A stretch of DNA of 64,000 nt from Mesorhizobium loti R88b (GTDB taxonomy: Bacteria; Pseudomonadota; Alphaproteobacteria; Rhizobiales; Rhizobiaceae): the NCBI RefSeq assembly GCF_013170845.1, contig NZ_CP033367.1, forward strand, positions 744,001 to 808,000. Reading direction: 5' to 3'. The position numbers and the translations under genes were made by a program. The notes beneath the pieces are model-generated. The model was not told the origin of the DNA. It saw only the letters and a list, made by a program, of their open reading frames with translations, and ran no database searches. Positions 1 to 64,000 of the stretch are shown here, one piece after another. Positions within the stretch are counted from its first letter, which is position 1, and each line of letters starts with the position of its first letter.

Positions 1-207
1 CAGGTCGCCATACTGTCGACGGACGCGATCCGCCTGCGGCCGGCAGTGATTTCGACAGCCGAAGGCGACTTCATCGCTCCTAGAATGCTCGGAATGATCG
101 GGCAGAGCTTCGACCACCGAGCCTTCGACGGCGCCTATTCAGCCGCCTTCCTGTCACGGCTGAAGTCGGTGCTCGAGAAACGAAATTGGGAACAGGAATT
201 CGCCTGA
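1..207 (+). CDS. C-terminal end of a 2-oxo acid dehydrogenase acyltransferase (E2), partial
   Basis: The reading frame is open from the window edge to a TGA at 205-207 and encodes 68 residues. It contains DHRAFDG followed by an aliphatic helix, which matches the DHRxxDG active-site motif near the C terminus of the catalytic (chloramphenicol acetyltransferase-fold) domain of dihydrolipoamide acyltransferases. That motif supplies the catalytic His and Asp that move an acyl group from lipoamide to CoA. The lipoyl and E1/E3-binding domains lie outside the window, so pyruvate, branched-chain or acetoin dehydrogenase type cannot be decided. It ends about 65 bp before the M24-family gene on the same strand and may be in its operon. 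Confidence 0.8.
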   Translation, partial: QVAILSTDAIRLRPAVISTAEGDFIAPRMLGMIGQSFDHRAFDGAYSAAFLSRLKSVLEKRNWEQEFA

Positions 208-271
208 CACGACATGACAAGGATTGCGCCGTTCGCGGTCGCCGCCTGCAGGATAATCGGAGGAAATCGCC

Positions 272-1525
272 TTGAAGTACAACAGCCCATATTCGACAGC
301 CGCCTACGGAACCCAGGCCAAGGATTGGGAGCAGGGTATAGATTACCACCGATTGTCCAAGGAGCGCCTGAAACGAGCCCAGGCTTCAATCCGGTTCGCC
401 GGGCTCGGCGGCGTGCTCTGCTTTAACTTCGACAACATCCGCTACGTCACCGCTACCCATATTGGCGAATGGGCCCGCGACAAGTTCTTCCGGTACGCGC
501 TCTGCCCGGTCGAAGGTTCGCCGTTCCTTTGGGATCCCGCGCCTCCTGCCAAACGAATCGCATCGCCGTGGATAGCCGACAACGTCGCCGCACCGATCAC
601 CACGATGCAGGGCGCCATACCCCCAGGCATGAATGTCGCGCGCGATTTCGCCCGCCAGATCAAGAAGGCGCTGGTGCATTACGGCATTGACAAGGAGCCG
701 CTCGGCATCGACATCATGGAACTGGGCATGATCCGCGCGCTTGAAGCCGAGGGCATCGAGATCGTCGACGGCCAGCAGGCCCTTCTCGACGCGCGAGAGA
801 TCAAGACCGGTGACGAGATCGAGCTCCTGAAAATGGCTGCCGCGATGGTCGATGCTACTTACGTTGACATCGCTCGCGCCATTCGGCCAGGCACGAAGGA
901 AAACGAACTTGTCGCCATCGCCAACGACCGTCTGTTCCGGATGGGCTCGGAGCGAGTCGAATGCGTGAACTCGGTGTCTGGCCGACGCGGGCGCCCGCAT
1001 TCCCACACCTTCTCTGACCGCATGATACAGCCCGGCGACATGGTGTTCCTCGACATCATGCATTCCTTCAACGGCTACCGCACCTGCTATTACCGCACCT
1101 TCATCTGCGGCGAGCCGAACAGGCACCAGATCGATGCCTACGAGACCGCTTCGAAATGGATTAGCGCCTCCATCGACATGATCAGGCCGGGCGTCACGCC
1201 CGATGAGGTGGCCGCCGTCTGGCCCGACGCGCATGAGTTCGGCTATCGCGACGAGGAAGAGGCATTCCTGCTGCAGTATGGCCATGGCGTCGGCCTCTCG
1301 CTGTGGGAGCGGCCGATCTTCTCCAAGCGATTCCGGGGCCAGAACACCCCGCTTCAGGAAGGCATGGTCTTCGCGCTCGAAACCTGGAAGGGCGCGGAGG
1401 ACGGCTCAGGTGCCGCGCGCATCGAAGAGGAGGTCGTCGTCACAAAGGACGGATGCGAGATCATCACGAACTTCCCCTCCGATCGGCTGATCTCCTGCGG
1501 CCTGCCGGGCTGCGAGGTGTTCTGA
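272..1525 (+). CDS. M24 (creatinase/aminopeptidase-fold) family protein, DddP-like, with degenerate metal site
   Basis: A 417-residue protein starting at TTG 272, with GGAGG at 259-263 eight bases upstream; no ATG or GTG is as well placed. The N-terminal creatinase-like domain covers about residues 30-170 and the pita-bread catalytic domain about 180-405. Visible M24 landmarks are Asp261 in VFLDI, His338 in GHGVGL, Glu370 in ALETW and Glu385 in the RIEEEV stretch. The second metal-site Asp of the usual GYxxDxxRT motif is Cys272 (GYRTCYYRT), and the DxD Asp of DddP-type proteins is Met263. The family includes Xaa-Pro dipeptidases, creatinase (no metal) and the DMSP lyase DddP. With two ligands missing, a standard two-metal peptidase is unlikely. 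A COG0523 GTPase gene follows 24 bp downstream. Confidence 0.8.
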   Translation: MKYNSPYSTAAYGTQAKDWEQGIDYHRLSKERLKRAQASIRFAGLGGVLCFNFDNIRYVTATHIGEWARDKFFRYALCPVEGSPFLWDPAPPAKRIASPWIADNVAAPITTMQGAIPPGMNVARDFARQIKKALVHYGIDKEPLGIDIMELGMIRALEAEGIEIVDGQQALLDAREIKTGDEIELLKMAAAMVDATYVDIARAIRPGTKENELVAIANDRLFRMGSERVECVNSVSGRRGRPHSHTFSDRMIQPGDMVFLDIMHSFNGYRTCYYRTFICGEPNRHQIDAYETASKWISASIDMIRPGVTPDEVAAVWPDAHEFGYRDEEEAFLLQYGHGVGLSLWERPIFSKRFRGQNTPLQEGMVFALETWKGAEDGSGAARIEEEVVVTKDGCEIITNFPSDRLISCGLPGCEVF

Positions 1526-1549
1526 TGCACCACCAGCGGACACCTTGAG

Positions 1550-2674
1550 ATGGAAGCTGCCGGCGGCCGGACCCATGCCCGATTGCCCGTGACGCTCGTC
1601 ACGGGCTTTCTTGGGAGCGGCAAGACGACGATGATCAATGCCGCCCTGAAGGCCCCAGAATTGCGCAATACCGTCGTGGTGGTCAACGAGTTCGGCGAGG
1701 TGGGCCTTGACCATTTGCTCGTCGCCAATTCGAACGACGCGGTCATTGTCCTCGAAAACGGTTGTCTCTGCTGCACCGTGCGCAGCGACCTCGTCTCCAC
1801 CCTCAACGAACTCTACCAATCCCGCATTGCGGGGCGCATCTCCGCTTTCGACAACGTTGTCATCGAGACCTCGGGCCTGGCAGAGCCGGGTCCCGTGCTG
1901 CAGGCCTTCCTGTCCGAGCCGACGCTCGACGGCCTCTACCGCGTTGCAAGCGTTGTCACGCTCGTGGACGCGGTCAATTGGGAAGAAACGAGCCGGAACC
2001 ATGATGAGGCGGCCCGGCAGGTCGCCCTCGCAGACCAGATCCGGATCACCAAGCTCGATCTCGCCGAGCCAGGCACCGAGGAGCGCCTCGCGAGCGAACT
2101 CGCACGCCTTAACCCGGCGGCCGACATCAGGCCAATAGTCTCCGCGACGGCAGACATTGCCGCCCTGCTGACAACGAAGGGTTTCGACGCGGCCGACCCG
2201 AGCGACGACCCCCGGCCATGGTTATCACTGTCTCGCTACCAGGCGACCGCAATTGAAGAGCACGTCTGCGACGACCATTGCGCGCACCACCATCACAGCA
2301 CCAATCATCTCGCCGGCAAGGAGATCGAATCCTTTGTTCTGCTCCGGGACGAGCCGGTCTCGCGCGCCGAATTGCAGTTCCTGCTGGACGGCATTTCGCA
2401 GAATCTCGGCCCAGGTCTGTTGCGCGTGAAAGGCCTCGTCAACGTTGCCGGGGAGCCGGGCCGTCCGGCGGTCATCCAGGGCGCTCAGCACCTGCTTCAC
2501 ACAATGACGTGGCTCGACTGCTGGCCCGACGAGGATGAGCGCACGCGCGTTGTGTTCATCACGCACGGCATTCCCCACGACAGTCTTCGCGACGTCATCG
2601 AACTGCTCGACCGCATGAGCGCGCGGACCTTCAAGGCACGCGAGAAGGCAAAGGCCTCGCGGCAGGAGCCCTGA
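1550..2674 (+). CDS. CobW/COG0523-family GTPase, putative metal chaperone
   Basis: A 374-residue P-loop GTPase of the G3E/COG0523 family, whose members deliver metals (Zn, Co, Fe) to client enzymes using GTP. The Walker A motif is GFLGSGKTT near residues 18-26. The diagnostic metal-binding CxCC motif is in NGCLCC near residues 70-75. The switch/Walker B region reads IETSGLAEPGP. A His-rich stretch (HVCDDHCAHHHH, about 236-248) links the GTPase domain to the C-terminal CobW_C domain, as in zinc-responsive members. It starts at ATG 1550, 24 bp after the M24-family gene, so the two are probably co-transcribed. The client metal and protein are not shown by the sequence. It ends 3 bp from the stop of the convergent regulator gene. 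Confidence 0.88.
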   Translation: MEAAGGRTHARLPVTLVTGFLGSGKTTMINAALKAPELRNTVVVVNEFGEVGLDHLLVANSNDAVIVLENGCLCCTVRSDLVSTLNELYQSRIAGRISAFDNVVIETSGLAEPGPVLQAFLSEPTLDGLYRVASVVTLVDAVNWEETSRNHDEAARQVALADQIRITKLDLAEPGTEERLASELARLNPAADIRPIVSATADIAALLTTKGFDAADPSDDPRPWLSLSRYQATAIEEHVCDDHCAHHHHSTNHLAGKEIESFVLLRDEPVSRAELQFLLDGISQNLGPGLLRVKGLVNVAGEPGRPAVIQGAQHLLHTMTWLDCWPDEDERTRVVFITHGIPHDSLRDVIELLDRMSARTFKAREKAKASRQEP

Positions 2675-2677
2675 TCA

Positions 2678-4381
2678 TCAGTAATAACCGGCCTCGCGCA
2701 TGACCTTGTCGATGCGGTTCTGCGAGCGCTCCAGCGCCTCCTGGTCGGTAATGTCTCCGGTCAGGGCCGCGTAGATCTCGGTGCCGAGGATTTCCTCGAC
2801 CTGGTGGTATTCGGGGATGGGCGGACGCTGCCAGTTCTGCAGCTTGTTTTTCTTCGCCAGGCGGTCGACGAAGCGCACGATCGGCGTCGAGGCGGCGGCC
2901 TCCGGATCCGCGCTGACCGAGAAGCGTGGCGCCACCGGAAAGCCGTTCTTGACATATTCCTTCATCGCCGACGGCGAGGCCATCCAGGAAATTGCCTCGA
3001 ATGCGAGCTTGGCGCGCTCTGGCGGCAGCGACTGCGGGATGATCAGCACGAATCCGCCGATCGGGCTGACGCTTGTCCCGCCCGGCCCATGGGGATGGGC
3101 AAGATAATCGACCTTGCGCTTCACCACCGAGCGAATGTCGTATTCGAAGCGCGCCGCGCGCATGGTCCACGTGTAAGCCATGGCGGAATGGCCCGTCATG
3201 AAATATTCGAGCCCCCTGTTCCAGTCGATGTCGAGGATGTCGGGTGGCGAGATCGACAGCAGCCGGTGCATGAAATCAAGTGTCTTGCGGCCGGCATCGC
3301 TGTCGAGGCGGGGCCGCATCTGGTCTCCTGAGAGGCGGGAGTAATCCAGGTACAGCCGCGCCGTCGGCAGGTTGATCACGGCGCTGCCGCAACAGGCCAT
3401 GAAGAACATGAAGGAATGGGCGATGGGCATGCCGCGAGCGGCGTTCCACACCACGCCGTACAGGCCGCGGTGCGGCTGGTGCAATTGCTTGCCGACTTCG
3501 ATGACACGGTCGAAGCTTGTTGGGGGTTGCAGCTTGTAGGCTTCCAGCAGGTCCCTGCGGATGGCGAGTGTCTCTACCGTGCAATAGATCGGAACGCCGT
3601 ACTGAATCTTGTCCCATGACCCGGTCGCCCAGATATTGGGGTGGAAGTCGAGGGGATTAATCCCGCTTTTCTCGAGGAACTCGTTCAGGGGCTGGCAAAC
3701 ATTCCGCTTCACCGCCTCGCCGAGCCAGGGCATGTTGACGGCGATGACGTCGTACTTGCTGTGCTTTCTGCGGGCGTTCTCGAACACTTCCTCCTGGAGC
3801 TGGGGTAGCGGCAGAAGCGTGAAGTTCTTCCGCGAGGAAAGTTTTGCGCGGAAGTCCGACCACATGTCGCGCATCGAGGCGAAGTAGTTGTCGTCGTGAA
3901 GCAGAAATTTCAGATCTTGCCCGGTGTCCTGGCTGCTTGCCATGATCTCGAGGGGCGGAATGATCTGACCAGCCAGATAGGAGCCGCCGAAGTAGTAGTC
4001 CTCCTCGTCGCCGTTTCCGGACTTCAGCCCGAAGGTCTCGGCCAGTAGGGCTTTGACCTTGCGCGCATATTCGGTGAAGTTCTCGATCATCCGACGACTG
4101 GGAACGACATAGAACGTCTTTGAATCCGGCCCCTTTTCCTGCTTCTCCACCTCGCCGAGCTCGATGAGCCGGTGGATGCGCCGCATGGCGCTCGCGAAGG
4201 GAACCTCGGCCGACTGGGCTAGCGACGACATGCTCACCGTCTGACCCCGAAGGTAGCTCCGCATGAGGAAGATCACCATATTCCAGTTCTGGTCCGGTTC
4301 AGCGATCGGGAGGAGCTGATCATAGGGTTTGCGCATCCGCTCAAGGAAGCTGATGATCCGCAACAGTTCGTACTCGGTCAT
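2678..4381 (-). CDS. Winged-helix / type-1 solute-binding protein fusion, putative one-component transcriptional regulator
   Basis: A 567-residue protein with no signal peptide or lipobox at the N terminus. Residues about 1-100 look like a helical winged-helix DNA-binding region: MSSLAQSAEVPFASAMRRIHRLIELGEVEK has the spacing of a MarR/ROK-like helix-turn-helix, followed by a basic wing (KTFYVVPSRR). Residues about 130-560 match the fold of extracellular type-1 (MalE-like) solute-binding proteins: conserved AVNMPWLGEAVKR, YGVPIYCTVETLAIRRDLLEAY, and MAYTWTMRAARF with AISWMASPSAMKEYVKNG. The lack of an export signal suggests a cytoplasmic sugar-responsive regulator rather than a transport component. 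It adjoins the 6.5-16.2 kb sugar-type uptake operon, a plausible target, but that link is inference. Automated pipelines would probably name it an extracellular solute-binding protein. Confidence 0.75.
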   Translation of the reverse strand: MTEYELLRIISFLERMRKPYDQLLPIAEPDQNWNMVIFLMRSYLRGQTVSMSSLAQSAEVPFASAMRRIHRLIELGEVEKQEKGPDSKTFYVVPSRRMIENFTEYARKVKALLAETFGLKSGNGDEEDYYFGGSYLAGQIIPPLEIMASSQDTGQDLKFLLHDDNYFASMRDMWSDFRAKLSSRKNFTLLPLPQLQEEVFENARRKHSKYDVIAVNMPWLGEAVKRNVCQPLNEFLEKSGINPLDFHPNIWATGSWDKIQYGVPIYCTVETLAIRRDLLEAYKLQPPTSFDRVIEVGKQLHQPHRGLYGVVWNAARGMPIAHSFMFFMACCGSAVINLPTARLYLDYSRLSGDQMRPRLDSDAGRKTLDFMHRLLSISPPDILDIDWNRGLEYFMTGHSAMAYTWTMRAARFEYDIRSVVKRKVDYLAHPHGPGGTSVSPIGGFVLIIPQSLPPERAKLAFEAISWMASPSAMKEYVKNGFPVAPRFSVSADPEAAASTPIVRFVDRLAKKNKLQNWQRPPIPEYHQVEEILGTEIYAALTGDITDQEALERSQNRIDKVMREAGYY

Positions 4382-4515
4382 TTCCTCCGGCCTCCCAACC
4401 GGATTGTCATGTTGTCGCCTTCAGGCAGATAATCAAGGCTCGCGGGCCTCTCACCGTCCCCAGTGTCCCGCTGGGCGCGCGACTTGGGAGGAACCACTCG
4501 AATGCGCCGAGGCGG

Positions 4516-4836
4516 CTATTGTCCGGCGGCACTTCCCTGCGGCGCGCCGGCCACCAGATCGAAGAACTGGATATCTATTTCTTCCTGCAGGAAGTCATTC
4601 CGATTCTGCCAGAACCTTTGAGACTGCGGAAGGGCACCGTTGACATCGAAATCAGTCTTGCTCAACCAGTGCTCGTAGATCATCAGTCGACACGCATCTC
4701 TGGGGTCGGCATGAAGGTGCATGGCCACACATCCGGGGCTGTCGCGACTTGGAGCGATCAGGTTCTGCAATGCATCGATCGTCTGGGCGAGCCGATCGGG
4801 CCGGGACCGAAGGAACGTGAGCACCCCGATCATCAA
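4516..4836 (-). CDS. Antibiotic biosynthesis monooxygenase (ABM)-fold small protein
   Basis: A 106-residue protein of the dimeric alpha-beta ABM fold. It starts MMIGVLTFLRSRPDRLAQTIDAL, then has SPGCVAMHLHADPRD and the typical YEHWLSKTDFDVNGALPQSQRFW segment, in which the Glu-x-Trp and the downstream FW are characteristic of YgiN-like quinol monooxygenases and related enzymes. Such proteins often oxidise quinols or aromatic metabolites without cofactor, but substrate cannot be inferred. It is divergent from the dehydrogenase gene at 4974 across an intergenic region that carries the TTCTC-N5-GAGAA palindrome at 4897-4911. Confidence 0.7.
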   Translation of the reverse strand: MMIGVLTFLRSRPDRLAQTIDALQNLIAPSRDSPGCVAMHLHADPRDACRLMIYEHWLSKTDFDVNGALPQSQRFWQNRNDFLQEEIDIQFFDLVAGAPQGSAAGQ

Positions 4837-4896
4837 AGCCTCCCTTCTTCGACCTCAGCATCGTAGGGTCGTGTCCCGCGGCACACCGGCAAATAA

Positions 4897-4911
4897 TTCT
4901 CAAAACGAGAA
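4897..4911. promoter_or_regulatory. Palindromic putative operator TTCTCAAAACGAGAA
   Basis: A 15-bp dyad, TTCTC-AAAAC-GAGAA, lies between the divergent ABM-fold gene (start 4836) and the dehydrogenase gene (start 4974). A near-identical dyad, TTCTCAATTTGAGAA, is at 16301-16315 upstream of the 16190-to-6515 operon. Sharing of both half-sites suggests a common regulator binding site. Which regulator binds is not shown; the fusion regulator ending at 2678 is the closest candidate. Confidence 0.5.
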
Positions 4912-4973
4912 ACTTTCGCGGCTTAGCCATGACGGTGCTGGTCTAACACCAGCATGACTGGGAGGTGGCGAGC

Positions 4974-5843
4974 ATGGCGACGAGCGCATTCCGAGCGGTG
5001 GGATGGATTGGCCTCGGGAAAATGGGCCTGCCGATCTGCCGGCGACTGAATGCGGCCGGTATCCAGGTAACCGTGCTGGCGCGAAATGAGGCGAGCGCCG
5101 CCAAGGCCGAGGCGCAACGATTTGCGATCTGCCGGGGCCTTGAAGCGCTTGCCGCCTCCGATGTCATCGTCTCGGCAGTTCCCGATGATGCGGCCCTGCT
5201 CGGTTTGATGACTGACGCCTTTCTCGCGGCACTCCGCCCCGCCCATGTCGTCGTCGATATTTCCACCGTGTCGCCGGCCGCCTCGGCCGAAGTCGCTCGC
5301 AAGCTGACGCCGACAGGGGCGAGATATCTCCGGGTGCCGGTTTCAGGTTCCACGGTGCATGCCGCCTCGGGCCAGCTGACCGCCATGGCGTCCGGCCCCC
5401 GGTCTGCCTTCGACGACATGCAGTCGATCCTGTCCGCTTTCTGTGCCAAGCAGTTCTATGTTGGTGCCGATGAGCAGGCGCGATATCTGAAGCTTGCCAT
5501 CAATTCCATCCTGGCCGCCAACTCTGCCCTCCTGGCGGAGGCGCTGGCAATCGGCGAAGCGGGCGGACTGCGCCGATCCGACATGCTCGAGGTCATGACG
5601 CAGAGCGCAATCGCCACGCCACTGCTGGGCTACAAGAAGGACGCCCTCAACAAAGGCGAATATCCGACGGCGTTTTCGGTAAGCCAGATGGTGAAGGACC
5701 TCGATCTGGTGCTCGGTGCTGCCCGCGCCGATCATATACCCGTCCCGCTCAATGCAATCGTCAGGCAACGCTTTGAGCAGGCCTACGCAGACGGGCTTGG
5801 GGAAAAGGACTTTTTCTGTCTTTCCGGGGCGTCAAAGAGCTAA
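4974..5843 (+). CDS. NAD(P)-dependent beta-hydroxyacid dehydrogenase (3-hydroxyisobutyrate dehydrogenase family)
   Basis: 289 residues. The N-terminal Rossmann motif is GWIGLGKMGLPICRRL, the GxGxMG signature of the beta-hydroxyacid dehydrogenase family. VVVDISTVSPAASAEVA is the conserved DxSTxxP substrate loop. RVPVSGSTVHAASGQLTAMASG is the family's second motif. LKLAINSILAANSALLAEAL contains the catalytic Lys in the position normally written KxxNN. The family oxidises 3-hydroxyisobutyrate, tartronate semialdehyde, 6-phosphogluconate-like and related acids; substrate is not decided here. I chose ATG 4974 because GGAGG at 4961-4965 is eight bases upstream; an in-frame GTG at 4965 overlaps that site. 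It lies divergent from the ABM gene and next to the sugar-type operon. Confidence 0.85.
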   Translation: MATSAFRAVGWIGLGKMGLPICRRLNAAGIQVTVLARNEASAAKAEAQRFAICRGLEALAASDVIVSAVPDDAALLGLMTDAFLAALRPAHVVVDISTVSPAASAEVARKLTPTGARYLRVPVSGSTVHAASGQLTAMASGPRSAFDDMQSILSAFCAKQFYVGADEQARYLKLAINSILAANSALLAEALAIGEAGGLRRSDMLEVMTQSAIATPLLGYKKDALNKGEYPTAFSVSQMVKDLDLVLGAARADHIPVPLNAIVRQRFEQAYADGLGEKDFFCLSGASKS

Positions 5844-5913
5844 GCGGGATCGACCAAGCGCGCGACATGCCCGACGATCGTCAGCGAGGTCGTGCGCTGC
5901 GGTTCATGGCCAA

Positions 5914-6438
5914 TCAGGTCCGCGCGCGATCATTTGCGCGCCACAGACGGTGCGGCGAGCTCTTCTCGTAGCCGAGCTTGTCGAAGCTGGCGATCTCAAG
6001 CATCTGCCCCCAGGGCGTGCGCAAATAGATCCAGTCGAAACCGGCAAGGGGACCGTCCTCGACCCTGTTGGGTCCCTCCAGCATCTCGACACCTTGTGCG
6101 CGAAGCCGTTCCGCCGAGGCGAAGACATCGTCAACTTCGAAACAGAGATGCATGCCACCGACTTCCGACGAACGCAGCGGAGGTGCCTTTTTATCTTCAC
6201 CTTCGTATTCGAAGAGCTCGACGCTGGTTCCCTCGCCGCAGCGCAGGAACACGAGATCGCGAATGCGCGATCGTGCCGAGGCGCCCAACTTGTTCTTCAT
6301 GAAGTTCTCGTCGACGTCAAATGCGCCCGTCCGGAAGACCTCGATCGCGCCGAAGACGGCCTTGAAGAAGGCGATGCCGTCCTCGATATCTGGTACGGTG
6401 AGTCCGATATGGTGCATGCCATTCACTTTTTCGGCCAT
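5914..6438 (-). CDS. VOC-superfamily (glyoxalase/methylmalonyl-CoA epimerase-like) protein
   Basis: 174 residues with the two beta-alpha-beta-beta-beta modules of the vicinal-oxygen-chelate fold. Likely metal ligands are His in MHHIGLTVPDIEDGIAFF, Glu in SVELFEYEG, His in GGMHLCFEVDD and Glu in GQMLEIASFDK, the His-Glu-His-Glu arrangement of glyoxalase I and methylmalonyl-CoA epimerase. The order of motifs resembles lactoylglutathione lyase-like proteins. The start at 6438 is chosen because a GAGGAGG sequence lies just upstream; an earlier in-frame ATG at 6471 has no such site. It is the last gene of the minus-strand block, 76 bp after the ATPase-permease fusion, so it may be in that operon. 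Substrate unknown. Confidence 0.78.
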   Translation of the reverse strand: MAEKVNGMHHIGLTVPDIEDGIAFFKAVFGAIEVFRTGAFDVDENFMKNKLGASARSRIRDLVFLRCGEGTSVELFEYEGEDKKAPPLRSSEVGGMHLCFEVDDVFASAERLRAQGVEMLEGPNRVEDGPLAGFDWIYLRTPWGQMLEIASFDKLGYEKSSPHRLWRANDRART

Positions 6439-6514
6439 GTGGTCCTCCTCATGTCTTGCAGCTTCGAGCATGAAGGCGTTGACGCCTTGAGCTCGTCTGT
6501 CGGCGGCCGCGCCC

Positions 6515-9025
6515 TCAATGCGCCGCGCGCTTCTGCGCGGCCGAATAGATCAGAGCGGCGACGACGATTAGGATGCCCTGGAACAGATACTGGTATGTCT
6601 GCGTCAGGCCGAGGAAGGTGACGGCATTGAGCACCTCGGTGATCAGAACCGCGCCAAGAACCGTGCCGATGAAGGTGCCGCGCCCGCCGGTGAGGCTCGT
6701 GCCCCCAAGGACCACAGCCGTAATGCTCGATAAAGTATAGTTCACGCCCTGGCGCGGATCGCCGACTCCGATCTGCGTCATCAGCATGATTGCTCCGAGC
6801 GCGGTCAGCAGGGAACAGGCGATGTATCCGGTGATGAAGGTGAGGTCGACGCGCGTGCCCATCCTCCGCGCGGAATCCTCGTCGGAACCTACAGCCCTCA
6901 GGCGCCATCCAGCCTTCGTGTGGCGCAGCACTTGCTCGGCACCGAGCGCTGTCGCCACGAGCACCAGGAATGCCACTGGAAACGGGCCCCATTGCCAGTT
7001 GATCCAGTCCGTGACCGCATTGTTGATATAGCCGTCCGGATTGTCGCGCAGCAGAAAACTGAAGCCTTGTATGGCGATATACATGGCCAGGGTCGCCGCG
7101 ATAGGCGTGAAGTTCGCATAACGTATCAAGATCCCGTTCACGGCCCCTGCGATGAAGGCGCTTGCGAAGATCAACAGAAATCCCGCGACGATCATCACAG
7201 TCGACTTGTCGTCATTGATGAAGAAGGAAGCCACGACGACAAGAAAGCCAGCGAGCGGCCCAACCGAGAGGTCGATACCGCCCATCAGAAGGGCAATGGT
7301 CTGCCCCAGCGCAATGAACCCAAGCGCGGTCGCCAGCAGGAAAATGTTGTAGATGTTGTAGATCGAAAAGAAGTTATCGTTCTGACTGTAGACATAGAGC
7401 CCCAGCAGGGCGGTCACGAGAGCAAGCGGCACGGCCGGGGCGTTATCAGACTGCAGAAAGTGCCGTAACCCGCTTCCTCGAGGGGCAAGGGCATTTGAGA
7501 CGCCTTCACCGCCATGGGTTTCCGCTCTGACCGCTGCGGCGACGATCCGTTCTTCAACGACGTCATCGCCTGTCAGGGTCTCGACGACATGACCGCGCGA
7601 CATCACAATAACTCTGTCGCAAAGCCCCTCCAACTCGACGGCGTCCGACGAGTTGACGACGACGGGTTTGCCAGAATTCGAGACGTCGCGCAGAATCCGG
7701 TAGATTTCGAAACGAGCGCCCACATCGACGCCCTGCGTCGGCTCGTCTGCGATGATAAGGCCAGGCTCCGACAGAAGCGCCCGGGACATCACGACCTTCT
7801 GCTGGTTGCCGCCCGAAAGCGACAGGATGGGCGCTTCCATGCTCGGCGTCTTGACGGCCAATTCACCGAAGATGGACTTGACCCGTTCGAGTTCCTTCTT
7901 TCTGCTGACGATGCCGGCGACCGCGAATTTCTCCAGCGCCGAAAATGTCGCGTTCTCTCGCACAGTCAGTCCGCTTGCAACACCTTCGATATGCCTGTCG
8001 GAAGGCATGAAGGCTGCCTGGTGCAGCAGTTCAGTTTGCGTGATCTTGCGACCATGCAGGGCTATGGCGCCTCCAGCCGTTTGCAGGCCTGCCAGCACGC
8101 GCATGAGCTCCGACTGGCCATTGCCGGCAACCCCGGCGACGCCAATGATCTCGCCACGCGGCAGGCTGAAGCTGATATTGCGCAGACCCTTTCCGTTTAA
8201 GCCGGTGACCGAGAACGCTATTTCCTGGCTGGCGCACTGCGACTTTGGTGGAAAAGCCGACTCGAGCGTGCGGCCCACAATGAGGCGGACGAGATCGGTG
8301 TCACTGATGTCGTCCACCCGCGCCGCGCCGCGCACGCGCCCATCACGCAGGACGGTGACGCGATCGGCGATCTGGCGGATCTCAGCCAGACGATGGGTGA
8401 TGTAGATGACCGACGTGCCTGTTTTCACGACTTCGCGAATACGGTCGAACAGCATGTCCGTCGCTTCCTGATCCAAGGAGGCGGTGGGCTCATCCAGAAT
8501 AAGAACCTTGGGTTTAAGCGCGAGCGCTTTGGCGATTTCCAGCAGATGCTTCTGGGCGACGGTGAGACCCTCCGCGCGCATATGCAGCGGCACCTCCAAT
8601 TCGACGCTATCCAGCATCCGCTTGGCGACCTCGTGCGGCGGCTCGCCCGAAAAAAGCGAAACGGGCAGCGCCACGCGGAGATTTTCCAGAACCGAGAGAT
8701 CTTCGATAATGGCGGGATGTTGGAAGCAGGTGCCGATGCCCAGCGATGCCGCCACCTCGGGGGTCATCTGCTGGATCAGCCGGCCCTCGAACCTGATCTC
8801 CCCCTGGCTGGGAAGAAGCGTGCCCGAGATGATGTTCATCAGCGTCGATTTGCCTGCGCCGTTCTCCCCCAGTATGGCGTGTACCTCGCCGGCGCGAAAT
8901 TCAACGCTGACGTCACGCAGGGCCGGAACGCCCGAGAAATACTTATGGATGCCAGCCAGGCGAATGGCTACCTCGCTGTGCGCCTGCTCATCGGCATCAA
9001 TTGCGATAACGCTTGATTCCGCCAT
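6515..9025 (-). CDS. Sugar-type ABC transporter: ATP-binding protein fused to permease
   Basis: 836 residues joining two components that are normally separate. Residues about 20-510 form an RbsA/MglA-type double nucleotide-binding protein: Walker A GENGAGKST and signature LTVAQKHLLEIAKAL with LILDEPTASLD in the first half. The second half has the usual degenerate P-loop (GVAGNGQSELM), signature LSGGNQQKVVMSRAL and IADEPTQGVD. After a short linker, residues about 525-830 are an RbsC-type permease with roughly eight hydrophobic segments and the family motif IALLMGGIDLSVGPLAGF. It imports a sugar or polyol-like solute into the cytoplasm together with the permease at 10159 and the binding protein at 9095. 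Genes upstream in the operon encode dehydrogenases, which fits a polyol or sugar substrate. Confidence 0.9.
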   Translation of the reverse strand: MAESSVIAIDADEQAHSEVAIRLAGIHKYFSGVPALRDVSVEFRAGEVHAILGENGAGKSTLMNIISGTLLPSQGEIRFEGRLIQQMTPEVAASLGIGTCFQHPAIIEDLSVLENLRVALPVSLFSGEPPHEVAKRMLDSVELEVPLHMRAEGLTVAQKHLLEIAKALALKPKVLILDEPTASLDQEATDMLFDRIREVVKTGTSVIYITHRLAEIRQIADRVTVLRDGRVRGAARVDDISDTDLVRLIVGRTLESAFPPKSQCASQEIAFSVTGLNGKGLRNISFSLPRGEIIGVAGVAGNGQSELMRVLAGLQTAGGAIALHGRKITQTELLHQAAFMPSDRHIEGVASGLTVRENATFSALEKFAVAGIVSRKKELERVKSIFGELAVKTPSMEAPILSLSGGNQQKVVMSRALLSEPGLIIADEPTQGVDVGARFEIYRILRDVSNSGKPVVVNSSDAVELEGLCDRVIVMSRGHVVETLTGDDVVEERIVAAAVRAETHGGEGVSNALAPRGSGLRHFLQSDNAPAVPLALVTALLGLYVYSQNDNFFSIYNIYNIFLLATALGFIALGQTIALLMGGIDLSVGPLAGFLVVVASFFINDDKSTVMIVAGFLLIFASAFIAGAVNGILIRYANFTPIAATLAMYIAIQGFSFLLRDNPDGYINNAVTDWINWQWGPFPVAFLVLVATALGAEQVLRHTKAGWRLRAVGSDEDSARRMGTRVDLTFITGYIACSLLTALGAIMLMTQIGVGDPRQGVNYTLSSITAVVLGGTSLTGGRGTFIGTVLGAVLITEVLNAVTFLGLTQTYQYLFQGILIVVAALIYSAAQKRAAH

Positions 9026-9094
9026 ACCCTGTGGTCCGTCCTCGCGAAGACTTGCCCGGAGGTCTCCCTCCGGGCGTTCGTCAAATGCTATCGT

Positions 9095-10162
9095 TTATTT
9101 GCCAACAGCCTTGGCCTGATCCTCGGCCGGCAGTTCGGACGACAGATAGATAGCGCCCGGCAGATCCTTGCGGCACTGCACCGCCTTTGGCTGACCGGTC
9201 ACCGAGTTCTCGAAGGCTGGCGCCTTGAAGACTTCGTCCTTTGGCGGCACGCCCTTCGTGGCGAGCGCGACGGCCCATTGCACTGCGAGCCGGACATTGT
9301 CGTTGCCGGTCGCGACCGTGAACAACTTGAAATCCGGATTGGTCGCCTGGTTTTCATTCCAGAAGCATCCAAGCGAATTGCCGTCCGAAGTCGCCAGGGC
9401 CGGGATAGACTTGCCCTGCTTGCTGAAGAGCGGCAACGCGCCGACGAGCGAGGGACCGAAGTCGGAAACGATGACATCGATCTTCGCATTCTTGGCGATT
9501 TCCGCCGTAAGCACCTTTTGCGTGAGTGCCGGATCCCAGTTGGTTACCGCGAACGGCGCCTGATTGACGAAGACATACTCCGGACCAAGGACGTTCTTCA
9601 TCCCCTTGAGTTCGTCGAGGCCCTGACTATTGCCGGCCGGGCCGGAGAGGAACAGGAGATTTCCACCTTTGGGCAGGATGCTCTTGATCCAGTTGCCCCA
9701 GCTCTCGCCGTCATCGACGAAGGACGAGCCGATGAACTTCGAATAGTTCGTACCCTCCTTGCCGCCCACGTTGACGCGATAGGGCACGATGACCTTGCCC
9801 GCCTTGAAGACGCTGGTGATCGCGGGAAGGACGGCCGGGCCGGCGTCGCCGAACACGACCAGCGCGTCGACGCCTTTGGCCGCCATGCTCTTGATGTCCG
9901 AGATCGACTTCTGGGTGTCACCTTGTCCATCTGCATATTCGTATTTGGTGATGTTGGGGCAAAGTTCGACGGTCTGCTTGCCCGACGCCGTCGTCACCTG
10001 ACGCCAACTGTTGCCGCCATAACCGTCGAGCAGCGCAAGCGTCGCCTTCTTGGGGCCGCACCAGGATGGGACTTCGGCCCGGGCGATGTTGGTGGCGCCG
10101 AATGCCATGACGGTGGCGGCTAAGGAAAAGGCCACGCCCTTTGCGACAGAAGAGTACTTCAT
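9095..10162 (-). CDS. Sugar-type ABC transporter periplasmic binding protein
   Basis: 355 residues starting with a classic signal peptide: basic MKYSSVAK, a hydrophobic core, and AFGATNIARA before E, a likely signal peptidase I site. The mature part has the type-1 periplasmic binding protein (ribose/LacI-like) pattern: ATLALLDGYGGNSWRQV, SISDIKSMAAKGVDALVVFGDAGPAVLPAI and a hinge region near KVIVPYRVN. It would capture a sugar-like ligand in the periplasm and deliver it to the two permease units encoded on either side. Its ATG overlaps the stop of the permease gene (ATGA), showing tight translational coupling. The exact ligand is unknown. Confidence 0.88.
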   Translation of the reverse strand: MKYSSVAKGVAFSLAATVMAFGATNIARAEVPSWCGPKKATLALLDGYGGNSWRQVTTASGKQTVELCPNITKYEYADGQGDTQKSISDIKSMAAKGVDALVVFGDAGPAVLPAITSVFKAGKVIVPYRVNVGGKEGTNYSKFIGSSFVDDGESWGNWIKSILPKGGNLLFLSGPAGNSQGLDELKGMKNVLGPEYVFVNQAPFAVTNWDPALTQKVLTAEIAKNAKIDVIVSDFGPSLVGALPLFSKQGKSIPALATSDGNSLGCFWNENQATNPDFKLFTVATGNDNVRLAVQWAVALATKGVPPKDEVFKAPAFENSVTGQPKAVQCRKDLPGAIYLSSELPAEDQAKAVGK

Positions 10163-11181
10163 TTGTTTTCCTCCACATTTTTTGTTCCAGTCGATTTCCT
10201 CACGTTTACCGTCCAGCGGATCGAGTAAACACCGATGCCAAAACCCAAGGCCAAGGCCTGGATGATGGTTTGAGCCGAAAACGGCACACCGACTGTCAGT
10301 GCGAATTGGCTCAATTGGTTCAGAAAAAAGGCTGAGACCACCGTCGAGATCGGGTAGCCACGCCCGCCGAGCAGAGAAGTGCCGCCCAGGACGACCACCG
10401 CGACAGACGGCAGCAACAGGCTGTCTCCCTGGAAGGCAGTCGGCTCGCGAGTGATGCCGGCGATCAGGACTCCAGCCATGCAGTAAAGAAGCTGCGCATA
10501 GACATACGCCATCATCCGGTGGATGCGCACGCGCAGCCCTGCCGCGCGCCCGGCCAGTGGATTGGCGCCGATTGCCTCGAACCTCCGCCCGATGACGGTC
10601 TTTTTCAGCATGAAGGAGACGAAAGCCATCGCGGCGAGAGCGAAGAATATCGAGTTCGGGATTTCGAGGATTTCGCCGCCCGCGATGTCGGCGAGAAGGT
10701 TTGTGGTGATCGACGGGACGCCGCCGGACACAGCGAAGACCGCGCCATAAAGCAGGGCGTTGGTGCCGATGGTGGCGATGATGGCGTTGAGCCGGAAGAA
10801 GCTGACGAGCACTCCGTTCAGGAAACCCGCGGTGAGCGCGAAGGCGATGGCCAGCAGGACCGCCTGGAAGAGCAGCGCGTCATTCTGCTGCGGATAATGC
10901 GTTGCGACGACCACGGCGAGCGAGACCGCGCCCGGCAGCGACAGATCGAAGCCCCCCTGCTGCACCACCAGCAGCTGGCCAAGCCCAACGATGGCAATGA
11001 TTGCCGCGAAAGGCAGGCTTCCCGAGAGCGCGCCCCAGGACACGCTCGACGGCGCAAAGATCGCGCAGACAACGAGCAAGAAGAGTGTGGAGATAACGAC
11101 GGTCACGAAGCTCCGCGCCACCGGCATGGTAATTACGCCCGGTTGGGGAAGAGCATCAGGAGTCATCGGGCTCGCGTTCAT
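10159..11181 (-). CDS. Sugar-type ABC transporter permease (RbsC family)
   Basis: 340 residues, almost entirely hydrophobic helices. LLVVQQGGFDLSLPGAVSLAVV is the RbsC-family motif corresponding to the GGIDLSVG segment in the fused permease downstream, and the C-terminal VVVLGGTSLLGGRGYPIS matches the cytoplasmic coupling loop. I start it at ATG 11181 (MNASPMTPDALP); the longer frame upstream reads through antisense of the next gene and has Arg/Ala-rich nonsense composition. Together with the fused permease it would provide the two halves of a heteromeric transmembrane channel. Its stop overlaps the start of the binding-protein gene by four bases. Confidence 0.88.
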   Translation of the reverse strand: MNASPMTPDALPQPGVITMPVARSFVTVVISTLFLLVVCAIFAPSSVSWGALSGSLPFAAIIAIVGLGQLLVVQQGGFDLSLPGAVSLAVVVATHYPQQNDALLFQAVLLAIAFALTAGFLNGVLVSFFRLNAIIATIGTNALLYGAVFAVSGGVPSITTNLLADIAGGEILEIPNSIFFALAAMAFVSFMLKKTVIGRRFEAIGANPLAGRAAGLRVRIHRMMAYVYAQLLYCMAGVLIAGITREPTAFQGDSLLLPSVAVVVLGGTSLLGGRGYPISTVVSAFFLNQLSQFALTVGVPFSAQTIIQALALGFGIGVYSIRWTVNVRKSTGTKNVEENK

Positions 11182-11204
11182 CTCGGTGCGCTTTCGTTTC
11201 AGCG

Positions 11205-12266
11205 TCAGGGCAGCACGTTGGCGGCTCGGAATCTGTCGAATGCATCGGTGAAGGAACGCACCGAGTTCTGGTAGGCCGTGAAACCCATGTCGCGGCTCTT
11301 GGTCATGTCGTTGAAGTTCTCGATGATCCGGCCGAGATCGGCATCGCTGTGCCACCACGATGCGACGGTATTGAGCGGGTTCGTCTGGAGCCGATGCTTG
11401 GCAACGATCTTGTCCCAGACAGGCTCCATACCCGCCATCTGCTGCTCGAGCGGCTGGGCATGGCCGGGATAATCCGCGGCTGGCACGCCGAGGTGCGCGG
11501 CGAGCTTCGGCCACAGCCAGCTCCAGCGGAAGACCTCACCGTTGACGATGTTGAAGGCATGGTTGCCCGCTACAGGTTCGGTCGCTGCCCAGTGAAGTTG
11601 CTTGGCAATGATCCGACCGTCGGTGATGTCGACCGCCGCTTCATATTGCTGCGGCGAGCCTGGGAACACGAAGGGACGACCGGTCTCCTTGCAGATCGCC
11701 GCATAGGCGCCGAGGGTCGCGGCCATATTCATCTGGTTGCCGACTGTGTAGCCGATCAGCGTATGTGGGCGATGCACGGACCAGCTGAACCCCTGGCGCT
11801 CCGATGCGGCGAAGAGCTCGTCTTCCTGGTCGTAGTAGAAGTTTTGGTAGGGAAGGCGCGGCTGTTCCTCGCGGAAGGGTGTGACGGGCTTCGTTTTCGC
11901 ATACGCCTCGAACGGCCCCATGTAATGTTTGGCTCCGGTGACCAGCGCGGCATGGCCGACAGGCTTTCCCTCGACAGCCTTCAGCAGGTTGCGCACCATG
12001 CCGGCGTTGACGCGGCAATTCTCGGCCTCGGTTTCCTGGCGGAGCCAGGTCGTGATGAAGACGTCCGTGACCTTCACAGCGGCCAGTGCGCGCTTTGTCG
12101 CCTCGTCGTCGGTCAAATCGACGGCGATGTGATTAACGCGCTCAGGCAGGTCGTGCTTGTGGCGGGAAATCCCGGTCACGATCCAACCTGGCGTCGCGGT
12201 CAGGTGCTCGGCGAGATGGCGGCCGATAATACCGGAAACGCCGGCGATGAGTGCGTGGCGAGCCAT
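11205..12266 (-). CDS. Short-chain reductase of the PRISE (progesterone 5-beta-reductase/iridoid synthase-like) type
   Basis: 353 residues. The N-terminal GVSGIIGRHLAEHL is an extended-SDR Rossmann GxxGxxG variant typical of PRISE proteins, followed by GISRHKHDLP. The motif NFYYDQEDELFAA replaces the usual YxxxK-type catalytic motif and is characteristic of PRISE enzymes; SVHRPHTLIGY follows. These enzymes reduce activated C=C double bonds of enones with NAD(P)H. The start at 12266 shares one base with the upstream stop (TGATG), and the longer open frame beyond it is antisense to the dehydrogenase gene. In this operon a role in reducing an unsaturated keto intermediate is possible but not shown. 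Confidence 0.78.
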   Translation of the reverse strand: MARHALIAGVSGIIGRHLAEHLTATPGWIVTGISRHKHDLPERVNHIAVDLTDDEATKRALAAVKVTDVFITTWLRQETEAENCRVNAGMVRNLLKAVEGKPVGHAALVTGAKHYMGPFEAYAKTKPVTPFREEQPRLPYQNFYYDQEDELFAASERQGFSWSVHRPHTLIGYTVGNQMNMAATLGAYAAICKETGRPFVFPGSPQQYEAAVDITDGRIIAKQLHWAATEPVAGNHAFNIVNGEVFRWSWLWPKLAAHLGVPAADYPGHAQPLEQQMAGMEPVWDKIVAKHRLQTNPLNTVASWWHSDADLGRIIENFNDMTKSRDMGFTAYQNSVRSFTDAFDRFRAANVLP

Positions 12267-13252
12267 CAGTTTAGTCCCTGCGTGTTGAGCGTCACCTTGA
12301 TACAGGCCTGCGGATTCAGGCCGAGCTGGAAGGCTTCGACCGCCTCGGTGAGCTTGAAGTGGTGGGTCTGGATGGGCGATAGGTCGATACCGGTCCGCTC
12401 GAGAAAGCGGATGGCGGCTGGCCAAACGCCCGGCGAGCCGATGCAGCCGCGAACCGTAAGGTTCTTCATCTGGATGAGGCCGAGATTGACCGGGATCTTC
12501 TGGCCGATATTGATACCGACCATCGACATGCGTCCGTCCTGGCCGGCGTATTCGAAAGCTGCCGCAAGTGAAGCGCCATGGCCGGCGGCTTCGATCACCA
12601 GATCAGCGCCACGCCCTTGCGTGATCTCCATGATCCGCTCCGCCGCGCCGGATGGGTCGAGCGCTTCCGAGGCTCCGAGCTTCAGCGCGATGTCGCGCCG
12701 GGTCTGGATTGGATCGACCACGACGACGTTTGCGCCCATGCCGATCGCCGCCGCCGCCGACACGAGACCGATCGTGCCGCCGCCCGAGACCACGACGGTT
12801 TCGCTGGCATTGGTGCCACCCGAGCGGAGCACGGCGTAGAACCCGCAGGTGAAGGGTTCGATGAGAGCGCCGCGGTTATCGTCGACGCTGTCGGGCAGTT
12901 TGTGGAGCCAATCCGGATTGACGTTGAAATACTGCCGGTCGGCACCGTCCATGGAGAAGCCGAAATGATGCAAGCGCTCCGGCGTCCGAACCACGCATTC
13001 GCCGACAACGCGGTCTCCGACGCGGAAGTTCTTGACGGCCTTGCCGACTTCCACGATCTCACCGCACCATTCATGCCCCGGCGTCACCGGATAGGAGATG
13101 GGAATGATGTATCGCCCGGCCAGAAGCTCGTAGTCGGAATGGCAAATGCCGACGGTGCGCGTGCGCACCATGACCTCGGTGTCGTCAATGGTGGGCATCG
13201 CAACATCGACAACGACCGGTTGGTCGGGCTTTTCAAAGACGAGCGCTTTCAT
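12266..13252 (-). CDS. Zinc-type medium-chain alcohol dehydrogenase
   Basis: 328 residues of the MDR superfamily. Catalytic zinc ligand Cys37 is in GICHSDYE, and His60-Glu61 in PGHEWCGEIVEVG. The Rossmann motif VSGGGTIGLVSAAAAIGMGANVVVVDP sits mid-protein. The lobe that normally carries four closely spaced structural-zinc cysteines (about residues 86-110) has only Cys86, so the structural zinc site is absent. This resembles some sorbitol/threonine dehydrogenase-like enzymes oxidising a polyol or secondary alcohol with NAD. It is followed directly by the PRISE-like gene (TGATG) and preceded by the Gfo/Idh/MocA gene after 8 bp. Confidence 0.85.
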   Translation of the reverse strand: MKALVFEKPDQPVVVDVAMPTIDDTEVMVRTRTVGICHSDYELLAGRYIIPISYPVTPGHEWCGEIVEVGKAVKNFRVGDRVVGECVVRTPERLHHFGFSMDGADRQYFNVNPDWLHKLPDSVDDNRGALIEPFTCGFYAVLRSGGTNASETVVVSGGGTIGLVSAAAAIGMGANVVVVDPIQTRRDIALKLGASEALDPSGAAERIMEITQGRGADLVIEAAGHGASLAAAFEYAGQDGRMSMVGINIGQKIPVNLGLIQMKNLTVRGCIGSPGVWPAAIRFLERTGIDLSPIQTHHFKLTEAVEAFQLGLNPQACIKVTLNTQGLN

Positions 13253-13260
13253 GGTTCCTC

Positions 13261-14274
13261 CTAGACTGCGACGACCGCGCCATCCTGCGCCGCCGAGGCG
13301 ATGATGGCTTCGAGGATTGCTATATTGTTTACCAGTTCCTCGCCGGTGATCGGGTATGGCGCCTCGCCGCGCACGGCACGGGCAAAGGCCACCAGGTTGT
13401 CACGCACAGGTTCAGCTGGCGGCACTTCCGTCACGGTGATTGGCGAGCCGGTTTCCGCCGAGGTCACCACCCAGCCCGCGGGCGACTCGACATGCGCCTT
13501 GTCGCGGATGTCGATCCAGCCCTTGGTCCCGAACAAGGCGAAGCGGGAGACGAACGGTGTCACGAGCGTGGCGGAGATATAGGCCGTGCCGCCGGACTTG
13601 AACCGGATATGGGCGCTCATCGTGTCTCCCTGGGGAAACTCGGAGCCGAGATTCTCGCAGGATACGCGAACATCCCGCGCCGGGCCAAAAAGCGCGGTTG
13701 AGAGATCGGTGAGGTGAATGCCGGTTGCGGTCATGCCGGCGACTGGCGCCTCGGCGGCATTGAGGCGCCAGTTATCCGCGCTGAGAGCCAGGAACTTGTC
13801 ATGGCTGAAATTGGCCTCGACTTGCAAGAGGCGGCCGAGCTTGCCCGAGCGGGCGGCATCGACCATCCTTGCCACAGGCGGTTCCCAGCGGCGCTCGTGG
13901 CCCATTCCCAGGACCAGGCTCTTTGAGCGGCAGGCATTGACCGCGGCCTCTGCCCCCTTTCGGGTATGGCTCAGCGGCTTTTCACAGAACACATGCTTGC
14001 CCACGGCGACCGCGCGCTCGATCTGTTCGGCATGCAGCGAATGTGGCGTGGCCAAAATGACCGCTTCGACGCCAGGGTGGGTCAGTGCTTCTCTGTCGCT
14101 GGGATAGCAGACCAATCCGTTCGCCGTGGCGAACTCGGCGCCGGCGGCCGTGGGCTCGGCGGCGCAGACGATCTCGATCTCGTCCGACGCCTTCTGGAGG
14201 ACGCCGGTCATCTTCCTGCCCCACCAGCCGAGGCCGATCATTGCGACTTTCACAGGCGATTTCTTGCTGGTCAT
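13261..14274 (-). CDS. Gfo/Idh/MocA-family NAD(P)-dependent oxidoreductase
   Basis: 337 residues. Residues about 8-125 form the Rossmann domain, with VAMIGLGWWGRKM as the dinucleotide-binding loop, AVILATPHSLHAEQ and the family signature CEKPLSHT containing the conserved Lys. The C-terminal alpha/beta domain includes GMTATGIHLTDLSTALFG, which holds the conserved His near the active site. Family members oxidise or epimerise sugars and inositols (inositol 2-dehydrogenase, glucose-fructose oxidoreductase). Its position between two alcohol dehydrogenases in an operon with a sugar-type ABC importer supports a role in oxidising the imported carbohydrate. Confidence 0.87.
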   Translation of the reverse strand: MTSKKSPVKVAMIGLGWWGRKMTGVLQKASDEIEIVCAAEPTAAGAEFATANGLVCYPSDREALTHPGVEAVILATPHSLHAEQIERAVAVGKHVFCEKPLSHTRKGAEAAVNACRSKSLVLGMGHERRWEPPVARMVDAARSGKLGRLLQVEANFSHDKFLALSADNWRLNAAEAPVAGMTATGIHLTDLSTALFGPARDVRVSCENLGSEFPQGDTMSAHIRFKSGGTAYISATLVTPFVSRFALFGTKGWIDIRDKAHVESPAGWVVTSAETGSPITVTEVPPAEPVRDNLVAFARAVRGEAPYPITGEELVNNIAILEAIIASAAQDGAVVAV

Positions 14275-14281
14275 TTTGATC

Positions 14282-15349
14282 TCATATCGTCACGAGAATC
14301 TTCATGTGGTTGACGGACTTATCGAGCAGCGCCTCGAAACCCTTGGCCACGACGTCGTCGGCTGAGATCTCCGCGGTGCAGATCTTCTCGACCGGTAGCA
14401 GCCCTGCTTCGACCATGCGGATGATGCGCGGCCAGGACTGCACCGGGTAGCACCAGGTCGCCTCCACCGTGATGTCCTTGAGCGCCCAGAGCATTGCGTT
14501 GATCGAGGCCGGCTTCATGTGGAGGCCGGTCTGCACCACCTTGCCTTGACGGCGGACCGAGGCTGCGCAGCAGTTGAGGCTGGCCTCGAGGCCGACGCAT
14601 TCGATCGCGACATCGACGCCGACCCCTTCTTCCGTGTGCTCGCGGATGAAGGCTGGCACGTCGTCCTTTGTGGGATCGAGACAGATCGCATCCGGTACCA
14701 GCTGTTTTGCAAGGTTGCGGCGATAGGCATTCGGCTCGCTTACGAAGATGACCGCGGCACCCGCTGCACGTGCGGCGAGCAATGTCAGGGCCCCGATAGG
14801 GCCAAGACCGGAAATCAGCACCGTCGAGCCCGAGGTAACGCCGCCGCGATCTACGGCGTAAACGGCAACGGCAGCCGGCTCGATCATGGCGGCTTGCACA
14901 TCACTGACGCTGTTGGGGACCCCGGCCACATTGTAGTCGTTGACGACGGCGTACTCCGCCATACCGCCCCAGGCCCAGCTCAGTCCGACGCAACCCATCT
15001 GCTCGCTGAGATGATAGAGGCCTCTGCGGCCATAATAGTCGTTGCGCGGGGAAATCAACGGCTGGATCGACACCCGATCGCCAACCTTGACGTTGGAGAC
15101 GGCCGATCCCCTGTCTGCAACGATGGCGCTGAACTCATGGCCGAGAATCTGAGGATTGGTTGCGCCTGTATAAACGTGCGGCGTTTGCGGCGTCACGATC
15201 GGGCCAGCGATGTATTCATGCAGATCGGTGCCACAGATGCCGGTCACCAGCGGCCTGATCAGCACGTCATTTGCGCCGAGCTTCTGCGAAGGCGCGGGCA
15301 CGTCTTCGACACGGATATCCTTTGCTGCGTGAAATCTGACTGCTTTCAT
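14282..15349 (-). CDS. Zinc-type alcohol dehydrogenase, butanediol/sorbitol dehydrogenase-like
   Basis: 355 residues. MKAVRFHAAKDIRVEDVPAP is the typical N-terminal sequence of 2,3-butanediol dehydrogenase-like MDR enzymes. Catalytic-zinc motifs are GICGTDLHEY and LGHEFSAIV; the coenzyme loop is ISGLGPIGALTLLAARAAGA. The region where related enzymes have a C-x2-C-x2-C-x7-C structural zinc site has only one Cys (QMGCVG), so that site is lost. ATG 15349 is preferred because an AGAGG lies eight bases before it; a GTG at 15358 has no room for a ribosome site. It is the second gene after the SDR in this catabolic operon. Confidence 0.85.
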   Translation of the reverse strand: MKAVRFHAAKDIRVEDVPAPSQKLGANDVLIRPLVTGICGTDLHEYIAGPIVTPQTPHVYTGATNPQILGHEFSAIVADRGSAVSNVKVGDRVSIQPLISPRNDYYGRRGLYHLSEQMGCVGLSWAWGGMAEYAVVNDYNVAGVPNSVSDVQAAMIEPAAVAVYAVDRGGVTSGSTVLISGLGPIGALTLLAARAAGAAVIFVSEPNAYRRNLAKQLVPDAICLDPTKDDVPAFIREHTEEGVGVDVAIECVGLEASLNCCAASVRRQGKVVQTGLHMKPASINAMLWALKDITVEATWCYPVQSWPRIIRMVEAGLLPVEKICTAEISADDVVAKGFEALLDKSVNHMKILVTI

Positions 15350-15371
15350 CAAATGCACCTCTGAGACAAGT

Positions 15372-16190
15372 TCATGTCAGTACCATTCCACCATCGACCA
15401 TGAAGGTCTGCCCGGTCAGGTAGTCCGACCCGGTCGATGCCAGGAGTGTGGTCACACCCGTGATGTCCTGCGGCCTCGAATAGCGGCCAATCAGGATCGA
15501 TTGGCTGAATTCGTTGATTGCCTGGTCCGGCTTGTCGGTCAGTCCGAGTTCCATGAACTCTCGGTCCAGCTGTTCCCAGAGCTCAGTGCGCACGACACCG
15601 GGCGCGAACGCATTTACCGTGATCCGGTCACCCGCCAACGCCCGCGCAGCAGCCTGGGTCAGCGCCACGACGGCGAATTTCGAGGCGCAATAATGCGCGA
15701 ACAGGGGATAACCCTGTTTGGCGGCGATTGATGCCGTGTTGATGATCTTGCCTCCGGTTCCCTGGGCCTTCATCTGACGGGCAGCCTCTTGTGTGCCGAT
15801 CAGCACGCCCAGGGCGTTCACGTCCATGATGCGATGCCAGTCATCCTCGGTCACATCCATGAAGGGACAGGTCTGGCTGATGCCGGCGTTGTTGAACATC
15901 ACGTCGAGCCGTCCGAAGGATTTGACCGTGGTGGCGATCAGCTCCCGTGTGCCTGCCCTGTCGGTAACATCCACCTTCGCCGCGATGGCCGGGCCGCCGA
16001 TGTCGCTCGCGACTTCGCTCGCGGCATCGATGTTGACGTCAGCGACACAGACCTTGGCGCCATTGCGGGCGAGGTCGCGAGCGATCTCCGCGCCAATTCC
16101 ACGGCCCGCGCCGGTAACGATGATCGATTTTCCGCTTACTGAGCCCGACACCGCGTCCTCCCTGATCACGGTAAATTCTGGTTCGTTCAT
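15372..16190 (-). CDS. Short-chain dehydrogenase/reductase (SDR), first gene of the sugar-type operon
   Basis: 272 residues of the classical SDR family. The cofactor motif is TGAGRGIGAEIARDLA; VADVNIDAASEVA, with an acidic residue after beta-2, suggests NAD preference. NNAGISQT contains the structural Asn. The catalytic Ser is in INTASIAAKQG, and Tyr-x3-Lys is YCASK. The C-terminal TGVTTLLASTGSDYLTGQTFMVDGG is typical of sorbitol or galactitol dehydrogenase-type SDRs. It opens the minus-strand block 16190-to-6515, where spacings are short or overlapping throughout. The 5' flank holds the TTCTCAA-T-TTGAGAA palindrome at 16301-16315, about 110 bp upstream. Confidence 0.87.
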   Translation of the reverse strand: MNEPEFTVIREDAVSGSVSGKSIIVTGAGRGIGAEIARDLARNGAKVCVADVNIDAASEVASDIGGPAIAAKVDVTDRAGTRELIATTVKSFGRLDVMFNNAGISQTCPFMDVTEDDWHRIMDVNALGVLIGTQEAARQMKAQGTGGKIINTASIAAKQGYPLFAHYCASKFAVVALTQAAARALAGDRITVNAFAPGVVRTELWEQLDREFMELGLTDKPDQAINEFSQSILIGRYSRPQDITGVTTLLASTGSDYLTGQTFMVDGGMVLT

Positions 16191-16300
16191 TGTTGTGTGG
16201 ACGGATTATTTGCTTCTACAACAAGAACTTGCGGGACAAGCTCCTCTCAAGCCCACAGCCACGATCCTAGCTACTAGGGTACGCTCATCCTGTCCTATTT

Positions 16301-16315
16301 TTCTCAATTTGAGAA
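16301..16315. promoter_or_regulatory. Palindromic putative operator TTCTCAATTTGAGAA
   Basis: A perfect 7-bp inverted repeat around one central base (TTCTCAA-T-TTGAGAA), upstream of the catabolic/transport operon that begins at 16190 on the minus strand. The half-sites match the palindrome at 4897-4911. This suggests that both promoters answer the same regulator, defining a regulon covering 4.5-16.2 kb. No regulator identity is proven. Confidence 0.55.
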
Positions 16316-16950
16316 TTCATGGAGCAGAAGGGGATCCCGCCGTCTGCCGTCTCAACCACTGCAGAAGGGAATTCGATCGAACGGCTCTGGTAAGGGCCAT
16401 CGCAGGTCTTGGTGCGACGGGCGGCCCTCAGTCTGGCATCCGTCTTTCGCCAAGGAGCATCTGCGCGAGTTCGTCGAAATCATCGTTGAGCGGCTCCTCC
16501 TCCAAGTAGCGGCTCACTACCTCCTGCCGGAACACTAGCTGCTTCTGAAAATCAACGGCGTCGTATTTCATCTTGCCGCGCTTCATACATGCGCCCCCGG
16601 GTAGGCGTTGGAGGCGATCCTTGGGAGTCGGGGAGTCCGGGTCGACCCCGCACTGCCTCGGCATGTCCCGGACGCTCTCACTGGCGCTGGGCCGCCTGAA
16701 CATCTGCTAGTCGCTTTCTGATGCCAGGAGCTATCTGTCCGCTTTCGGCCCCAGATCAGTCATTGCCAACGCAAGCGTTGCAAGGTGGCCGCCCCAATCT
16801 TTCAGCTGGTCGCAACTGGCTTTTGTCACCGGTTCATGCTACAGTCGTGCTACGACACGATGAAAATAAACAAACAGAATCAATGCTTAAGGCGACCGTA
16901 CGCTGCTTCTCTTCGGGCGCGCCATTTCATCCGATTGATTTCCCGCCGCT
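16316..16950. other. Mostly non-coding interval with one doubtful small ORF
   Basis: Between the palindrome upstream of the SDR operon and the VOC gene ending at 16951 I see no convincing gene except a doubtful 52-codon frame (listed separately). Composition is less GC-rich than the flanks in places, for example around 16850-16890. No tRNA, transposase remnant or strong terminator was recognised. Confidence 0.4.
16428..16586 (-). CDS. Hypothetical small acidic protein, possibly a gene remnant
   Basis: A 52-residue frame starting ATG at 16586. The frame is also open back to an ATG at 16703, but that added part is low-complexity Arg/Pro. The product, with KYDAVDFQKQLVFRQEVVSRY and a Leu/Glu/Asp-rich end, has a natural amphipathic composition rather than the Arg/Ala/Pro bias of antisense frames. 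It has no recognised domain. It could be a real small protein or the C-terminal relic of a larger gene. Low confidence. Confidence 0.3.
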   Translation of the reverse strand: MKRGKMKYDAVDFQKQLVFRQEVVSRYLEEEPLNDDFDELAQMLLGERRMPD

Positions 16951-17334
16951 TTAATAGTCGCCATTGACCTCGATCCAGTAGCCATCGGGGTCGTTCAGAT
17001 AGACGGATCGCTGCCCGTCCGCCCTCACGTGCTCCTTGCCGATTTCGCCTGCAAGGTTGCCGAACGGAATGCCCTTGCTGCTTAAATGCTGCAAAGCCTG
17101 CGCGAAATCGGTGGTGGAGATGCAAAAATGCGTCGACATCGTCACGAAGGTCTTGCCGAAATCACCTTCGATCAGATGAAGTGACTGTCCCTCGCCAAGG
17201 CCGAACCAGCGGATGTTCGGCTTTCCTGCGGCACAAGCAATCTCGGGCAGTTGGAGTGCATCCTGATAGAACTTCGCGCTGGCTGCCAGATCGCGGACGC
17301 GGAGGGAAACATGATTGAGGCGCAGTGCCACCAC
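16951..17334 (-). CDS. VOC-superfamily (glyoxalase-like) protein
   Basis: About 127 residues in a single-domain VOC fold: LRLNHVSLRVRDLAASAKFYQDALQLPEI at the N terminus with the first-ligand His, SLHLIEGDFGK mid-protein, THFCISTTDFAQALQHL with the second-module His, and a C-terminal RSVYLNDPDGYWIEVNGDY with the Glu ligand. This pattern is shared by lactoylglutathione lyases, fosfomycin-resistance proteins and dioxygenases, so the reaction is undetermined. The start is most likely GTG 17334 (six bases after AGGAG on the minus strand) or the adjacent GTG 17331; the upstream ATG at 17379 has no ribosome site. It is isolated, divergent from the SDR gene at 17643. Confidence 0.75.
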   Translation of the reverse strand: MVALRLNHVSLRVRDLAASAKFYQDALQLPEIACAAGKPNIRWFGLGEGQSLHLIEGDFGKTFVTMSTHFCISTTDFAQALQHLSSKGIPFGNLAGEIGKEHVRADGQRSVYLNDPDGYWIEVNGDY

Positions 17335-17642
17335 GACGGTCTCCTTCAGCCCCCGATGTGGGGATCGTGCGTTGGCCAAGCCTTTGCGTCAATAGCGCCA
17401 TCGAGCGTCGATACGCCAGGTAATCGTCGTCGGCTTCGACATGCAGCTCGGCTCCATGTTCGGAGCGGAGGCGTTGGGCCAGGAGCTGGCGCTGCCTGGC
17501 ACGATGATTGGCTTCTTCCCGTTGCCGGGGATCGCGCCCCTGGGCTCGCACGGCGCCAAACCTTCTTTATATAGTTTCTGCCGAAACAGCCGATACTGTC
17601 CGTTCGCATGCAGCGGGCGGAGCCTTTGGAGTAGATCCGACC
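17335..17642. other. Intergenic region between divergent VOC and SDR genes
   Basis: About 308 bp with no supported gene. It should hold the promoters of the divergent VOC gene (minus) and SDR gene (plus). An AT-richer patch around 17563-17577 (TTCTTTATATAGTTT) just upstream of the SDR gene is the best candidate for a promoter or regulator site, but I could not define -35 and -10 elements with confidence. Confidence 0.3.
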
Positions 17643-18401
17643 ATGCCCCATCCCAGCATCAAGCGTGCGCTGATCACCGGAGCGGGCGCAGCCGACGGCA
17701 TCGGCTTCGCCATTGCCCGGCAGCTTGGCCGTTCCGGCCACGCCGTGGTCCTCACCGGTGCCAGTACGCGTGTGCTCGATCGCGCTGCCGAGCTTTGCGC
17801 CGAAGGCATCGAGGCCAGGGCCGTGGTCGCCGATCTCACCATCGCTGCCGATGTCGCGCGGCTGCGGGCTGATGTCGGCGCCATCGAAATCCTGGTCAAC
17901 AATGCCGGCATGGGCTCGCTGGCATCACCTTCGGTCGACAAGGCGTTTCTCGCCATGACCGAGGCCGAGTGGGACCGAGGGATGAACGTCAGCCTGAAGA
18001 CCGCGTTTCTGGTCACCCAGGCTTTTCTGCCGGCGATGGTCGAAGCGGGCTATGGGCGCATCGTCAATGTGGCGTCGGTGACCGGGCCGCTGGTGTCGTT
18101 CGAGGGCACATCGGCCTATTCCGCCGCCAAGGCCGGCATGGTCGGCCTGACACGCACGCTGGCGCTGGAAGTGGCGAAGCACGGCATAACCGTCAACGCC
18201 GTGGCGCCCGGCTGGATCGAAACCGGCTCGTCGAGCGAGATGGAGCGGGTGGCGGCCCTGCATACGCCGCCGGCGCGTGCGGGACGGCCGGGTGAAGTTG
18301 CCGCCGCGGTCGTGTTCCTGGCCTCGGAAGGCGCCAGCTACGTCAACGGCGCCCTTCTGGTCGTCGACGGTGGCAATAGCCTGCAGGAGCACAAGGGTTG
18401 A
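17643..18401 (+). CDS. Short-chain dehydrogenase/reductase (FabG-like)
   Basis: 252 residues, classical SDR. The coenzyme motif is slightly extended (ALITGAGAADGIGFAIARQL); NNAGMGSLASP, the catalytic Ser in NVASVTGPLVSF and YSAAK as Tyr-x3-Lys are all present, and the C terminus ends SEGASYVNGALLVVDGGNSLQE. ATG 17643 follows GGAG by 11 bases; the open frame further upstream is not protein-like. Such enzymes reduce or oxidise 3-oxoacyl or sugar/alcohol substrates with NAD(P)H. No functional neighbours indicate its substrate: downstream are two small hypothetical genes. Confidence 0.85.
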   Translation: MPHPSIKRALITGAGAADGIGFAIARQLGRSGHAVVLTGASTRVLDRAAELCAEGIEARAVVADLTIAADVARLRADVGAIEILVNNAGMGSLASPSVDKAFLAMTEAEWDRGMNVSLKTAFLVTQAFLPAMVEAGYGRIVNVASVTGPLVSFEGTSAYSAAKAGMVGLTRTLALEVAKHGITVNAVAPGWIETGSSSEMERVAALHTPPARAGRPGEVAAAVVFLASEGASYVNGALLVVDGGNSLQEHKG

Positions 18402-18503
18402 AGGCCCGGTAGGGGCTGGTGCCCTTCCCGCAATCGGCGGAACCAAACCGCTCGGCAGCGGTTTTCTCCTTGAAGGGACCGCAGACCTCAAGGGTTCGGA
18501 ACA

Positions 18504-18710
18504 ATGTACGACCATCTGGAACTGGAACTGGCGAGAGCCAGACAGCGCGTCATGCGTGCGGAACTGTTTCTCACGCAAGCCAATGAAATGCTGGACGACG
18601 AGCGCGGCGTCGGCATCAGCCTTGCCCTGTGCTGCCGGATCAGATCCGGGCAAAAACGTGTGGCTGAAGCGCGCGCTCGTCTCCGCCACATCGATCCTAC
18701 GACACACTGA
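18504..18710 (+). CDS. Hypothetical small helical protein
   Basis: 68 residues with a helical, charged N-terminal half (MYDHLELELARARQRVMRAELFLTQANEML) that could form a coiled coil, then a Cys pair (CC) in GISLALCCRIRSGQKR. No domain is recognised. The start has no strong Shine-Dalgarno sequence, but the composition is natural and it is followed 7 bp later by another small gene on the same strand. Moderate to low confidence. Confidence 0.45.
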   Translation: MYDHLELELARARQRVMRAELFLTQANEMLDDERGVGISLALCCRIRSGQKRVAEARARLRHIDPTTH

Positions 18711-18717
18711 TTGTCCG

Positions 18718-18900
18718 ATGGCTATGATGCCCTTCGAATCTCCCGAAAAGAATGCCGCATCTCGCGCCGCAAAGCTCGCCGTGCTGCGAAAGCTGATGGT
18801 GAAGCATATCGAGCGCACCGATGCTCAGGCTCAGAATGTCGAACAGGCGCTGGCGGTATTGGCCGAGGCAACGTCTCGAGCCAGCGGCGCGCATCGATAG
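18718..18900 (+). CDS. Hypothetical small protein
   Basis: 60 residues beginning MAMMPFESPEKNAASRAAKLAV, then a predicted amphipathic helix through AQNVEQALAVLAEATSRA. No signal peptide, transmembrane segment or known motif is visible. It is 7 bp after another small gene and may be co-expressed with it. It ends close to the remnant of a GntR gene on the opposite strand. Low to moderate confidence. Confidence 0.4.
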   Translation: MAMMPFESPEKNAASRAAKLAVLRKLMVKHIERTDAQAQNVEQALAVLAEATSRASGAHR

Positions 18901-18915
18901 GGTCAGGCGGTCCGC

Positions 18916-19145
18916 TCAGGACGCCTTGGCGAAAAAGCTCTGATAGTCCGACTTCGCCTGCAGCAGCCGCAGCACGTTGTCGCGCGATCCCCGCACATGG
19001 GCGGCCGGCCGGTGACCAGGCCGTCGCGTTCGAGGCGGTTGAAGGCTTCGCGCACCGGCGTGCGGCTGACATTCAGTTTTCTCAAAGACTCGCCCGGCCC
19101 GAAATAGATCGGGCCGGTGGTGCGCTGCACCGGTATCGGCTTCTG
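18916..19145 (-). pseudogene. Decayed GntR-family regulator
   Basis: On the minus strand, one frame reads FGPGESLRKLNVSRTPVREA followed by FNRLERDGLVTGRP, the helix-turn-helix core of a GntR regulator (VSRTPVREA is diagnostic). The segment that should separate PGESL from LNVSRT (about ten residues around the LAE motif) is missing. After GRP the frame is broken, and a +1 frame gives HVRGSRDNVLRLLQAKSDYQ and SFFAKAS before a TGA at 18916, a plausible GntR C terminus. The entire ligand-binding domain (well over 100 residues) is deleted. It is a remnant with at least two deletions, lying next to an intact GntR gene on the other strand. Confidence 0.7.
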
Positions 19146-19149
19146 AACG

Positions 19150-19226
19150 TCGTCACCGGGGTATTGACGATGAAATAAAATACGGATTTGATAATACGTG
19201 GATACAAAAATACTTTTAGGTGCCCC
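19150..19226 (+). promoter_or_regulatory. AT-rich promoter/operator region upstream of the GntR regulator
   Basis: This stretch is much more AT-rich than its surroundings and contains repeated ATACGGATTTG / ATACGTGGATAC / AAAAATAC motifs, as expected for a promoter with operator half-sites of an autoregulated FadR-type GntR protein. A Shine-Dalgarno AGG precedes the ATG at 19227. Exact promoter elements were not resolved. Confidence 0.35.
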
Positions 19227-19898
19227 ATGCCAGCAGCCTTTCCGGCGGAGCCACAGATGTCCGCCACTGCGGAGGAAGAGGCGTACAGGCACCTTCAGAG
19301 AGCCCTTCGCCTTGGCCGCTACAAACCGGGCGAGAGGCTTATTCCGGAGGAGATTGCCGCCGAGATCGGCATGAGTCGCATGCCTGTGCGGGAAGCCTTT
19401 CGGCGCCTGGCCTCCGACGGGCTGGTGGTTCTGCGGCCCAATCGTGGATGCGTGGTCGCAGGCCTGACGGTCGATGAGCTTTACGAGATTTTCGAAATTC
19501 GCTCGGTTCTGGAGGGACTGGCCGTAAGGCTGGCGATGCCCAGGATAGATGAGGAGGAGTTCGAGGAACTCGAGCGCCTGCTCGATCGCATGGAACGCGC
19601 GGGCCAGAGCGGCAGCAGCGACTGGGTGGTCCGCCACCAGGAATTCCATGGCCGTATCTGTGCGCTAAGCTGGAGGCCCAAGCTTATCCACCAGATATCG
19701 GCGCTGCATGTGGTGATAGAGCCCTACATGCGCATCTGGTTCGACGATTGTGACAAGCCGCATTCTGCGCGCGAGGAGCATGCCGCCGTGATCGCGGCCT
19801 TGCGTTCAGGCGACGAACTTCACGCGGAAAAGGTGATGCAGGATCACATTCTCAGCACAGCACCGATGCTGGCCGAGTTCGTGAGTCCGAGCCGGTGA
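19227..19898 (+). CDS. GntR-family (FadR/FCD subfamily) transcriptional regulator
   Basis: 223 residues. The N-terminal winged helix spans about 10-80: LGRYKPGERLIPEEIAAEIG then MSRMPVREAFRRLASDGLV and a wing (LRPNRGCVVA). The C-terminal FCD all-helical effector domain is about 85-215, with ELYEIFEIRSVLEGLAVRLA, FHGRICAL and EEHAAVIAALRSGD; conserved Asp/His residues there bind metal and an organic acid or amino-acid ligand in this subfamily. ATG 19227 with an upstream AGG is chosen over a TTG at 19188. It is followed in the same direction by an amino-acid ABC transporter and gamma-glutamyltransferase, the likely targets. Confidence 0.87.
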   Translation: MPAAFPAEPQMSATAEEEAYRHLQRALRLGRYKPGERLIPEEIAAEIGMSRMPVREAFRRLASDGLVVLRPNRGCVVAGLTVDELYEIFEIRSVLEGLAVRLAMPRIDEEEFEELERLLDRMERAGQSGSSDWVVRHQEFHGRICALSWRPKLIHQISALHVVIEPYMRIWFDDCDKPHSAREEHAAVIAALRSGDELHAEKVMQDHILSTAPMLAEFVSPSR

Positions 19899-19988
19899 CG
19901 AACGCCGGCCGGACAAGAATGGCCTCGAACCGGCAATGCGGCCGGACGTAGGAACATCTCGATCAGCCTATCAAAAAAGGGGAACCAC

Positions 19989-20840
19989 ATGAAAGTTCGT
20001 CGTTTGGCCGCTGTTGCGGCTGCACTCAGCATGTTCGGCTTCATGCACACTGCATTGGCCGAGGACGCGCCCAAGACCATAACCATCGCCACGGAGGGCG
20101 CCTACGCTCCGTGGAACTTCACCAACGCAGACGGCAAGCTTGACGGACTGGAGATCGACCTCGCCAACAATCTTTGCGAGCGGATGAAGGTCAAATGCAC
20201 CATCATCGCTCAGGACTGGGACGGGCTTATTCCTTCGCTGAAGGTCGGCAAGTTCGATGTGATCATGGCCAGCATGTTCATCACGCCGAAACGCCTCGAG
20301 ACCATCGACTTCACCCAGCCTTATGCGATCGACCCGGGCGGGTTCGCAGCCGCCAAGGATAGCGATCTGGGGAAGCTCGGCGCTTCGGCCGAGAAATTCA
20401 AACTGGACGATGAGGCTGCTACCAAGGCCGCGGTCGACAAGTTGAAGCCCCTGCTGAAGGGCAAGGTAGTCGGTGTTCAGGCGGCAACGGCCATGCTCGA
20501 ATTCGTCAAGAAATACTTCGGCGACACGGTGGAGATCCGTGAGTACAAGACGACCGAGCAGCACGATCTCGATCTGGCCGCGGGCCGCATCGATGCAGTA
20601 TTCGCTCAGAAGACAGCGCTTGCCGCGACGCTCGCAAAACCCGAATTCTCGGGCTTCACGGTTGCAGGTCCGGGCTTTGTCGGCGGCCTGTTCGGTGCCG
20701 GAACGGGTGCGGGACTCAGGAAGGAAGACACCAAGCTCAAGGAAATGCTGAACGACGCAATCAGCGCCGCCATTGCTGACGGGACCATTAAAAGCATCTC
20801 GGAAAAATGGGTGAAAACGGACGTGACGCCGGTCAAGTAG
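19989..20840 (+). CDS. Amino-acid ABC transporter periplasmic binding protein (HisJ/OccT-like)
   Basis: 283 residues. An N-terminal signal peptide (MKVRRLAAVAAALSMFGF...) ends ALA before ED, a likely signal peptidase I site. The mature protein is a type-2 binding protein of family 3: ITIATEGAYAPWNFTNADGK, LDGLEIDLANNLCERM, WDGLIPSLKVGKFDVIMASM and TPKRLETIDFTQPY, matching lysine-arginine-ornithine, histidine and opine-binding proteins. It should bind a polar amino acid or amino-acid conjugate in the periplasm. It starts a run with two permease genes; no ATPase gene is included. Confidence 0.9.
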   Translation: MKVRRLAAVAAALSMFGFMHTALAEDAPKTITIATEGAYAPWNFTNADGKLDGLEIDLANNLCERMKVKCTIIAQDWDGLIPSLKVGKFDVIMASMFITPKRLETIDFTQPYAIDPGGFAAAKDSDLGKLGASAEKFKLDDEAATKAAVDKLKPLLKGKVVGVQAATAMLEFVKKYFGDTVEIREYKTTEQHDLDLAAGRIDAVFAQKTALAATLAKPEFSGFTVAGPGFVGGLFGAGTGAGLRKEDTKLKEMLNDAISAAIADGTIKSISEKWVKTDVTPVK

Positions 20841-20914
20841 CCACGTGTGTATTCTGTCCGGCCGATTGGTATCAACCGATCGGCCGGGCGCGGCGCTGAA
20901 CGATCAGGTTCCAC

Positions 20915-21628
20915 ATGACGGACACACTCCATATCCTTTCCGTGGGCAAGGGCGGCTGGGGCGGAGCCCTGCTGCTGGCAGCTGGCGTGACATTTGCGCT
21001 GTCAGTCCTCGGCTTCCTGCTCGGCGCTCTCTTCGGCGCGGTTGCAGCAGGGGGCCGGCTCTCCACGAGAGCTTTACCGTCATGGGTCGCCAAGGGCTAT
21101 GGCACGGTGTTCAGGGGTGTGCCCGATCTGTTGACGATCTACCTGCTTTACTACGGCGGCAGCATAGCATTGACTGAGATCGGCAAATTCTTCGGCAGCA
21201 CAGGTTTCTTCGGGCTGCCGACATTTGCGACTGGCGTCCTGGCGATCGGCATCATTTCGGGCGCCTATCAAGCCGAGGTCTATCGCGGAGCGTATCTCGC
21301 CGTCGATCTCGGCCAGTTTGAGGCTGGCAAGGCGCTTGGCCTGTCCCGGTTCCAATTGCTGCGTCTTGTCATCGTGCCTCAACTGATGCGGCACGCCCTG
21401 CCGGGCCTCGGAAATGTCTGGCAGCTTGTGCTCAAGGATTCGGCCTTGATCTCCGTGATCGGCCTGGTGGAATTGATGCGGCAATCTCAGATCGGCGCGG
21501 GATCGATGCGGGAGCCCTTCGTCTTCTATATAGCAGCCGCGACGCTGTATTTCCTCATCGCTGCCGTGACCGGATCGGTCTTCCGCTACGGCGAGGCACG
21601 GGCGTGGCGAGGCATGGTCCACGCATGA
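20915..21628 (+). CDS. Amino-acid ABC transporter permease (HisQ/OccQ-like)
   Basis: 237 residues with about five transmembrane helices. FRGVPDLLTIYLLYYG is the conserved HisQ-type FRGxPxLL motif and EAGKALGLSRFQLLRLVIVPQ is the EAA loop that contacts the ATPase. It would form the channel together with the next permease. Its TGA overlaps the next ATG (ATGA), so the two subunits are made at equal rates. Substrate follows the binding protein (basic or polar amino acid, opine or gamma-glutamyl compound). Confidence 0.9.
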   Translation: MTDTLHILSVGKGGWGGALLLAAGVTFALSVLGFLLGALFGAVAAGGRLSTRALPSWVAKGYGTVFRGVPDLLTIYLLYYGGSIALTEIGKFFGSTGFFGLPTFATGVLAIGIISGAYQAEVYRGAYLAVDLGQFEAGKALGLSRFQLLRLVIVPQLMRHALPGLGNVWQLVLKDSALISVIGLVELMRQSQIGAGSMREPFVFYIAAATLYFLIAAVTGSVFRYGEARAWRGMVHA

Positions 21629-22317
21629 TCGACTTCGCCTTTTTTGCAGAGATCATTCCCACCCTTCTCTCCGGCTTGCCGTTAACCTTGCAACTTGCGG
21701 GGTTGTCGATCGGAATAGGCTTTGCCTTGGCCCTGTTGCTCGCACTGGCGCAGCAGGGAAACCATCGGATGCTGGTCTGGCCCATACGCTCCTTCGTTGC
21801 CGTCTTTCGCGGCACGCCATTGCTCGTCCAGATATTCCTCATCTATTACGGCCTCGGCCAGTTCCGCCCCACACTTCAGGCAGTTGGGCTCTGGTGGCTG
21901 TTTCGCGAGCCCTATTGGTGTGCCATCATTGCGCTCAGTCTCAATACCGCCGCCTATGGCAGCGAAATCCTGCGGGGTGCGATACAGGGTGTGCCGGGTG
22001 GCCTTGTCGAGGCGGCCTCTGCCTTAGGCCTGAAACGGCTCCAGACCCTGCGCCTCGTCGTTCTGCCTTTGGCGCTGCGCCAAGCCATACCGAGCTACAG
22101 CAACGAGATCATCCTCATGGTAAAGGGTACGTCGCTTGCATCGATCGTCACACTGATGGAAGTGACGGGCATCGCCCAGGGGCTTATTTCGCAGACCTAT
22201 CGCGCCGTAGAGGTTTTCGTGGCCGCTGGCGCGATCTATCTCACCATCAATTTCACGATCATCTCGGCACTGAACGCGCTGGAAACCTGGCTAACGCCTT
22301 ATCGGGTCCGAGCCTGA
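21625..22317 (+). CDS. Amino-acid ABC transporter permease (HisM/OccM-like)
   Basis: 230 residues, inner-membrane protein with about five helices. FRGTPLLVQIFLIYYGLGQF is the motif of the HisM/GlnP family and VEAASALGLKRLQTLRLVVLP the ATPase-contact EAA loop. I start it at ATG 21625, which overlaps the previous stop; an in-frame GTG at 21604 would overlap further and lacks a ribosome site. No nucleotide-binding component follows; the next gene is a gamma-glutamyltransferase. Confidence 0.9.
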   Translation: MIDFAFFAEIIPTLLSGLPLTLQLAGLSIGIGFALALLLALAQQGNHRMLVWPIRSFVAVFRGTPLLVQIFLIYYGLGQFRPTLQAVGLWWLFREPYWCAIIALSLNTAAYGSEILRGAIQGVPGGLVEAASALGLKRLQTLRLVVLPLALRQAIPSYSNEIILMVKGTSLASIVTLMEVTGIAQGLISQTYRAVEVFVAAGAIYLTINFTIISALNALETWLTPYRVRA

Positions 22318-22447
22318 TACGCGTCTGGCGTAACGAGGAGAATTGGCAAAATGCGCAGTGTCGACAAGCCGAAGCGATCCGTTGCCGTGTCGTGTTACGC
22401 CATGGCGGCAACGTCGCATCCATCAGACCAAGGGATACAAAGACAGA

Positions 22448-24034
22448 ATGCGTGATTTCCAGTTTCCCGGCCGCTCGCCGGTTCGTGCCACGGAAGCGCT
22501 TGCGGCGACATCGCACCCGCTTGCCACCCTCGCGGCGATCGACATGCTGCGCGCCGGCGGCAATGCCATGGACGCCGCTGTCTGCGCCGCCGCCGTGCAA
22601 GGCGTGGTCGAGCCGCAGTCGACCGGCATCGGCGGCGATTGTTTTGTCCTCTACTCTCCCGGAGGACAGGGCGAGGTGCTGGCCTTCAATGGCTCCGGCC
22701 GCGCGCCGGCGGGCGCCACCGTCGACTGGTATCTGGACAAGGGTTTTAGCGAGCTTCCGAAACAGGGGCCGCATGCGGTGACCGTGCCGGGCGCCGTCGA
22801 TGCCTGGAGCCGGCTCCTGGAAGATCATGGCCGCAAGAGCCTTGCCGAGGTGCTGGCGCCGGCTATCCATTATGCCGAGGCCGGCTATGTCGTGCATGAC
22901 CGCGTCGCCTTCGACTGGGCCGAGCCGGAAACCGACCTGTCGGCGGACGAACATGCCGCGCGCATCTTCCTGCCGGGTGGCAAGGCGCCGAAGGCCGGCG
23001 ATGTCCACCACCAGCCGGAACTCGCCGCGACCTTGCGGATCATCGCCAGCCAGGGCCGTGTCGGCTTCTATGAAGGCGCGGTCGCCGACGATATGGTGCG
23101 CCGGCTCAATGAATTGGGCGGGCTGCATAGCCAAGAGGATTTCGCGGCGACCAAGGGCGACTATGTCGCCCCGGTCAGCACTGCCTATGGCGGCTACGAC
23201 ATCCATCAGATGCCGCCGAACAATCAAGGGATGACAGCGCTGCTTATGCTGAACGTGCTGTCGGGCTTCAAGCTTGGCGGGCTCGACCCCAATGGCGCCG
23301 AGCGCCTGCATCTGGAAATCGAGGCTGGGCGCCTGGCCTACCAGGATCGCGACCGCTTCCTCGGCGACCCGAACCATGTTCCGGTGCCCGTGAGAGAGCT
23401 TCTGTCCGGCGCCTATGCCGACCGGCTGCGCGCCGAAATCAACCGCGACCGCGCCATGACGCATCTGCCGCGCCTGGACCTGCCGGGCAGCGACACGGTC
23501 TACATCTCGATCGTCGATCGCGACCGCAACGCGGTCTCCTTCATCAACTCGACCTATTATTCCTTCGGCAGCGGCGTCGTCGGCCCGAAGACCGGCATAG
23601 TGCTGCAGAACCGTGGCGCGAGCTTCCGCCTCGACCCGGCGCATCCGAACGCCATCGCGCCCGGCAAACGGCCGATGCACACGATCATGCCCGGCATGGC
23701 AACGAAAAACGGCCGCGTGGTGATGCCGTTCGGCGTCATGGGCGGCGGCTACCAGCCTTTCGGCCATGTCCATCTCCTGACCAACATGATCGATTTCGGC
23801 ATGGATCCGCAGCAGGCGCTGGATGCGCCACGGGTGTTCTACAATGATGATACTGTGGAGGCCGAGCGCGGCGTCCCCGCTGAGGCGCTCGAAGGCTTGC
23901 GCCGGCGCGGCCATCGCATCGCCGAGCCGGATCACCCGCTTGGCGGCGGACAGGTGGTGCTGATCGACTGGGAGAAGGGAACGCTGACCGGCGCCTCCGA
24001 TCCGCGCAAGGATGGGATGGCGCTGGGATATTGA
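22448..24034 (+). CDS. Gamma-glutamyltransferase family protein (Ntn hydrolase), cytoplasmic type
   Basis: 528 residues. GGT landmarks: AATSHPLATLAAIDMLRAGGNAMDAAV near the N terminus, STGIGGDCFVLY, and the autoprocessing site where Thr350 in SDTVYIS would become the N-terminal nucleophile of the small subunit. PNAIAPGKRPMHTIMP corresponds to the PGKRP stretch of the family, followed by MGGGYQPFGHVHLLTNMIDFGMDPQQALDAPR. There is no export signal, unlike periplasmic E. coli GGT, so it may act on imported gamma-glutamyl compounds inside the cell. It lies 130 bp after the amino-acid ABC permeases. ATG 22448 is chosen because sequence upstream of it is not conserved-looking. Confidence 0.88.
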   Translation: MRDFQFPGRSPVRATEALAATSHPLATLAAIDMLRAGGNAMDAAVCAAAVQGVVEPQSTGIGGDCFVLYSPGGQGEVLAFNGSGRAPAGATVDWYLDKGFSELPKQGPHAVTVPGAVDAWSRLLEDHGRKSLAEVLAPAIHYAEAGYVVHDRVAFDWAEPETDLSADEHAARIFLPGGKAPKAGDVHHQPELAATLRIIASQGRVGFYEGAVADDMVRRLNELGGLHSQEDFAATKGDYVAPVSTAYGGYDIHQMPPNNQGMTALLMLNVLSGFKLGGLDPNGAERLHLEIEAGRLAYQDRDRFLGDPNHVPVPVRELLSGAYADRLRAEINRDRAMTHLPRLDLPGSDTVYISIVDRDRNAVSFINSTYYSFGSGVVGPKTGIVLQNRGASFRLDPAHPNAIAPGKRPMHTIMPGMATKNGRVVMPFGVMGGGYQPFGHVHLLTNMIDFGMDPQQALDAPRVFYNDDTVEAERGVPAEALEGLRRRGHRIAEPDHPLGGGQVVLIDWEKGTLTGASDPRKDGMALGY

Positions 24035-24133
24035 GGCGACCGGGAGAACCGGTTTGCGATCGGCGATGCTGCCAGGATCGCAATCGTCTTCTGGGCTTTC
24101 TAGAAGCAGTCGTTTGAAACATAGTCGGTGACC

Positions 24134-25654
24134 ATGAGCACGAATTCAAAAGACCTCTCCCGCCGCCTCGCTGCCGGCGCCGATGATGCTCCGGCGATCC
24201 TGGCACCCGACAGGGCGACGCTCACCCATGGCGGGTTGCGCAGCCTGATCGCGGCTACCGCCGAGCGGCTGCATGCGCTCGGCATCGGCCGGGGCGACCG
24301 GGTGGCGATCGTGCTGCCGAACGGGCCGGAGATGGCCACCGCCTTCGTCGCCGTGGCGGCCGCCGCCGCGACGGCGCCGCTCAATCCCGCATACCGCGCC
24401 GATGAACTCGATTTCTACCTCACCGACATCGGCGCCAAGGCGATCCTTGTCGCGGAGAACGAGACCGGCCCGGCGGTTGCAGTGGCCGAGCGGCTCGGCA
24501 TCGGCGTGCTGCGGCTTGTCGTGCAACCGGACATGTCTGCTGGCAGTTTCACCATCGAGGGCGCGACGATCGGTCCGCAGGCGGCGCCCGATATGGCAGG
24601 GGATGGCGACATTGCGCTTCTGCTGCACACATCGGGCACGACATCGCGGCCAAAACTGGTGCCGCTCAGCCATGCCAACATCGCGGCCTCATCAGCCCAC
24701 ATTGGCGCAACCCTCGGCCTGACCGCCGATGACCGCTGCCTCAACATCGTGCCGCTGTTCCACATTCACGGCCTGATCGCGGCGGTGCTGTCGTCACTGG
24801 CAGCGGGCGGCAGCATCTACTGCACGCCGGGCTTCAACGCGCTGCGCTTCTTCCAGTGGCTGAGCGATGCCAAGCCAAGCTGGTACACGGCGGTGCCGAC
24901 CATGCACCAGGCGATCCTGCCGCGCGCGGCGCGCAATGCGGAAGTGCTGGCGGCGGCGCGCCTGCGCTTCATCCGCTCGTCCTCGGCATCGCTGCCGGCG
25001 CAAGTGATGGGCGAACTCGAAGCAACCTTTGGCTGTCCGGTGATCGAATCCTACGGGATGACCGAAGCCGCGCACCAGATGGCGTCGAACCGGCTGCCGC
25101 CGGGCCTGCGCAAGCCGGGCAGTGTCGGGGCCGGCGCCGGTCCGGACGTGGCCGTGATGGCACCGGACGGCCGGCTGCTGACAGCCGGCGAGACCGGCGA
25201 AATCGTCATTCGAGGGCCCAATGTCACGGCGGGCTATGAGAAGAACCCGGACGCCAATGCCACGGCCTTCGCGCATGGCTGGTTCCACACCGGCGACCAG
25301 GGCGTGCTTGACGAGGATGCCTATCTCCGCGTCACGGGCCGGCTGAAGGAGATCATCAACCGCGGCGGCGAAAAGATCTCGCCGCTCGAGGTCGACGACG
25401 TGCTGATGGACCATCCGGCGGTGGCGCAGGTCGTCACCTTCGCCATGCCGCATGACAAGCTTGGCGAAGAGGTGGCGGCGGCCGTCGTGTTGCGCGAAGG
25501 CATGAGCGCCAATGAGAACGATATCCGCACTTACGCCGCGACACGGCTTGCCGACTTCAAGGTGCCGCGCAAGGTGCTGATCCTGGAGGAGATCCCCAAG
25601 GGTGCGACCGGCAAGCTGCAGCGCATCGGGCTTGCCGCCAAACTCGGGCTTTGA
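24134..25654 (+). CDS. Acyl-CoA synthetase/AMP-dependent ligase, oxalyl-CoA synthetase-like
   Basis: 506 residues of the ANL superfamily. The ATP-binding loop is LLHTSGTTSRPKLVPLSH; motif A5 is ESYGMTEAAHQM; motif A7 is GWFHTGDQGVLDEDAYL with the hinge GRLKEIINRGGEKISP; the catalytic C-terminal Lys is in PKGATGKLQR. The enzyme activates a carboxylate as an acyl-adenylate and transfers it to CoA. Overall features resemble plant and fungal AAE3-type oxalyl-CoA synthetases, but substrate specificity is an inference. It starts at ATG 24134 (a GTG six bases earlier is possible) and its stop overlaps the region of the next start by a few bases. Confidence 0.85.
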   Translation: MSTNSKDLSRRLAAGADDAPAILAPDRATLTHGGLRSLIAATAERLHALGIGRGDRVAIVLPNGPEMATAFVAVAAAAATAPLNPAYRADELDFYLTDIGAKAILVAENETGPAVAVAERLGIGVLRLVVQPDMSAGSFTIEGATIGPQAAPDMAGDGDIALLLHTSGTTSRPKLVPLSHANIAASSAHIGATLGLTADDRCLNIVPLFHIHGLIAAVLSSLAAGGSIYCTPGFNALRFFQWLSDAKPSWYTAVPTMHQAILPRAARNAEVLAAARLRFIRSSSASLPAQVMGELEATFGCPVIESYGMTEAAHQMASNRLPPGLRKPGSVGAGAGPDVAVMAPDGRLLTAGETGEIVIRGPNVTAGYEKNPDANATAFAHGWFHTGDQGVLDEDAYLRVTGRLKEIINRGGEKISPLEVDDVLMDHPAVAQVVTFAMPHDKLGEEVAAAVVLREGMSANENDIRTYAATRLADFKVPRKVLILEEIPKGATGKLQRIGLAAKLGL

Positions 25655-25656
25655 CG

Positions 25657-26637
25657 ATGAAGATCACCATTTTCGGCGCCGGCGCGATCGGCGGCTATCT
25701 CGCCGCCAAGCTGGCGATCGCCGGCCGCACCGACCTGTCGATCGTCGCGCGCGGCGCCCATCTCGAAGCGATCCAGGCCAACGGCCTGCGTCTGATCGAA
25801 GACGGCAAGGAATTGGTGGCGCCGGTCCGGGCCGCGGCGAAGGCCGAGGAGCTTGGCGTGCAGGATTATGTCGTGCTGGCGCTGAAGGCCCATTCGCTCA
25901 CCCCGGCGCTGGACCAGATCGCACCTCTGCTCGGGGACCATACAGCTGTCGTCACCATGCAGAACGGCGTGCCGTGGTGGTATTTCCATGGCGTGGGCGG
26001 GCCGCTCGAAGGCACCAGGCTGAACGCGGTCGATCCCGGCGGCGCGATCTGGCAGCGGATCGGGCCGCGGCGTGTCATCGGGTCGGTCGTCTATCCCGCC
26101 GTCGAGGTCGATGCGCCCGGGCTCATCCGCCATGTCGAGGGCAAGCGCTTCTCGCTCGGCGAACCCTCCAGCGAGCGCAGCGAACGGGTCACGCTATTGG
26201 CCGAGGAGATGGTCAAGGCCGGCCTGCAGGCGCCGGTACGCGACGACATCCGCGGCGAGATCTGGGTAAAACTGTGGGGCAACCTCTCCTTCAATCCAAT
26301 CTCGGCGCTGACCGGCAGCACGCTGGCCGCCATCGTCGGCGACGAAGGCACCCGCTCGCTTGCCCGCAGCATGATGCTGGAAGCGCAGGCGATCGGCGAA
26401 AGCCTCGGCGTGCGTTTTCCCATCACGGTCGACCGTCGCATCAAGGGCGCTGGCGATGTCGGCGAGCACAAGACCTCGATGCTGCAGGATTTGGAGCGCG
26501 GCCGGCCGATGGAGATCGATGCGCTGGTCGGCGCGGTGCAGGAACTTGGCCGGCTGACGGACAAGCCGACGCCGACCATCGACGCCGTGCTGGCGCTGGT
26601 GCGGCGGCTGGCGGTGGAGCGCGGGTGTTACGGGTGA
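25657..26637 (+). CDS. Ketopantoate reductase family (ApbA/PanE-like) dehydrogenase
   Basis: 326 residues. KITIFGAGAIGGYLAAKLA is the N-terminal NADP-binding motif; VVTMQNGVPWWYF includes the conserved MQNG; the C-terminal helical domain contains KLWGNLSFNPISALTGST, with the catalytic Lys and Asn of ketopantoate reductases, and KTSMLQDLERGRPMEIDALVG, a very conserved family signature. Because rhizobia usually have several such paralogs and this copy sits with a transporter and an acyl-CoA ligase, it may reduce another 2-keto acid rather than ketopantoate. ATG 25657 lies 2 bp after the previous stop. Confidence 0.85.
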   Translation: MKITIFGAGAIGGYLAAKLAIAGRTDLSIVARGAHLEAIQANGLRLIEDGKELVAPVRAAAKAEELGVQDYVVLALKAHSLTPALDQIAPLLGDHTAVVTMQNGVPWWYFHGVGGPLEGTRLNAVDPGGAIWQRIGPRRVIGSVVYPAVEVDAPGLIRHVEGKRFSLGEPSSERSERVTLLAEEMVKAGLQAPVRDDIRGEIWVKLWGNLSFNPISALTGSTLAAIVGDEGTRSLARSMMLEAQAIGESLGVRFPITVDRRIKGAGDVGEHKTSMLQDLERGRPMEIDALVGAVQELGRLTDKPTPTIDAVLALVRRLAVERGCYG

Positions 26638-26758
26638 TGGGGGCGGGCTGAAGCCCGGGGGTAAGGCGTTCCACGGAAGGCGGGGATATTGGAAATGTCG
26701 TGCTTCTCTTGAGGTCTTTGAGCCATTCCTGACATCGCCAGTCTGCCGACGGAGTGTC

Positions 26759-27622
26759 ATGATGTGGATCGCCAATGCACACGAGAATGATTTCATGTTC
26801 CCAAGTCGCCGCGTTGCCTCGAAATTTGTCGTTCTCCTCGGCGTTTCGATCGGTGCTTTTTGCGCTTCAGCCGCGGAAAGTGTCGATCCCGCACTTGAGA
26901 AACTGATCAGCGGACCTCAGCGCTCACAGCCCAACAGCGTACGCGACAAATATCGCCATCCCGGCGAAGTGCTGACATTCTTTGGCGTGAAGCCTGACAG
27001 CACCGTCGTCGAAATCCTTCCCGGCGCAGGTGGATATTGGACCGAGATCCTGGCCCCCTACCTGAAGCGGAACGGCCACTATATCGCGGCAAATGGCGAG
27101 AAGGCCTCGCCTTCCGCTGAAGTCCAAAAAGACAATGCCGCCCTGGCAGCCAAGCTTGCCGCCGACCCAGCCGACTATGACAAGGTCACCGTCACTGAAT
27201 TTGCAGCCGACAAATATGCCATCGCGCCGCCGGGAAGCGCGGATTTCGTGCTGACCTTTCGCAACATCCACAATTGGATGAGTGCGGGCACCACCGCGGA
27301 CGCTTTCGCCGCCTTCTATAAAGCGCTGAAGCCTGGCGGCATCCTCGGGATCGAGGAGCACCGGGGCAAGCCGGACGAGCCGCAGGATCCGCTCGCCAAG
27401 TCCGGCTATGTACGCCAGGACGTTGCCATCGGTTTTGCGCAGGCGGCTGGCTTCAAGTTCGTCGGCAGCTCCGAGGTCAATGCCAATCCAAAAGACACAA
27501 AGGATTATCCGAGCGGTGTGTGGACCCTGCCGCCAACCTTCAAGCTTGGCGCGCAAGATCACGCAAAATATGCGGCCATAGGCGAGAGCGATCGCTTCAT
27601 CCTGAAGTTCCAAAAGCCATAA
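26759..27622 (+). CDS. Exported SAM-dependent methyltransferase-like protein
   Basis: Up to 287 residues. An N-terminal stretch SRRVASKFVVLLGVSIGAFC ending SAA before ES looks like a signal peptide or anchor. The following domain has methyltransferase motif I as VVEILPGAGGYWTEILAPYL, an acidic strand-4 region and the C-terminal strand GGILGIEEHRGK, as in COG4798-type predicted methyltransferases, several of which carry signal peptides. A periplasmic SAM enzyme would be surprising, so the domain may have a changed role. ATG 26759 and ATG 26762 both follow GGAG; a third start at 26795 would begin right at the signal peptide. It converges with the GGDEF-EAL gene. Confidence 0.75.
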   Translation: MMWIANAHENDFMFPSRRVASKFVVLLGVSIGAFCASAAESVDPALEKLISGPQRSQPNSVRDKYRHPGEVLTFFGVKPDSTVVEILPGAGGYWTEILAPYLKRNGHYIAANGEKASPSAEVQKDNAALAAKLAADPADYDKVTVTEFAADKYAIAPPGSADFVLTFRNIHNWMSAGTTADAFAAFYKALKPGGILGIEEHRGKPDEPQDPLAKSGYVRQDVAIGFAQAAGFKFVGSSEVNANPKDTKDYPSGVWTLPPTFKLGAQDHAKYAAIGESDRFILKFQKP

Positions 27623-27647
27623 GAACGAACCAGCGGACGGCAGTTGC

Positions 27648-29642
27648 TTAGGCGGCGCTACCAGTCTGGGATTTGCCAGGCAAGCCTGCTGCGGTATCAA
27701 GGAAGGTCGCGAGGGAGTTGTCGAAGCGGCCTGCATCGAAGGCCAGCGCATCATGCATGGGAAGGGCGGCCGAGAAGAGAAAGCCCTGCGCGATCATGCA
27801 ATCGAGCGAGCGGAGGATCAGGCGATCCGCGTCGGTTTCGACACCCTCGGCGACCACCTCCATTCCCAGCGTTCGCCCGAGGTCGATGACTGCCTTGACC
27901 AGGGCCTGATCTTCCACGGAGCTGGCGAGATCGCGAACGAAGTCCTTGTCGATCTTGATCTTGCGGATTCGGCTGTCCTTCAGCGAAACCAGCGTCGAAA
28001 AACCGGTGCCGAAATCATCCAGCACAATGGATATGCCCGCATCCGCCAGACGTTCCAGCTTTTCGTCAACCCTGTCGCGATCCACGGGCGCCTCTTCCGT
28101 GATCTCTATCTCGAGCATCGCCATGGGAATATTCTTCGTCTTGAGGCTGTCGAGGATCATTTCATCGACATTGCCTGCCTCGAGCTCGCGTGGCGAGAGA
28201 TTCATGGCGACCCGAACATGCTGGCGCCCGTTTCTCACCAGCTCTTCAATCATGGCGCAGCAGTTGAGAAACACCGTTTCCGTCAACAGGGAAAGCAGCC
28301 CGGTTTCACGCGCCGCAGTGACGATCTCAGGCGGCGAAATGGGTCCATGAACCGGATGTTGCCACCGCAGCAGCGCCTCGAAGCCGACGATTGCATTCGT
28401 ATCCAGGCGCACCATCGGCTGGAACCATGAGCAAAGAGTGCCTGTTTCAATGGCGCCGCGCAGATCGCGCTCGATGCAGTGCTTGCGTTCGAGGCCGCGG
28501 TCGAGTTCGGCGTCGAAGAGGCAGTATTGGTTCCTGCCACTGCGCTTGGCCGCATAAAGCGCGAAGTCCGCCCGCAGCAGCATCTCCGTCAGTCGTGGTC
28601 TCTCTGATACATAGATGCCGATCGATGCGCCGACGCGCACCGAATTCAACGCCGGATCCGGATTTGCGACGGCCGCGATGAGCGACGATGCAAGTTCGTC
28701 GATCGACGGCACGGATTTGCTGGCTGGAAAGAGCAGCACGAACTCGTCACCGCCGATACGCGAAATGGTTGCCCCTGGCGGCGCATGGTTTTCTATTCTG
28801 CGCGCAACCCGGACCAGCAGGTCATCGCCGATATTGTGACCATAGGTGTCGTTGACGGATTTGAAGCCGTCCAGGTCGATCAGCATGGCCACGAACGGAC
28901 CGTCGGCAAGTCCGAGTTGGCGGATAGCCTGCTCGAGCCCGTAGCGGTTGAGCAAATTCGTCAGCGGATCGCGCCTGGAGTTTCGTTCCATCTCGGTCGC
29001 GAATTCCTTCGCCTCGTATTTGAGGCGGCTCGCCTCGCGAAAGCGGGCTTGTCCGAGAAGCGCGCTTCGGATCATTCCAGCGAGAAAGAGCAGGACCGTG
29101 AAAGCCAGAATATAATTTTCGATACCGCCTTTTGCTGAGAGGCATCCGATAGTGATCAAGAGCGGCAGTGTCATGAAGTTGATCGAGGACGGCGCGTATG
29201 AGGTTCCGTAGGTGACCGAACCGGCCGACGCGCCGGCCAGAACGATCAGATAGATCGGCGCCTGGGGCGTGGTGTATCCATCGGTCAGCACGGCCAGAAA
29301 AGACCAGGCGATGCCCGACGTCAGAGCCAGCATCCCATAAGAAGAAAGCCGTGCACCGGCCAGCCTCAGCCTGCTGTTGGCCGTATCCGATTGGGAGAGA
29401 GCAAGTGCTATGCGTGCGCAATTTATCGTGCCGACCGCGGCAAACCACAGCACCGCCGCAAGCCCGCCGCCCGAAAGCATCTGCACGGCCAGGATCAGGG
29501 CCGAGAGAACCGTGCCGATAGGCATCGAAATGAAGATCCCCGTCCTCAGATCAGCCAACTGATCCCGGAGAATCCCAACGTCCACGGATTCACTCTGCCC
29601 TTGAGGGGCGGACCCTGGAACAGGCTGCTTGGAATGCCTCAT
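27648..29642 (-). CDS. Membrane-bound GGDEF-EAL cyclic-di-GMP signalling protein
   Basis: 664 residues. About residues 25-200 hold several hydrophobic helices forming a membrane sensory region. A GGDEF domain follows at about 240-395: the diguanylate cyclase active site is SRIGGDEFVLLFP, intact, with DLDGFKSVNDTYGHNIGD upstream. The EAL phosphodiesterase domain at about 410-655 has FEALLRW (EAL motif), LDDFGTGFSTLVSL and KIDKDFVRDL, all key metal- and loop-6 residues. Both active sites appear intact, so it could make or break c-di-GMP; net activity cannot be read. It is transcribed alone and converges with the methyltransferase-like gene. Confidence 0.92.
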   Translation of the reverse strand: MRHSKQPVPGSAPQGQSESVDVGILRDQLADLRTGIFISMPIGTVLSALILAVQMLSGGGLAAVLWFAAVGTINCARIALALSQSDTANSRLRLAGARLSSYGMLALTSGIAWSFLAVLTDGYTTPQAPIYLIVLAGASAGSVTYGTSYAPSSINFMTLPLLITIGCLSAKGGIENYILAFTVLLFLAGMIRSALLGQARFREASRLKYEAKEFATEMERNSRRDPLTNLLNRYGLEQAIRQLGLADGPFVAMLIDLDGFKSVNDTYGHNIGDDLLVRVARRIENHAPPGATISRIGGDEFVLLFPASKSVPSIDELASSLIAAVANPDPALNSVRVGASIGIYVSERPRLTEMLLRADFALYAAKRSGRNQYCLFDAELDRGLERKHCIERDLRGAIETGTLCSWFQPMVRLDTNAIVGFEALLRWQHPVHGPISPPEIVTAARETGLLSLLTETVFLNCCAMIEELVRNGRQHVRVAMNLSPRELEAGNVDEMILDSLKTKNIPMAMLEIEITEEAPVDRDRVDEKLERLADAGISIVLDDFGTGFSTLVSLKDSRIRKIKIDKDFVRDLASSVEDQALVKAVIDLGRTLGMEVVAEGVETDADRLILRSLDCMIAQGFLFSAALPMHDALAFDAGRFDNSLATFLDTAAGLPGKSQTGSAA

Positions 29643-29846
29643 AGTGCCAAGTGGCTAGGCTAGTGGGGTGAAAATCGCGTTAAGGATTTCAGCAGCTTAC
29701 AGTGCAATCGCTGGATTTCTGGCGAGCGCCACGTTCTTGTGCCCGCCCGCCAGAAGCGGACGGACCCATATGCTTACGAAGGCACCCCGGGGCGCGCTTG
29801 CTCGCACCGTGATGCTGAAGGCGCTGACGATCGAGCGCGGGCGGGT

Positions 29847-30686
29847 TCAGTTGGTGCTGGCTTTGGGTGTAAACCCGCACTGCTTCTGTTCCATATCGAT
29901 CTGCTTCGTGATGCGGATGGCGTTCTGTGCGTAGGCCTCGGTCACGGAGCCGCTATTCACGGTCTTGTCCTTCAGCGGACTGACGCCTGCGCAGAGGTGG
30001 AAGACATGCGGCTCCGAGGACTTCTTGGCTCCGTTTTCGGGCGCTATCCAGTAAACGACATCCTGACCGGCCGGGTGGTTCGCGTCCTGCGTCGCCGCTG
30101 TCACCGCGGCGCTGTCCGTGGCGATCGCCTGCGCCTGAGCGGCGACATCGGGCGAACAGGCGGTGGTGGGCTGGCCCGACTTGATCTGGGCCGCGCATGC
30201 GTTCATGTCCTGGGTGTACTGTTCGACCGACGGAGGCTTGATGCTGACCCCCGTTATCGCGGCGACCACGGCCAGTACAGCACCGAGGCCGCCGGCAATC
30301 TTCTTGGTCTGCGGATCCATATTCTTGTCGGTGAGGATCAGGAAAACCAGCGGGAGGAAGGCGATCAGCGTGATGATGGCGCCGAGCTGGTTTTGGAAGA
30401 AGAAACTGGCCGTGTCGGATGCACGGGCCGGATCGTGCCTGTTGGCCGCCTTCCACAGCAAGTTGCCAGCAATTGCGAAAATCGCGATGCCGACCAGAAG
30501 GCCGATGATCAGTGGCAGGTGTCCCTGGTCGAACTTGTTCTGGCGAAGCAGAACAATCCCGTAGATTTCGCCGCCAATCGCCACGATCCATGAGAGTGCG
30601 GCGAACAGGCGAAGACGCGTGGCGGAGGACTTCTGGCCCTGCGTCGCTTGCCAATCCTTGGTAACGTCTGGCTTGTTGTCGGTCAT
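29847..30686 (-). CDS. Hypothetical four-helix membrane protein
   Basis: 279 residues. The first 160 residues have four likely transmembrane helices (LRLFAALSWIVAIGGEIYGIVLL; LPLIIGLLVGIAIFAIAGNLLW; LGAIITLIAFLPLVFLILT; IAGGLGAVLAVVAAITGVSI). The C-terminal part is soluble, with three well-spaced cysteines (one in MNACAAQ, one in TTACSPD, one in FHLCAGV) and another at KQCGF that could form disulfides if periplasmic. No known domain is recognised. Natural codon composition and a GGGGGA-like ribosome site support that it is a real gene. It stands alone between the c-di-GMP protein and the Liv operon. Confidence 0.7.
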   Translation of the reverse strand: MTDNKPDVTKDWQATQGQKSSATRLRLFAALSWIVAIGGEIYGIVLLRQNKFDQGHLPLIIGLLVGIAIFAIAGNLLWKAANRHDPARASDTASFFFQNQLGAIITLIAFLPLVFLILTDKNMDPQTKKIAGGLGAVLAVVAAITGVSIKPPSVEQYTQDMNACAAQIKSGQPTTACSPDVAAQAQAIATDSAAVTAATQDANHPAGQDVVYWIAPENGAKKSSEPHVFHLCAGVSPLKDKTVNSGSVTEAYAQNAIRITKQIDMEQKQCGFTPKASTN

Positions 30687-30824
30687 TGATCAAATCCCCC
30701 GAGCGCCACAGCAGCCCTCATCTCTATCCATATTGCGCATGAGTGAACCCGTCCATACCCACGGAGACAGACGCCTCGTTTCCCCGGCGGTCACCTCAAT
30801 CGCGCGCAGTCGATCTGGCACTGA

Positions 30825-31796
30825 TCAGTCCTTGCCCGGCCGCCCGAGCACCCGCGCGTAAAGTTCGCCGACGATGCCGCGCCGGAAGATCAGCACGCAC
30901 ACCATGAAGATCAGCCCGGTGGCGATTGTCACCGGGAAACCCGAGGTGGCAAGCGTGTTTTCCAGGCCGACGACGAGGCTGGCGCCGATGATCGGCCCAA
31001 CCATCGTGCCGATGCCGCCGAGCAGCGTCATCAGGATCACCTCGCCCGACATCTGCCAGGTGACGTCGGTCAGCGTGGCAAACTGGAAAACGATCGCCTT
31101 GAGCGAACCTGCCAGCCCGGCAAGTGCTGCCGACATGACGAAGGCGCCGAGCTTGTAATTGGCGACGGAATAGCCCAGCGAAATGGCGCGGTTCTCGTTT
31201 TCCCGGATCGAGCGCAGGATCATGCCGAAGGGCGAGTTGACGATGCGCCAGATGGCGAAGACGCCGAGCAGGACCACCGCCAGCACGAAATAGTACATGT
31301 TCAGCGAGACGTTCAGGTCCAGAACCCCAAGCAGCATGCCGCGCGGCACGCCCTGGATGCCGTCCTCGCCTTGCGTGAAGGGCGCCTGGACGCAGAAGAA
31401 GAAGAACATCTGAGACAGCGCCAGCGTGATCATGGCGAAATAGATGCCTTGCCGGCGAATGGCGAAGAAGCCCATGACAAGGCCGAGCAGGGCTGCACCC
31501 GCCATGCCGAGCAGGATACCGGCTTCCGGCGGCCAGCCCCACACCTTGACGGCATGCGCGGTGAAATAGGCCGCACCGCCAAAGAAGGTCGCGTGGCCGA
31601 ACGACAGGAGGCCAGTATAGCCGAGCAGGAGATTGAACGCGCAGGCGAACAGCGCGAAGCAAAGCATCTTCATCAGGAAGATCGGATAGACCAGGAAAGG
31701 CGCCACCAGCAGCGCCAGTATGCCGAGCCCGACCAGCGTCCATTCAAGCCAGCCTGAGGTTCTGGCCGATGTCTCGCGAAGCGACAGTTCGGCCAT
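30825..31796 (-). CDS. livM: Branched-chain amino-acid ABC transporter permease LivM
   Basis: 323 residues and about ten hydrophobic helices. CAFNLLLGYTGLLSFGHATFFG is the LivM family motif; the cytoplasmic loop ENENRAISLGYSVANYKLGAF and the C-terminal GGIGTMVGPIIGASLV are likewise typical. It pairs with LivH in the inner membrane to import branched-chain amino acids or related ligands. ATG 31796 is chosen because it follows the LivH stop by one base (TGACATG). The substrate is set by the binding protein at 34187, the first gene of this operon, and may be an aromatic or amide compound instead. Confidence 0.92.
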   Translation of the reverse strand: MAELSLRETSARTSGWLEWTLVGLGILALLVAPFLVYPIFLMKMLCFALFACAFNLLLGYTGLLSFGHATFFGGAAYFTAHAVKVWGWPPEAGILLGMAGAALLGLVMGFFAIRRQGIYFAMITLALSQMFFFFCVQAPFTQGEDGIQGVPRGMLLGVLDLNVSLNMYYFVLAVVLLGVFAIWRIVNSPFGMILRSIRENENRAISLGYSVANYKLGAFVMSAALAGLAGSLKAIVFQFATLTDVTWQMSGEVILMTLLGGIGTMVGPIIGASLVVGLENTLATSGFPVTIATGLIFMVCVLIFRRGIVGELYARVLGRPGKD

Positions 31797-31797
31797 G

Positions 31798-32685
31798 TCA
31801 GATGTCCCTTCCAAACAGGCCGGCCGGCCGGACCAGAAGCACGATCGCCATGATGACAAAGACCACGAGGTTGGAGGCCTCGGGGTAGAAGACCTTGGTC
31901 AGGCCTTCGGCGAGGCCAAGCGCGTAGCCGGTGACGATCGCGCCAAGGATCGACCCCATACCGCCGATCACAACCACAGCGAAGACGACGATGATGAGAT
32001 CCGATCCCATCAGCGGGCTCACCTGATAGATTGGTGCCGCCAGAATTCCGGCAAGCCCGGCAAGGGCGGAGCCGAGGCCATAGGTAAGGGTCAGCAACAA
32101 CGGCACGTTGACGCCGAAGGCCTGGACAAGACGGGGGTTCTCGGTTGCCGCGCGCAGATAGGACCCGAGCCTGGTCTTCTCGATCAGCGCCCAGGTTCCG
32201 AAGCAGACGATCAGCGAGGCGATGACGACCCAGCCGCGATAATTGGGCAGGAACATGAAGCCGAGATTGGTGCCGCCCGAAAGCAGCGACGGCACGGCGT
32301 AGGGATTTCCCGACACGCCGTAACTGTAGCGGAATATGCCTTCGAGCACGAGCGCGAGGCCGAAGGTGAAGAGCAGGCCGTAGAGCGGATCGGTATCGTA
32401 AAGCCGCGACAATGCCAGGCGCTCGACCACCATGCCGAAGAGGCCGACGATCAGCGGCGCAAGGATCAGAGCGGGCCAATAGCCGATGCCGAGATAGGTG
32501 AGCAGGAGATAGCCTGTGAAGGCGCCGAGCATATACTGGGCGCCATGGGCGAAATTGATGACGCGCAGCAGGCCGAATATGACGGCCAGACCCAGGCTCA
32601 GCATGGCATAGAATGAGCCATTGATCAGTCCGACCAGCAACTGGCCGAGGAGTGCCTGGACGGGGATTCCGAAGATCATCGTCAT
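31798..32685 (-). CDS. livH: Branched-chain amino-acid ABC transporter permease LivH
   Basis: 295 residues, polytopic. LINGSFYAMLSLGLAVIFGLLRVINFAHG is the LivH hallmark, and GGMGSILGAIVTGYALGLAEGL near the C terminus is the conserved coupling segment. Start ATG 32685 lies just after the LivF stop and a GAGGG ribosome site; a GTG at 32700 overlapping LivF is less likely. It forms the heterodimeric channel with LivM. Confidence 0.92.
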   Translation of the reverse strand: MTMIFGIPVQALLGQLLVGLINGSFYAMLSLGLAVIFGLLRVINFAHGAQYMLGAFTGYLLLTYLGIGYWPALILAPLIVGLFGMVVERLALSRLYDTDPLYGLLFTFGLALVLEGIFRYSYGVSGNPYAVPSLLSGGTNLGFMFLPNYRGWVVIASLIVCFGTWALIEKTRLGSYLRAATENPRLVQAFGVNVPLLLTLTYGLGSALAGLAGILAAPIYQVSPLMGSDLIIVVFAVVVIGGMGSILGAIVTGYALGLAEGLTKVFYPEASNLVVFVIMAIVLLVRPAGLFGRDI

Positions 32686-32692
32686 GGCGCCC

Positions 32693-33403
32693 TCATACAC
32701 CCAGAACGTCGTGGAGTTGCGTCATGCGGTCCGCCAGTTCACCGGTCGGAAATCCGGCGACGACCTTGCCGTGTTCCATCAGGTAGAAACGATCGGCGAC
32801 ACGGCTGGCGAAGCGGAAATTCTGCTCGACCAGCAGGATCGTCATGCCGCGCTTTTTCAGCGTCACCAGCAACTCGCCGATGCGCTGCACGATGACGGGA
32901 GCCAGCCCCTCGGTCGGCTCGTCGAGAAGCAGCATCTTCACGCCGGTCCGCAGCATGCGCGCGATCGCCAGCATCTGCTGTTCGCCGCCCGACAGCCTGG
33001 TGCCGGGACTGTTGCGCCGCTCCTTCAAATTGGGGAAGAGATCGAATATCTCCGCGACGCTCATGCCGCCCTCGGCGACGACCGGCGGCAGGACCAGGTT
33101 TTCGTCGACGGTCAGTGTCGCGAAGATGCCGCGCTCCTCGGGCACGAAGCCGATACCTTGATGCGCGGTGCGGTGCAGCGGCAGCCGCATCAGATCCGCG
33201 CCGTCGAAAACGACCTCGCCGGTTCGCTTGCGGATCAGCCCCATGATGGCGCGCAGCGTCGTCGTCTTGCCGACGCCGTTGCGGCCGAGCAGCGTGACCG
33301 TCTCGCCGGCAAACACTTCCAGATCGACGCCGTGCAGCGCATGGCCCTCGCCATACCAGGCGTTGAGGCCACGAACCGCAAGCAGGGGCGCGGCGCTAGT
33401 CAT
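32693..33403 (-). CDS. livF: Branched-chain amino-acid ABC transporter ATP-binding protein LivF
   Basis: 236 residues. Walker A is LLGRNGVGKTTTL, the ABC signature LSGGEQQMLAIARML, Walker B LLLDEPTEGLAPV with the typical LivF APV, and the H-loop in LLVEQNF. It powers uptake together with LivG. Its start overlaps the LivG stop by eight bases. It is the third gene in the SBP-LivG-LivF-LivH-LivM operon order. Confidence 0.93.
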   Translation of the reverse strand: MTSAAPLLAVRGLNAWYGEGHALHGVDLEVFAGETVTLLGRNGVGKTTTLRAIMGLIRKRTGEVVFDGADLMRLPLHRTAHQGIGFVPEERGIFATLTVDENLVLPPVVAEGGMSVAEIFDLFPNLKERRNSPGTRLSGGEQQMLAIARMLRTGVKMLLLDEPTEGLAPVIVQRIGELLVTLKKRGMTILLVEQNFRFASRVADRFYLMEHGKVVAGFPTGELADRMTQLHDVLGV

Positions 33404-34175
33404 CGGCGGTGCCCATATAGGCGACCTTTACCCGTTCATCGCGGCTGACGGTGGCGTAGTCGCCGGCGGCAAGCACCTCGCCGCGCTGCATGACCGTTAT
33501 CCAGTCGCAGAGATCGGCCACGACCGTCAGATTGTGCTCGACCATCAGAACCGCACGGTCGCGTGCCACCGAACGAATGAGGGCGGAAACCGTGGCCACG
33601 TCCTCATGTCCCATGCCGGCCATCGGCTCGTCCAGCAGCAGCACTTTCGGATCGAGCGCCAGGGTCGTGGCGATCTCGAGCACACGTTTCCTGCCGTAGG
33701 AAAGATCGCCGGCTAATTTGTTACGGGCATCATCGAGGCCCACGGAACGCAGCAACTCCACAGCGCGCGGCGTCAACCGATCGAGCGCCGCCAGCGAGCG
33801 CCAGAACTGAACACCAAGCCCATTTGGCCGCTGCAGCGCGACGCGCACATTGTCGAGCACGCTGAGATGCGGAAAGATCGCCGATATCTGGAACGAGCGC
33901 ACCAGCCCCATCCGCGCCACCTTCGCCGGCGAGGTGCGGGTGATATCGGTGCCCAGAAGTTCGATCCTGCCGCTGGTCGGCGCCAGGAATTTGGTTAGCA
34001 GGTTAAAGACGGTCGTCTTGCCGGCGCCGTTGGGTCCGATCAGGGCGTGGATGTTGCGATGGCGCACATCGAGGTCGACATTCCTCACGGCAACGAAGCC
34101 GGCAAAGTCGCGCCGCAACCCGCGGGCGGACAGCACCACAGGCGGTTCGTTCCCGTCGAGATCAGGCGGCGCCAT
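33396..34175 (-). CDS. livG: Branched-chain amino-acid ABC transporter ATP-binding protein LivG
   Basis: About 259 residues. Walker A is LIGPNGAGKTTVF; the signature motif is changed to LSYGRKRVLEIATTLA, as in many LivG proteins; Walker B is LLLDEPMAGMG with the LivG-specific MAGM; the switch His is in LMVEHNL. The start at ATG 34175 follows the binding-protein stop by 11 bp; a GTG at 34190 overlapping that stop is an alternative. It forms the ATPase heterodimer with LivF. Confidence 0.92.
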   Translation of the reverse strand: MAPPDLDGNEPPVVLSARGLRRDFAGFVAVRNVDLDVRHRNIHALIGPNGAGKTTVFNLLTKFLAPTSGRIELLGTDITRTSPAKVARMGLVRSFQISAIFPHLSVLDNVRVALQRPNGLGVQFWRSLAALDRLTPRAVELLRSVGLDDARNKLAGDLSYGRKRVLEIATTLALDPKVLLLDEPMAGMGHEDVATVSALIRSVARDRAVLMVEHNLTVVADLCDWITVMQRGEVLAAGDYATVSRDERVKVAYMGTADD

Positions 34176-34186
34176 GGCCGCGCCGG

Positions 34187-35395
34187 TCACTGGGCCGCCG
34201 TTGGACAGCCGCTTTCCTTCTCGCTCAGGAAGGCTTCCTTGCCGGGAATGGTGGCGAGATATTTGTAATAGTCCCAATCCTTGGTGCTCTCGCTGGGCGC
34301 CTTGACCTGGTAGAGATACATGTCGTGGACCATGTTGCCGTCCGCCTGCACCTTGCCGTTGGTGATCACGGCGTCGTCCACCGGCAGTGAATGCAGCTGC
34401 TTGGCAACGGCCTCGGTCTCGTCGGTGCCGGCCTTGTCGATCGCCTTCAGATACTGCGTCACCGCCGAATAGGTCGCGGCCTGGATCATGTTCGGCATGC
34501 GGTTGGTGCGCTTGAAGAAGCGCTGCCCGAATTCGCGGCTCTTGTCGTCGCGATCCCAGTAATAGCCCTCGGTCAGCACGACGCCTTGCGCCGCCTGCAG
34601 GCCTAGCCCATGCACCTCGGCCAGCGTGAACAGGAGGGCTGCAAGACGCTGGCCGCCCTGGACGATGCCGAATTCGGCGGCCTGCTTGATGGAATTGGAC
34701 GTGTCCAGGCCGGCATTGGCCAGGCCGATGACCTTGGCGCCCGACGACTGGGCTTGCAAAAGGAAGGATGAGTAATCGGTCGACCCCAGGGGATAGCGCA
34801 CCTCGCCCAGCACCTTGCCGCCGTGGGCCTCGACGAACTTGGTGGTCTGCTCCTTGAGCGAGTAGCCGAAGGCATAGTCGACAGTGACGAAGAACCAGCT
34901 GTCGCCGCCCTGCTGAACCAGGGAGCCGCCGGTTCCCACCGCCTGCGAATGGGTGTCATAGGCCCAGTGGAAGCCATAGGGCGAGCATTGCTTGCCGGTC
35001 AGCTCGGTGGTCGCAGCACCCGTAACGATATCGATCTTCTTCTTTTCCTTGGAAATCCCCTGGACGGCGAGCGCCACCGATGAGGTCGTCAGCTCCATGA
35101 TGGCATCGACCTGTTCGGTGTCATACCACTGCCGCGCAATGTTGGAGGCGATGTCCGGCTTGTTCTGGTGATCGGCGTTGATGATTTCGATCGGCGCTCC
35201 CTGAACCTTGCCGCCGAAATCCTCGACCGCCATCTTGGCCGCCTCGACCGACCATTTGCCGCCGAAATCGGCGTAGACGCCCGATTGGTCGTTGAGGATG
35301 CCGATCTTGACTTTCCCATCGGAAATTTCGGCGGCCGAAGCGGGGACCGCGGCCGCGGCGAGAAGCGCGGCGGAAACGAAATAGCATGCCTTCAT
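34187..35395 (-). CDS. Branched-chain amino-acid-type ABC periplasmic binding protein
   Basis: 402 residues with a signal peptide (MKACYFVSAALLAAAAVPASAA before EIS). The mature part is a Leu/Ile/Val-binding-like type-1 protein: VKIGILNDQSGVYADFGGKWSVEAAKMAVEDFGG, KPDIASNIARQWYDTEQVDAIMEL and FVTVDYAFGYSLKEQ. Relatives in rhizobia often bind aromatic acids, amides or urea as well as branched-chain amino acids, so ligand is open. GGAGGAAGTTGACC directly precedes ATG 35395. It heads the Liv operon, whose promoter must be in the 35396-35690 interval. Confidence 0.9.
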   Translation of the reverse strand: MKACYFVSAALLAAAAVPASAAEISDGKVKIGILNDQSGVYADFGGKWSVEAAKMAVEDFGGKVQGAPIEIINADHQNKPDIASNIARQWYDTEQVDAIMELTTSSVALAVQGISKEKKKIDIVTGAATTELTGKQCSPYGFHWAYDTHSQAVGTGGSLVQQGGDSWFFVTVDYAFGYSLKEQTTKFVEAHGGKVLGEVRYPLGSTDYSSFLLQAQSSGAKVIGLANAGLDTSNSIKQAAEFGIVQGGQRLAALLFTLAEVHGLGLQAAQGVVLTEGYYWDRDDKSREFGQRFFKRTNRMPNMIQAATYSAVTQYLKAIDKAGTDETEAVAKQLHSLPVDDAVITNGKVQADGNMVHDMYLYQVKAPSESTKDWDYYKYLATIPGKEAFLSEKESGCPTAAQ

Positions 35396-35689
35396 GGTCA
35401 ACTTCCTCCCATTGTGAATGCGACCGTCCCCCAACGATCATCAGCAAACGGTATTGAACATGAGCAAAATGAGCATGAACGGCAAGGGGCCGGTGCGGAT
35501 TCATATTCGAATCCCTGCAGGGGATCGCCGCTGCAGCGGATCGCGGCCAAGCTTGAGATCGAGATCGGCGAAGAGTTGCCCCTTTTTTAGTCAGGAGTAT
35601 GGACTCGACCCCCGAAGTGGCAACGCCTAGATTGGATCGCTAGTCTTCCAACGGGGGAAGCCAACTGAGATATCAGGGTGGCTTTGGTA
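35396..35689. other. Intergenic region between the divergent Liv operon and glycosyltransferase genes
   Basis: About 294 bp holding the promoters of both divergent units. Within it a short plus-strand frame starts ATG at 35460 (MSKMSMNGKGPVRIHIRIPA) and appears to shift frame near 35518-35525 into RIAAKLEIEIGEELPLF before a TAG at 35588. Both halves look more protein-like than chance, so this could be a small frameshifted gene remnant. No strong promoter or terminator elements were resolved. Confidence 0.3.
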
Positions 35690-36565
35690 ATGAACAGGTC
35701 GATAAGCGTTGTCACCGTGACGCATAACAGCGCGCATACCGTGCGCGGCGCGCTGGCTCGCCTGCCGCCAGGCCTGGAGATCGTGTGCGTCGACAATGCA
35801 AGCACCGACGATCTTTCCGCCGCCCTGTCAGGCTTTGCCGTTCACCGCATTGATAATGCTGTAAACCTCGGCTTTGGCCACGCCTGCAACATTGGGGCGG
35901 CAGCGGCATCGGGAGAGTATCTGCTGTTCATCAATCCCGATGTGCGTCTAGGGACCGGCGCCGTCGATGCGCTCATGCAGGCGGCTGGGCGCTATCCGAA
36001 TTGCAGCGTCTTTGTGCCACTCACAAACACGGTGGACGGGCGGCTGTGGCTTCGCGAGCAGAGCGAGATTGATCGCCTTTCCGGCGTGTCGCTGCCCACA
36101 CGTATTCGGCAGGTCTGGGGGGATTGTTGCGTCCGCTTCGTCAATGGCGGCGTGTTCATGATCAAGCGAACGCTGTTCCTGGATGCCGGAGGGTTTGACG
36201 AGGAAATCTTCCTGTATTTCGAAGATGATGACCTCTCGCACCGTCTGATTCAGCGCAATGAGCCGATGATCCTTGTCAGTGGCGCACATGCTGTCCACGA
36301 CATTGGCACCTCCGTTGCGCAGTCGATCGGGTCTCGGATCTTCCGGCATCGGTCGAAGATGCGATCGGAGATTCACTTGCGCAGAAAATATGGCATCGCC
36401 TACAGTCCATTTGTGGACATACTCCGTTATTCGACGAAAATAGGTTTCTATTGCCTGACGCTTAACCGAAACAGACTGATCAATTCCCTGGGCCGGCTGA
36501 TCGGTATCTTCGACAGTATCCTTGACCGATCGCACGCGAATCGGAACAGCGGCTATGTCGCCTGA
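35690..36565 (+). CDS. Family-2 glycosyltransferase (rhamnosyltransferase-like)
   Basis: 291 residues. The GT-A fold N terminus is ISVVTVTHNSAHTVRGAL; the nucleotide-sugar motif is VCVDNASTDD and NLGFGHACNIGAA; GEYLLFINPDVRLG contains the DxD-like NPDV; FVNGGVFMIKRTLFLDAGGFDEEIFLYFEDDDLSHRL is the acceptor/catalytic ED segment of dTDP-rhamnosyl transferases. It would add a sugar to a surface polysaccharide at the cytoplasmic face of the membrane. ATG 35690 is chosen over GTG 35678. The next gene starts 11 bp before its stop. Confidence 0.87.
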   Translation: MNRSISVVTVTHNSAHTVRGALARLPPGLEIVCVDNASTDDLSAALSGFAVHRIDNAVNLGFGHACNIGAAAASGEYLLFINPDVRLGTGAVDALMQAAGRYPNCSVFVPLTNTVDGRLWLREQSEIDRLSGVSLPTRIRQVWGDCCVRFVNGGVFMIKRTLFLDAGGFDEEIFLYFEDDDLSHRLIQRNEPMILVSGAHAVHDIGTSVAQSIGSRIFRHRSKMRSEIHLRRKYGIAYSPFVDILRYSTKIGFYCLTLNRNRLINSLGRLIGIFDSILDRSHANRNSGYVA

Positions 36566-37856
36566 CGCTGCCGGCACAAGAGTTGCCTTGCCTGATGTCC
36601 TGTCCAGCAAACCGCAAATAGGCGGGGCATGCGGTGTCGACCGAAGCGGTGCCTTGAGCGAAATCCACATTCACGCGCCAGGACGCTACATCGTGGAGCT
36701 TTCGCCAACGGACAGGCGGATGCCGTTTCTCCGGCTAAATGTATGCCGCCGGGGACATCCCGACAGGGTCGTCTATGTGCCGGTCGCCAAGCGGACGTCC
36801 TATCTGCTCAAAAGCAGCGAAGGCGGCGTGTCGCTGCAATTCGACAGAAGCGACATCATTGCCTCAGGCATCCGCCGGATAGGGATTGGCGATCTTGGTT
36901 TAGTGTTGCGCCGCCGCCGACGGCAGAAGCAGTTTGAACTGCCGCTGGGCCAGGGCATCGTCCTGCGGCCTCTGCTGCATCTGGCAGGAGCAGAAGGGCA
37001 GCATTTGACCGCTGCGCTGGTCAGCCTCACCGGGTGGGGCTTTGGCGTGGCGAGCGACAATCTGCAGAAAACCCTGTCGCGACTTTTCGACGGCCCACCG
37101 GCACAAGCCAGGGAACGCCTGCCTGCCGCCGAGCCAAAGATCGCCGTTGCGATGCATCTGCATTACTCCGATCTCTGGCCCGAGTTCGAAACGCTGCTGG
37201 AGGCGATCGATCGGCCGTTCCACCTCATCCTCACGCTGACCGGGCCAGACGCGACACTGACGGAACGCGTTCAGGCAAGATTTCCGGCTGCCGAGATCAT
37301 GGTCTATGACAATCGCGGCCGCGACATCGGCCCCTTCGTGCAATTGCTGCGCGAAGGAAGGCTCGATCGCTTCGATCTCATCTGCAAACTGCACGGCAAG
37401 AAGTCGGGATCGAGCGGGCCGCGCATGGTTCTGGGCGAGATCTGGCGCCAGGCAAGTGCCTTCGACCTGATCGGATCGCGCGATGTGGTCGACCGAATTG
37501 TAGCCGCTTTCGAGCGTTCGCCGGAAACTGGGATGATCGGATCCCGTCGCTTTCTGCTGCCCAATGAATGGAAGGCCGAGGCAGCGGGGTGGGGCAAGAA
37601 CAGGGAGGCGATCCTGACTCTGCTGGAGATGCTTGGCATGGCCGCTGACTCTCCTCTCCACTTCTTTGCCGGAACCATGTTCTGGGTGCGCCGCCGCGCA
37701 CTGGAGCCGCTCAAGCGGCTCGATCTGTCCTTGGCGTCATTTCCCGGCGAGACAGGCCAACTGGACGGCACTTTGCAACATGCCCTCGAGCGGATCCTCG
37801 GAATGATCTGCACGAAAGTCTCCGGAACTGCCTGGGACGATGAAAATGAAGCCTGA
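36555..37856 (+). CDS. Rhamnan-synthesis protein F-like (RgpF domain) glycan protein
   Basis: 433 residues. The C-terminal half (about 195-430) matches the RgpF/rhamnan synthesis F domain: KIAVAMHLHYSDLWPEFETLL, AEIMVYDNRGRDIGPFVQLL and ICKLHGKKSG are its strong signatures, then FFAGTMFWVRRRALEPL. Proteins of this family act in rhamnose-rich polysaccharide or O-antigen synthesis. The N-terminal 190 residues have no motif I recognise and may be a substrate or partner module. ATG 36555 overlaps the upstream glycosyltransferase by 11 bp, so these two are co-translated, and the next gene starts 20 bp later. Confidence 0.8.
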   Translation: MSPDAAGTRVALPDVLSSKPQIGGACGVDRSGALSEIHIHAPGRYIVELSPTDRRMPFLRLNVCRRGHPDRVVYVPVAKRTSYLLKSSEGGVSLQFDRSDIIASGIRRIGIGDLGLVLRRRRRQKQFELPLGQGIVLRPLLHLAGAEGQHLTAALVSLTGWGFGVASDNLQKTLSRLFDGPPAQARERLPAAEPKIAVAMHLHYSDLWPEFETLLEAIDRPFHLILTLTGPDATLTERVQARFPAAEIMVYDNRGRDIGPFVQLLREGRLDRFDLICKLHGKKSGSSGPRMVLGEIWRQASAFDLIGSRDVVDRIVAAFERSPETGMIGSRRFLLPNEWKAEAAGWGKNREAILTLLEMLGMAADSPLHFFAGTMFWVRRRALEPLKRLDLSLASFPGETGQLDGTLQHALERILGMICTKVSGTAWDDENEA

Positions 37857-37876
37857 TCGCTAGAAGGCGGACGTCG

Positions 37877-40800
37877 TTGAACAAAGCCGACTTCATGATC
37901 CTTTTAAGATCGATGACCAGCAGGAGGCGGTGGAAGAGATTTCGCGTCTGGCAACGCATTCGAGCCAGCGGACAGTTCGACGGGCCTTGGTATCTTGCTC
38001 AGAATCCCGACGTGGCCAAGCGCGGGGCCGACCCGATCATGCATTATATCGATCACGGTGCCGCCGAGTCTCGAGATCCGAATATTGATTTCGACACCGA
38101 ATACTATCTCACCAGATATACGGACGTTACAATCACCGCGATCAATCCGCTGGATCACTACATCCGTTTTGGCAGGAAAGAAAAACGTGAAACCCGGCGC
38201 ATCCCGGCAACTTATGTGCCGCGATCGAGCGAAAGGCGGCCAGCCGGATTGAGGGCGCGGGTCATCGCATTCTATGTCCCGCAGTTTTATCCGACTCCTG
38301 AAAACGACGCCTTTTGGGGAAAGGGCTTCACGGAGTGGACTGATGTGACACGCGCGGTGCCACAGTTCAACGGTCACCATCAGCCCAGGCTGCCGGCGGA
38401 CCTCGGTTTCTATGACCTCAGGATAAAGGACGTCCAGAAGCAACAGATCGAGATTGCCCAGCAATACGGCCTCTCGGGATTCTGCTTCCACTTCTACTGG
38501 TTGAACGGCAGCCGCCCGCTCGAGATGCCAATCACCCAATTCATCGAAAACGACACGCACGAAATGGACTTCTGCATCAACTGGGCAAACGGACAGTGGG
38601 GGCGCCGTTGGGGCGGACGCCATCAGGAGGTTCAGGTCCTGCAGTCGCATTCACCCGAGGACGATCTCGCCTTCATCGAATATGTAGCCGGCTATTTCCG
38701 CGATCGGCGCTATGTACGCATCGGCGGCAAGCCGCTGCTCATGGTCCACCGGCCCGGACTGCTTCCGTCGGCGGTAGAAACGGCAGAGCGCTGGAGGACC
38801 TATTGCCGGGCTGCCGGCATCGGCGAGATATTTTTGGCCTATCCGCAGTCTTTAGACACTATTGACCCAGCGGAATTCGGGTTTGACGCCGCTGTCGAAT
38901 TTCCGCCCAATCTCGGAACATTTCCCGAAAGCAGCGCCAGCATGCCGCCGTTCAAGAGCGATTTCTGCGGGGATATCCATGACTGGGCAGACCTTGTTGG
39001 TCGCAGCCGAGCCTATCCTCAGGTCCCCTACACACTGTTTCGCGGACTTTGCCCGTCATGGGACAACACGGCGCAGAGAAGGGAGACAACCAGCATCTGG
39101 ATGAATGCGTCGCCGTCCGGCTATCGCGAATGGCTCGCCAACGCGGTCGCAGATACATGCAATCGTTTTGCCGATTTCGACAGTCGGCTGATCTTCGTCA
39201 ACGCCTGGAACGACTGGGCTGAGGGCGCATATCTCGAGCCGGATGCCCGCTATGGCTACGCCTATCTGCAGCAGACGCGGGACGTCGTGGCTGCTCCGCC
39301 GGCGGCCGGAAAATTGCCTGGGAGTTCTTCCTGGCGCGTTCTGTTCGTGTCGCATGATGCGCGCCTCGGCGGCGCACAGGGGTCGTTGCTCGACATCCTC
39401 CAATGGCTGCAAGCGCACACGGACTTGGAGATCAAGGTGCTGTGCCTGGCAGGCGGTCAACAGCTTGAACAGTTTCGACGCATGGTCGATACCGTGCTCC
39501 TGGATGATCTGGTTTCGAAGACCGACACGACGCCCACCAAACTGGCCCGCATCACGGCCTGGTGCGGTGGCCGACCAGACCTGATCTATTGCAACAGTCT
39601 TGCAACCGGCCGTGTGCACGCGCTGCTCGGTCAACTGGACAGTCCTATCCTGACGCATGCCAGGGAATTGGCAACGAGCGTGGCCCGATTCGCAAAGGAG
39701 GACATGGAGGAAGTCGTTTCCCACACGCGGAAATTCGTAGCGTGTTCCCGTAGTGTCCGGGACTATCTGATAGCCGAATACAGTGTCGGCTCGAACATCA
39801 TCGACGTACTTCCAAGCGCGGTACCGCAGTCCAGCGCGGATCACAATCTTACCGAAATCCAGCGCCTTGGAAGTCGTCGGCTGGCCGGCTGGCCGACGGA
39901 CAGCACCATCGTCGTGGGGTCCGGCCTCGGAATGCCATTCCGCAAGGGGGCTGACCTGTTTATCGAAGTGGCCAGGATTCTCCGGGCACGCGGCGTTGAA
40001 GACTGCCATTTCTATTGGTTGGGCTTGTTTCCGGGGTCGGAGCGGGATGAGGCTCTGGGTACGTGGTCGCAGCAAGTCGACAGGTTGCTGGCGGACGGAT
40101 TGGGCGAAAAGGTCACATTCCTGGGCAATGTCGACGATGTGCGCCCTTATCTGCGGGGTGCCGACCTGTTTCTGCTGACATCGCGCGAAGAGCCGTTCGG
40201 CCGCGTCATCCTGGAGGCGGCCTTCGCCGAATTGCCTGTAATCTGCTTTGCAGGCAGCGGTGGGGCACCGGATTTCGTCGAAGACGATGCCGGTATCATC
40301 GTCGATTGGGCTGATCCCATCGCGATGGCCGATGCGACGCTGAAACTGATCCAGGACCGGCCTTTGCGGATGAAGCTCGGCAAGCAGGCGAGCGGCAAGG
40401 CAAGGCGGCATTTTTCCACCGATCGGGTCTTCCCGCGCCTGCTGTCGACCATGCGCGAGGTCGCAAACAAGCCGCCCGCCGTATCGATCATCGTGCCGAA
40501 CTACAATTACGCCCGCTACCTCAGCGAGCGCATGGAAAGCATTCTGGGGCAGTCCTTTCAGGATTTCGAGCTCATCATCCTGGATGATGCCTCGACAGAC
40601 GATAGCCGATCGATTCTGGATTATTATGCCGGAATCTATGGCACCCATGTCATCGTCAATGAGAAGAACTCCGGAGCGCCCTATCCGCAATGGTTCAAGG
40701 GCATAGCGCTCGCAAGAGCCGATCTGATCTGGATCGCCGAAGCCGACGACGTATCCGATCCGGCTTTCCTCGAAACCCTCGTGCCCTTGTTTCGCGATCC

Positions 40801-41401
40801 AAGCGTGAAATTCGCCTTTTGCGCATCGAAGATCATCAACGATCGAAGCGAAATCGTCGGCGACTATCTATCCAGCCGGTATCTCACCGATCTCTCCGAT
40901 TTCAAATGGAGACGCAGCTACCAGGTTTCGGCGCAACAGGAAGTCAACGAGGGGCTGGGCGTCAAGAACACGGTCCCTAATATCAGTGCGGCTGTTTTCC
41001 GGAAGTTCGACATCACGCCCGACTTTGTCGAGCATGTCCTATCCCTGCCGACGAGCGGCGACTGGTACTTTATTCTCGAAGCAATCCGCGACGGTTCCGT
41101 CGCCTATGAAGCCGCGGTGCTCAACCATCACCGTCGACACGTGAACAGCGTGAGCAGCGTCATCGTGGCATCCCGAGCAGAGGCGCTCGTTCGAACGCGG
41201 CAGAGGATTCACCAGCATGTGCTGCAAACATACGAAACGGATTTGGCGATCAGGCTGAAGATGGCCGAACATATCGTGCAGCTCTGGAGTGACCTATTCC
41301 CCGGACGCCCTGCCGAAGAGATGGAAAGCTTGTATTCGCTAGGCCAATTGGCGGGATTCCCCCAGAGAACCCCGGAGAGCAGTGACATCGTTCCGGTTTA
41401 A
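37877..41401 (+). CDS. Three-domain glycosyltransferase: WbsX-type, GT4 and GT2 modules
   Basis: 1174 residues. Residues about 30-110 contain two short repeats of the type FDxxWYLxxNPDVAxxGxxPxxHYxxxG found in polysaccharide enzymes. About 125-475 is a WbsX-type domain (VIAFYVPQFYPTPENDAFWGKGFTEW; FCFHFYWLNGSRPLEMP; VNAWNDWAEGAYLEPD). About 485-840 is a GT4 (GT-B) domain (WRVLFVSHDARLGGAQGSL; LFLLTSREEPFGRVILEAAF with the EPFG/E-rich nucleotide-sugar motif). About 870-1100 is a GT2 domain (VSIIVPNYNYARYLSERMES; LDDASTDDS; WIAEADD). It probably builds several linkages of a cell-surface polysaccharide. The TTG 37877 start is uncertain; ATG 37895 is possible. Its stop codon overlaps the convergent ABC gene by four bases. 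Confidence 0.83.
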   Translation: MNKADFMILLRSMTSRRRWKRFRVWQRIRASGQFDGPWYLAQNPDVAKRGADPIMHYIDHGAAESRDPNIDFDTEYYLTRYTDVTITAINPLDHYIRFGRKEKRETRRIPATYVPRSSERRPAGLRARVIAFYVPQFYPTPENDAFWGKGFTEWTDVTRAVPQFNGHHQPRLPADLGFYDLRIKDVQKQQIEIAQQYGLSGFCFHFYWLNGSRPLEMPITQFIENDTHEMDFCINWANGQWGRRWGGRHQEVQVLQSHSPEDDLAFIEYVAGYFRDRRYVRIGGKPLLMVHRPGLLPSAVETAERWRTYCRAAGIGEIFLAYPQSLDTIDPAEFGFDAAVEFPPNLGTFPESSASMPPFKSDFCGDIHDWADLVGRSRAYPQVPYTLFRGLCPSWDNTAQRRETTSIWMNASPSGYREWLANAVADTCNRFADFDSRLIFVNAWNDWAEGAYLEPDARYGYAYLQQTRDVVAAPPAAGKLPGSSSWRVLFVSHDARLGGAQGSLLDILQWLQAHTDLEIKVLCLAGGQQLEQFRRMVDTVLLDDLVSKTDTTPTKLARITAWCGGRPDLIYCNSLATGRVHALLGQLDSPILTHARELATSVARFAKEDMEEVVSHTRKFVACSRSVRDYLIAEYSVGSNIIDVLPSAVPQSSADHNLTEIQRLGSRRLAGWPTDSTIVVGSGLGMPFRKGADLFIEVARILRARGVEDCHFYWLGLFPGSERDEALGTWSQQVDRLLADGLGEKVTFLGNVDDVRPYLRGADLFLLTSREEPFGRVILEAAFAELPVICFAGSGGAPDFVEDDAGIIVDWADPIAMADATLKLIQDRPLRMKLGKQASGKARRHFSTDRVFPRLLSTMREVANKPPAVSIIVPNYNYARYLSERMESILGQSFQDFELIILDDASTDDSRSILDYYAGIYGTHVIVNEKNSGAPYPQWFKGIALARADLIWIAEADDVSDPAFLETLVPLFRDPSVKFAFCASKIINDRSEIVGDYLSSRYLTDLSDFKWRRSYQVSAQQEVNEGLGVKNTVPNISAAVFRKFDITPDFVEHVLSLPTSGDWYFILEAIRDGSVAYEAAVLNHHRRHVNSVSSVIVASRAEALVRTRQRIHQHVLQTYETDLAIRLKMAEHIVQLWSDLFPGRPAEEMESLYSLGQLAGFPQRTPESSDIVPV

Positions 41402-43200
41402 TTGCCGGCAGCAACGAGATGGCCGTTGCCGACATCTTGCAAGGCCAGCTTCGGGGGCGGCTCGCCGATCCTGCGGGTGGCGCTCGGGATCTCCTGGTCG
41501 AGACGGGCGAAGCGGCTTCTTCGTTGCGCCGGATCGGGCACTGGCACGGCTTCGATCAGGCGTCTGGTGTAGGGGTGGCGGGGGTTGGAAAAGACCTGGT
41601 CGCGGGTGCCCATCTCGACGATCTGGCCGAGATACATGACGGCGACGCGGTCGGAGATGTTCTCGACCACCGCCATGTCATGCGAAATGAAGAGATAGGC
41701 GACGCCGAATTCACGCTGCAACTCCTTCAACAGGTCGAGCACGCGGGCCTGCACCGAGACATCGAGCGCCGAGACGCTTTCATCGGCGATGATCAGCTTC
41801 GGCCGCAAGGCCAGTGCACGGGCGATGCAGACGCGCTGGCGCTGACCGCCGGAGAATTCATGCGGGTAAAGCTCCATCTGGTCGGCCGACAGGCCGACGC
41901 GCTCGAACAGCGCCGCGACACGCTGGCCGCGCTCGTCCTTCGAGGCGATGCCGTGGATGACCAGCGGCTCGGCGACGAGGTCGCCGACGCGCATGCGCGG
42001 GTCGAGCGAAGCAAAGGGGTCCTGAAAAATCATCTGCACGTCGCGGCGCACAGCCTTGCGCTCGTCACGGCCGAGGCCTGACAAATTGCGCCTGCCAATG
42101 ACGATGTCGCCGCTATACGGCACAAGCCCGGCCAGCGCCTTGGCGGTGGTCGACTTGCCGCAGCCGGACTCGCCAACCAGCGCCAGTGTCTCGTTGGGCG
42201 CGATGGAGAAGCTGACGCCCTCGACGGCATGAACGCGGCGGGTGACCCGGCCGAAGAATCCGCCATGCAAATCAAAGCGGACATGCAGGTCTTTGATCTC
42301 AGCGACATTGGCCGGCGCTGGGGCCTCAACGTCCCTGGATGGAAGGCGGCCGACACCGCTGCTGATGCGCGGCACGGCGGCCAGTAGCTCGCGCGTGTAG
42401 TCGGCTTGCGGCCGGGCAAAAATGTCCGATGTCTTGCCCTCCTCCACCATGCGGCCGTGCCGCATGATGATGACTCGATCGGCCATTTCGGCGACCACGC
42501 CCATGTCGTGGGTGATCAGGATGACGCTGGTGCCATGCTGGCGCTGCAGGTCGCGTAGCAACTCGAGCACCTCGCCTTGCACGGTGACGTCGAGTGCCGT
42601 CGTCGGCTCGTCGGCGATCAGCACATCGGGTTCGAGCGCCAGTGCCATGGCGATCATCACCCGCTGGCGCATGCCGCCGGACAGTTCGTGCGGAAACTGC
42701 CTTAGCCGGCTTTCGGCTTCCGAAATGCGTACCGCCTTCAGCGCCTCTATGGCGCGCTGGCGGGCTTCAGCCTGCGAGAGGCTGGTATGCGCCTCAATCG
42801 ATTCGGTGAGCTGCCGGCCGATCGACAGCACCGGGTTGAGCGAAGTCATCGGCTCCTGGAAGATCATAGCGATGCGGTTGCCGCGAATGCTGCGCATCCG
42901 GCGCTCGTCAAGCGTCGCCAGGTCGGTATCGCCGAGACGAATCTTACCGGATGATATGTGGGCGGCAGGCTGCGGCAGCAATTGCATGATCGCCAGCGCC
43001 GTCATCGACTTGCCGGAGCCGGATTCGCCGGCAATGCAGAGCGTTTCGCCGCGTTTGAGCGTCAGCGATAGGTTGGAGACGACCTCGCGTTCGCCCTCCT
43101 CGCCGCGCACGCTGACGGAGAGGTTGGCGATATCGAGCACCGGTCCCGCCGCCACCGGGGCAGCCGCCCCGGTCCGCTTCCTGGCCACGCCTGCGTTCAT
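41398..43200 (-). CDS. Peptide-type ABC transporter, fused double ATP-binding protein (DppD-DppF)
   Basis: 600 residues containing two full ATPase domains. First: Walker [15 protein letters not shown], signature [15 protein letters not shown], Walker [14 protein letters not shown]. Second: [45 protein letters not shown], followed by a C-terminal oligopeptide-type tail ([14 protein letters not shown]) that in this family helps bind the permease. The Walker B of the second half has DES instead of DEP. It energises the DppB/DppC channel for the amide-linked importer. Start ATG 43200 overlaps the formamidase stop (ATGA). Confidence 0.9.
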
Positions 43201-44141
43201 TCGAAGACGCAGCGCGGGAAGTAGAACGAGACCACCCAGTTCGGCATGTCGACGATCTCGCTGATGCGGAGATCGCCGCACACCGAAGCCAGCATATAGG
43301 CTTCGACCGGGTCGATCTTGTAGCGGCCGGCGAGCAGGTCGACCATCTGGGCGACAGCTTCCTTCGCACCAGCCATCAGGTCCGGACCGACACCGGTCGT
43401 CACCTCATAGCCCTTGGCATCGAGATGGCGCGTCACCGGGCCCGAAGTGGTGAAGCGCGGCGTCTTCAGCCTGGCATCCTTGACCAGGTCGAGTTTGAGC
43501 ACGACGTCCATCGGGCTCTCGATCGCCGTGCCGCAGACCTCTCCGTCGCCTTGCGCGGCATGGGTATCGCCGACCGAAAACAGCGCGCCCGCCACTTCCA
43601 CCGGCAGGTACAGCGTGGTGCCGGCGGCGAGATCGCGGATGTCGAGATTGCCGCCGACGCGTCTCGGCGGGACCACCGAATGATGACCCATCTCAGCCGG
43701 CGCGTTGCCGATGGTGCCGGCAAAGGGTTTCAGCGGCACACGGGCATTCTTGCCTAACAGCGCCGGCTCGAGCGAGGCGGCGTCGTATTTCCAGATGTTC
43801 AGCGCCGGCTCTTTGAAGTCGTCGGCAAGCAGGCCGAAACCTGGAATGTTCGCCGTCCAGCCGAAGCCGGACGGTTTGAACAGCTCGATCGTCACCTTGA
43901 GCGCATCGCCGGGCTCCGCACCCTCGACAAAGATCGGTCCGGTCACCGGGTTGATCTGGGCGAAATCGAGCTTGGCGATATCGCTGACCGTGCTGTCGGC
44001 CTTCAACTGGCCGCCGGAGGAATCCAGGCACTGGAACTCGATGGTCGAGCCGGGCGCCACGCGCTCGGCCGGGACAAACGAATTATCCCAGCCGAAATGG
44101 TGGTGACGTCCGTGGATGGTGTAGTCGCAGCTATTGCACAT
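43197..44141 (-). CDS. Acetamidase/formamidase family amidohydrolase
   Basis: 314 residues of the FmdA/AmdA family, which hydrolyses small aliphatic amides to carboxylate and ammonia. Visible features: the opening HHHFGWDNSFVPAERVAPG, DSSGGQLKADS, NPVTGPIFVEGAEPGDAL with FGWTANIPGFGLL, and VGDTHAAQGDGEVCGTAIE, the highly conserved active-site stretch with His, Asp/Glu and Cys. It is made right after the binding protein (11-bp overlap) and before the ATPase, in the amiC-amiR operon, so it probably releases ammonia from the amide imported by the ABC system. It lacks an export signal, so it acts in the cytoplasm. Confidence 0.88.
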   Translation of the reverse strand: MCNSCDYTIHGRHHHFGWDNSFVPAERVAPGSTIEFQCLDSSGGQLKADSTVSDIAKLDFAQINPVTGPIFVEGAEPGDALKVTIELFKPSGFGWTANIPGFGLLADDFKEPALNIWKYDAASLEPALLGKNARVPLKPFAGTIGNAPAEMGHHSVVPPRRVGGNLDIRDLAAGTTLYLPVEVAGALFSVGDTHAAQGDGEVCGTAIESPMDVVLKLDLVKDARLKTPRFTTSGPVTRHLDAKGYEVTTGVGPDLMAGAKEAVAQMVDLLAGRYKIDPVEAYMLASVCGDLRISEIVDMPNWVVSFYFPRCVFE

Positions 44142-45774
44142 CTTTTACGTACACATTGTCATAGTTGATCGGAACGTGGACCGGGTCGACATAGAGGTTG
44201 TCGGCGCCGCCCATGCGCGCGGATTTCATGGTGAAGCGCTGCTCGTTGAAGACCGGCGCCCAGGGCGCGTCCGCCATGATCTTGGCGTAGATGTCGCTCC
44301 ACATTTTATAGCGCTCATCGGACTTCGCCGGATCAACGATCGAGTCGGCTTCGGCGGCCTTGGCATCGAGATCCTTGTTGCAATACCAAGACCAGTTCCA
44401 GCCGCCGGGAACGGCACCGGCGCAGCCAAGGATCGGACCATAGAAATTCGAGGGATCGGGGAAATCCGCGATCCAGCCCATGCCGCCGGACCAGATCATC
44501 GGTGCGCCGGCCTTGTCGCCGCCGGCGGCGATGACGTTGGCCTGTGCCAGCGCCTGGATGCTGGCCTTGATGCCGATGGCAGCCAGATCCTGCTGGATGG
44601 CCTGGGCGATGCGCGGATTGGGGTCGGTGTTCATGGCGAACAATTGCGTGTCGAAACCATCGGGATGGCCAGCCTCGGCAAGCAGCGCCTTGGCCTTGGC
44701 AACGTCATAGGGATAGCCCGTGAAGGCCTTGTCGTAGGCCGGCATCGACGGCGGCAGCGGCTGGTTGGCAGGCACGGCACGGCCATTGATGATCTGGATG
44801 ATGCGCGCCTTGTTGATCGCCATGTTGACGGCCTGGCGCACTTTCACATTGTCGAAGGGCGCCATGGTGGTGTTCATGGTGATGTAGCCAGTGTGCAGCT
44901 GGCCGCCCTCGACGACGCGCGCCTTCTGTTCAGGGTCGGACATCACCTCCTGGAATTTTGCCGGCGGAATGCCGTCGAGGGGCAGATCGATCTCGCCCTT
45001 TTGCAGGCGCAGCAGCGCCACGATCGGCTCCTGGCCGACCTCGAAGGTGATCTTGTCCAGATGCGGCAGGCCCTTGTGCCAATAGTCCGGATTGCGCACG
45101 AAGACGATGCGCTGGCCGAGCGTCCATTCGGCCAGCTTGAAGGCACCGGTGCCGACCGGATGCTTGCCGAAATCAGCGCCGTATTTCTCCACCTCTTCTT
45201 TCGGCACGACATGCGAGAAATTGATGGCCATGACATGCAGGAAGGTGGCGTCGGGCCGACTTAGTTCGAACTTGACGGTGTAGGGGTCAACGACAGTGAC
45301 ACCCGCGAGGCTGTCGGCCTTGCCGGCCGCGACATCGTCATAGCCCTTGATCGAGCCGAAGAAGCCGGCGCCCGGGCTTTGGGTCTTCGGGTTGGTGACG
45401 CGGTCGAGCGAATATTTAACATCGTCGGCCGTCATCTCGCGGCCATTGTGGAATTTCACGCCGTGGCGCAGCTTGAAGGTGAAGGTCTTGCCGTCCGGCG
45501 AAATCTCGTAGCTTTCGGCAAGGTCGGGTTTCAGCTTGGTCGTGCCCGGTTCGTAATCCATCAACCCGTCGAACAGGCTCTTGATCATCGACCAGTTCTG
45601 CCAGTCATAGCCGATGGCGGGGTCGAGCGTGGTGACGTCATCCTTGTAGGTGGCGATGATCTCTCCGCCCTGCTTGGCGTTGGGATCGATGGTGTCTTCG
45701 GCGCGGGCGCTTGCCATGCCAAGCATCAGCGCCAGCGCTGATGCCGCGATGGTCGATGCGAGAAACTTTTTCAT
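44131..45774 (-). CDS. Peptide/amide-type ABC transporter periplasmic binding protein (DppA-like)
   Basis: 547 residues. The signal peptide (MKKFLASTIAASALALMLG...ASARA) is followed by the mature family-5 binding protein: YKDDVTTLDPAIGYDWQNWSM, LKPDLAESYEISPDGKTFTFKLRHGVKFHNGREM and AVNMAINKARIIQIINGRAVPANQPLPPSMPAYDKAFTGYPYD, all characteristic. It delivers peptides or amide-like molecules to DppB/DppC. ATG 45774 is chosen over an in-frame ATG 13 codons earlier that lacks the signal-peptide start pattern. Its tail overlaps the formamidase start by 11 bp. Confidence 0.9.
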   Translation of the reverse strand: MKKFLASTIAASALALMLGMASARAEDTIDPNAKQGGEIIATYKDDVTTLDPAIGYDWQNWSMIKSLFDGLMDYEPGTTKLKPDLAESYEISPDGKTFTFKLRHGVKFHNGREMTADDVKYSLDRVTNPKTQSPGAGFFGSIKGYDDVAAGKADSLAGVTVVDPYTVKFELSRPDATFLHVMAINFSHVVPKEEVEKYGADFGKHPVGTGAFKLAEWTLGQRIVFVRNPDYWHKGLPHLDKITFEVGQEPIVALLRLQKGEIDLPLDGIPPAKFQEVMSDPEQKARVVEGGQLHTGYITMNTTMAPFDNVKVRQAVNMAINKARIIQIINGRAVPANQPLPPSMPAYDKAFTGYPYDVAKAKALLAEAGHPDGFDTQLFAMNTDPNPRIAQAIQQDLAAIGIKASIQALAQANVIAAGGDKAGAPMIWSGGMGWIADFPDPSNFYGPILGCAGAVPGGWNWSWYCNKDLDAKAAEADSIVDPAKSDERYKMWSDIYAKIMADAPWAPVFNEQRFTMKSARMGGADNLYVDPVHVPINYDNVYVKDVQ

Positions 45775-45809
45775 TGTTATGTTCCCTTTCTCTGTTTGTT
45801 TTCTTGGTT

Positions 45810-46730
45810 TCATCTGAGCTTGATGCGTGGATCAATGAACGGTGCGATGATGTCGGCGAGCAGGTTGCCGAGCACGATGGCGAAGGCCGAGACCAGCGTG
45901 ACGCCCATGATGATCGGAATGTCGACGCGCTGGATGGCTTGCCAGGCGAGTTGCCCAATGCCGGGCCAGCCGAACACGCTTTCCACGACGACGATGCCGC
46001 CCATGAAGATGCCGATGTCGATGCCGATCATGGCGATGACGGGCAGGATGGCGTTGGGCAGTGCGTGGCGGAAAATGATGGCGCTTCGTGCCAGACCTTT
46101 CGCACGGGCGGTTCGCACATAATCCTGGCGCAGCACGTCGATCATCGACGACCGCATCATGCGCGCGTACCAGCCGGCGCCAAGGATGCCCATGGTCAGC
46201 GAGGGCAGCACGAGATGACGCCAGGTGCCGTAGCCGCCGATCGGGAACCAGCTCAGCCGCACGGCAAAGACATAGAGCAGCAAAAGCCCGACGACGAATT
46301 GCGGCGCCGAGACACCGACGAAGGAGGCGACCATCAAGGTCTGGTCGGTGGCGGTGCCGCGCTTGACGGCGGCGATCAGGCCCATCGAGAGCCCGATCAG
46401 CAGTTCGCACAGGATGGCGCCGACCATCAAAAGCAGGCTGGCCGGCAGCCGCGAGACGATGAGCTCGGTGACCTCGGAGCGCTGGATATAGGAGCGGCCG
46501 AGATCGCCGCTGACGAGCTTGGTCAGGTAGCGCCAGTACTGGACGACAAAGGGCTGGTCGAGGCCGAGCTGCTGGCGGATGTTCTCGACCGTCTGCGGTG
46601 TGGCGCTGCGGCCGGCGATCTGGCGCACCGGGTCGGCCGGCAACAGGTAGAGCAGCGCGAAGGTGATCAGCGAGACGCCGAGCAGGATGAGCAGCGACTG
46701 GATCAGGCGGCGGCCGAGATAGGCGATCAT
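45810..46730 (-). CDS. Peptide-type ABC transporter permease DppB
   Basis: 306 residues with a typical DppB start (MIAYLGRRLIQSLLILLGVSLITFALLYLLPADPVR) and six helices. The conserved C-terminal EAA-type segment reads DYVRTARAKGLARSAIIFRHALPNAILPVI, with GIVVVESVFGWPGIGQL. It is the channel subunit made together with DppC; its ATG overlaps the DppC stop (ATGA). In this operon it likely handles amide ligands sensed by AmiC. Confidence 0.9.
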   Translation of the reverse strand: MIAYLGRRLIQSLLILLGVSLITFALLYLLPADPVRQIAGRSATPQTVENIRQQLGLDQPFVVQYWRYLTKLVSGDLGRSYIQRSEVTELIVSRLPASLLLMVGAILCELLIGLSMGLIAAVKRGTATDQTLMVASFVGVSAPQFVVGLLLLYVFAVRLSWFPIGGYGTWRHLVLPSLTMGILGAGWYARMMRSSMIDVLRQDYVRTARAKGLARSAIIFRHALPNAILPVIAMIGIDIGIFMGGIVVVESVFGWPGIGQLAWQAIQRVDIPIIMGVTLVSAFAIVLGNLLADIIAPFIDPRIKLR

Positions 46731-47635
46731 GCCCGGCCCCTCTGCGTCGGATCGAGGATGTCGCGCAGCGCATCGCCGATCAGGTTGAAGGCCAGCGCCA
46801 ATGCCAGGATCGCGGCACCCGGGAAGAACACCAGCCAGGGTGCTGCCTGAAAATAGGTCTGGTTCTCGAAGATGATGTTGCCCCAGGAGGCGGTCGGCGG
46901 CTGCACGCCGATGCCGAGGAAGGAGAGCGTCGCCTCGAGCAGCACCGTGGTCGAAATGCCGAGCGTGCCCCAGACGATGATGGTCGGAAGGAGATGCGGC
47001 AGGATGTGGCGAAACAGGATGCGCGGTGCACTCGCCCCGATGGTGCGTTCGGCGTCAATGAACTCGCGCTCGGCCAGCGAGGACGTCTCGGTGTAAATGA
47101 CGCGCGCGGTTTGCACCCAGTTGACAAGCGCGATGACCATGGCGACGATCCACAGGCTGGGCTGGAAAACCGCCGCCAGGCATATGGCGAGCAGCAGCGC
47201 CGGAAAAGCCATCATCAGATCGGTGAAGCGCATCAGCGCGCTGCCGATCCAGCCGCGGAAATAACCAGCGGTGACGCCGACCAGCGTGCCGATGAACAGC
47301 GCCACGCCATTGGCGACGATACCGATGATCAGCGAGGTGCGGGCGCCATAGAGGATGCGGGTCAACAGGTCGCGGCCGAGCAGGTCGGTGCCGAGCCAGA
47401 ATTTGGCATCCGGCGGCAAGGGCGAGCCCTCGATGGTCAGGCCATCGAACATCTGCTCGTTGGGATCATAGCCGGTCAGCCATGGCGCCAGCACAGCGCC
47501 GGCAACGACGACGGCAACGATCACCAGCCCGAGCAGCGCCAGACGGCGCTTGACCAGCCGGCGCCAGACGCCGGCGCGCGGCTTGGCCGGCATGCGCGCA
47601 GGCGCCGTGAGATCAGGCGCGATGGGACTGGTCAT
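46727..47635 (-). CDS. Peptide-type ABC transporter permease DppC
   Basis: 302 residues. WRRLVKRRLALLGLVIVAVVVAGAVLAPWL begins the first helix; FWLGTDLLGRDLLTRILYGARTSLIIG is the DppC hallmark; EREFIDAERTIGASAPRILFRHILPHLLPTIIV is the EAA loop. It couples to the fused ATPase. ATG 47635 has GAGGAAGG six bases upstream; an ATG at 47665 overlaps the regulator gene and lacks such a site. It starts inside the 3' end of the ANTAR regulator gene, showing that regulator and transporter are one operon. Confidence 0.88.
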   Translation of the reverse strand: MTSPIAPDLTAPARMPAKPRAGVWRRLVKRRLALLGLVIVAVVVAGAVLAPWLTGYDPNEQMFDGLTIEGSPLPPDAKFWLGTDLLGRDLLTRILYGARTSLIIGIVANGVALFIGTLVGVTAGYFRGWIGSALMRFTDLMMAFPALLLAICLAAVFQPSLWIVAMVIALVNWVQTARVIYTETSSLAEREFIDAERTIGASAPRILFRHILPHLLPTIIVWGTLGISTTVLLEATLSFLGIGVQPPTASWGNIIFENQTYFQAAPWLVFFPGAAILALALAFNLIGDALRDILDPTQRGRA

Positions 47636-48230
47636 CGCCGCCTTCCTCACCCGTTGCTTCTTCACTTGTCATCGCCACGATCCGGCGCGCCGCATCCTCG
47701 ACGCTGATCTGCCAGCTCATCGCCAGCGAGCGCAGCTGCGCATAGGCGCGCTCGTCATCCGATCCTTTCGACAGTGCCGCCACCGCGCGCACAATGGTCT
47801 GGCGTTCGGCGACGCGCTGGCGGAGTGCTGAAATTTCGCCGGCTAAGTGTTTTCGTGCCTCGAAACTCTGGCGGGCGATCAGCAGCGCGCTGTAGACGCC
47901 GGCAGTGCCGACCGGCTTCAACAGTTGCGCGTCGGCCTTATGCGACAATGACCATTCGATGCGGCCGGGCGCCTCGGAGCCGATCAGCGCCACCAACGGC
48001 ATCGGTGCTTCGCCCGGCTTCCACGGGAATTGCTCGTCGAAACCGAGATCGGCATCGAAGAAGACGAAATCGGCAGCCAGCGCCTCGGGTGGCAGCTCTG
48101 GCCAGCAGTCCAGAGCGATCAGGCCGATGGCCGACAATTGTCGTGTGATGGCCTGCACCGTCGGATGCGGGCGATGCAGGATAAAGGCCCTGGCGCCACC
48201 AAGATTGGGGATGCGCGGCGTTCTGCTCAC
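47613..48230 (-). CDS. amiR: ANTAR-domain transcription antiterminator, AmiR-type
   Basis: 205 residues. The N-terminal ~120 residues form a degenerate receiver-like domain (ARAFILHRPHPTVQAITRQL; DFVFFDADLG) without the full phosphorylation triad, as in AmiR. The C-terminal coiled coil and ANTAR domain (ISALRQRVAERQTIVRAVAALSKGSDDERAYAQLRSLAM then SWQISVEDAARRIV) bind RNA and let RNA polymerase read past a leader terminator. Partner AmiC is encoded immediately upstream (ATGA overlap); without amide, AmiC holds AmiR inactive. In the best-known case (Pseudomonas aliphatic amidase) the target is a leader terminator; I could not define one here. Confidence 0.85.
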   Translation of the reverse strand: MSRTPRIPNLGGARAFILHRPHPTVQAITRQLSAIGLIALDCWPELPPEALAADFVFFDADLGFDEQFPWKPGEAPMPLVALIGSEAPGRIEWSLSHKADAQLLKPVGTAGVYSALLIARQSFEARKHLAGEISALRQRVAERQTIVRAVAALSKGSDDERAYAQLRSLAMSWQISVEDAARRIVAMTSEEATGEEGGDDQSHRA

Positions 48231-49321
48231 GACACCACCCTCAGGCGCGGACGGCCGAATGTTTTGGCGGGGTCGTAGCGCGACAGATAGGGGTCCGGCG
48301 CCACCTCATCCTCGCGGCTGACGACCTCGAAGAAGCCGTCGGCGATGCGCCCGATGATCACCGGCAGTGTCGCGTGCTGGGAGTGGGCGTCGATGGCGAT
48401 CGGCCCGAGCCGGGTGGAGAAGCGTCGCTCGGCGAAGGCTTTCGAAAATTCCGCCGGGCCGGCTTCGGCATCGCGGGAGAGCACGTCGGCCATCACCTGC
48501 ACCGAGGCATAGGCGGAGGCCTCGAAGGATGAGGCGAAGGCCGCTGGTCGCGGCGCGAAATAAGGCCCGACCGACAGATGGCCCTTCCCGGTTTCACCAA
48601 TCGCCGGCAGTTCACCCTCGGTGAGGTTGCAGGAGATGACGGGGCAGGTTTCCGGACGGAAGGCCGGATCCTCGTTGCCCAGTTCCTGATAGGCGGCCAG
48701 AAAGGCGTAGGACGAGGTGCCGATCAGATTGTTGAGAACGAAGCTCGGCCGTGTGGCGCGGATTTCGGCGATCAGACGCGACACGTCGGTCTCGCCGATA
48801 CGCAGATACCGCTCGCCCAGCACCTTGCCGCCGGCGTCCGCGATCAGGTCGCGCGCGACGCGGTTCATCTCCCAGCCCCAGATGTAGTTCGAGCCGAGCA
48901 GGAAGCCGTTGGCGCCAAAGCGCGGCACGACGTGGGCCATCAGCGGCACCAGGTGCTGGTTGGGGCAAGCGTGCATGTAGACGACGTGCTCGTTGGCCTC
49001 GAACCCTTCATAAGGACAGGCATACCACAGCATGCCGCCGGCCTTCTCCAGCACCGGGATCGTCTCCTTGCGGCTCCAGGAGGTGACGCAGCCGACGACA
49101 TGACGCGCGCTGCTGGTCTTGAAAATGTCCTCGCAGAGTGTCGCGTAGCGGTCGGCGTTGCTTTGCGGATCGCGTTCGACCGGCACCAGTTCGATGCCGT
49201 AGCTCCGGTCGGCATTGATGTCGGCGATGGCGCGCATGGCACCCATGCGGCACGCATCGGAGATGAGCTGATAGCTCCCCGAGCGGGAATAGAGGATGCC
49301 GATCTCGATGCGACGTTTCAA
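48227..49321 (-). CDS. amiC: Amide-sensing binding protein AmiC
   Basis: 364 residues, no signal peptide, type-1 binding-protein fold: KRRIEIGILYSRSGSYQLISDACRMGAMRAIADIN, SVERDPQSN-like VPVERDPQSNADRYATLCEDI and HVVYMHACPNQHLVPLMAHVV match AmiC and short-chain amide/urea-binding relatives. As a cytoplasmic sensor it binds small amides and frees AmiR for antitermination. I start it at TTG 49321 (MKRRIEIGILYS), because the frame before it is Arg/Pro-rich antisense-like sequence. Its promoter lies 100-130 bp upstream on the minus strand. Confidence 0.85.
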   Translation of the reverse strand: MKRRIEIGILYSRSGSYQLISDACRMGAMRAIADINADRSYGIELVPVERDPQSNADRYATLCEDIFKTSSARHVVGCVTSWSRKETIPVLEKAGGMLWYACPYEGFEANEHVVYMHACPNQHLVPLMAHVVPRFGANGFLLGSNYIWGWEMNRVARDLIADAGGKVLGERYLRIGETDVSRLIAEIRATRPSFVLNNLIGTSSYAFLAAYQELGNEDPAFRPETCPVISCNLTEGELPAIGETGKGHLSVGPYFAPRPAAFASSFEASAYASVQVMADVLSRDAEAGPAEFSKAFAERRFSTRLGPIAIDAHSQHATLPVIIGRIADGFFEVVSREDEVAPDPYLSRYDPAKTFGRPRLRVVS

Positions 49322-49421
49322 ACAGAACCCCAGAAATGACAATGCCCCGCAGCCAGCGCCGCAAGGGCGAGGCATACGAGGCATGTTTGCCGCCCGGCGA
49401 TCAGAGCCGGTATGTTGCCTT

Positions 49422-49481
49422 AGCGTATTCGGTCCGGCTGGTCAGTCAAGCGGGAAAGTGCGTGGGCGGGAAAGTGCGTGG
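49422..49481 (-). promoter_or_regulatory. Putative promoter of the amiC operon with tandem 16-bp repeat
   Basis: On the minus strand a sigma-70-like -35 TTGACT (complement of 49444-49449) is followed after 16 bp by TACGCT (49422-49427). Directly abutting the -35 upstream are two perfect tandem copies of a 16-bp unit; on the plus strand each reads GCGGGAAAGTGCGTGG, at 49450-49465 and 49466-49481. Such head-to-tail sites often bind an activator. About 95 nt of leader would precede the TTG start, long enough for an RNA control structure. Confidence 0.5.
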
Positions 49482-49512
49482 GGTCAGCAGATCCGGGCGC
49501 ACACGATGTCCA

Positions 49513-51111
49513 TCATTTTTGAACGATGTCCTCGAAGCTGAGGTCGAACCGCATGAGATATTTGCGCAGCCGGTCGGCGTCGTTGCCGCTGGTTTTTTGC
49601 AGCCGCGAGACCGCGAACAGTTTCCGCCCGGCGGCGCTGACCGAATTGCTGTCGCGGCAAACCGCGAGCACCGTGGCCAGTTGCGACCGATCGAAGATGT
49701 CGATCTGGTTTCGCCGCTCGGGACCGAGAACCTCCGACAGGATGGCCTCCCGGTCGTCGGCATCACCGGCCCGCCAGAGCGTGGCCAGACGGTCGATCTC
49801 GTCGCGCACCGTCTCCTCGTTGATGCGGCCAAGCGGCGCCAGCGTCGCCATGCGCGTCACCGAAGCCGACAGATCGCGGAAATTGGCCCGCCACATCGCC
49901 TCCGGCACAATCGAGAATTTCAAATAGAGGTCGCGCGCTTCCTTGTTGAAGGTGACGTTCTGCCCCTCGCGCTCGCTGAAGCGTCGCAGTTCGAAGTCGA
50001 GGTTCGGCTCGATGTCTTCCTTGCGGTCGCGCAGCGCCGGCAGCTGGAAGGTCCACAGGTTCAGTCGTGCGAAGAGATCCTCGCGGAACTTGCCTTCCTT
50101 GACGCCGATCGACAGATCGCGATTGGTGCCGGCCAGAAGCTGGAAGTCCGACATCACATCCTGATCGGCGCCGACCGGCAGGAAGCGTTTTTCCTCGATG
50201 GCCCTGAGGCACATGGCCTGTTCGTCGAGGCCGAGTTCGCCGATCTCGTCGAGGAACAGCACGCCCTTGTTGGCCGATTTCATCAGCCCGGCGCGCTCGT
50301 TCTCGGCGCCGGTGAAGGCGCCCTTGACGTGGCCGAACAGGGTCGACATCGCCTGATCGCCGCGCAGCGTCGCGCAATTGACCTCGATGAAAGCGCCGGA
50401 AACCTGCCGCTGCGCCTTCTTGAGCTCGTAGATACGCCTGGCCAGCTGCGACTTGCCGGCGCCCGTCGGCCCGGTCAGCAGCACCGGCGCCCGCGAGCGG
50501 ATCGTCACCTTCTCGATCTGGTCGATCATCTGGTTGAAGGCCGGATTGCGGGTGGCGATGCCCGATTTCAGGAACGACGTCGCTTCGTCGCGCTCGGCGG
50601 TAAAGCGCGTGGCGATCGCATCGTAGCGCGACAGATCGAGATCGATGATCGAATGGCTGCCGGAAACATCCTCGTCTGCGCCCTGCTTGCGGGGCGAAAG
50701 CTGCAGCAGGCGCGCCGGGATGAAGCGGGCCTCGGTGAGCAGGAACCAGCATATCTGGGCGACATGGGTGCCGGTGGTGATGTTGACGAGGTAGTCCTCC
50801 TTCTCGGGATCGAATTGATAGGCGCGGGCGAAATCGCGCAGGCCGGTGTAAACTTCGCTGAAATCCCAGGGATCGCGCATGCTGATCAGATGGGGCCTGA
50901 CCTCCGTGGCAGGCGAGACCTGCTCGATGTCGGCAATGATCTGCGTGGCCAGCTGCCGCGACTGAGTCCCATGGATGAGTTCGAGGCGATCGATGAAAAG
51001 CCCCGGCTGCTGGCACAGCGCAACCGTTGGCCGCCATTTTCGCCAGCGGTCATCCGTGCGGCCCGCGTCAAGCGTCGTTCCCAGGATGCCAATGGCGACG
51101 CGTCTTCTCAT
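49513..51111 (-). CDS. rtcR: RtcR, sigma-54-dependent activator of RNA-repair genes
   Basis: 532 residues. The first ~180 residues are the RtcR N-terminal CARF-like sensory domain (MRRRVAIGILGTTLDAG; EDYLVNITTGTHVAQICWFLL), thought to sense RNA fragments. A AAA+ domain follows at about 185-425: Walker A LLTGPTGAGKSQL, the sigma-54-contact loop KGAFTGAENERAG (intact GAFTGA) and Walker B VLFLDEIGELG. A Fis-type helix-turn-helix is expected near 470-515 (ATVLAVCRDSNSVSAAGRKLF). It is divergent from the TROVE/Y-RNA/rtcB operon, whose promoter carries a sigma-54 element, so that operon is almost certainly its target. In the absence of RNA damage the sensory domain should keep the ATPase off. Confidence 0.93.
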   Translation of the reverse strand: MRRRVAIGILGTTLDAGRTDDRWRKWRPTVALCQQPGLFIDRLELIHGTQSRQLATQIIADIEQVSPATEVRPHLISMRDPWDFSEVYTGLRDFARAYQFDPEKEDYLVNITTGTHVAQICWFLLTEARFIPARLLQLSPRKQGADEDVSGSHSIIDLDLSRYDAIATRFTAERDEATSFLKSGIATRNPAFNQMIDQIEKVTIRSRAPVLLTGPTGAGKSQLARRIYELKKAQRQVSGAFIEVNCATLRGDQAMSTLFGHVKGAFTGAENERAGLMKSANKGVLFLDEIGELGLDEQAMCLRAIEEKRFLPVGADQDVMSDFQLLAGTNRDLSIGVKEGKFREDLFARLNLWTFQLPALRDRKEDIEPNLDFELRRFSEREGQNVTFNKEARDLYLKFSIVPEAMWRANFRDLSASVTRMATLAPLGRINEETVRDEIDRLATLWRAGDADDREAILSEVLGPERRNQIDIFDRSQLATVLAVCRDSNSVSAAGRKLFAVSRLQKTSGNDADRLRKYLMRFDLSFEDIVQK

Positions 51112-51154
51112 TCTTATCCCTTGGTATAAACTACGATATCATTCTATCGCTTTT

Positions 51155-51184
51155 CTGCGTCGCCGTAAACAGCGTTCGTCGCAG
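51155..51184. promoter_or_regulatory. Imperfect dyad, candidate RtcR enhancer site
   Basis: CTGCGTCGCCG ... CGTTCGTCGCAG is an imperfect inverted repeat about 90-115 bp upstream of the sigma-54 promoter at 51271-51286, in the right position for a bacterial enhancer-binding protein. The outer five bases on each side are perfectly symmetric. Assignment to RtcR is inferred from position only. Confidence 0.4.
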
Positions 51185-51270
51185 TCCTGATTTCGCGGTA
51201 AAAATTATATGCAATAAAAACAACATCTTGATACAGCGTGACCATAGGAAAGCGCGCGCTCCCTTCAAAC

Positions 51271-51286
51271 TGGCACGCCGCCTGCA
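51271..51286 (+). promoter_or_regulatory. Sigma-54 promoter of the Ro/Y-RNA/rtcB operon
   Basis: TGGCACGCCGCCTGCA matches the sigma-54 consensus TGGCACG-N4-TTGCA with one mismatch, keeping the invariant GG at -24 and GC at -12 with correct spacing. It lies 33 bp before the TROVE gene start and downstream of the divergent rtcR gene, as in known RtcR-controlled RNA-repair operons. Transcription should start near 51298. Confidence 0.85.
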
Positions 51287-51318
51287 GTGATGCTGGTGTG
51301 AAATGAAGGATGAAAACA

Positions 51319-52878
51319 ATGGCGAACAAATCCGTGTTTGCGACGATTGCAGGAAAGCTGCTCCCGCTGGCTGCCGCCAAGAACCATGAAGGTGCCCGGG
51401 CTTACCGCCTGACACCCCATCAGGCCTTGGCGCAGCTGGCGGCGACGGGAACGTTCAACGCGACTTTCTATGCCGAGCCGCGTGAGCAGTTCGACGAGGT
51501 GTTGAAGCTCGCCTGGCAGGTGGAGCCGGAATTCCTGGCACGCACCGCCGTCCACGCTTTTGAGCAAGGCTACATGAAGGACATGCCGGCATTGTTGCTT
51601 GCCATCCTGTCTTGCATGCAGGGCGACGAATTCAACCGTGCATTCGGGCGCATTGTCCGAAACGGAAAGATGCTGCGCAACTTCGTGCAGGTGATGCGGT
51701 CTGGAGCCACCGGGCGCAAGTCGCTTGGATCGCGGCCCAAGCGTCTGGTTCAGGCCTGGCTTGAGCAGGCGGCCGACTTCGAGATCATGCGGGCAGCGGT
51801 CGGGAACGATCCGTCGCTGGCCGATGTCATCAAGATGGTTCACCCGAAGCCGAAATCGGCATCGCGTGAGGCGCTTTATGGCTACCTCTTGGGCAAACCG
51901 CATGACATCGCGGCCTTGCCGAACGTGGTCAAGGCTTTCGAGGCGTTCAAGCGCGATCCGTCGCTGCCTGTGCCTGATGTGCCGTTTCAGATGCTGACCT
52001 CGATGCCGCTTTCGCGTGAGCATTGGGTGCAGATAGCGGAGACGGCCGGATGGCAGATGCTGCGGCAGAACCTCAACACTTTCGCCCGCAACGGCGTGTT
52101 CGAAGTGGAAGGGTTCGCGGAAAAGCTGGCGGCGCGACTGCGCGACCCCCAGGAGATCCGGCGCGCCCGGGTGTTCCCGTATCAGCTCATGGTGGCGTTC
52201 ACCATGGCCGGTGCGGAGGTGCCCGGCGAGGTCAGGGACGCGCTGCAGGATGCGATGGAAATCGCGCTCGGCAACGTGCCCCGGATCAAAGGCAATGTGG
52301 TCGTGTGCCCTGACGTTTCAGGGTCCATGAGCTCGCCGGCGACCGGGTACCGCAAGGGTTCGACTTCGGCCGTGCGTTGCATCGACGTGGCTGCCCTGGT
52401 GGCCGCCGCGATGCTGCGGCGCAACCCGACGGCGAAGGTGCTGCCGTTCGAGAACGATGTGGTGGATATCCGCCTCAACGCTCGCGATACGGTGATGACC
52501 AATGCCGCCAAGCTGGCTGCCATCGGTGGTGGCGGAACCAACTGTTCGGCTCCGCTGGCACGGCTGGTGCGTGAGAAGGCCGATGTCGACCTTGTGGTGT
52601 TCGTGTCGGACAACCAGTCCTGGGTGGATGCATCGGCGCATGCGCATCAGGGGACGGCGACGATGCAGGAATGGCGCAAGCTGAAGGCGTTGAACCCCAA
52701 GGCCAAGCTGGTCTGCATCGACATCCAGCCCTACACAACAACGCAGGCCGAGCCTGAGGTCGACATCCTGAATGTCGGAGGGTTCTCCGACCGCGTCTTT
52801 GACGTGATCGGGACAATGCTGTCCTCGAATGCCGACCCGGACCACTGGGTGCGCACGATCGAGGCGGTCGAACTCTGA
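51319..52878 (+). CDS. rsr: TROVE-domain Ro60-like RNA-binding protein (Rsr)
   Basis: 519 residues. Residues about 15-320 form the HEAT-like TROVE ring that binds Y RNAs and misfolded RNAs (KLAWQVEPEFLARTAVHAFEQGYMKDMPALLLA; FNRAFGRIVRNGKMLRNFVQVMRSGATGRKSLG; KALYGYLLG-type helices). A C-terminal von Willebrand A domain follows, with a MIDAS metal motif starting at Asp332 (PDVSGSMSS), then GGGGTNCSAPL and VFVSDNQSWVD. I start it at ATG 51319, eight bases after AAGGA; ATG 51310 would overlap that site. The product should act with the Y RNAs encoded just downstream in RNA quality control or repair. Confidence 0.93.
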   Translation: MANKSVFATIAGKLLPLAAAKNHEGARAYRLTPHQALAQLAATGTFNATFYAEPREQFDEVLKLAWQVEPEFLARTAVHAFEQGYMKDMPALLLAILSCMQGDEFNRAFGRIVRNGKMLRNFVQVMRSGATGRKSLGSRPKRLVQAWLEQAADFEIMRAAVGNDPSLADVIKMVHPKPKSASREALYGYLLGKPHDIAALPNVVKAFEAFKRDPSLPVPDVPFQMLTSMPLSREHWVQIAETAGWQMLRQNLNTFARNGVFEVEGFAEKLAARLRDPQEIRRARVFPYQLMVAFTMAGAEVPGEVRDALQDAMEIALGNVPRIKGNVVVCPDVSGSMSSPATGYRKGSTSAVRCIDVAALVAAAMLRRNPTAKVLPFENDVVDIRLNARDTVMTNAAKLAAIGGGGTNCSAPLARLVREKADVDLVVFVSDNQSWVDASAHAHQGTATMQEWRKLKALNPKAKLVCIDIQPYTTTQAEPEVDILNVGGFSDRVFDVIGTMLSSNADPDHWVRTIEAVEL

Positions 52879-52926
52879 GCAATTCCAGGAAAAGTGTTAA
52901 GCGGTTTTCCGTCCGGAATTGCGTCA
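52879..52926. repeat. Rhizobial mosaic-type palindromic intergenic repeat
   Basis: AATTCCAGGAAAAGTG... and ...GGTTTTCCGTCCGGAATT form an inverted repeat (AATTCC/GGAATT outer, GGAAAA/TTTTCC inner). The sequence matches, from memory, a very common short intergenic repeat of Mesorhizobium and related genomes. It lies between the TROVE gene and the first Y-RNA unit and may influence mRNA stability. Confidence 0.55.
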
Positions 52927-52932
52927 AATAAA

Positions 52933-52963
52933 GTGGTCCCGGCGGCGCGTCCGCCGGGACCAC
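52933..52963 (+). terminator. Strong 13-bp hairpin between TROVE gene and Y-RNA array
   Basis: GTGGTCCCGGCGG (52933-52945) and CCGCCGGGACCAC (52951-52963) are perfectly complementary with a 5-nt loop. No U-run follows, so it is not a standard intrinsic terminator. It could attenuate transcription, stabilise the mRNA 3' end, or mark a processing point that separates the mRNA from the Y RNAs. Confidence 0.55.
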
Positions 52964-52976
52964 CGGAACAAAAACA

Positions 52977-53112
52977 GGGCATGACGAATGCCGATGGAAC
53001 TACAGGCTGTTACCCTCCAGGTCGCGGGTTCGAATCCCGTCGGGTCCGCCACTATGGACCCGTAGCTCAGCGGATAGAGCAGGACGTTTCGTCAAACCTT
53101 GTCGTCATGCCC
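52977..53112 (+). ncRNA. Y RNA (YrlA-like) unit 1, permuted tRNA mimic
   Basis: The ends GGGCATGACGA (52977-52987) and TCGTCATGCCC (53102-53112) pair perfectly over 11 bp and carry the Ro-binding-type motifs GACGAATGCC and CTTGTCGTC. Inside, the order is T arm (GCGGGTTCGAATCCCGT, 53024-53040), acceptor 3' strand CGGGTCC + GCCA (53041-53051), a CTAT linker, acceptor 5' strand GGACCCG (53056-53062) and D arm GCTCAGCGGATAGAGC (53065-53080). This is a circularly permuted tRNA lacking an anticodon arm, which is the known design of bacterial YrlA RNAs. The tRNA-like halves resemble an arginine tRNA. It is 136 nt and lies downstream of its presumed partner gene rsr. Confidence 0.88.
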
Positions 53113-53163
53113 GACGACTTTTACGCGGCTTCGGTCGTTAGAAAATGAAAGGAACTGAACACA

Positions 53164-53298
53164 AGGCGTGACGAATGCCTGTGGAACTACATCCAACTTT
53201 CGGGTCGCGGGTTCGATTCCTGCCGGAGCTGCCAATCGGCTCCGTAGCTCAGTCGGTAGAGCAGAAAGGCAGTTTCACAACAGACTTGTCGTCACCCT
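53164..53298 (+). ncRNA. Y RNA (YrlA-like) unit 2, permuted tRNA mimic
   Basis: The 5' AGGCGTGACGAATGCC and 3' CTTGTCGTCACCCT pair (GTGACGA with TCGTCAC plus AGG with CCT, one bulged C). The tRNA-like core is permuted: T arm GCGGGTTCGATTCCTGC, acceptor 3' CGGAGCT + GCCA (53224-53234), linker ATC, acceptor 5' GGCTCCG (53238-53244), D arm GCTCAGTCGGTAGAGC (53247-53262) with the canonical GG of tRNA D loops. GTGGAACTACA after the first motif is shared with other units. 135 nt. Confidence 0.87.
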
Positions 53299-53306
53299 CA
53301 ACAGAC

Positions 53307-53440
53307 AGCCGCGGCGAATGCCCGATGGAACTACAGCTCCAAATGAAGGGATGCTCCGTGAGGTCGACTCCTCACCTTGCTGGCGCTCTTTGGCACGAGC
53401 GGGACTCCCGATGTTTCATCATCTTTTTGTCGCCGCGGCT
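53307..53440 (+). ncRNA. Y RNA-like unit 3, divergent internal module
   Basis: The ends AGCCGCGGCGA (53307-53317) and TCGCCGCGGCT (53430-53440) pair perfectly over 11 bp and include GGCGAATGCC and TTTGTCGCC, with GATGGAACTACAG following the first. The interior has a 6-bp hairpin GTGAGG-TCGACT-CCTCAC (53358-53375) resembling a T arm, and weaker GCTC/GAGC pairing, but no clear acceptor or D arm. It is therefore the least tRNA-like member of the array. 134 nt. Confidence 0.75.
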
Positions 53441-53451
53441 AACGACTCAAG

Positions 53452-53506
53452 CATGACCCGGAAAAATGGAATCCGGTTTTCAAACGGTTTCCGTTTGTCC
53501 AGAGGT
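53452..53506. repeat. Second mosaic-type intergenic repeat fragment within the Y-RNA array
   Basis: ATGACCCGGAAAA...GGAATCCGGTTTTCAAACGGTTTCC resembles the common Mesorhizobium intergenic repeat that, from memory, has the form CATGACCCCGAAAAGTGG... with CCGGTTTTCGG. It separates unit 3 from unit 4 and is likely an insertion of a small mobile palindromic element. Confidence 0.45.
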
Positions 53507-53512
53507 AATGCA

Positions 53513-53648
53513 CGGGAATGGCGAATGCAGGCAGGACTACAGGTAGCGCGCCCGTCGAAAAGACGGGAGGTCGGGTGTTCAAATCACTCTCTCGCTCTGC
53601 GGAGCGGGGTGGCGCAGTCACCGTCTTGCCGATCCTTGTCGCCAGCCG
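53513..53648 (+). ncRNA. Y RNA (YrlA-like) unit 4
   Basis: Pairing ends TGGCGA (53519-53524) and TCGCCA (53639-53644), with the conserved GGCGAATGC, GGACTACAG and CTTGTCGCC. The core has a variable-arm-like hairpin CCCGTC-GAAAA-GACGGG, T arm GGGTGTTCAAATCACTC, an acceptor-like stem CTCGCTC-TGCG-GAGCGGG with a 4-nt loop, and a D-arm-like GGTGGCGCAGTCACC. The 5' half is nearly identical to unit 6, indicating duplication. About 136 nt. Confidence 0.83.
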
Positions 53649-53654
53649 ATCGAA

Positions 53655-53752
53655 CAGGGCGAATGCCTGCGGGAATACATTGGGATCTGGCGGTTCGACT
53701 CCGCCCGTCGGTCGGTTGACCGATCGGTTTCTCGCATCGACTTGTTGCCCGC
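53655..53752 (+). ncRNA. Y RNA (YrlA-like) unit 5, short
   Basis: Ends GGGCGA (53657-53662) and TTGCCC (53745-53750) pair, with one position changed from C-G to a U-G wobble compared with other units; motifs GGCGAATGCC and CTTGTTGCC are conserved, and GGAATACA follows the first. The core has T arm GGCGGTTCGACTCCGCC and an acceptor-like stem GTCGGTC-GGTT-GACCGAT. It lacks the variable-arm hairpin, making it the shortest unit at about 98 nt. Confidence 0.8.
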
Positions 53753-53765
53753 TAGAGAGAAAGAA

Positions 53766-53904
53766 TGAATGGCGAATGCAGGCAGGACTACAGGGATAGA
53801 GCGTCCGCGACGAAAGTCGCGGAAGGTCGGGTGTTCAAGCCATCCCTTCCGTCTCCGGATGGAAAGTAGCTCAGTAATTGTCTTGCCGACCCTTGTCGCC
53901 AGAC
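53766..53904 (+). ncRNA. Y RNA (YrlA-like) unit 6
   Basis: Ends TGGCGA (53770-53775) and TCGCCA (53896-53901) pair. Conserved GGCGAATGC, AGGCAGGACTACAG and CCTTGTCGCC. The core shows a variable-arm-like hairpin TCCGCGAC-GAAA-GTCGCGGA, T arm GGGTGTTCAAGCCATCC, an acceptor-like stem TTCCGTC-TCC-GGATGGAA and a D-arm-like GTAGCTCAGT. It is a paralogue of unit 4. About 139 nt. Confidence 0.83.
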
Positions 53905-53908
53905 CGAA

Positions 53909-54048
53909 TAGAAGGACGAATGCCTGCGAGACTACAGGTAGACGCAGCCCGCTTTTGCGGGTGCCGAAAGGCGTGAGGGTTCGTGTCCCTCCTTCGCATC
54001 TTCGCGAAGTGGCGGAAAAGATGTCTCGCATTCTCTTGTCGTCCGTCC
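53909..54048 (+). ncRNA. Y RNA (YrlA-like) unit 7
   Basis: Ends GGACGA (53913-53918) and TCGTCC (54039-54044) pair. Motifs GACGAATGCC, GAGACTACAG and CTTGTCGTC are present. The core has a hairpin GCCCGC-TTTT-GCGGGT, T arm GAGGGTTCGTGTCCCTC (53975-53991), an acceptor-like stem CTTCGC-ATCTTC-GCGAAG (53992-54009) and a D-arm-like TGGCGGAAAAGATGTC. It lies about 30 bp before the rtcB start and must share its transcript unless processed. About 140 nt. Confidence 0.83.
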
Positions 54049-54078
54049 AAAATGCGAAGTGTACCGAAAGTGAAAGAC

Positions 54079-55482
54079 ATGACCGAGATTTTGAGTGGAC
54101 AGGATTTGATCGACGCCGGCATGCCGCAGGGCAAGTGGTTCGGCAAGGCGCTCGCGGCCGCCAATGCGGTGCTGGAGAGCGGCGGATCGCCAAGCGATGC
54201 GCTGGAGGCCGCGCGTGCGTTCGCGCCCGCGCCGGCCATACCGTTGCATGCGCCCGGCTCCATGCCGTTGCATATCAACATCAAGGCCGAGACGCCTGAC
54301 GAGGCGGCCAATGTCGAGGCGGTCACCCGCAGCATGGTCGAGCTGATGCGCACGCCGGTGATCCGTGCCGGCGCCATCATGCCGGATGCCTGCCCGACCG
54401 GCCCGTCGGGTACGATTCCGGTTGGCGGTGTCGCGGTGTCCGAGGGTATCCACCCCGGCATGCATTCGGCCGACATCTGCTGCTCGATGGCGATCTCGGT
54501 CTTCCCTGGCGTGGCGCCGGCAGCACTGCTCGATGCCGTGCATGGGGTCACCCATTTCGGACCGGGCGGGCGTCCGCGCGGCCAGCAGATCCGGCCGGGC
54601 AAGGAGGTCTTCGAGCGTTTCGAGGCCAATCCCTTGCTGCGCGACCTGACCAGTGCCGCGATCGAGCATTTCGGCACGCAGGGCGACGGCAACCATTTCG
54701 CCTATGTCGGCACGCTGAAGTCGAGCGGCGAAACGGCGCTGGTCACGCACCATGGCTCGCGCTCGCCGGGCGCGCGGCTCTATACCAAGGGCATGAAGAT
54801 CGCCGAGGGCGTCCGCAAGACGCTGTCGCCGGAAACCTTGCCGCAGAACGCCTGGATTCCCGCCGACACGCGGGAAGGCGATGACTATTGGGAGGCCCTG
54901 CAGACGATCCGCGAATGGACCAAGGGCAACCATATGCTCATCCATGATCTCGCGGCCGAAAAGCTGTCGGCGAAGGTGTCGGACCGGTTCTGGAACGAGC
55001 ACAACTTCGTCTTCCGCCGGTCGGACGGGCTGTTCTACCACGGCAAGGGCGCCACGCCGGCCTTCGACAACTGGGCTGATGACGCGACCGATCTGACGCT
55101 GATCCCGCTCAACATGGCGGAGCCGGTGCTGATCGTGCGCGGCAAGAATGCCGAAAGCGGGCTTGGCTTCTCGCCGCATGGTGCCGGGCGCAATTTTTCG
55201 CGCACCCAGCACCGGCGCATGCAGGCGGGGCGCAGCGACGCCGATATCTTCGCGCAGGAGACGAAGGGTATCGATGCCCGCTTCTTCTCCGGCGTGACGG
55301 ATATTTCGGAGCTGCCGAGCGCCTACAAGAACGCGGCCTCGATGCGCCGCCAGATCGAACATTTCGGCCTGGCGGAGATCGTCGACGAAGTGCTGCCCTA
55401 TGGCTGCATCATGGCCGGCGACTGGGAAGCCAATGCGCCCTGGCGCAAGAAGCGGGAAGCGCGCCAGCAGCAGGGGCGTTGA
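54079..55482 (+). CDS. rtcB: RtcB-family RNA ligase
   Basis: 467 residues. Likely metal and guanylation residues: Asp132 and Cys135 in SADICCSM (canonical RtcB has DxGC, here DICC), Asn205-His206 in GDGNHFAYVG, His225 in THHGSRSPG, and His367 in SPHGAGRNFSR, the position that accepts GMP from GTP. RtcB joins RNA with 2',3'-cyclic phosphate ends to 5'-OH ends, repairing cleaved tRNAs and other RNAs. The sequence departs from classic RtcB at several motifs, so it belongs to a divergent RtcB subgroup. Start ATG 54079 has only a weak GAAAG ribosome site, suggesting low or coupled translation. No rtcA cyclase gene follows. Confidence 0.88.
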   Translation: MTEILSGQDLIDAGMPQGKWFGKALAAANAVLESGGSPSDALEAARAFAPAPAIPLHAPGSMPLHINIKAETPDEAANVEAVTRSMVELMRTPVIRAGAIMPDACPTGPSGTIPVGGVAVSEGIHPGMHSADICCSMAISVFPGVAPAALLDAVHGVTHFGPGGRPRGQQIRPGKEVFERFEANPLLRDLTSAAIEHFGTQGDGNHFAYVGTLKSSGETALVTHHGSRSPGARLYTKGMKIAEGVRKTLSPETLPQNAWIPADTREGDDYWEALQTIREWTKGNHMLIHDLAAEKLSAKVSDRFWNEHNFVFRRSDGLFYHGKGATPAFDNWADDATDLTLIPLNMAEPVLIVRGKNAESGLGFSPHGAGRNFSRTQHRRMQAGRSDADIFAQETKGIDARFFSGVTDISELPSAYKNAASMRRQIEHFGLAEIVDEVLPYGCIMAGDWEANAPWRKKREARQQQGR

Positions 55483-55487
55483 CCCCA

Positions 55488-55519
55488 GATGGATGCGGGC
55501 CGCAGGGCCTGCATCCATC
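55488..55519 (+). terminator. Bidirectional terminator hairpin between rtcB and the AraC gene
   Basis: GATGGATGC (55488-55496) and GCATCCATC (55511-55519) are perfectly complementary; with one mismatch the stem extends by GGCC/GGCC pairs around a 3-nt loop. It separates the stop of rtcB (plus) from the stop of the AraC gene (minus) and can serve both. Confidence 0.65.
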
Positions 55520-55525
55520 GTTTCA

Positions 55526-56395
55526 TCAGTGCCCCCGCAACTGCTTGCGTCGCCAGGCGGCGGGCGCCTCGCCCATCCGTTCACGGAAGAACCTCGAGAA
55601 ATAGGCGGGATCATCAAAACCGATCTCGTAGGCGATGTCCTCTACCGTGCGCACGGTGAACAGCAGCAGCCGCTTGGCTTCCAGCAGCCGTCGCTCGCTG
55701 ACGACGCGTTTGACGCCGCTGCCCAGCACCGCGCGGCTGGCCTTGTCGAGGAGATGCGGCGTCGTGGCCAACGTCTCGACGTAGCGATCAACCGGCCAGT
55801 TGTCGCGGAAATGCGCGTCGACGAGACGGCGCAAGCCCATGGCCAACGATGCATCGGAAGACGGTGCGGCGGCAATTGCCGCAGGCGCGAGACGCGCGAT
55901 GTGAGAGAGCGCGACGGCGATCAGCGACGGCAGGACCTTGTCGTTGCCGGCCTGCGCCTCGGCGTATTCGGCGGCGATCATCTCCAGCACCGCTGCCAAC
56001 CCCTTCCATGCGGCGCGATCCGGCAGGCCGTCGGCAAACACCGGTCTGTCCAGCGGCAGCAGGCTATGATCTGCAATCGCGGCGAGCGCATCGTCGGCGA
56101 CCGAGACGACGATGGCGTCGGTGCCAAGTCCGATCGAGAAGCCATGCACGATGGTGCTCGGTACGAAGCTGACGGCTGGCGCCGAAAAGTCCCAGGAGCG
56201 GTCCTCGATGCGGTAGATGCCGGAGCCGCTGGTCCAATAGGTGATCTGACCCATCTGCGGATGCTTGTGCGCCGCGACCTGGCCATGATGAATGCTGCCT
56301 CGTGCCAACACTGTCTCGACATGCAGGAAGCCGACATCGAGCGGGCGAACCGGCTCACCATAGACGAAGAAGTCGGGGATGGAACTCTGGCTCAT
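55526..56395 (-). CDS. AraC-family transcriptional regulator (PobR/HpaA-like)
   Basis: 289 residues. The N-terminal cupin-like sensory domain includes GQVAAHKHPQMGQITYWTSGSGIYRIEDRSW. The C-terminal AraC DNA-binding domain (about 195-285) has the first HTH around VDRYVETLATTPHLLDKASRAVLG and the second around TVEDIAYEIGFDDPAYFSRFFRERMGEAPAAWR. AraC regulators with such cupin domains, for example HpaA, activate hydroxylase genes on hydroxyphenylacetate. It is divergent from the 4-hydroxyphenylacetate hydroxylase gene hpaB, its likely target. Confidence 0.85.
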   Translation of the reverse strand: MSQSSIPDFFVYGEPVRPLDVGFLHVETVLARGSIHHGQVAAHKHPQMGQITYWTSGSGIYRIEDRSWDFSAPAVSFVPSTIVHGFSIGLGTDAIVVSVADDALAAIADHSLLPLDRPVFADGLPDRAAWKGLAAVLEMIAAEYAEAQAGNDKVLPSLIAVALSHIARLAPAAIAAAPSSDASLAMGLRRLVDAHFRDNWPVDRYVETLATTPHLLDKASRAVLGSGVKRVVSERRLLEAKRLLLFTVRTVEDIAYEIGFDDPAYFSRFFRERMGEAPAAWRRKQLRGH

Positions 56396-56488
56396 GGCAC
56401 CGGAAAAAGTCCAATCGGTTTTGCCGTTCCGTCCATAACCGATCCTCAGGCCAGGCGCTAGGATCGGCGTTGCAAGTGGAGGAACATC

Positions 56489-58033
56489 ATGCGGTCAGAA
56501 GATTTTCGCGCCGACAAAGCGCGCCCATTCACCGGGGCCGAATATCTGGAGAGCCTGCGCGACGGCCGCGAGGTCTATATCAACGGCGAACGCATCATCG
56601 ATGTCACCACGCACCCGGCGATGCGCAATTCGGCGCGGTCGCTGGCGCGGCTCTACGACGCCCTGCATGATCCGAAGCGGCGAGACACGCTGACCTCGGC
56701 CACCGACACCGGATCGGGCGGCTACACCCACAAATATTTCCGCGTCGCCAAATCCTCCGCCGAACTGGCGGCGCAGCAGACGGCGATCGCCGAGTGGTCG
56801 CGGATGTCCTATGGCTGGATGGGGCGCACGCCCGACTATAAGGCGGCGCTGATGAACACGCTGGGCGCCAATGCCGACTGGTACGGGCCGTTCAAGGACA
56901 ATGCGCTCGCCTGGCACAAACGTGCCCAGGAAGCCGTTCTGTTCATGAACCACGCCATCGTCAACCCGCCGATCGACCGCCACAAGCCGGCCGAACAGGT
57001 GAAGGACGTCTTCGTCCACATCACCAAGGAAACCGATGCCGGCATCTATGTCTCCGGCGCCAAGGTGGTGGCGACGTCCTCGGCGCTGACCCACTACAAT
57101 TTCCTGGCGCAGAGCTCGGCGACGGTCACCGAGGATCCATCGCTGTCGGTGATGTTCATCGTGCCGATGAACGCGCCGGGGATAAAGATGTTCTGCCGCG
57201 TCTCCTACGAGCAGACCGCCAACACGGTGGCGGCACCCTTCGACTATCCCTTGTCGTCACGCTTCGACGAGAACGACGCGATCCTGGTGCTGGACAATGT
57301 CTTCATCCCCTGGGAGGACGTGCTGGTGCTGCGCGACGCGCAGAAAATCCTGTCGTTCCACCCGGCGTCGGGTTTCATGCATGGCTATTGTTTCCAGGGC
57401 TGCACGCGTTTCGCCGTCAAGCTCGACTTCCTCGCCGGCCTGCTGGCCAAGGCGCTGCGCGCCACCGGCGGCGACGCCTTTCGCGGCAACCAGGCGGCAC
57501 TGGGCGAGGTCATCGCGCTCAGGCACATGTTCTGGAGCTTTTCCAACGCCATGGCCTACAATCCGATCCCGTGGGCGAACGGCGCGGTGCTGCCCAATCT
57601 GGAAGCCGCACTCGCCTACCGCACCTTCATGTCGGAAGCCTATCCGCGCGTCATCGACACGGTGCGGCGGGTGATCGCGTCGGGGCTGATCTACCTGCCG
57701 TCATCGGTGCGCGACTTCAACAATCCGGAGATCGACAAGTACCTGGCGCAATATGTGCGCGGCTCCAACGACATGGGCCATATCGAGCGCATCAAGATCA
57801 TGAAGCTGTTGTGGGACGCGACCGGCACCGAGTTCGGTGGCCGCCACGCGCTCTACGAGCTCAACTATGCCGGCGCGCCGGAAGAGGTGCGGCTGCAGGT
57901 GCTGAAGGGCGCCGAACGCGGCGGGCGGCTGAAGGCAATGGAGGAGCTCGTCGACACCTGCATGGCCGACTATGACGAGAATGGCTGGACAGGCGATACC
58001 TGGCTCAATCCACTTGCTTCGCCGGCTGGGTGA
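56489..58033 (+). CDS. hpaB: 4-Hydroxyphenylacetate 3-monooxygenase, oxygenase component
   Basis: 514 residues of the HpaB family: FRADKARPFTGAEYLESLRDGREVYING at the N terminus, ATDTGSGGYTHKYFRVAKSSAELAAQQTAIAEW, FCRVSYEQTANTVAAPFDYPLSSRFDENDAILVLDNVFIPWEDVLVLRD and AYNPIPWANGAVLPNLEAALAYRTFM are close to HpaB hydroxylases. It uses FADH2 supplied by HpaC to convert 4-hydroxyphenylacetate into 3,4-dihydroxyphenylacetate (homoprotocatechuate), the first step of the pathway encoded downstream. GGAGG precedes ATG 56489; the AraC-type gene is divergent. Confidence 0.92.
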   Translation: MRSEDFRADKARPFTGAEYLESLRDGREVYINGERIIDVTTHPAMRNSARSLARLYDALHDPKRRDTLTSATDTGSGGYTHKYFRVAKSSAELAAQQTAIAEWSRMSYGWMGRTPDYKAALMNTLGANADWYGPFKDNALAWHKRAQEAVLFMNHAIVNPPIDRHKPAEQVKDVFVHITKETDAGIYVSGAKVVATSSALTHYNFLAQSSATVTEDPSLSVMFIVPMNAPGIKMFCRVSYEQTANTVAAPFDYPLSSRFDENDAILVLDNVFIPWEDVLVLRDAQKILSFHPASGFMHGYCFQGCTRFAVKLDFLAGLLAKALRATGGDAFRGNQAALGEVIALRHMFWSFSNAMAYNPIPWANGAVLPNLEAALAYRTFMSEAYPRVIDTVRRVIASGLIYLPSSVRDFNNPEIDKYLAQYVRGSNDMGHIERIKIMKLLWDATGTEFGGRHALYELNYAGAPEEVRLQVLKGAERGGRLKAMEELVDTCMADYDENGWTGDTWLNPLASPAG

Positions 58034-58039
58034 ACGCCA

Positions 58040-58549
58040 ATGGCCACGCAGATTTCGAAGACCGATTTCCGCGACGCCATGGCAAGGGTCTGCGCGCCGG
58101 TCAACATCGTCACCACGGATGGCCCGGCCGGGCGCGGCGGCTTCACCGCCACCGCCATGTGCAGCGTTTCCGACGAACCGCCAACGCTCCTGGTGTGCAT
58201 GAACGGGCGTTCGACGCAGGCGGCCATGTTCCTCGCCAACCGGCGTTTCTGCGTCAACGTGCTGACGCATGACCACATGCACCTGGCGGGAAAGTTTGCC
58301 GGCGCGACACGGGACATGGAGGCACGCTATTCGGCGGCGCGCTGGCAGACACTGACCTCGGGCACGCCGGCGCTGTCGGACGCGATCGTCAATTTCGATT
58401 GCGAGATCGAGGACGTGCACATCGTCGGCACGCACAATGTCATGATCGGCCGGGTCATCGATGTCAGGCACGGCAGCTGCGGCTCGGCCCTACTCTATGT
58501 CGACCGGAATTACACGCAGCCGACGCGGCTGGGGAGTTTTGGCGGGTGA
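58040..58549 (+). CDS. hpaC: Flavin reductase component of 4-hydroxyphenylacetate 3-monooxygenase
   Basis: 169 residues of the flavin-reductase family. ISKTDFRDAMARVCAPVNIVTTDGPAGRGGFTATAMCSVSDEPPTLLVCMN is the diagnostic FMN/FAD-binding region, and FCVNVLTHDHMHLAGKFAG continues the fold. It supplies FADH2 from NADH to HpaB. It starts 6 bp after the hpaB stop. The sequence ends RLGSFGG. Confidence 0.9.
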   Translation: MATQISKTDFRDAMARVCAPVNIVTTDGPAGRGGFTATAMCSVSDEPPTLLVCMNGRSTQAAMFLANRRFCVNVLTHDHMHLAGKFAGATRDMEARYSAARWQTLTSGTPALSDAIVNFDCEIEDVHIVGTHNVMIGRVIDVRHGSCGSALLYVDRNYTQPTRLGSFGG

Positions 58550-58552
58550 GTC

Positions 58553-58981
58553 TCAGCTCTCGCCGTCGATCAGCGTCTCCAGGAGATCGAGCAGTTGCTC
58601 CAACTTCTCGTGGCCAAAGCGCTGCTCTATGTCGTCGTAGATGATACGGCGCTCGGGCGACAGGGCGTCGATCAAGGCGGAACCGGCCGGGGCGATGGTC
58701 AGCACGACGCGGCGGCCGTCGCCTTCGGCCTTGTTGCGGGTGATGAATTTTCGGCCTTCGAGCGCCTTGATGATGCGGGTCAGGCTGGGCGGCAGCACCG
58801 AGGCGCGGTCGGCAAGCTCGGTCGCCTCGACCGAGCCGGCCTCGCTCAGCACGCGTAGCACGCGCCATTGCTGTTCGGTCACGTCATGCGCGGCCAGCAT
58901 CGGGCGAAAGCGCGCCATCACCGCTTCACGGGCGTGAAGCAGCGCCATTGGCAGGGAACGACGAGTGTTTTCAGGCAGCAA
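58553..58981 (-). CDS. hpaR: HpaR, MarR-family repressor of the homoprotocatechuate pathway
   Basis: 142 residues. MarR core: LLHAREAVMARFRPMLAAHDVTEQQWRVLRVLSEAGSVEATELADRASVLPPSLTRIIKALEGRKFITRNKAEGDGRRVVLTIAPAG contains the winged helix with the recognition helix in PPSLTRIIKAL and the DGRRVVL wing. Homologues repress the meta-cleavage operon until homoprotocatechuate binds. It is divergent from the hpaFEDGH genes, with a palindrome between them, and convergent with hpaC. Confidence 0.88.
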   Translation of the reverse strand: MLPENTRRSLPMALLHAREAVMARFRPMLAAHDVTEQQWRVLRVLSEAGSVEATELADRASVLPPSLTRIIKALEGRKFITRNKAEGDGRRVVLTIAPAGSALIDALSPERRIIYDDIEQRFGHEKLEQLLDLLETLIDGES

Positions 58982-59111
58982 GAAGCAGCGTCCCCGATAA
59001 TGCGGTTGTTCGTCGGATTTGACCCGATATGGACAACGCCAAAACCCGACCTTTTCATCCCGTATCGTCGCCGCCAGCCCGATGCAAGACTTGACTTCGG
59101 CGACACCTCAT

Positions 59112-59131
59112 GTAATTAACGCGTTAACTAC
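59112..59131. promoter_or_regulatory. HpaR-type operator palindrome
   Basis: GTAATTAACGCGTTAACTAC contains a perfect 12-bp palindrome TTAACGCGTTAA, extended imperfectly to 20 bp. It lies in the intergenic region between hpaR and hpaF, 32 bp before the hpaF GTG, and has the size and AT-flanked form of MarR-family sites. HpaR would control both promoters from it. Confidence 0.7.
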
Positions 59132-59162
59132 AACAATGCAATGATCCTGGGAACGAAACGCC

Positions 59163-59549
59163 GTGCCTCACTTCTCCATCGAGTATTCGGCCAATCTCGA
59201 TGCCAAGGTCGACATGGGCGAATTGTGCGCGCTGGTGTTGCGCACCGTGCTGGACACCGGGCTGTTCGAGACCGGGGCGGTGCGGGTGCGGGCCTTTCGC
59301 GCCGAGGCCTATGCAATTGCCGACAATCTGCCGGAAAACGCTTTTCTCGACATGTCGTTTCGCATCGGCACCGGCCGCAGCGCCGAGGACAAGAAGCGAA
59401 CCGGCGAGGCTGTGTTCGCGGCGGTGAGCCAATATCTGGCCACTTTGTTCGAGACCCCGCATTTCGCCCTGTCGCTGGAGATCAGGGAAATCGACCCGGT
59501 GCTGAGCTGGAAGAAGAACGCAATCCACCCGCGGCTGCGCGGCAAGTGA
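59163..59549 (+). CDS. hpaF: 5-Carboxymethyl-2-hydroxymuconate isomerase
   Basis: 128 residues beginning MPHFSIEYSANL from a GTG start; Pro2 is the catalytic base in this tautomerase-superfamily enzyme once Met is removed. Later motifs SFRIGTGRSAEDKKRTGEAVF and DPVLSWKKNAIHPRL agree with HpaF/HpcD proteins. It converts 5-carboxymethyl-2-hydroxymuconate to its oxo tautomer in homoprotocatechuate breakdown. It is the first gene after the HpaR operator and starts 12 bp before the gap to hpaE. Confidence 0.9.
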   Translation: MPHFSIEYSANLDAKVDMGELCALVLRTVLDTGLFETGAVRVRAFRAEAYAIADNLPENAFLDMSFRIGTGRSAEDKKRTGEAVFAAVSQYLATLFETPHFALSLEIREIDPVLSWKKNAIHPRLRGK

Positions 59550-59561
59550 CGGAAGACTGAC

Positions 59562-61079
59562 ATGTCCGACCTCGAAGGCAATCTGAAGAAGGCCGAGGCC
59601 TATCTGGCGCGCTTCAAGCGCGGTGGCGTGCTCAACCAGATCGGCGGCGAGGCGGTGCCGGCGATCGACGGCTCGACCTTCGAGACGCTGTCGCCGGTCG
59701 ATCTCAAGCCGCTGGCCAAGGTGGCGCGCGGTGGCGCCGCCGACATCGACCGCGCCGCCAAGGCGGCTAAGACGGCATTCCCGGCCTGGGCCGCCATGCC
59801 TGGCGAAGCGCGCAAGAAGTTGCTGCACAAAATCGCCGATGCTATCGAGGCGCGCGCCGAGGAGATCGCCTTCGTCGAATGCATGGACACCGGCCAGGCG
59901 CTGAAGTTCATGGCCAAGGCGGCGCTGCGCGGTGCGGAGAATTTCCGCTTCTTTGCCGACCGCGCGCCGGAAGCGCGCGACGGCGAGACGTTGCGCACGA
60001 CAGGCCAGGTCAACATCACGACGCGCGTGCCGATCGGCCCGGTCGGCATCATCACGCCGTGGAACACGCCGTTCATGTTATCGACCTGGAAGATCGCGCC
60101 GGCGCTGGCGGCCGGCTGCACCGTGGTTCATAAGCCGGCTGAATTTTCGCCGCTGACGGCGCGGCTGCTGGTCGAGATCGCCGAGGAGGCCGGTCTGCCG
60201 AAAGGTGTGTGGAACCTGGTCAACGGGCTCGGAGAACATGCCGGCAAGGCGCTGACCGAACATCCCGACATCAAGGCGATCGGCTTTGTCGGTGAAAGCC
60301 GCACCGGTTCGATGATCATGCGCCAGGGCGCCGATACGCTGAAGCGCGTGCATTTCGAACTTGGTGGCAAGAACCCGGTGATTGTCTTCGCCGATGCCGA
60401 TCTCGAGCGCGCGGCGGATGCGGCCGTGTTCATGATCTACTCGCTCAATGGCGAACGCTGCACCTCGTCGTCGCGCCTGCTGGTGGAGGCCTCGGTCTAC
60501 GACCGGCTCACCGATCTGGTGGCGGAGAAGGCAAAGCGCATCAAGATCGGTCACCCGCTCGATCCGAAGACGGTGGTCGGCCCGCTGATCCATCCGGTGC
60601 ACGAGGAAAAGGTGCTGTCCTATATCGAAATCGGCAAATCGGAGGGTGCTGTGGTTGCCGCCGGCGGCGGCAAGTTCGCCGGACCGGGCGGCGGCTGTTA
60701 TGTCAGCCCGACGCTGTTTACCGGCGCCACCAACAAGATGCGCATTGCCCAGGAAGAGATTTTCGGGCCGGTTTTGACAGCCATTGCCTTCAAGGACGAG
60801 GCGGAAGCGCTGGCGCTCGCCAACGACACGCAATACGGCCTGACCGGCTATCTCTGGACCTCTGATGTGACCCGCGCCTTCCGCTTCACCGATGCGCTGG
60901 AGGCGGGCATGATCTGGGTCAATTCCGAGAATGTGCGCCATCTGCCGACGCCGTTCGGCGGTGTCAAGAATTCCGGCATCGGCCGCGACGGCGGCGACCA
61001 TTCCTTCGATTTCTACATGGAGACCAAGAATGTCGCCTTCGCCACTTCAGCGCACGCGATCCAGAAACTCGGCGGCTGA
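59562..61079 (+). CDS. hpaE: 5-Carboxymethyl-2-hydroxymuconate-semialdehyde dehydrogenase
   Basis: 505 residues of the aldehyde dehydrogenase family. The catalytic Glu is in FELGGKNPVIV, the catalytic Cys in NGERCTSSSR, the Asn loop in PWNTPFML, and the EIFGPVLT motif is present. The gene order hpaF-hpaE-hpaD is typical for the 4-hydroxyphenylacetate pathway, in which this enzyme oxidises the ring-cleavage semialdehyde with NAD. It begins at ATG 59562, 12 bp after hpaF. Confidence 0.92.
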   Translation: MSDLEGNLKKAEAYLARFKRGGVLNQIGGEAVPAIDGSTFETLSPVDLKPLAKVARGGAADIDRAAKAAKTAFPAWAAMPGEARKKLLHKIADAIEARAEEIAFVECMDTGQALKFMAKAALRGAENFRFFADRAPEARDGETLRTTGQVNITTRVPIGPVGIITPWNTPFMLSTWKIAPALAAGCTVVHKPAEFSPLTARLLVEIAEEAGLPKGVWNLVNGLGEHAGKALTEHPDIKAIGFVGESRTGSMIMRQGADTLKRVHFELGGKNPVIVFADADLERAADAAVFMIYSLNGERCTSSSRLLVEASVYDRLTDLVAEKAKRIKIGHPLDPKTVVGPLIHPVHEEKVLSYIEIGKSEGAVVAAGGGKFAGPGGGCYVSPTLFTGATNKMRIAQEEIFGPVLTAIAFKDEAEALALANDTQYGLTGYLWTSDVTRAFRFTDALEAGMIWVNSENVRHLPTPFGGVKNSGIGRDGGDHSFDFYMETKNVAFATSAHAIQKLGG

Positions 61080-61094
61080 CGGGAGGAGATCAGA

Positions 61095-62075
61095 ATGCCC
61101 TTGCCCAAACCCAACCTCTATCCCGCCTTCAACATCGTGCGGCTCAGCCATGTCGAGCTGGCGGTGACCGACCTTGCCAAGTCGCGCGCCTTCTATGTCG
61201 ACACGCTCGGCCTGCAGGTCACCGACGAGACCTCAGGCGCCATCTACCTCAGAGCCATGGAGGAGCGTGGCCATCACTGCATCGTGCTGAAGAAGGCAAC
61301 GATGCCGGAAGCGCGCGACCTCGGTTTCAAGGTCTTTTCGGACGAGGATTTGGACAAGGCCGAGCATTTCTTCAGGGCCAAAGGCCTGCCGGTGGAATGG
61401 GTGGAGCGGCCCTACCAGTCGCGCACCTTCCGCACGCGGGACCCGCACGGCATTCCGCTCGAATTCTATGCCGAGATGACGCGGCTGCCGCCGATCCACC
61501 AGAGATACGCGCTCTACAAGGGCGTGAAGCCGTTGCGCATCGACCATTTCAACTGCTTCTCGCCCAATGTCGACGAGTCCGTCGCCTTCTATAACGAGCT
61601 CGGTTTTCGGGTCACCGAATACACCGAGGATGCCTCGAGCGGGAAGCTGTGGGCGGCCTGGACGCACCGCAAGGGCGGCGTCCACGATATCGCCTTCACC
61701 AACGGTGTCGGGCCGCGCCTGCACCATGTCGCCTTCTGGGTGCCGACGCCGCTCAACATCATCGACCTGCTCGATTTGATGGCCACGACCGGCTACCTGC
61801 CGAACATCGAACGCGGTCCCGGGCGGCACGGCATTTCCAACGCCTTCTTCCTTTATATCAGAGATCCCGACAACCATCGCATCGAGATCTATTGTTCGGA
61901 CTACCAGACGGTCGATCCCGATCTCGAGCCGATCAAATGGGACCTCAAGGACCCGCAGCGCCAGACGCTGTGGGGCGCGCCGGCGCCGAAAAGCTGGTTC
62001 GAGGAAGGCAGCAGCTTTGCCGGCGCAGCAGCGCGGCAGCCGGATTTGACGGCGTCGCCGATCATTGCGCCGTGA
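61095..62075 (+). CDS. hpaD: 3,4-Dihydroxyphenylacetate 2,3-dioxygenase
   Basis: 326 residues of the type I extradiol dioxygenase (VOC fold) family. LSHVELAVTDLAKSRAFYVDTLGLQVTDE begins the first module. Active-site metal ligands are the His of RIDHFNCFSPN, the His of RLHHVAFWVPTP, and the Glu of RIEIYCSDYQ. It performs meta cleavage of homoprotocatechuate to 5-carboxymethyl-2-hydroxymuconic semialdehyde using Fe(II) or Mn(II). A GGGAGGAG ribosome site precedes ATG 61095. Confidence 0.92.
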   Translation: MPLPKPNLYPAFNIVRLSHVELAVTDLAKSRAFYVDTLGLQVTDETSGAIYLRAMEERGHHCIVLKKATMPEARDLGFKVFSDEDLDKAEHFFRAKGLPVEWVERPYQSRTFRTRDPHGIPLEFYAEMTRLPPIHQRYALYKGVKPLRIDHFNCFSPNVDESVAFYNELGFRVTEYTEDASSGKLWAAWTHRKGGVHDIAFTNGVGPRLHHVAFWVPTPLNIIDLLDLMATTGYLPNIERGPGRHGISNAFFLYIRDPDNHRIEIYCSDYQTVDPDLEPIKWDLKDPQRQTLWGAPAPKSWFEEGSSFAGAAARQPDLTASPIIAP

Positions 62076-62100
62076 TGATAGCCCCTACGAGGAGATGCGG

Positions 62101-62976
62101 ATGACTGCACATGGGCGGCTAGCCACCTTCACCGCCGGCGGCAAGACGCGCTACGGCGCGGTCACCGACAAGGGCATCATCGACCTGTCGGCCCGCCACA
62201 GCCAGTGGCCGACCCTGCGCGAGGTGATCGAGGCCGGCGCCTTGCGGCGGCTGGCGGAAGAGGCCGAGGCCTTTGCCGTCGATTTCCCGCTCGACGCCAT
62301 CGCCTACGACATCCCGATCCCGTCGCCGGAAAAGATCATCTGTGTCGGCGTCAACTATCCCGACCGCAACGAGGAGTACAAGGACGGCCAGGCGGCGCCT
62401 GCCAACCCGTCGCTGTTCATCCGCTTTCCCCGCTCCTTCGTCGGCCACGGCGCGCCGCTGGTGCGGCCACCCGAATCGCCGCAGCTCGACTACGAGGGCG
62501 AGATCGTCATCGTTATCGGTAAAGGCGGACGGCGCATCGCCGAAGCCGATGCGCTCGGCCACATAGCCGCACTGTCGCTCTGCAACGAAGGCACCATCCG
62601 CGACTGGGTGCGGCACGCCAAGTTCAACGTCACGCAAGGCAAGAATTTCGACCGCACCGGTTCGATCGGCCCATGGCTGGTGCCATACACCAGCGAGGCG
62701 CAGATCGCCGACATTGCTCTGACCACGCGCGTCAATGGCGAGATCCGCCAACAGGACCGCACCAGCCGGATGATCTTTTCCTTCCGCAAGATCATCAACT
62801 ATGTCTCGACCTTCACCACGCTGGTGCCCGGCGACATCATCGTCACCGGTACACCGACCGGCGCCGGCGCCCGCTTCGACCCGCCGGTCTGGCTGAAACC
62901 GGGCGATGTGATCGAGGTCGAGGCCGACGGCATTGGTGTGCTCCGAAACGGTGTCGTCGACGAGGCTGCAGCATGA
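62101..62976 (+). CDS. hpaG: Fumarylacetoacetate hydrolase-family isomerase/decarboxylase (HpaG-type)
   Basis: 291 residues. The C-terminal FAH domain (about 80-285) has KIICVGVNYPDRNEEY, FVGHGAPLVRPPESPQLDYEGEIVIVIGKG, RDWVRHAKFNVTQGKNFDRTGSIGPWLVP and GDIIVTGTPTGAGARFDPPVWLKPGDVIEVE, all standard family motifs including the metal-binding Glu-Glu-Asp residues. HpaG proteins decarboxylate OPET and isomerise HHDD in homoprotocatechuate catabolism; here only one FAH-type unit is visible instead of the duplicated form of enteric HpaG. ATG 62101 has GAGGAG six bases upstream. Confidence 0.82.
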   Translation: MTAHGRLATFTAGGKTRYGAVTDKGIIDLSARHSQWPTLREVIEAGALRRLAEEAEAFAVDFPLDAIAYDIPIPSPEKIICVGVNYPDRNEEYKDGQAAPANPSLFIRFPRSFVGHGAPLVRPPESPQLDYEGEIVIVIGKGGRRIAEADALGHIAALSLCNEGTIRDWVRHAKFNVTQGKNFDRTGSIGPWLVPYTSEAQIADIALTTRVNGEIRQQDRTSRMIFSFRKIINYVSTFTTLVPGDIIVTGTPTGAGARFDPPVWLKPGDVIEVEADGIGVLRNGVVDEAAA

Positions 62977-63779
62977 CCCCGGAGCAAGTGGAAGACGCCG
63001 CAGCACGGCTGTTCGAAGCCGAACGTTCGCGCCGCCAGATCCGGCTGCTCAGCCTCGACTACCCGCAAGCGACGATGGAAGACGCCTACCGCGTGCAGGC
63101 GGCGCTGGTGGCGCGCAAGATCGATGCCGGGCTGAAGCCGAAGGGCTGGAAGATCGGCCTGACCTCGAAGGCGATGCAATATGCGCTCGCCATCGACACG
63201 CCGGATTCCGGCGTGCTGTTCGACGACATGTTCTTCAACGACGGCGCGACGATCCCCGCCGGCCGCTTCATCCAGCCGCGCGTCGAGGCCGAGATCGCCT
63301 TCGTTATGAAGGCGCCGCTGAAGGGTCCCGGCGTGACGATTTTCGACGTGCTCAACGCCACCGACTACATCACCCCGGCGCTGGAAATCCTCGACACGCG
63401 CATCGAGCGCGTCAATGCCGAGACCAAGAAGGTGCGCAGCTTCTTCGACACGATTTCCGACAATGCCGCCAATGCCGGCATCGTCATCGGCGGTCGGCCG
63501 CAGCGGCCCGATGAAGCCGACATGCGCTGGATCGGCGCCATCGTCTCGCGCAATGCCGAGGTCGAAGAGACCGGCCTTGGCGCCGGGGTGCTCAACCACC
63601 CGGCCATGGGCATCGCCTGGCTGGCCGACCGGCTCGCCCGCTACGGCCTATCGATCGCGGCCGGCGAAGTGGTGCTGTCGGGCTCCTTCGTGCGACCGGT
63701 CGAGGCACGGCCCGGCGACACGATCGTCGCTGATTTCGGCAGCTCGGGCACGGTCAGCATTCATTTCGCAAAGGGCTGA
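62973..63779 (+). CDS. hpaH: 2-Oxo-hepta-3-ene-1,7-dioate hydratase
   Basis: 268 residues of the hydratase/decarboxylase (FAH-like) family. [67 protein letters not shown] and [12 protein letters not shown] are typical; the EAEI motif supplies metal ligands. It hydrates the unsaturated dicarboxylic acid before aldol cleavage. It overlaps the previous gene by ATGA. The aldolase normally next in the pathway (hpaI) is not in the window after it. Confidence 0.9.
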
Positions 63780-63799
63780 CGGCGCTATCGCCGGCCCTT
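63771..63799 (+). terminator. Terminator hairpin between convergent hpaH and phosphotransferase genes
   Basis: AAGGGC (63771-63776) pairs with GCCCTT (63794-63799), and an inner CGGCG (63780-63784) pairs with CGCCG (63789-63793) around a CTAT loop, leaving TGA as a bulge that includes the hpaH stop. It can terminate both convergent transcripts. Confidence 0.6.
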
Positions 63800-64000
63800 A
63801 TTCGCCGCGCAGGTAGTCAATCACCACGTCGGCTGCGATATCAGACATGCGCAGGCCAACCTCCCTGGTGATGTCACCTTCGACGCGGCTCTGCACCCAA
63901 CCGAGGAAAGCGAAGGCCCGCAGCGCCGCGAACAGGGGCAACGCAGCGACATCCTGCGCCGTCAGCGCGCGCTGCTGCCGATAGCCATCGAGCAGCGCCG
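63798..64000 (-). CDS. C-terminal end of a phosphotransferase (APH/choline-homoserine kinase fold), partial
   Basis: The minus-strand frame is open from the window edge to TAA at 63798 and encodes about 67 residues: LLDGYRQQRALTAQDVAALP and LFAALRAFAFLGWVQSRV followed by a helical end VVIDYLRGE. The FxDGYxxxRPLT-type helix plus LRxxxFLGW is common near the C terminus of aminoglycoside phosphotransferase-fold kinases (APH, homoserine kinase II). The catalytic domain is off-window. Whether it relates to the hpa cluster is unclear. Confidence 0.6.
   Translation of the reverse strand, partial: ALLDGYRQQRALTAQDVAALPLFAALRAFAFLGWVQSRVEGDITREVGLRMSDIAADVVIDYLRGE

Follow-up and report, generated by a model that had tools for sequence, protein, structure and literature searches.

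The window, a stretch of 64,000 nucleotides within the single 7.2 Mb contig of the Mesorhizobium loti R88b genome, contains seven Y-RNA-type units (52981–54044) located between rsr, the gene of a Ro60 orthologue (51310–52878), and rtcB, all on the forward strand. Divergent to this operon lies rtcR (49513–51111, reverse strand), which encodes a CARF-type sensor and sigma-54 activator (Pfam RtcR 272.5 bits, Sigma54_activat 168.1 bits). The rsr product scored 71.9 bits for vWA_Ro60 and 22.6 for TROVE, just under the cut-off of 23, and Rsr of D. radiodurans (2nvo) was its closest solved structure (E-value 1.6e-22). RtcB was identified with 113.6 bits, and its gene (54079–55482) probably starts at ATG 54079, since the longest frame (from GTG 53983) would overlap the last unit. 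The rsr–rtcB setting of the preliminary description was thereby confirmed. Ahead of rsr, a sigma-54 promoter-like site (TGGCAC-N6-TGCA, 51271–51286, forward strand) has one mismatch to the sigma-54 consensus; with up to two mismatches, the window holds 16 matches against 11.9 expected, and this match is weak alone. With a looser pattern, 17 of the 62 distinct Ro60 loci that were compared showed a similar site no more than 200 bases upstream of rsr. RtcR, RtcB and a sigma-54 promoter, the last as a sequence match, are thus present as in RNA-repair operons, and RtcA is absent, as PF01137 had no match anywhere in the genome.

The interval between rsr and rtcB spans 1.2 kb and holds no likely protein gene. 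Overlapping ORFs of 93–191 amino acids occur on both of its strands, and these were set aside, since what is conserved here is a pattern of RNA pairing. Neither a sigma-70-like promoter nor a forward-strand terminator-like site was found between the two genes, which fits a single transcript. A perfect G+C-rich hairpin of 13 bp (52933–52963) lies between the rsr stop and the first unit, and a perfect inverted repeat, 8 bp or longer, separates rsr from the first unit in 23 of 29 loci; as a guess, the hairpin could shield the rsr mRNA during excision of the array.

Seven tandem units had been described for this interval, and their number and place were upheld by the motif CGAATGC-N6/7-RAMTACA, with seven matches in the window and none in 100 dinucleotide shuffles. 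The whole genome likewise contains seven matches, all in the array and all on the forward strand, with none for the reversed pattern, and chance repeats of the motif were excluded by these counts. The units measure 95–133 nt with the borders used here, against the roughly 98–140 nt given earlier. As had also been claimed, the end of each unit (TTGTCG or close) pairs with its own start, forming a conserved terminal stem in 7/7 units, and this stem covaries in the relatives of the units. The proposed check with the YrlA covariance model (RF02553) matched six of the seven units at E-values up to 10, and the cut-off of 69 bits was passed by U1 (72.0 bits) and U2 (72.8 bits) only. Scores of U5, U6, U4 and U7 were 43.3, 32.7, 32.4 and 28.8 bits, respectively, and U3 gave no match at this E-value. 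Folding energy, compared with 200 dinucleotide shuffles per unit, was weakly distinguished for U1, U2 and U5 (z-values of −0.9, −1.6 and −1.3; 40, 11 and 16 shuffles folding as low) and more clearly for U3, U4, U7 and U6 (−2.4, −2.2, −3.0 and −3.5; 3, 8, 2 and 0 shuffles). Energy alone is insufficient to make the case for Y-RNA units. According to ARAGORN, there are no ordinary tRNA genes in the window.

For alignment with the unit cores, 47 tRNA matches were taken from the genome (ARAGORN gave 46 distinct sequences), and each was doubled to allow circular permutation. U1 (52981–53107) followed tRNA-Arg(CCG) through the full circle, from position 27 to 26, with a score of 94 against a maximum of 53 in 100 shuffles, and its Y stem occupies the place of the anticodon stem, as YrlA is described. 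U2 (53168–53294), with a head like tRNA-Arg/Asn, scored 71.0 against a shuffle maximum of 50.5. Both are canonical YrlA units, in which the T, acceptor and D arms are intact and follow one another in this permuted order; GCCA is kept after the acceptor stem in U1, and TGCCA is kept in U2. This architecture and order of arms, which the preliminary description had extended to the whole array, therefore stood for U1 and U2 and failed for the other five: in U4, U6 and U7 the Y stem connects at the D loop and an anticodon arm is present, U5 is without a D arm, and U3 without an acceptor stem.

U6 (53769–53901) was opened in the D loop, from position 18 to 16 on tRNA-Met and from 18 to 15 on tRNA-Ala, and U7 (53913–54044), on each of its two best tRNAs (both Leu), from 18 to 15. 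In both units the opening point is just before G18–G19, where the Y stem enters. The best tRNAs of U7 were Leu(TAG) and Leu(CAG) with scores of 64.5 and 62.5, followed by Leu(CAA) with 46.5 and the best non-Leu tRNA, Ser(GGA), with 45.5 (shuffle maximum 55). The U7 head shows the long variable arm of a class-II tRNA together with a D loop of Leu type, and its anticodon arm is capped by TTTT; the anticodon arm of U6 is capped by GAAA. The alignment of U4 (53518–53644) was less clean, its ends falling at 17 and 28 on Thr and at 6 and 16 on Met, and five of its 20 relatives gave 17–19 to 15–16; the D-loop reading for U4 hence rests on alignment and pairing. Among the relatives, which were taken up to 160 nt and without those least like our own units, the best tRNA was Arg for U1 (20/26) and Leu (12/14) or Ser (2/14) for U7. 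For U4 it was Thr (8/20) or Met (8/20) and for U6 Met (10/25), the best matches being split among tRNAs, and no clear amino-acid identity was assigned to these two units. The scores of U3 and U5 were no better than those of shuffles, as a result of which their tRNA likeness rests on arm shape and they find no support as copies of a definite tRNA; 4/22 U3 relatives and 13/22 U5 relatives beat all of 20 shuffles.

In the D-loop-joined units, the D stem is split between the two sides of the head. In U4, the 3′-strand GCGC (53546–53549) precedes the capped anticodon arm and pairs with the 5′-strand GCGC (53612–53615), which follows the acceptor stem; in U6, GAGC (53799–53802) as the 3′-strand pairs with GCTC (53869–53872) as the 5′-strand; and in U7, the corresponding strands are CGC (53943–53945) and GCG (54012–54014), identical in 15/15 sequences. 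The covariance models R1 (U4 126.8 bits, U6 142.4 bits) and R2 (U7 156 bits) were trained on these same units, to which the scores refer. Three alignments were analysed for pairing. The first, A2, comprised 31 sequences, i.e. 23 of U6 type and eight of the 20 U4 relatives, without the U6 of locus L078 (deleted) and a false match in L086. In A2, 93.2% of the cells are paired in the proposed structure, and double changes occur at 21 of 38 pairs (shuffle mean 13.9, 0/500 as high); pairing falls to 36–59% if the partner is slid by 1–3 columns. The split D stem is paired in 100% of the cells, and at one pair A-U is replaced by C-G in 8/31 sequences, which are the U4 rows; this change may be a single event. 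Alignment A3 (23 matches from 19 loci, fitted to the model, with six rows also in A2 and one badly fitting Leu-type row, L097 6260–6393) had 93.9% of cells paired and double changes at 32/38 pairs. Its D stem was 98.9% paired, with double changes at two pairs: the C-G pair was seen in two U4-type rows and one Leu-type row, and the second change, G-C to A-U, in three related loci of one clade (L107, L108, L110). The double changes of the split D stem represent few events.

Alignment A1 contained 15 relatives of U7, with the row ends of L088 and L091 set by hand and the L080 copy, which has a repeat insertion, left aside. Here, 98.5% of the cells are paired and double changes occur at 10/36 pairs, the U7 D stem itself being invariant and showing no covariation; one of the five measures, further pair types, was reached by 75/500 shuffles. 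RNAalifold, to which no structure was supplied, likewise arrived at the split D stem and at the anticodon arm, both for A1 and for A2. The conserved pairing asked for in the preliminary description is accordingly found as covariation in A1, A2 and A3. None of the rows in A2 (0/31), A1 (0/15) or A3 (0/23) has a 7-nt anticodon loop; the loop lengths of the capped anticodon arm are 3–5 nt in A2 and 4, 5 or 12–17 nt in A1, and the U7 copy of L080 carries a repeat of some 50 nt in this loop. Most of the A1 copies have a base other than A at position 58 of the U7 T loop. On this basis, the heads of U4, U6 and U7 are predicted to be near-whole tRNA cloverleaves that open at the D loop and lack an anticodon loop.

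The remaining two heads are smaller. U5 (53656–53750) is a minihelix of T arm and acceptor-like hairpin without a D arm, according to the consensus fold of 20 sequences (A5). In U3 (53311–53435), the T arm leads directly to a D-arm-like hairpin (GCTC, loop with GG, GAGC) and there is no acceptor stem; in alignment A4 (21 sequences out of 25, A5 likewise drawing its 20 from the listed short units), the hairpin GCTC-TCTGGCAC-GAGC is near-invariant, which gives covariation no purchase, and we read it as a D arm. The U3 motif is found in 26/62 loci. In our own U3, one nucleotide is missing from the T loop, where TTCGACT is kept in 20/21 rows of A4. The set of Y RNAs proposed earlier was upheld as one with differing heads.

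A script for the state of the D arm divided 254 units into 75 with intact and 45 with split D arm, 94 with no D arm, 34 with no T arm and six with T arm only. It is too crude for more than counting, as it missed our own U6, likely due to a bulged A, put our own U3 in the class lacking a T arm, and labelled the U5 copy of L057 as split; the D-split claim is therefore taken from the alignments and covariance models, and the script serves solely to count CCA, which follows the acceptor stem in 52/75 script-classed D-intact units against 4/45 D-split units. Some distant arrays include heads without a recognisable T arm.

Ro60 was present in 21/146 genomes of the genus, 29/397 of the order, 7/385 of the class and 11/398 of the phylum, in samples that overlap. 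Arrays were found in all 21 Ro60 loci of Mesorhizobium, for which a count of units had been suggested, with seven units by motif in four loci, six in ten, five in five, and four and three in one locus each. Beyond the genus, there were 1–7 R1 matches per locus at E-values up to 0.01, the distant Ro60 locus L134 being the only one without a match at this value. The view that the array is exceptionally long must consequently be given up: with 3–7 units usual in the genus, it is the D-loop-joined head, not the length, that would be novel. Such a head occurs in at least 48 of the 62 distinct loci (the tally excludes L093, which is the same as L100, as well as L123 and L125), consisting of 21 genus loci with a U4-type unit or R1 score above 60 bits, 18 with R1 above 60 bits, and nine with the Leu pattern. 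The Leu type (U7-like) was identified in 28/62 loci by a regular expression with 29 matches, one of them false (L106, inside rsr). These loci include Octadecabacter (L096), five from the order (L105, L116, L117, L120, L122), L126 from the class and L131 from outside it. The Leu-type whole-tRNA mimic is often the last unit before rtcB. Plasmid pA of Rhizobium etli CIAT 652 has a five-unit array in a stretch without a listed gene. Part of U6 is lost in L078, and elsewhere repeats are inserted in some loops. The stretch 700–1070 of L135 had no match in E. coli genomes. In a set of 30 loci, the Rfam YrlA cut-off was reached 15 times, with about 69 YrlA matches at E-values up to 0.1, and R1 gave 110 matches at E-values up to 0.01, three of them lying outside the array or falling on a tRNA; most units of this kind would hence escape annotation based on Rfam.

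The array shares with YrlA (RF02553; Salmonella, PDB 6CU1) the CGAATGC/TTGTCG terminal stem, the permuted tRNA-like head, and the place between rsr and rtcB, with rsr directly upstream. For the head of YrlA, the accounts available name D, T and acceptor arms. U4, U6 and U7 instead open in the D loop and possess an anticodon arm, the acceptor stem is missing from U3, and the D arm from U5. YrlB (RF02565), the other Y RNA of the Salmonella operon, has the same end motifs but, by its Rfam structure line, just a single small hairpin inside, without a tRNA-like head. The rsr-yrlBA-rtcBA operon of Salmonella has the same divergent RtcR, sigma-54 site, Ro60, Y RNAs and RtcB, with two Y RNAs described against the seven units here, and with rtcA, which our genome lacks. 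ARTEMIS related Y RNA to tRNA by one circular permutation, from the single structure 6CU1, in the part of that report available (PMC11472068). The literature search returned no paper on such arrays or on D-loop-joined heads; as its coverage stops short of the main Y-RNA papers (Chen 2014, Sim and Wolin 2018, Wang 2018), this result is provisional, and so is the conclusion that the D-loop-joined head is a new element relative to known YrlA.

According to the portions available of two papers, the YrlA stem holds Rsr and the tRNA-like head holds PNPase, the head being modified by DusA and TruB (PMC8394870), and Rsr together with YrlA binds PNPase; sigma-54 and RtcR drive the operon, the signal of RtcR, in Salmonella, being RNA with a 2′,3′-cyclic phosphate (PMC9879122). 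From these YrlA facts and the anatomy of the units, we infer an adaptor set with one Ro60 handle and varied heads. On balance, the array probably is such an adaptor kit, in which the shared stem is predicted to dock Ro60, and the differing tRNA-like heads would bring Ro60, with PNPase or RtcB, to tRNA-binding partners or damaged tRNAs. The role offered in the preliminary description, a set of Y RNAs adapting Ro to targets or partners, is plausible. RtcR likely turns on the putative sigma-54 promoter ahead of rsr, and one transcript would run through rsr, the array and rtcB, to be cut into separate Y RNAs. Each of these would bind Ro60 via the common stem, as predicted from homology. The heads would then present a tRNA elbow, i.e. 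the T arm together with G18G19 where a D loop exists, in the anatomy predicted by covariation, and the ends of a working tRNA would be closed or missing, with the anticodon loop capped or absent and the acceptor ends tied together. Different tRNA-binding proteins might hold different heads, and so set the action of the Ro60 particle.

The main rival is that the heads are uncleavable tRNA decoys, which bind tRNA-cutting nucleases without being cut and shield tRNAs while RtcB repairs the broken ones. In the part of Hughes et al. available (PMC7790460), no YrlA fragments are reported when tRNAs are cut, and YrlA is suggested to be a possible competitive inhibitor of an anticodon nuclease; the Salmonella operon is predicted, in the available text of PMC9879122, to respond to cut tRNA; and U4, U6 and U7 restore the anticodon stem without the 7-nt loop. 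However, capped loops spanning 3–17 nt across A1 and A2, with the repeat of about 50 nt in L080, fit poorly to a nuclease docking surface, and U1, U2, U3 and U5 have no anticodon arm, so that we regard decoys as rather unlikely. Still less credit is given to a cis-acting array, whose structures would separate, stabilise or pace the expression of rsr and rtcB within their mRNA, without free Y RNAs. The tight spacing of the units, the hairpin that precedes them and the lack of a sigma-70-like promoter or forward-strand terminator-like site between the genes would suit it, but a spacer needs neither the Ro60-stem motif, which is kept in every unit, nor head types in a similar order between genera, and YrlA of Salmonella is, in the available text of both reports, known as a separate RNA bound with Rsr (PMC8394870, PMC9879122).

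Two further explanations are disfavoured. Permuted tRNA genes, as described for algae and an archaeon in the sources at hand, also have the 3′ half before the 5′ half and the acceptor ends joined by an intervening stretch, and circular permutation, the adjoining ligase gene and CCA in 52/75 script-classed D-intact units recall them; those genes yield working tRNAs, somewhat as RtcB would here by joining cut ends, but a 7-nt anticodon loop is present in none of the aligned D-loop-joined units and a Y stem replaces the anticodon arm in D-intact ones, which makes tRNA production very improbable. Decaying tandem duplicates or tRNA debris, to which the T-loop deletion in our own U3, the partial loss of U6 in L078 and the repeats in some loops could point, are hardly credible in view of covariation across genera and the recurring order of types.

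Returning to the adaptor kit, what is common to the seven heads is the T arm, and what is lost are the features for a working tRNA. The parts represented are a whole tRNA minus the anticodon loop (D-loop-opened), a tRNA minus the anticodon arm, an elbow without the acceptor, and an acceptor minihelix. A bolder version, which we put forward tentatively and with some doubt, is that bacterial Y RNAs, rather than being a single tRNA mimic, form a toolkit in which various tRNA parts are mounted on one shared Ro60 handle; the Leu-type mimic would be old and shared across classes of Pseudomonadota, and each head would bring in a tRNA enzyme of its own.

The array bears on the question of what role the tRNA-like head has in bacterial Y RNAs. 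One operon here offers a natural domain-deletion series on the same Ro60 handle, some heads being without an anticodon arm, others without an acceptor stem or a D arm, and others again presenting the whole cloverleaf, and a comparison of partners across the heads would reveal which part of the tRNA shape matters. If the toolkit reading were true, the Ro60-RtcB operon would be a programmable station for tRNA quality control.

The window's rsr gene is immediately followed by a perfect G+C-rich hairpin (52933-52963), and 23 of 29 loci have a hairpin with a stem of 8 bp or more at the corresponding position after rsr. Palindromic repeats were located at 52876-52931, similar to part of the Brucella sRNA CI408 (E-value 0.018), and at about 53447-53510, between the units. 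Insertions into loops of the tRNA-like heads, which left the stems intact, were found in four of the compared Ro60 loci: in the anticodon-arm loop of U7 in L080, and in the acceptor loop of U1 in L058, L066 and L084. The L080 insertion is apparently of the same kind as the palindromic repeats of the window.

Unpermuted tRNA matches occurred within the Y arrays of a single genus (L117 3523-3597 and 3607-3679, L116 957-1031), the first of which, judged by eye, resembles tRNA-Pro(TGG) and has CCA present.

In locus L135, a third Y-like unit (924-1037) was identified 3′ of YrlB and YrlA and immediately upstream of rtcB, with a match of 46.7 bits (E-value 6e-12) to R1, the covariance model trained on D-loop-joined units, and of 31.7 bits, under the cut-off, to the Rfam YrlA model RF02553. 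The source, OR851267.1, is a contig flagged as unverified and filed under a Salmonella phage, although its DNA seems to come from the host. In passages of two papers on the Salmonella operon, yrlB and yrlA are the only Y RNA genes mentioned. The Ro60 of Myxococcus phage Mx1 (L136 2501-4150) was 47% identical to that of the window, and a weak Y-like match (E-value 3e-5) was obtained at 5640-5769; a tRNA-Gly and a peptidyl-tRNA hydrolase are encoded close by.

Y units with the usual stem and heads lacking a recognisable T arm were present at L107 3762-3863, L108 3598-3699 and L110 692-793, and likewise at L102 3689-3782 and L112 793-882; these represent at least two additional head types.

According to the classes of a crude script, CCA immediately 3′ of the acceptor stem was found in 52 of the 75 units with an intact D arm, versus 4/45 split units. 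The D-intact units are spread over many loci, and the CCA could be either a relic of two adjacent tRNA genes or a 3′ end in use.
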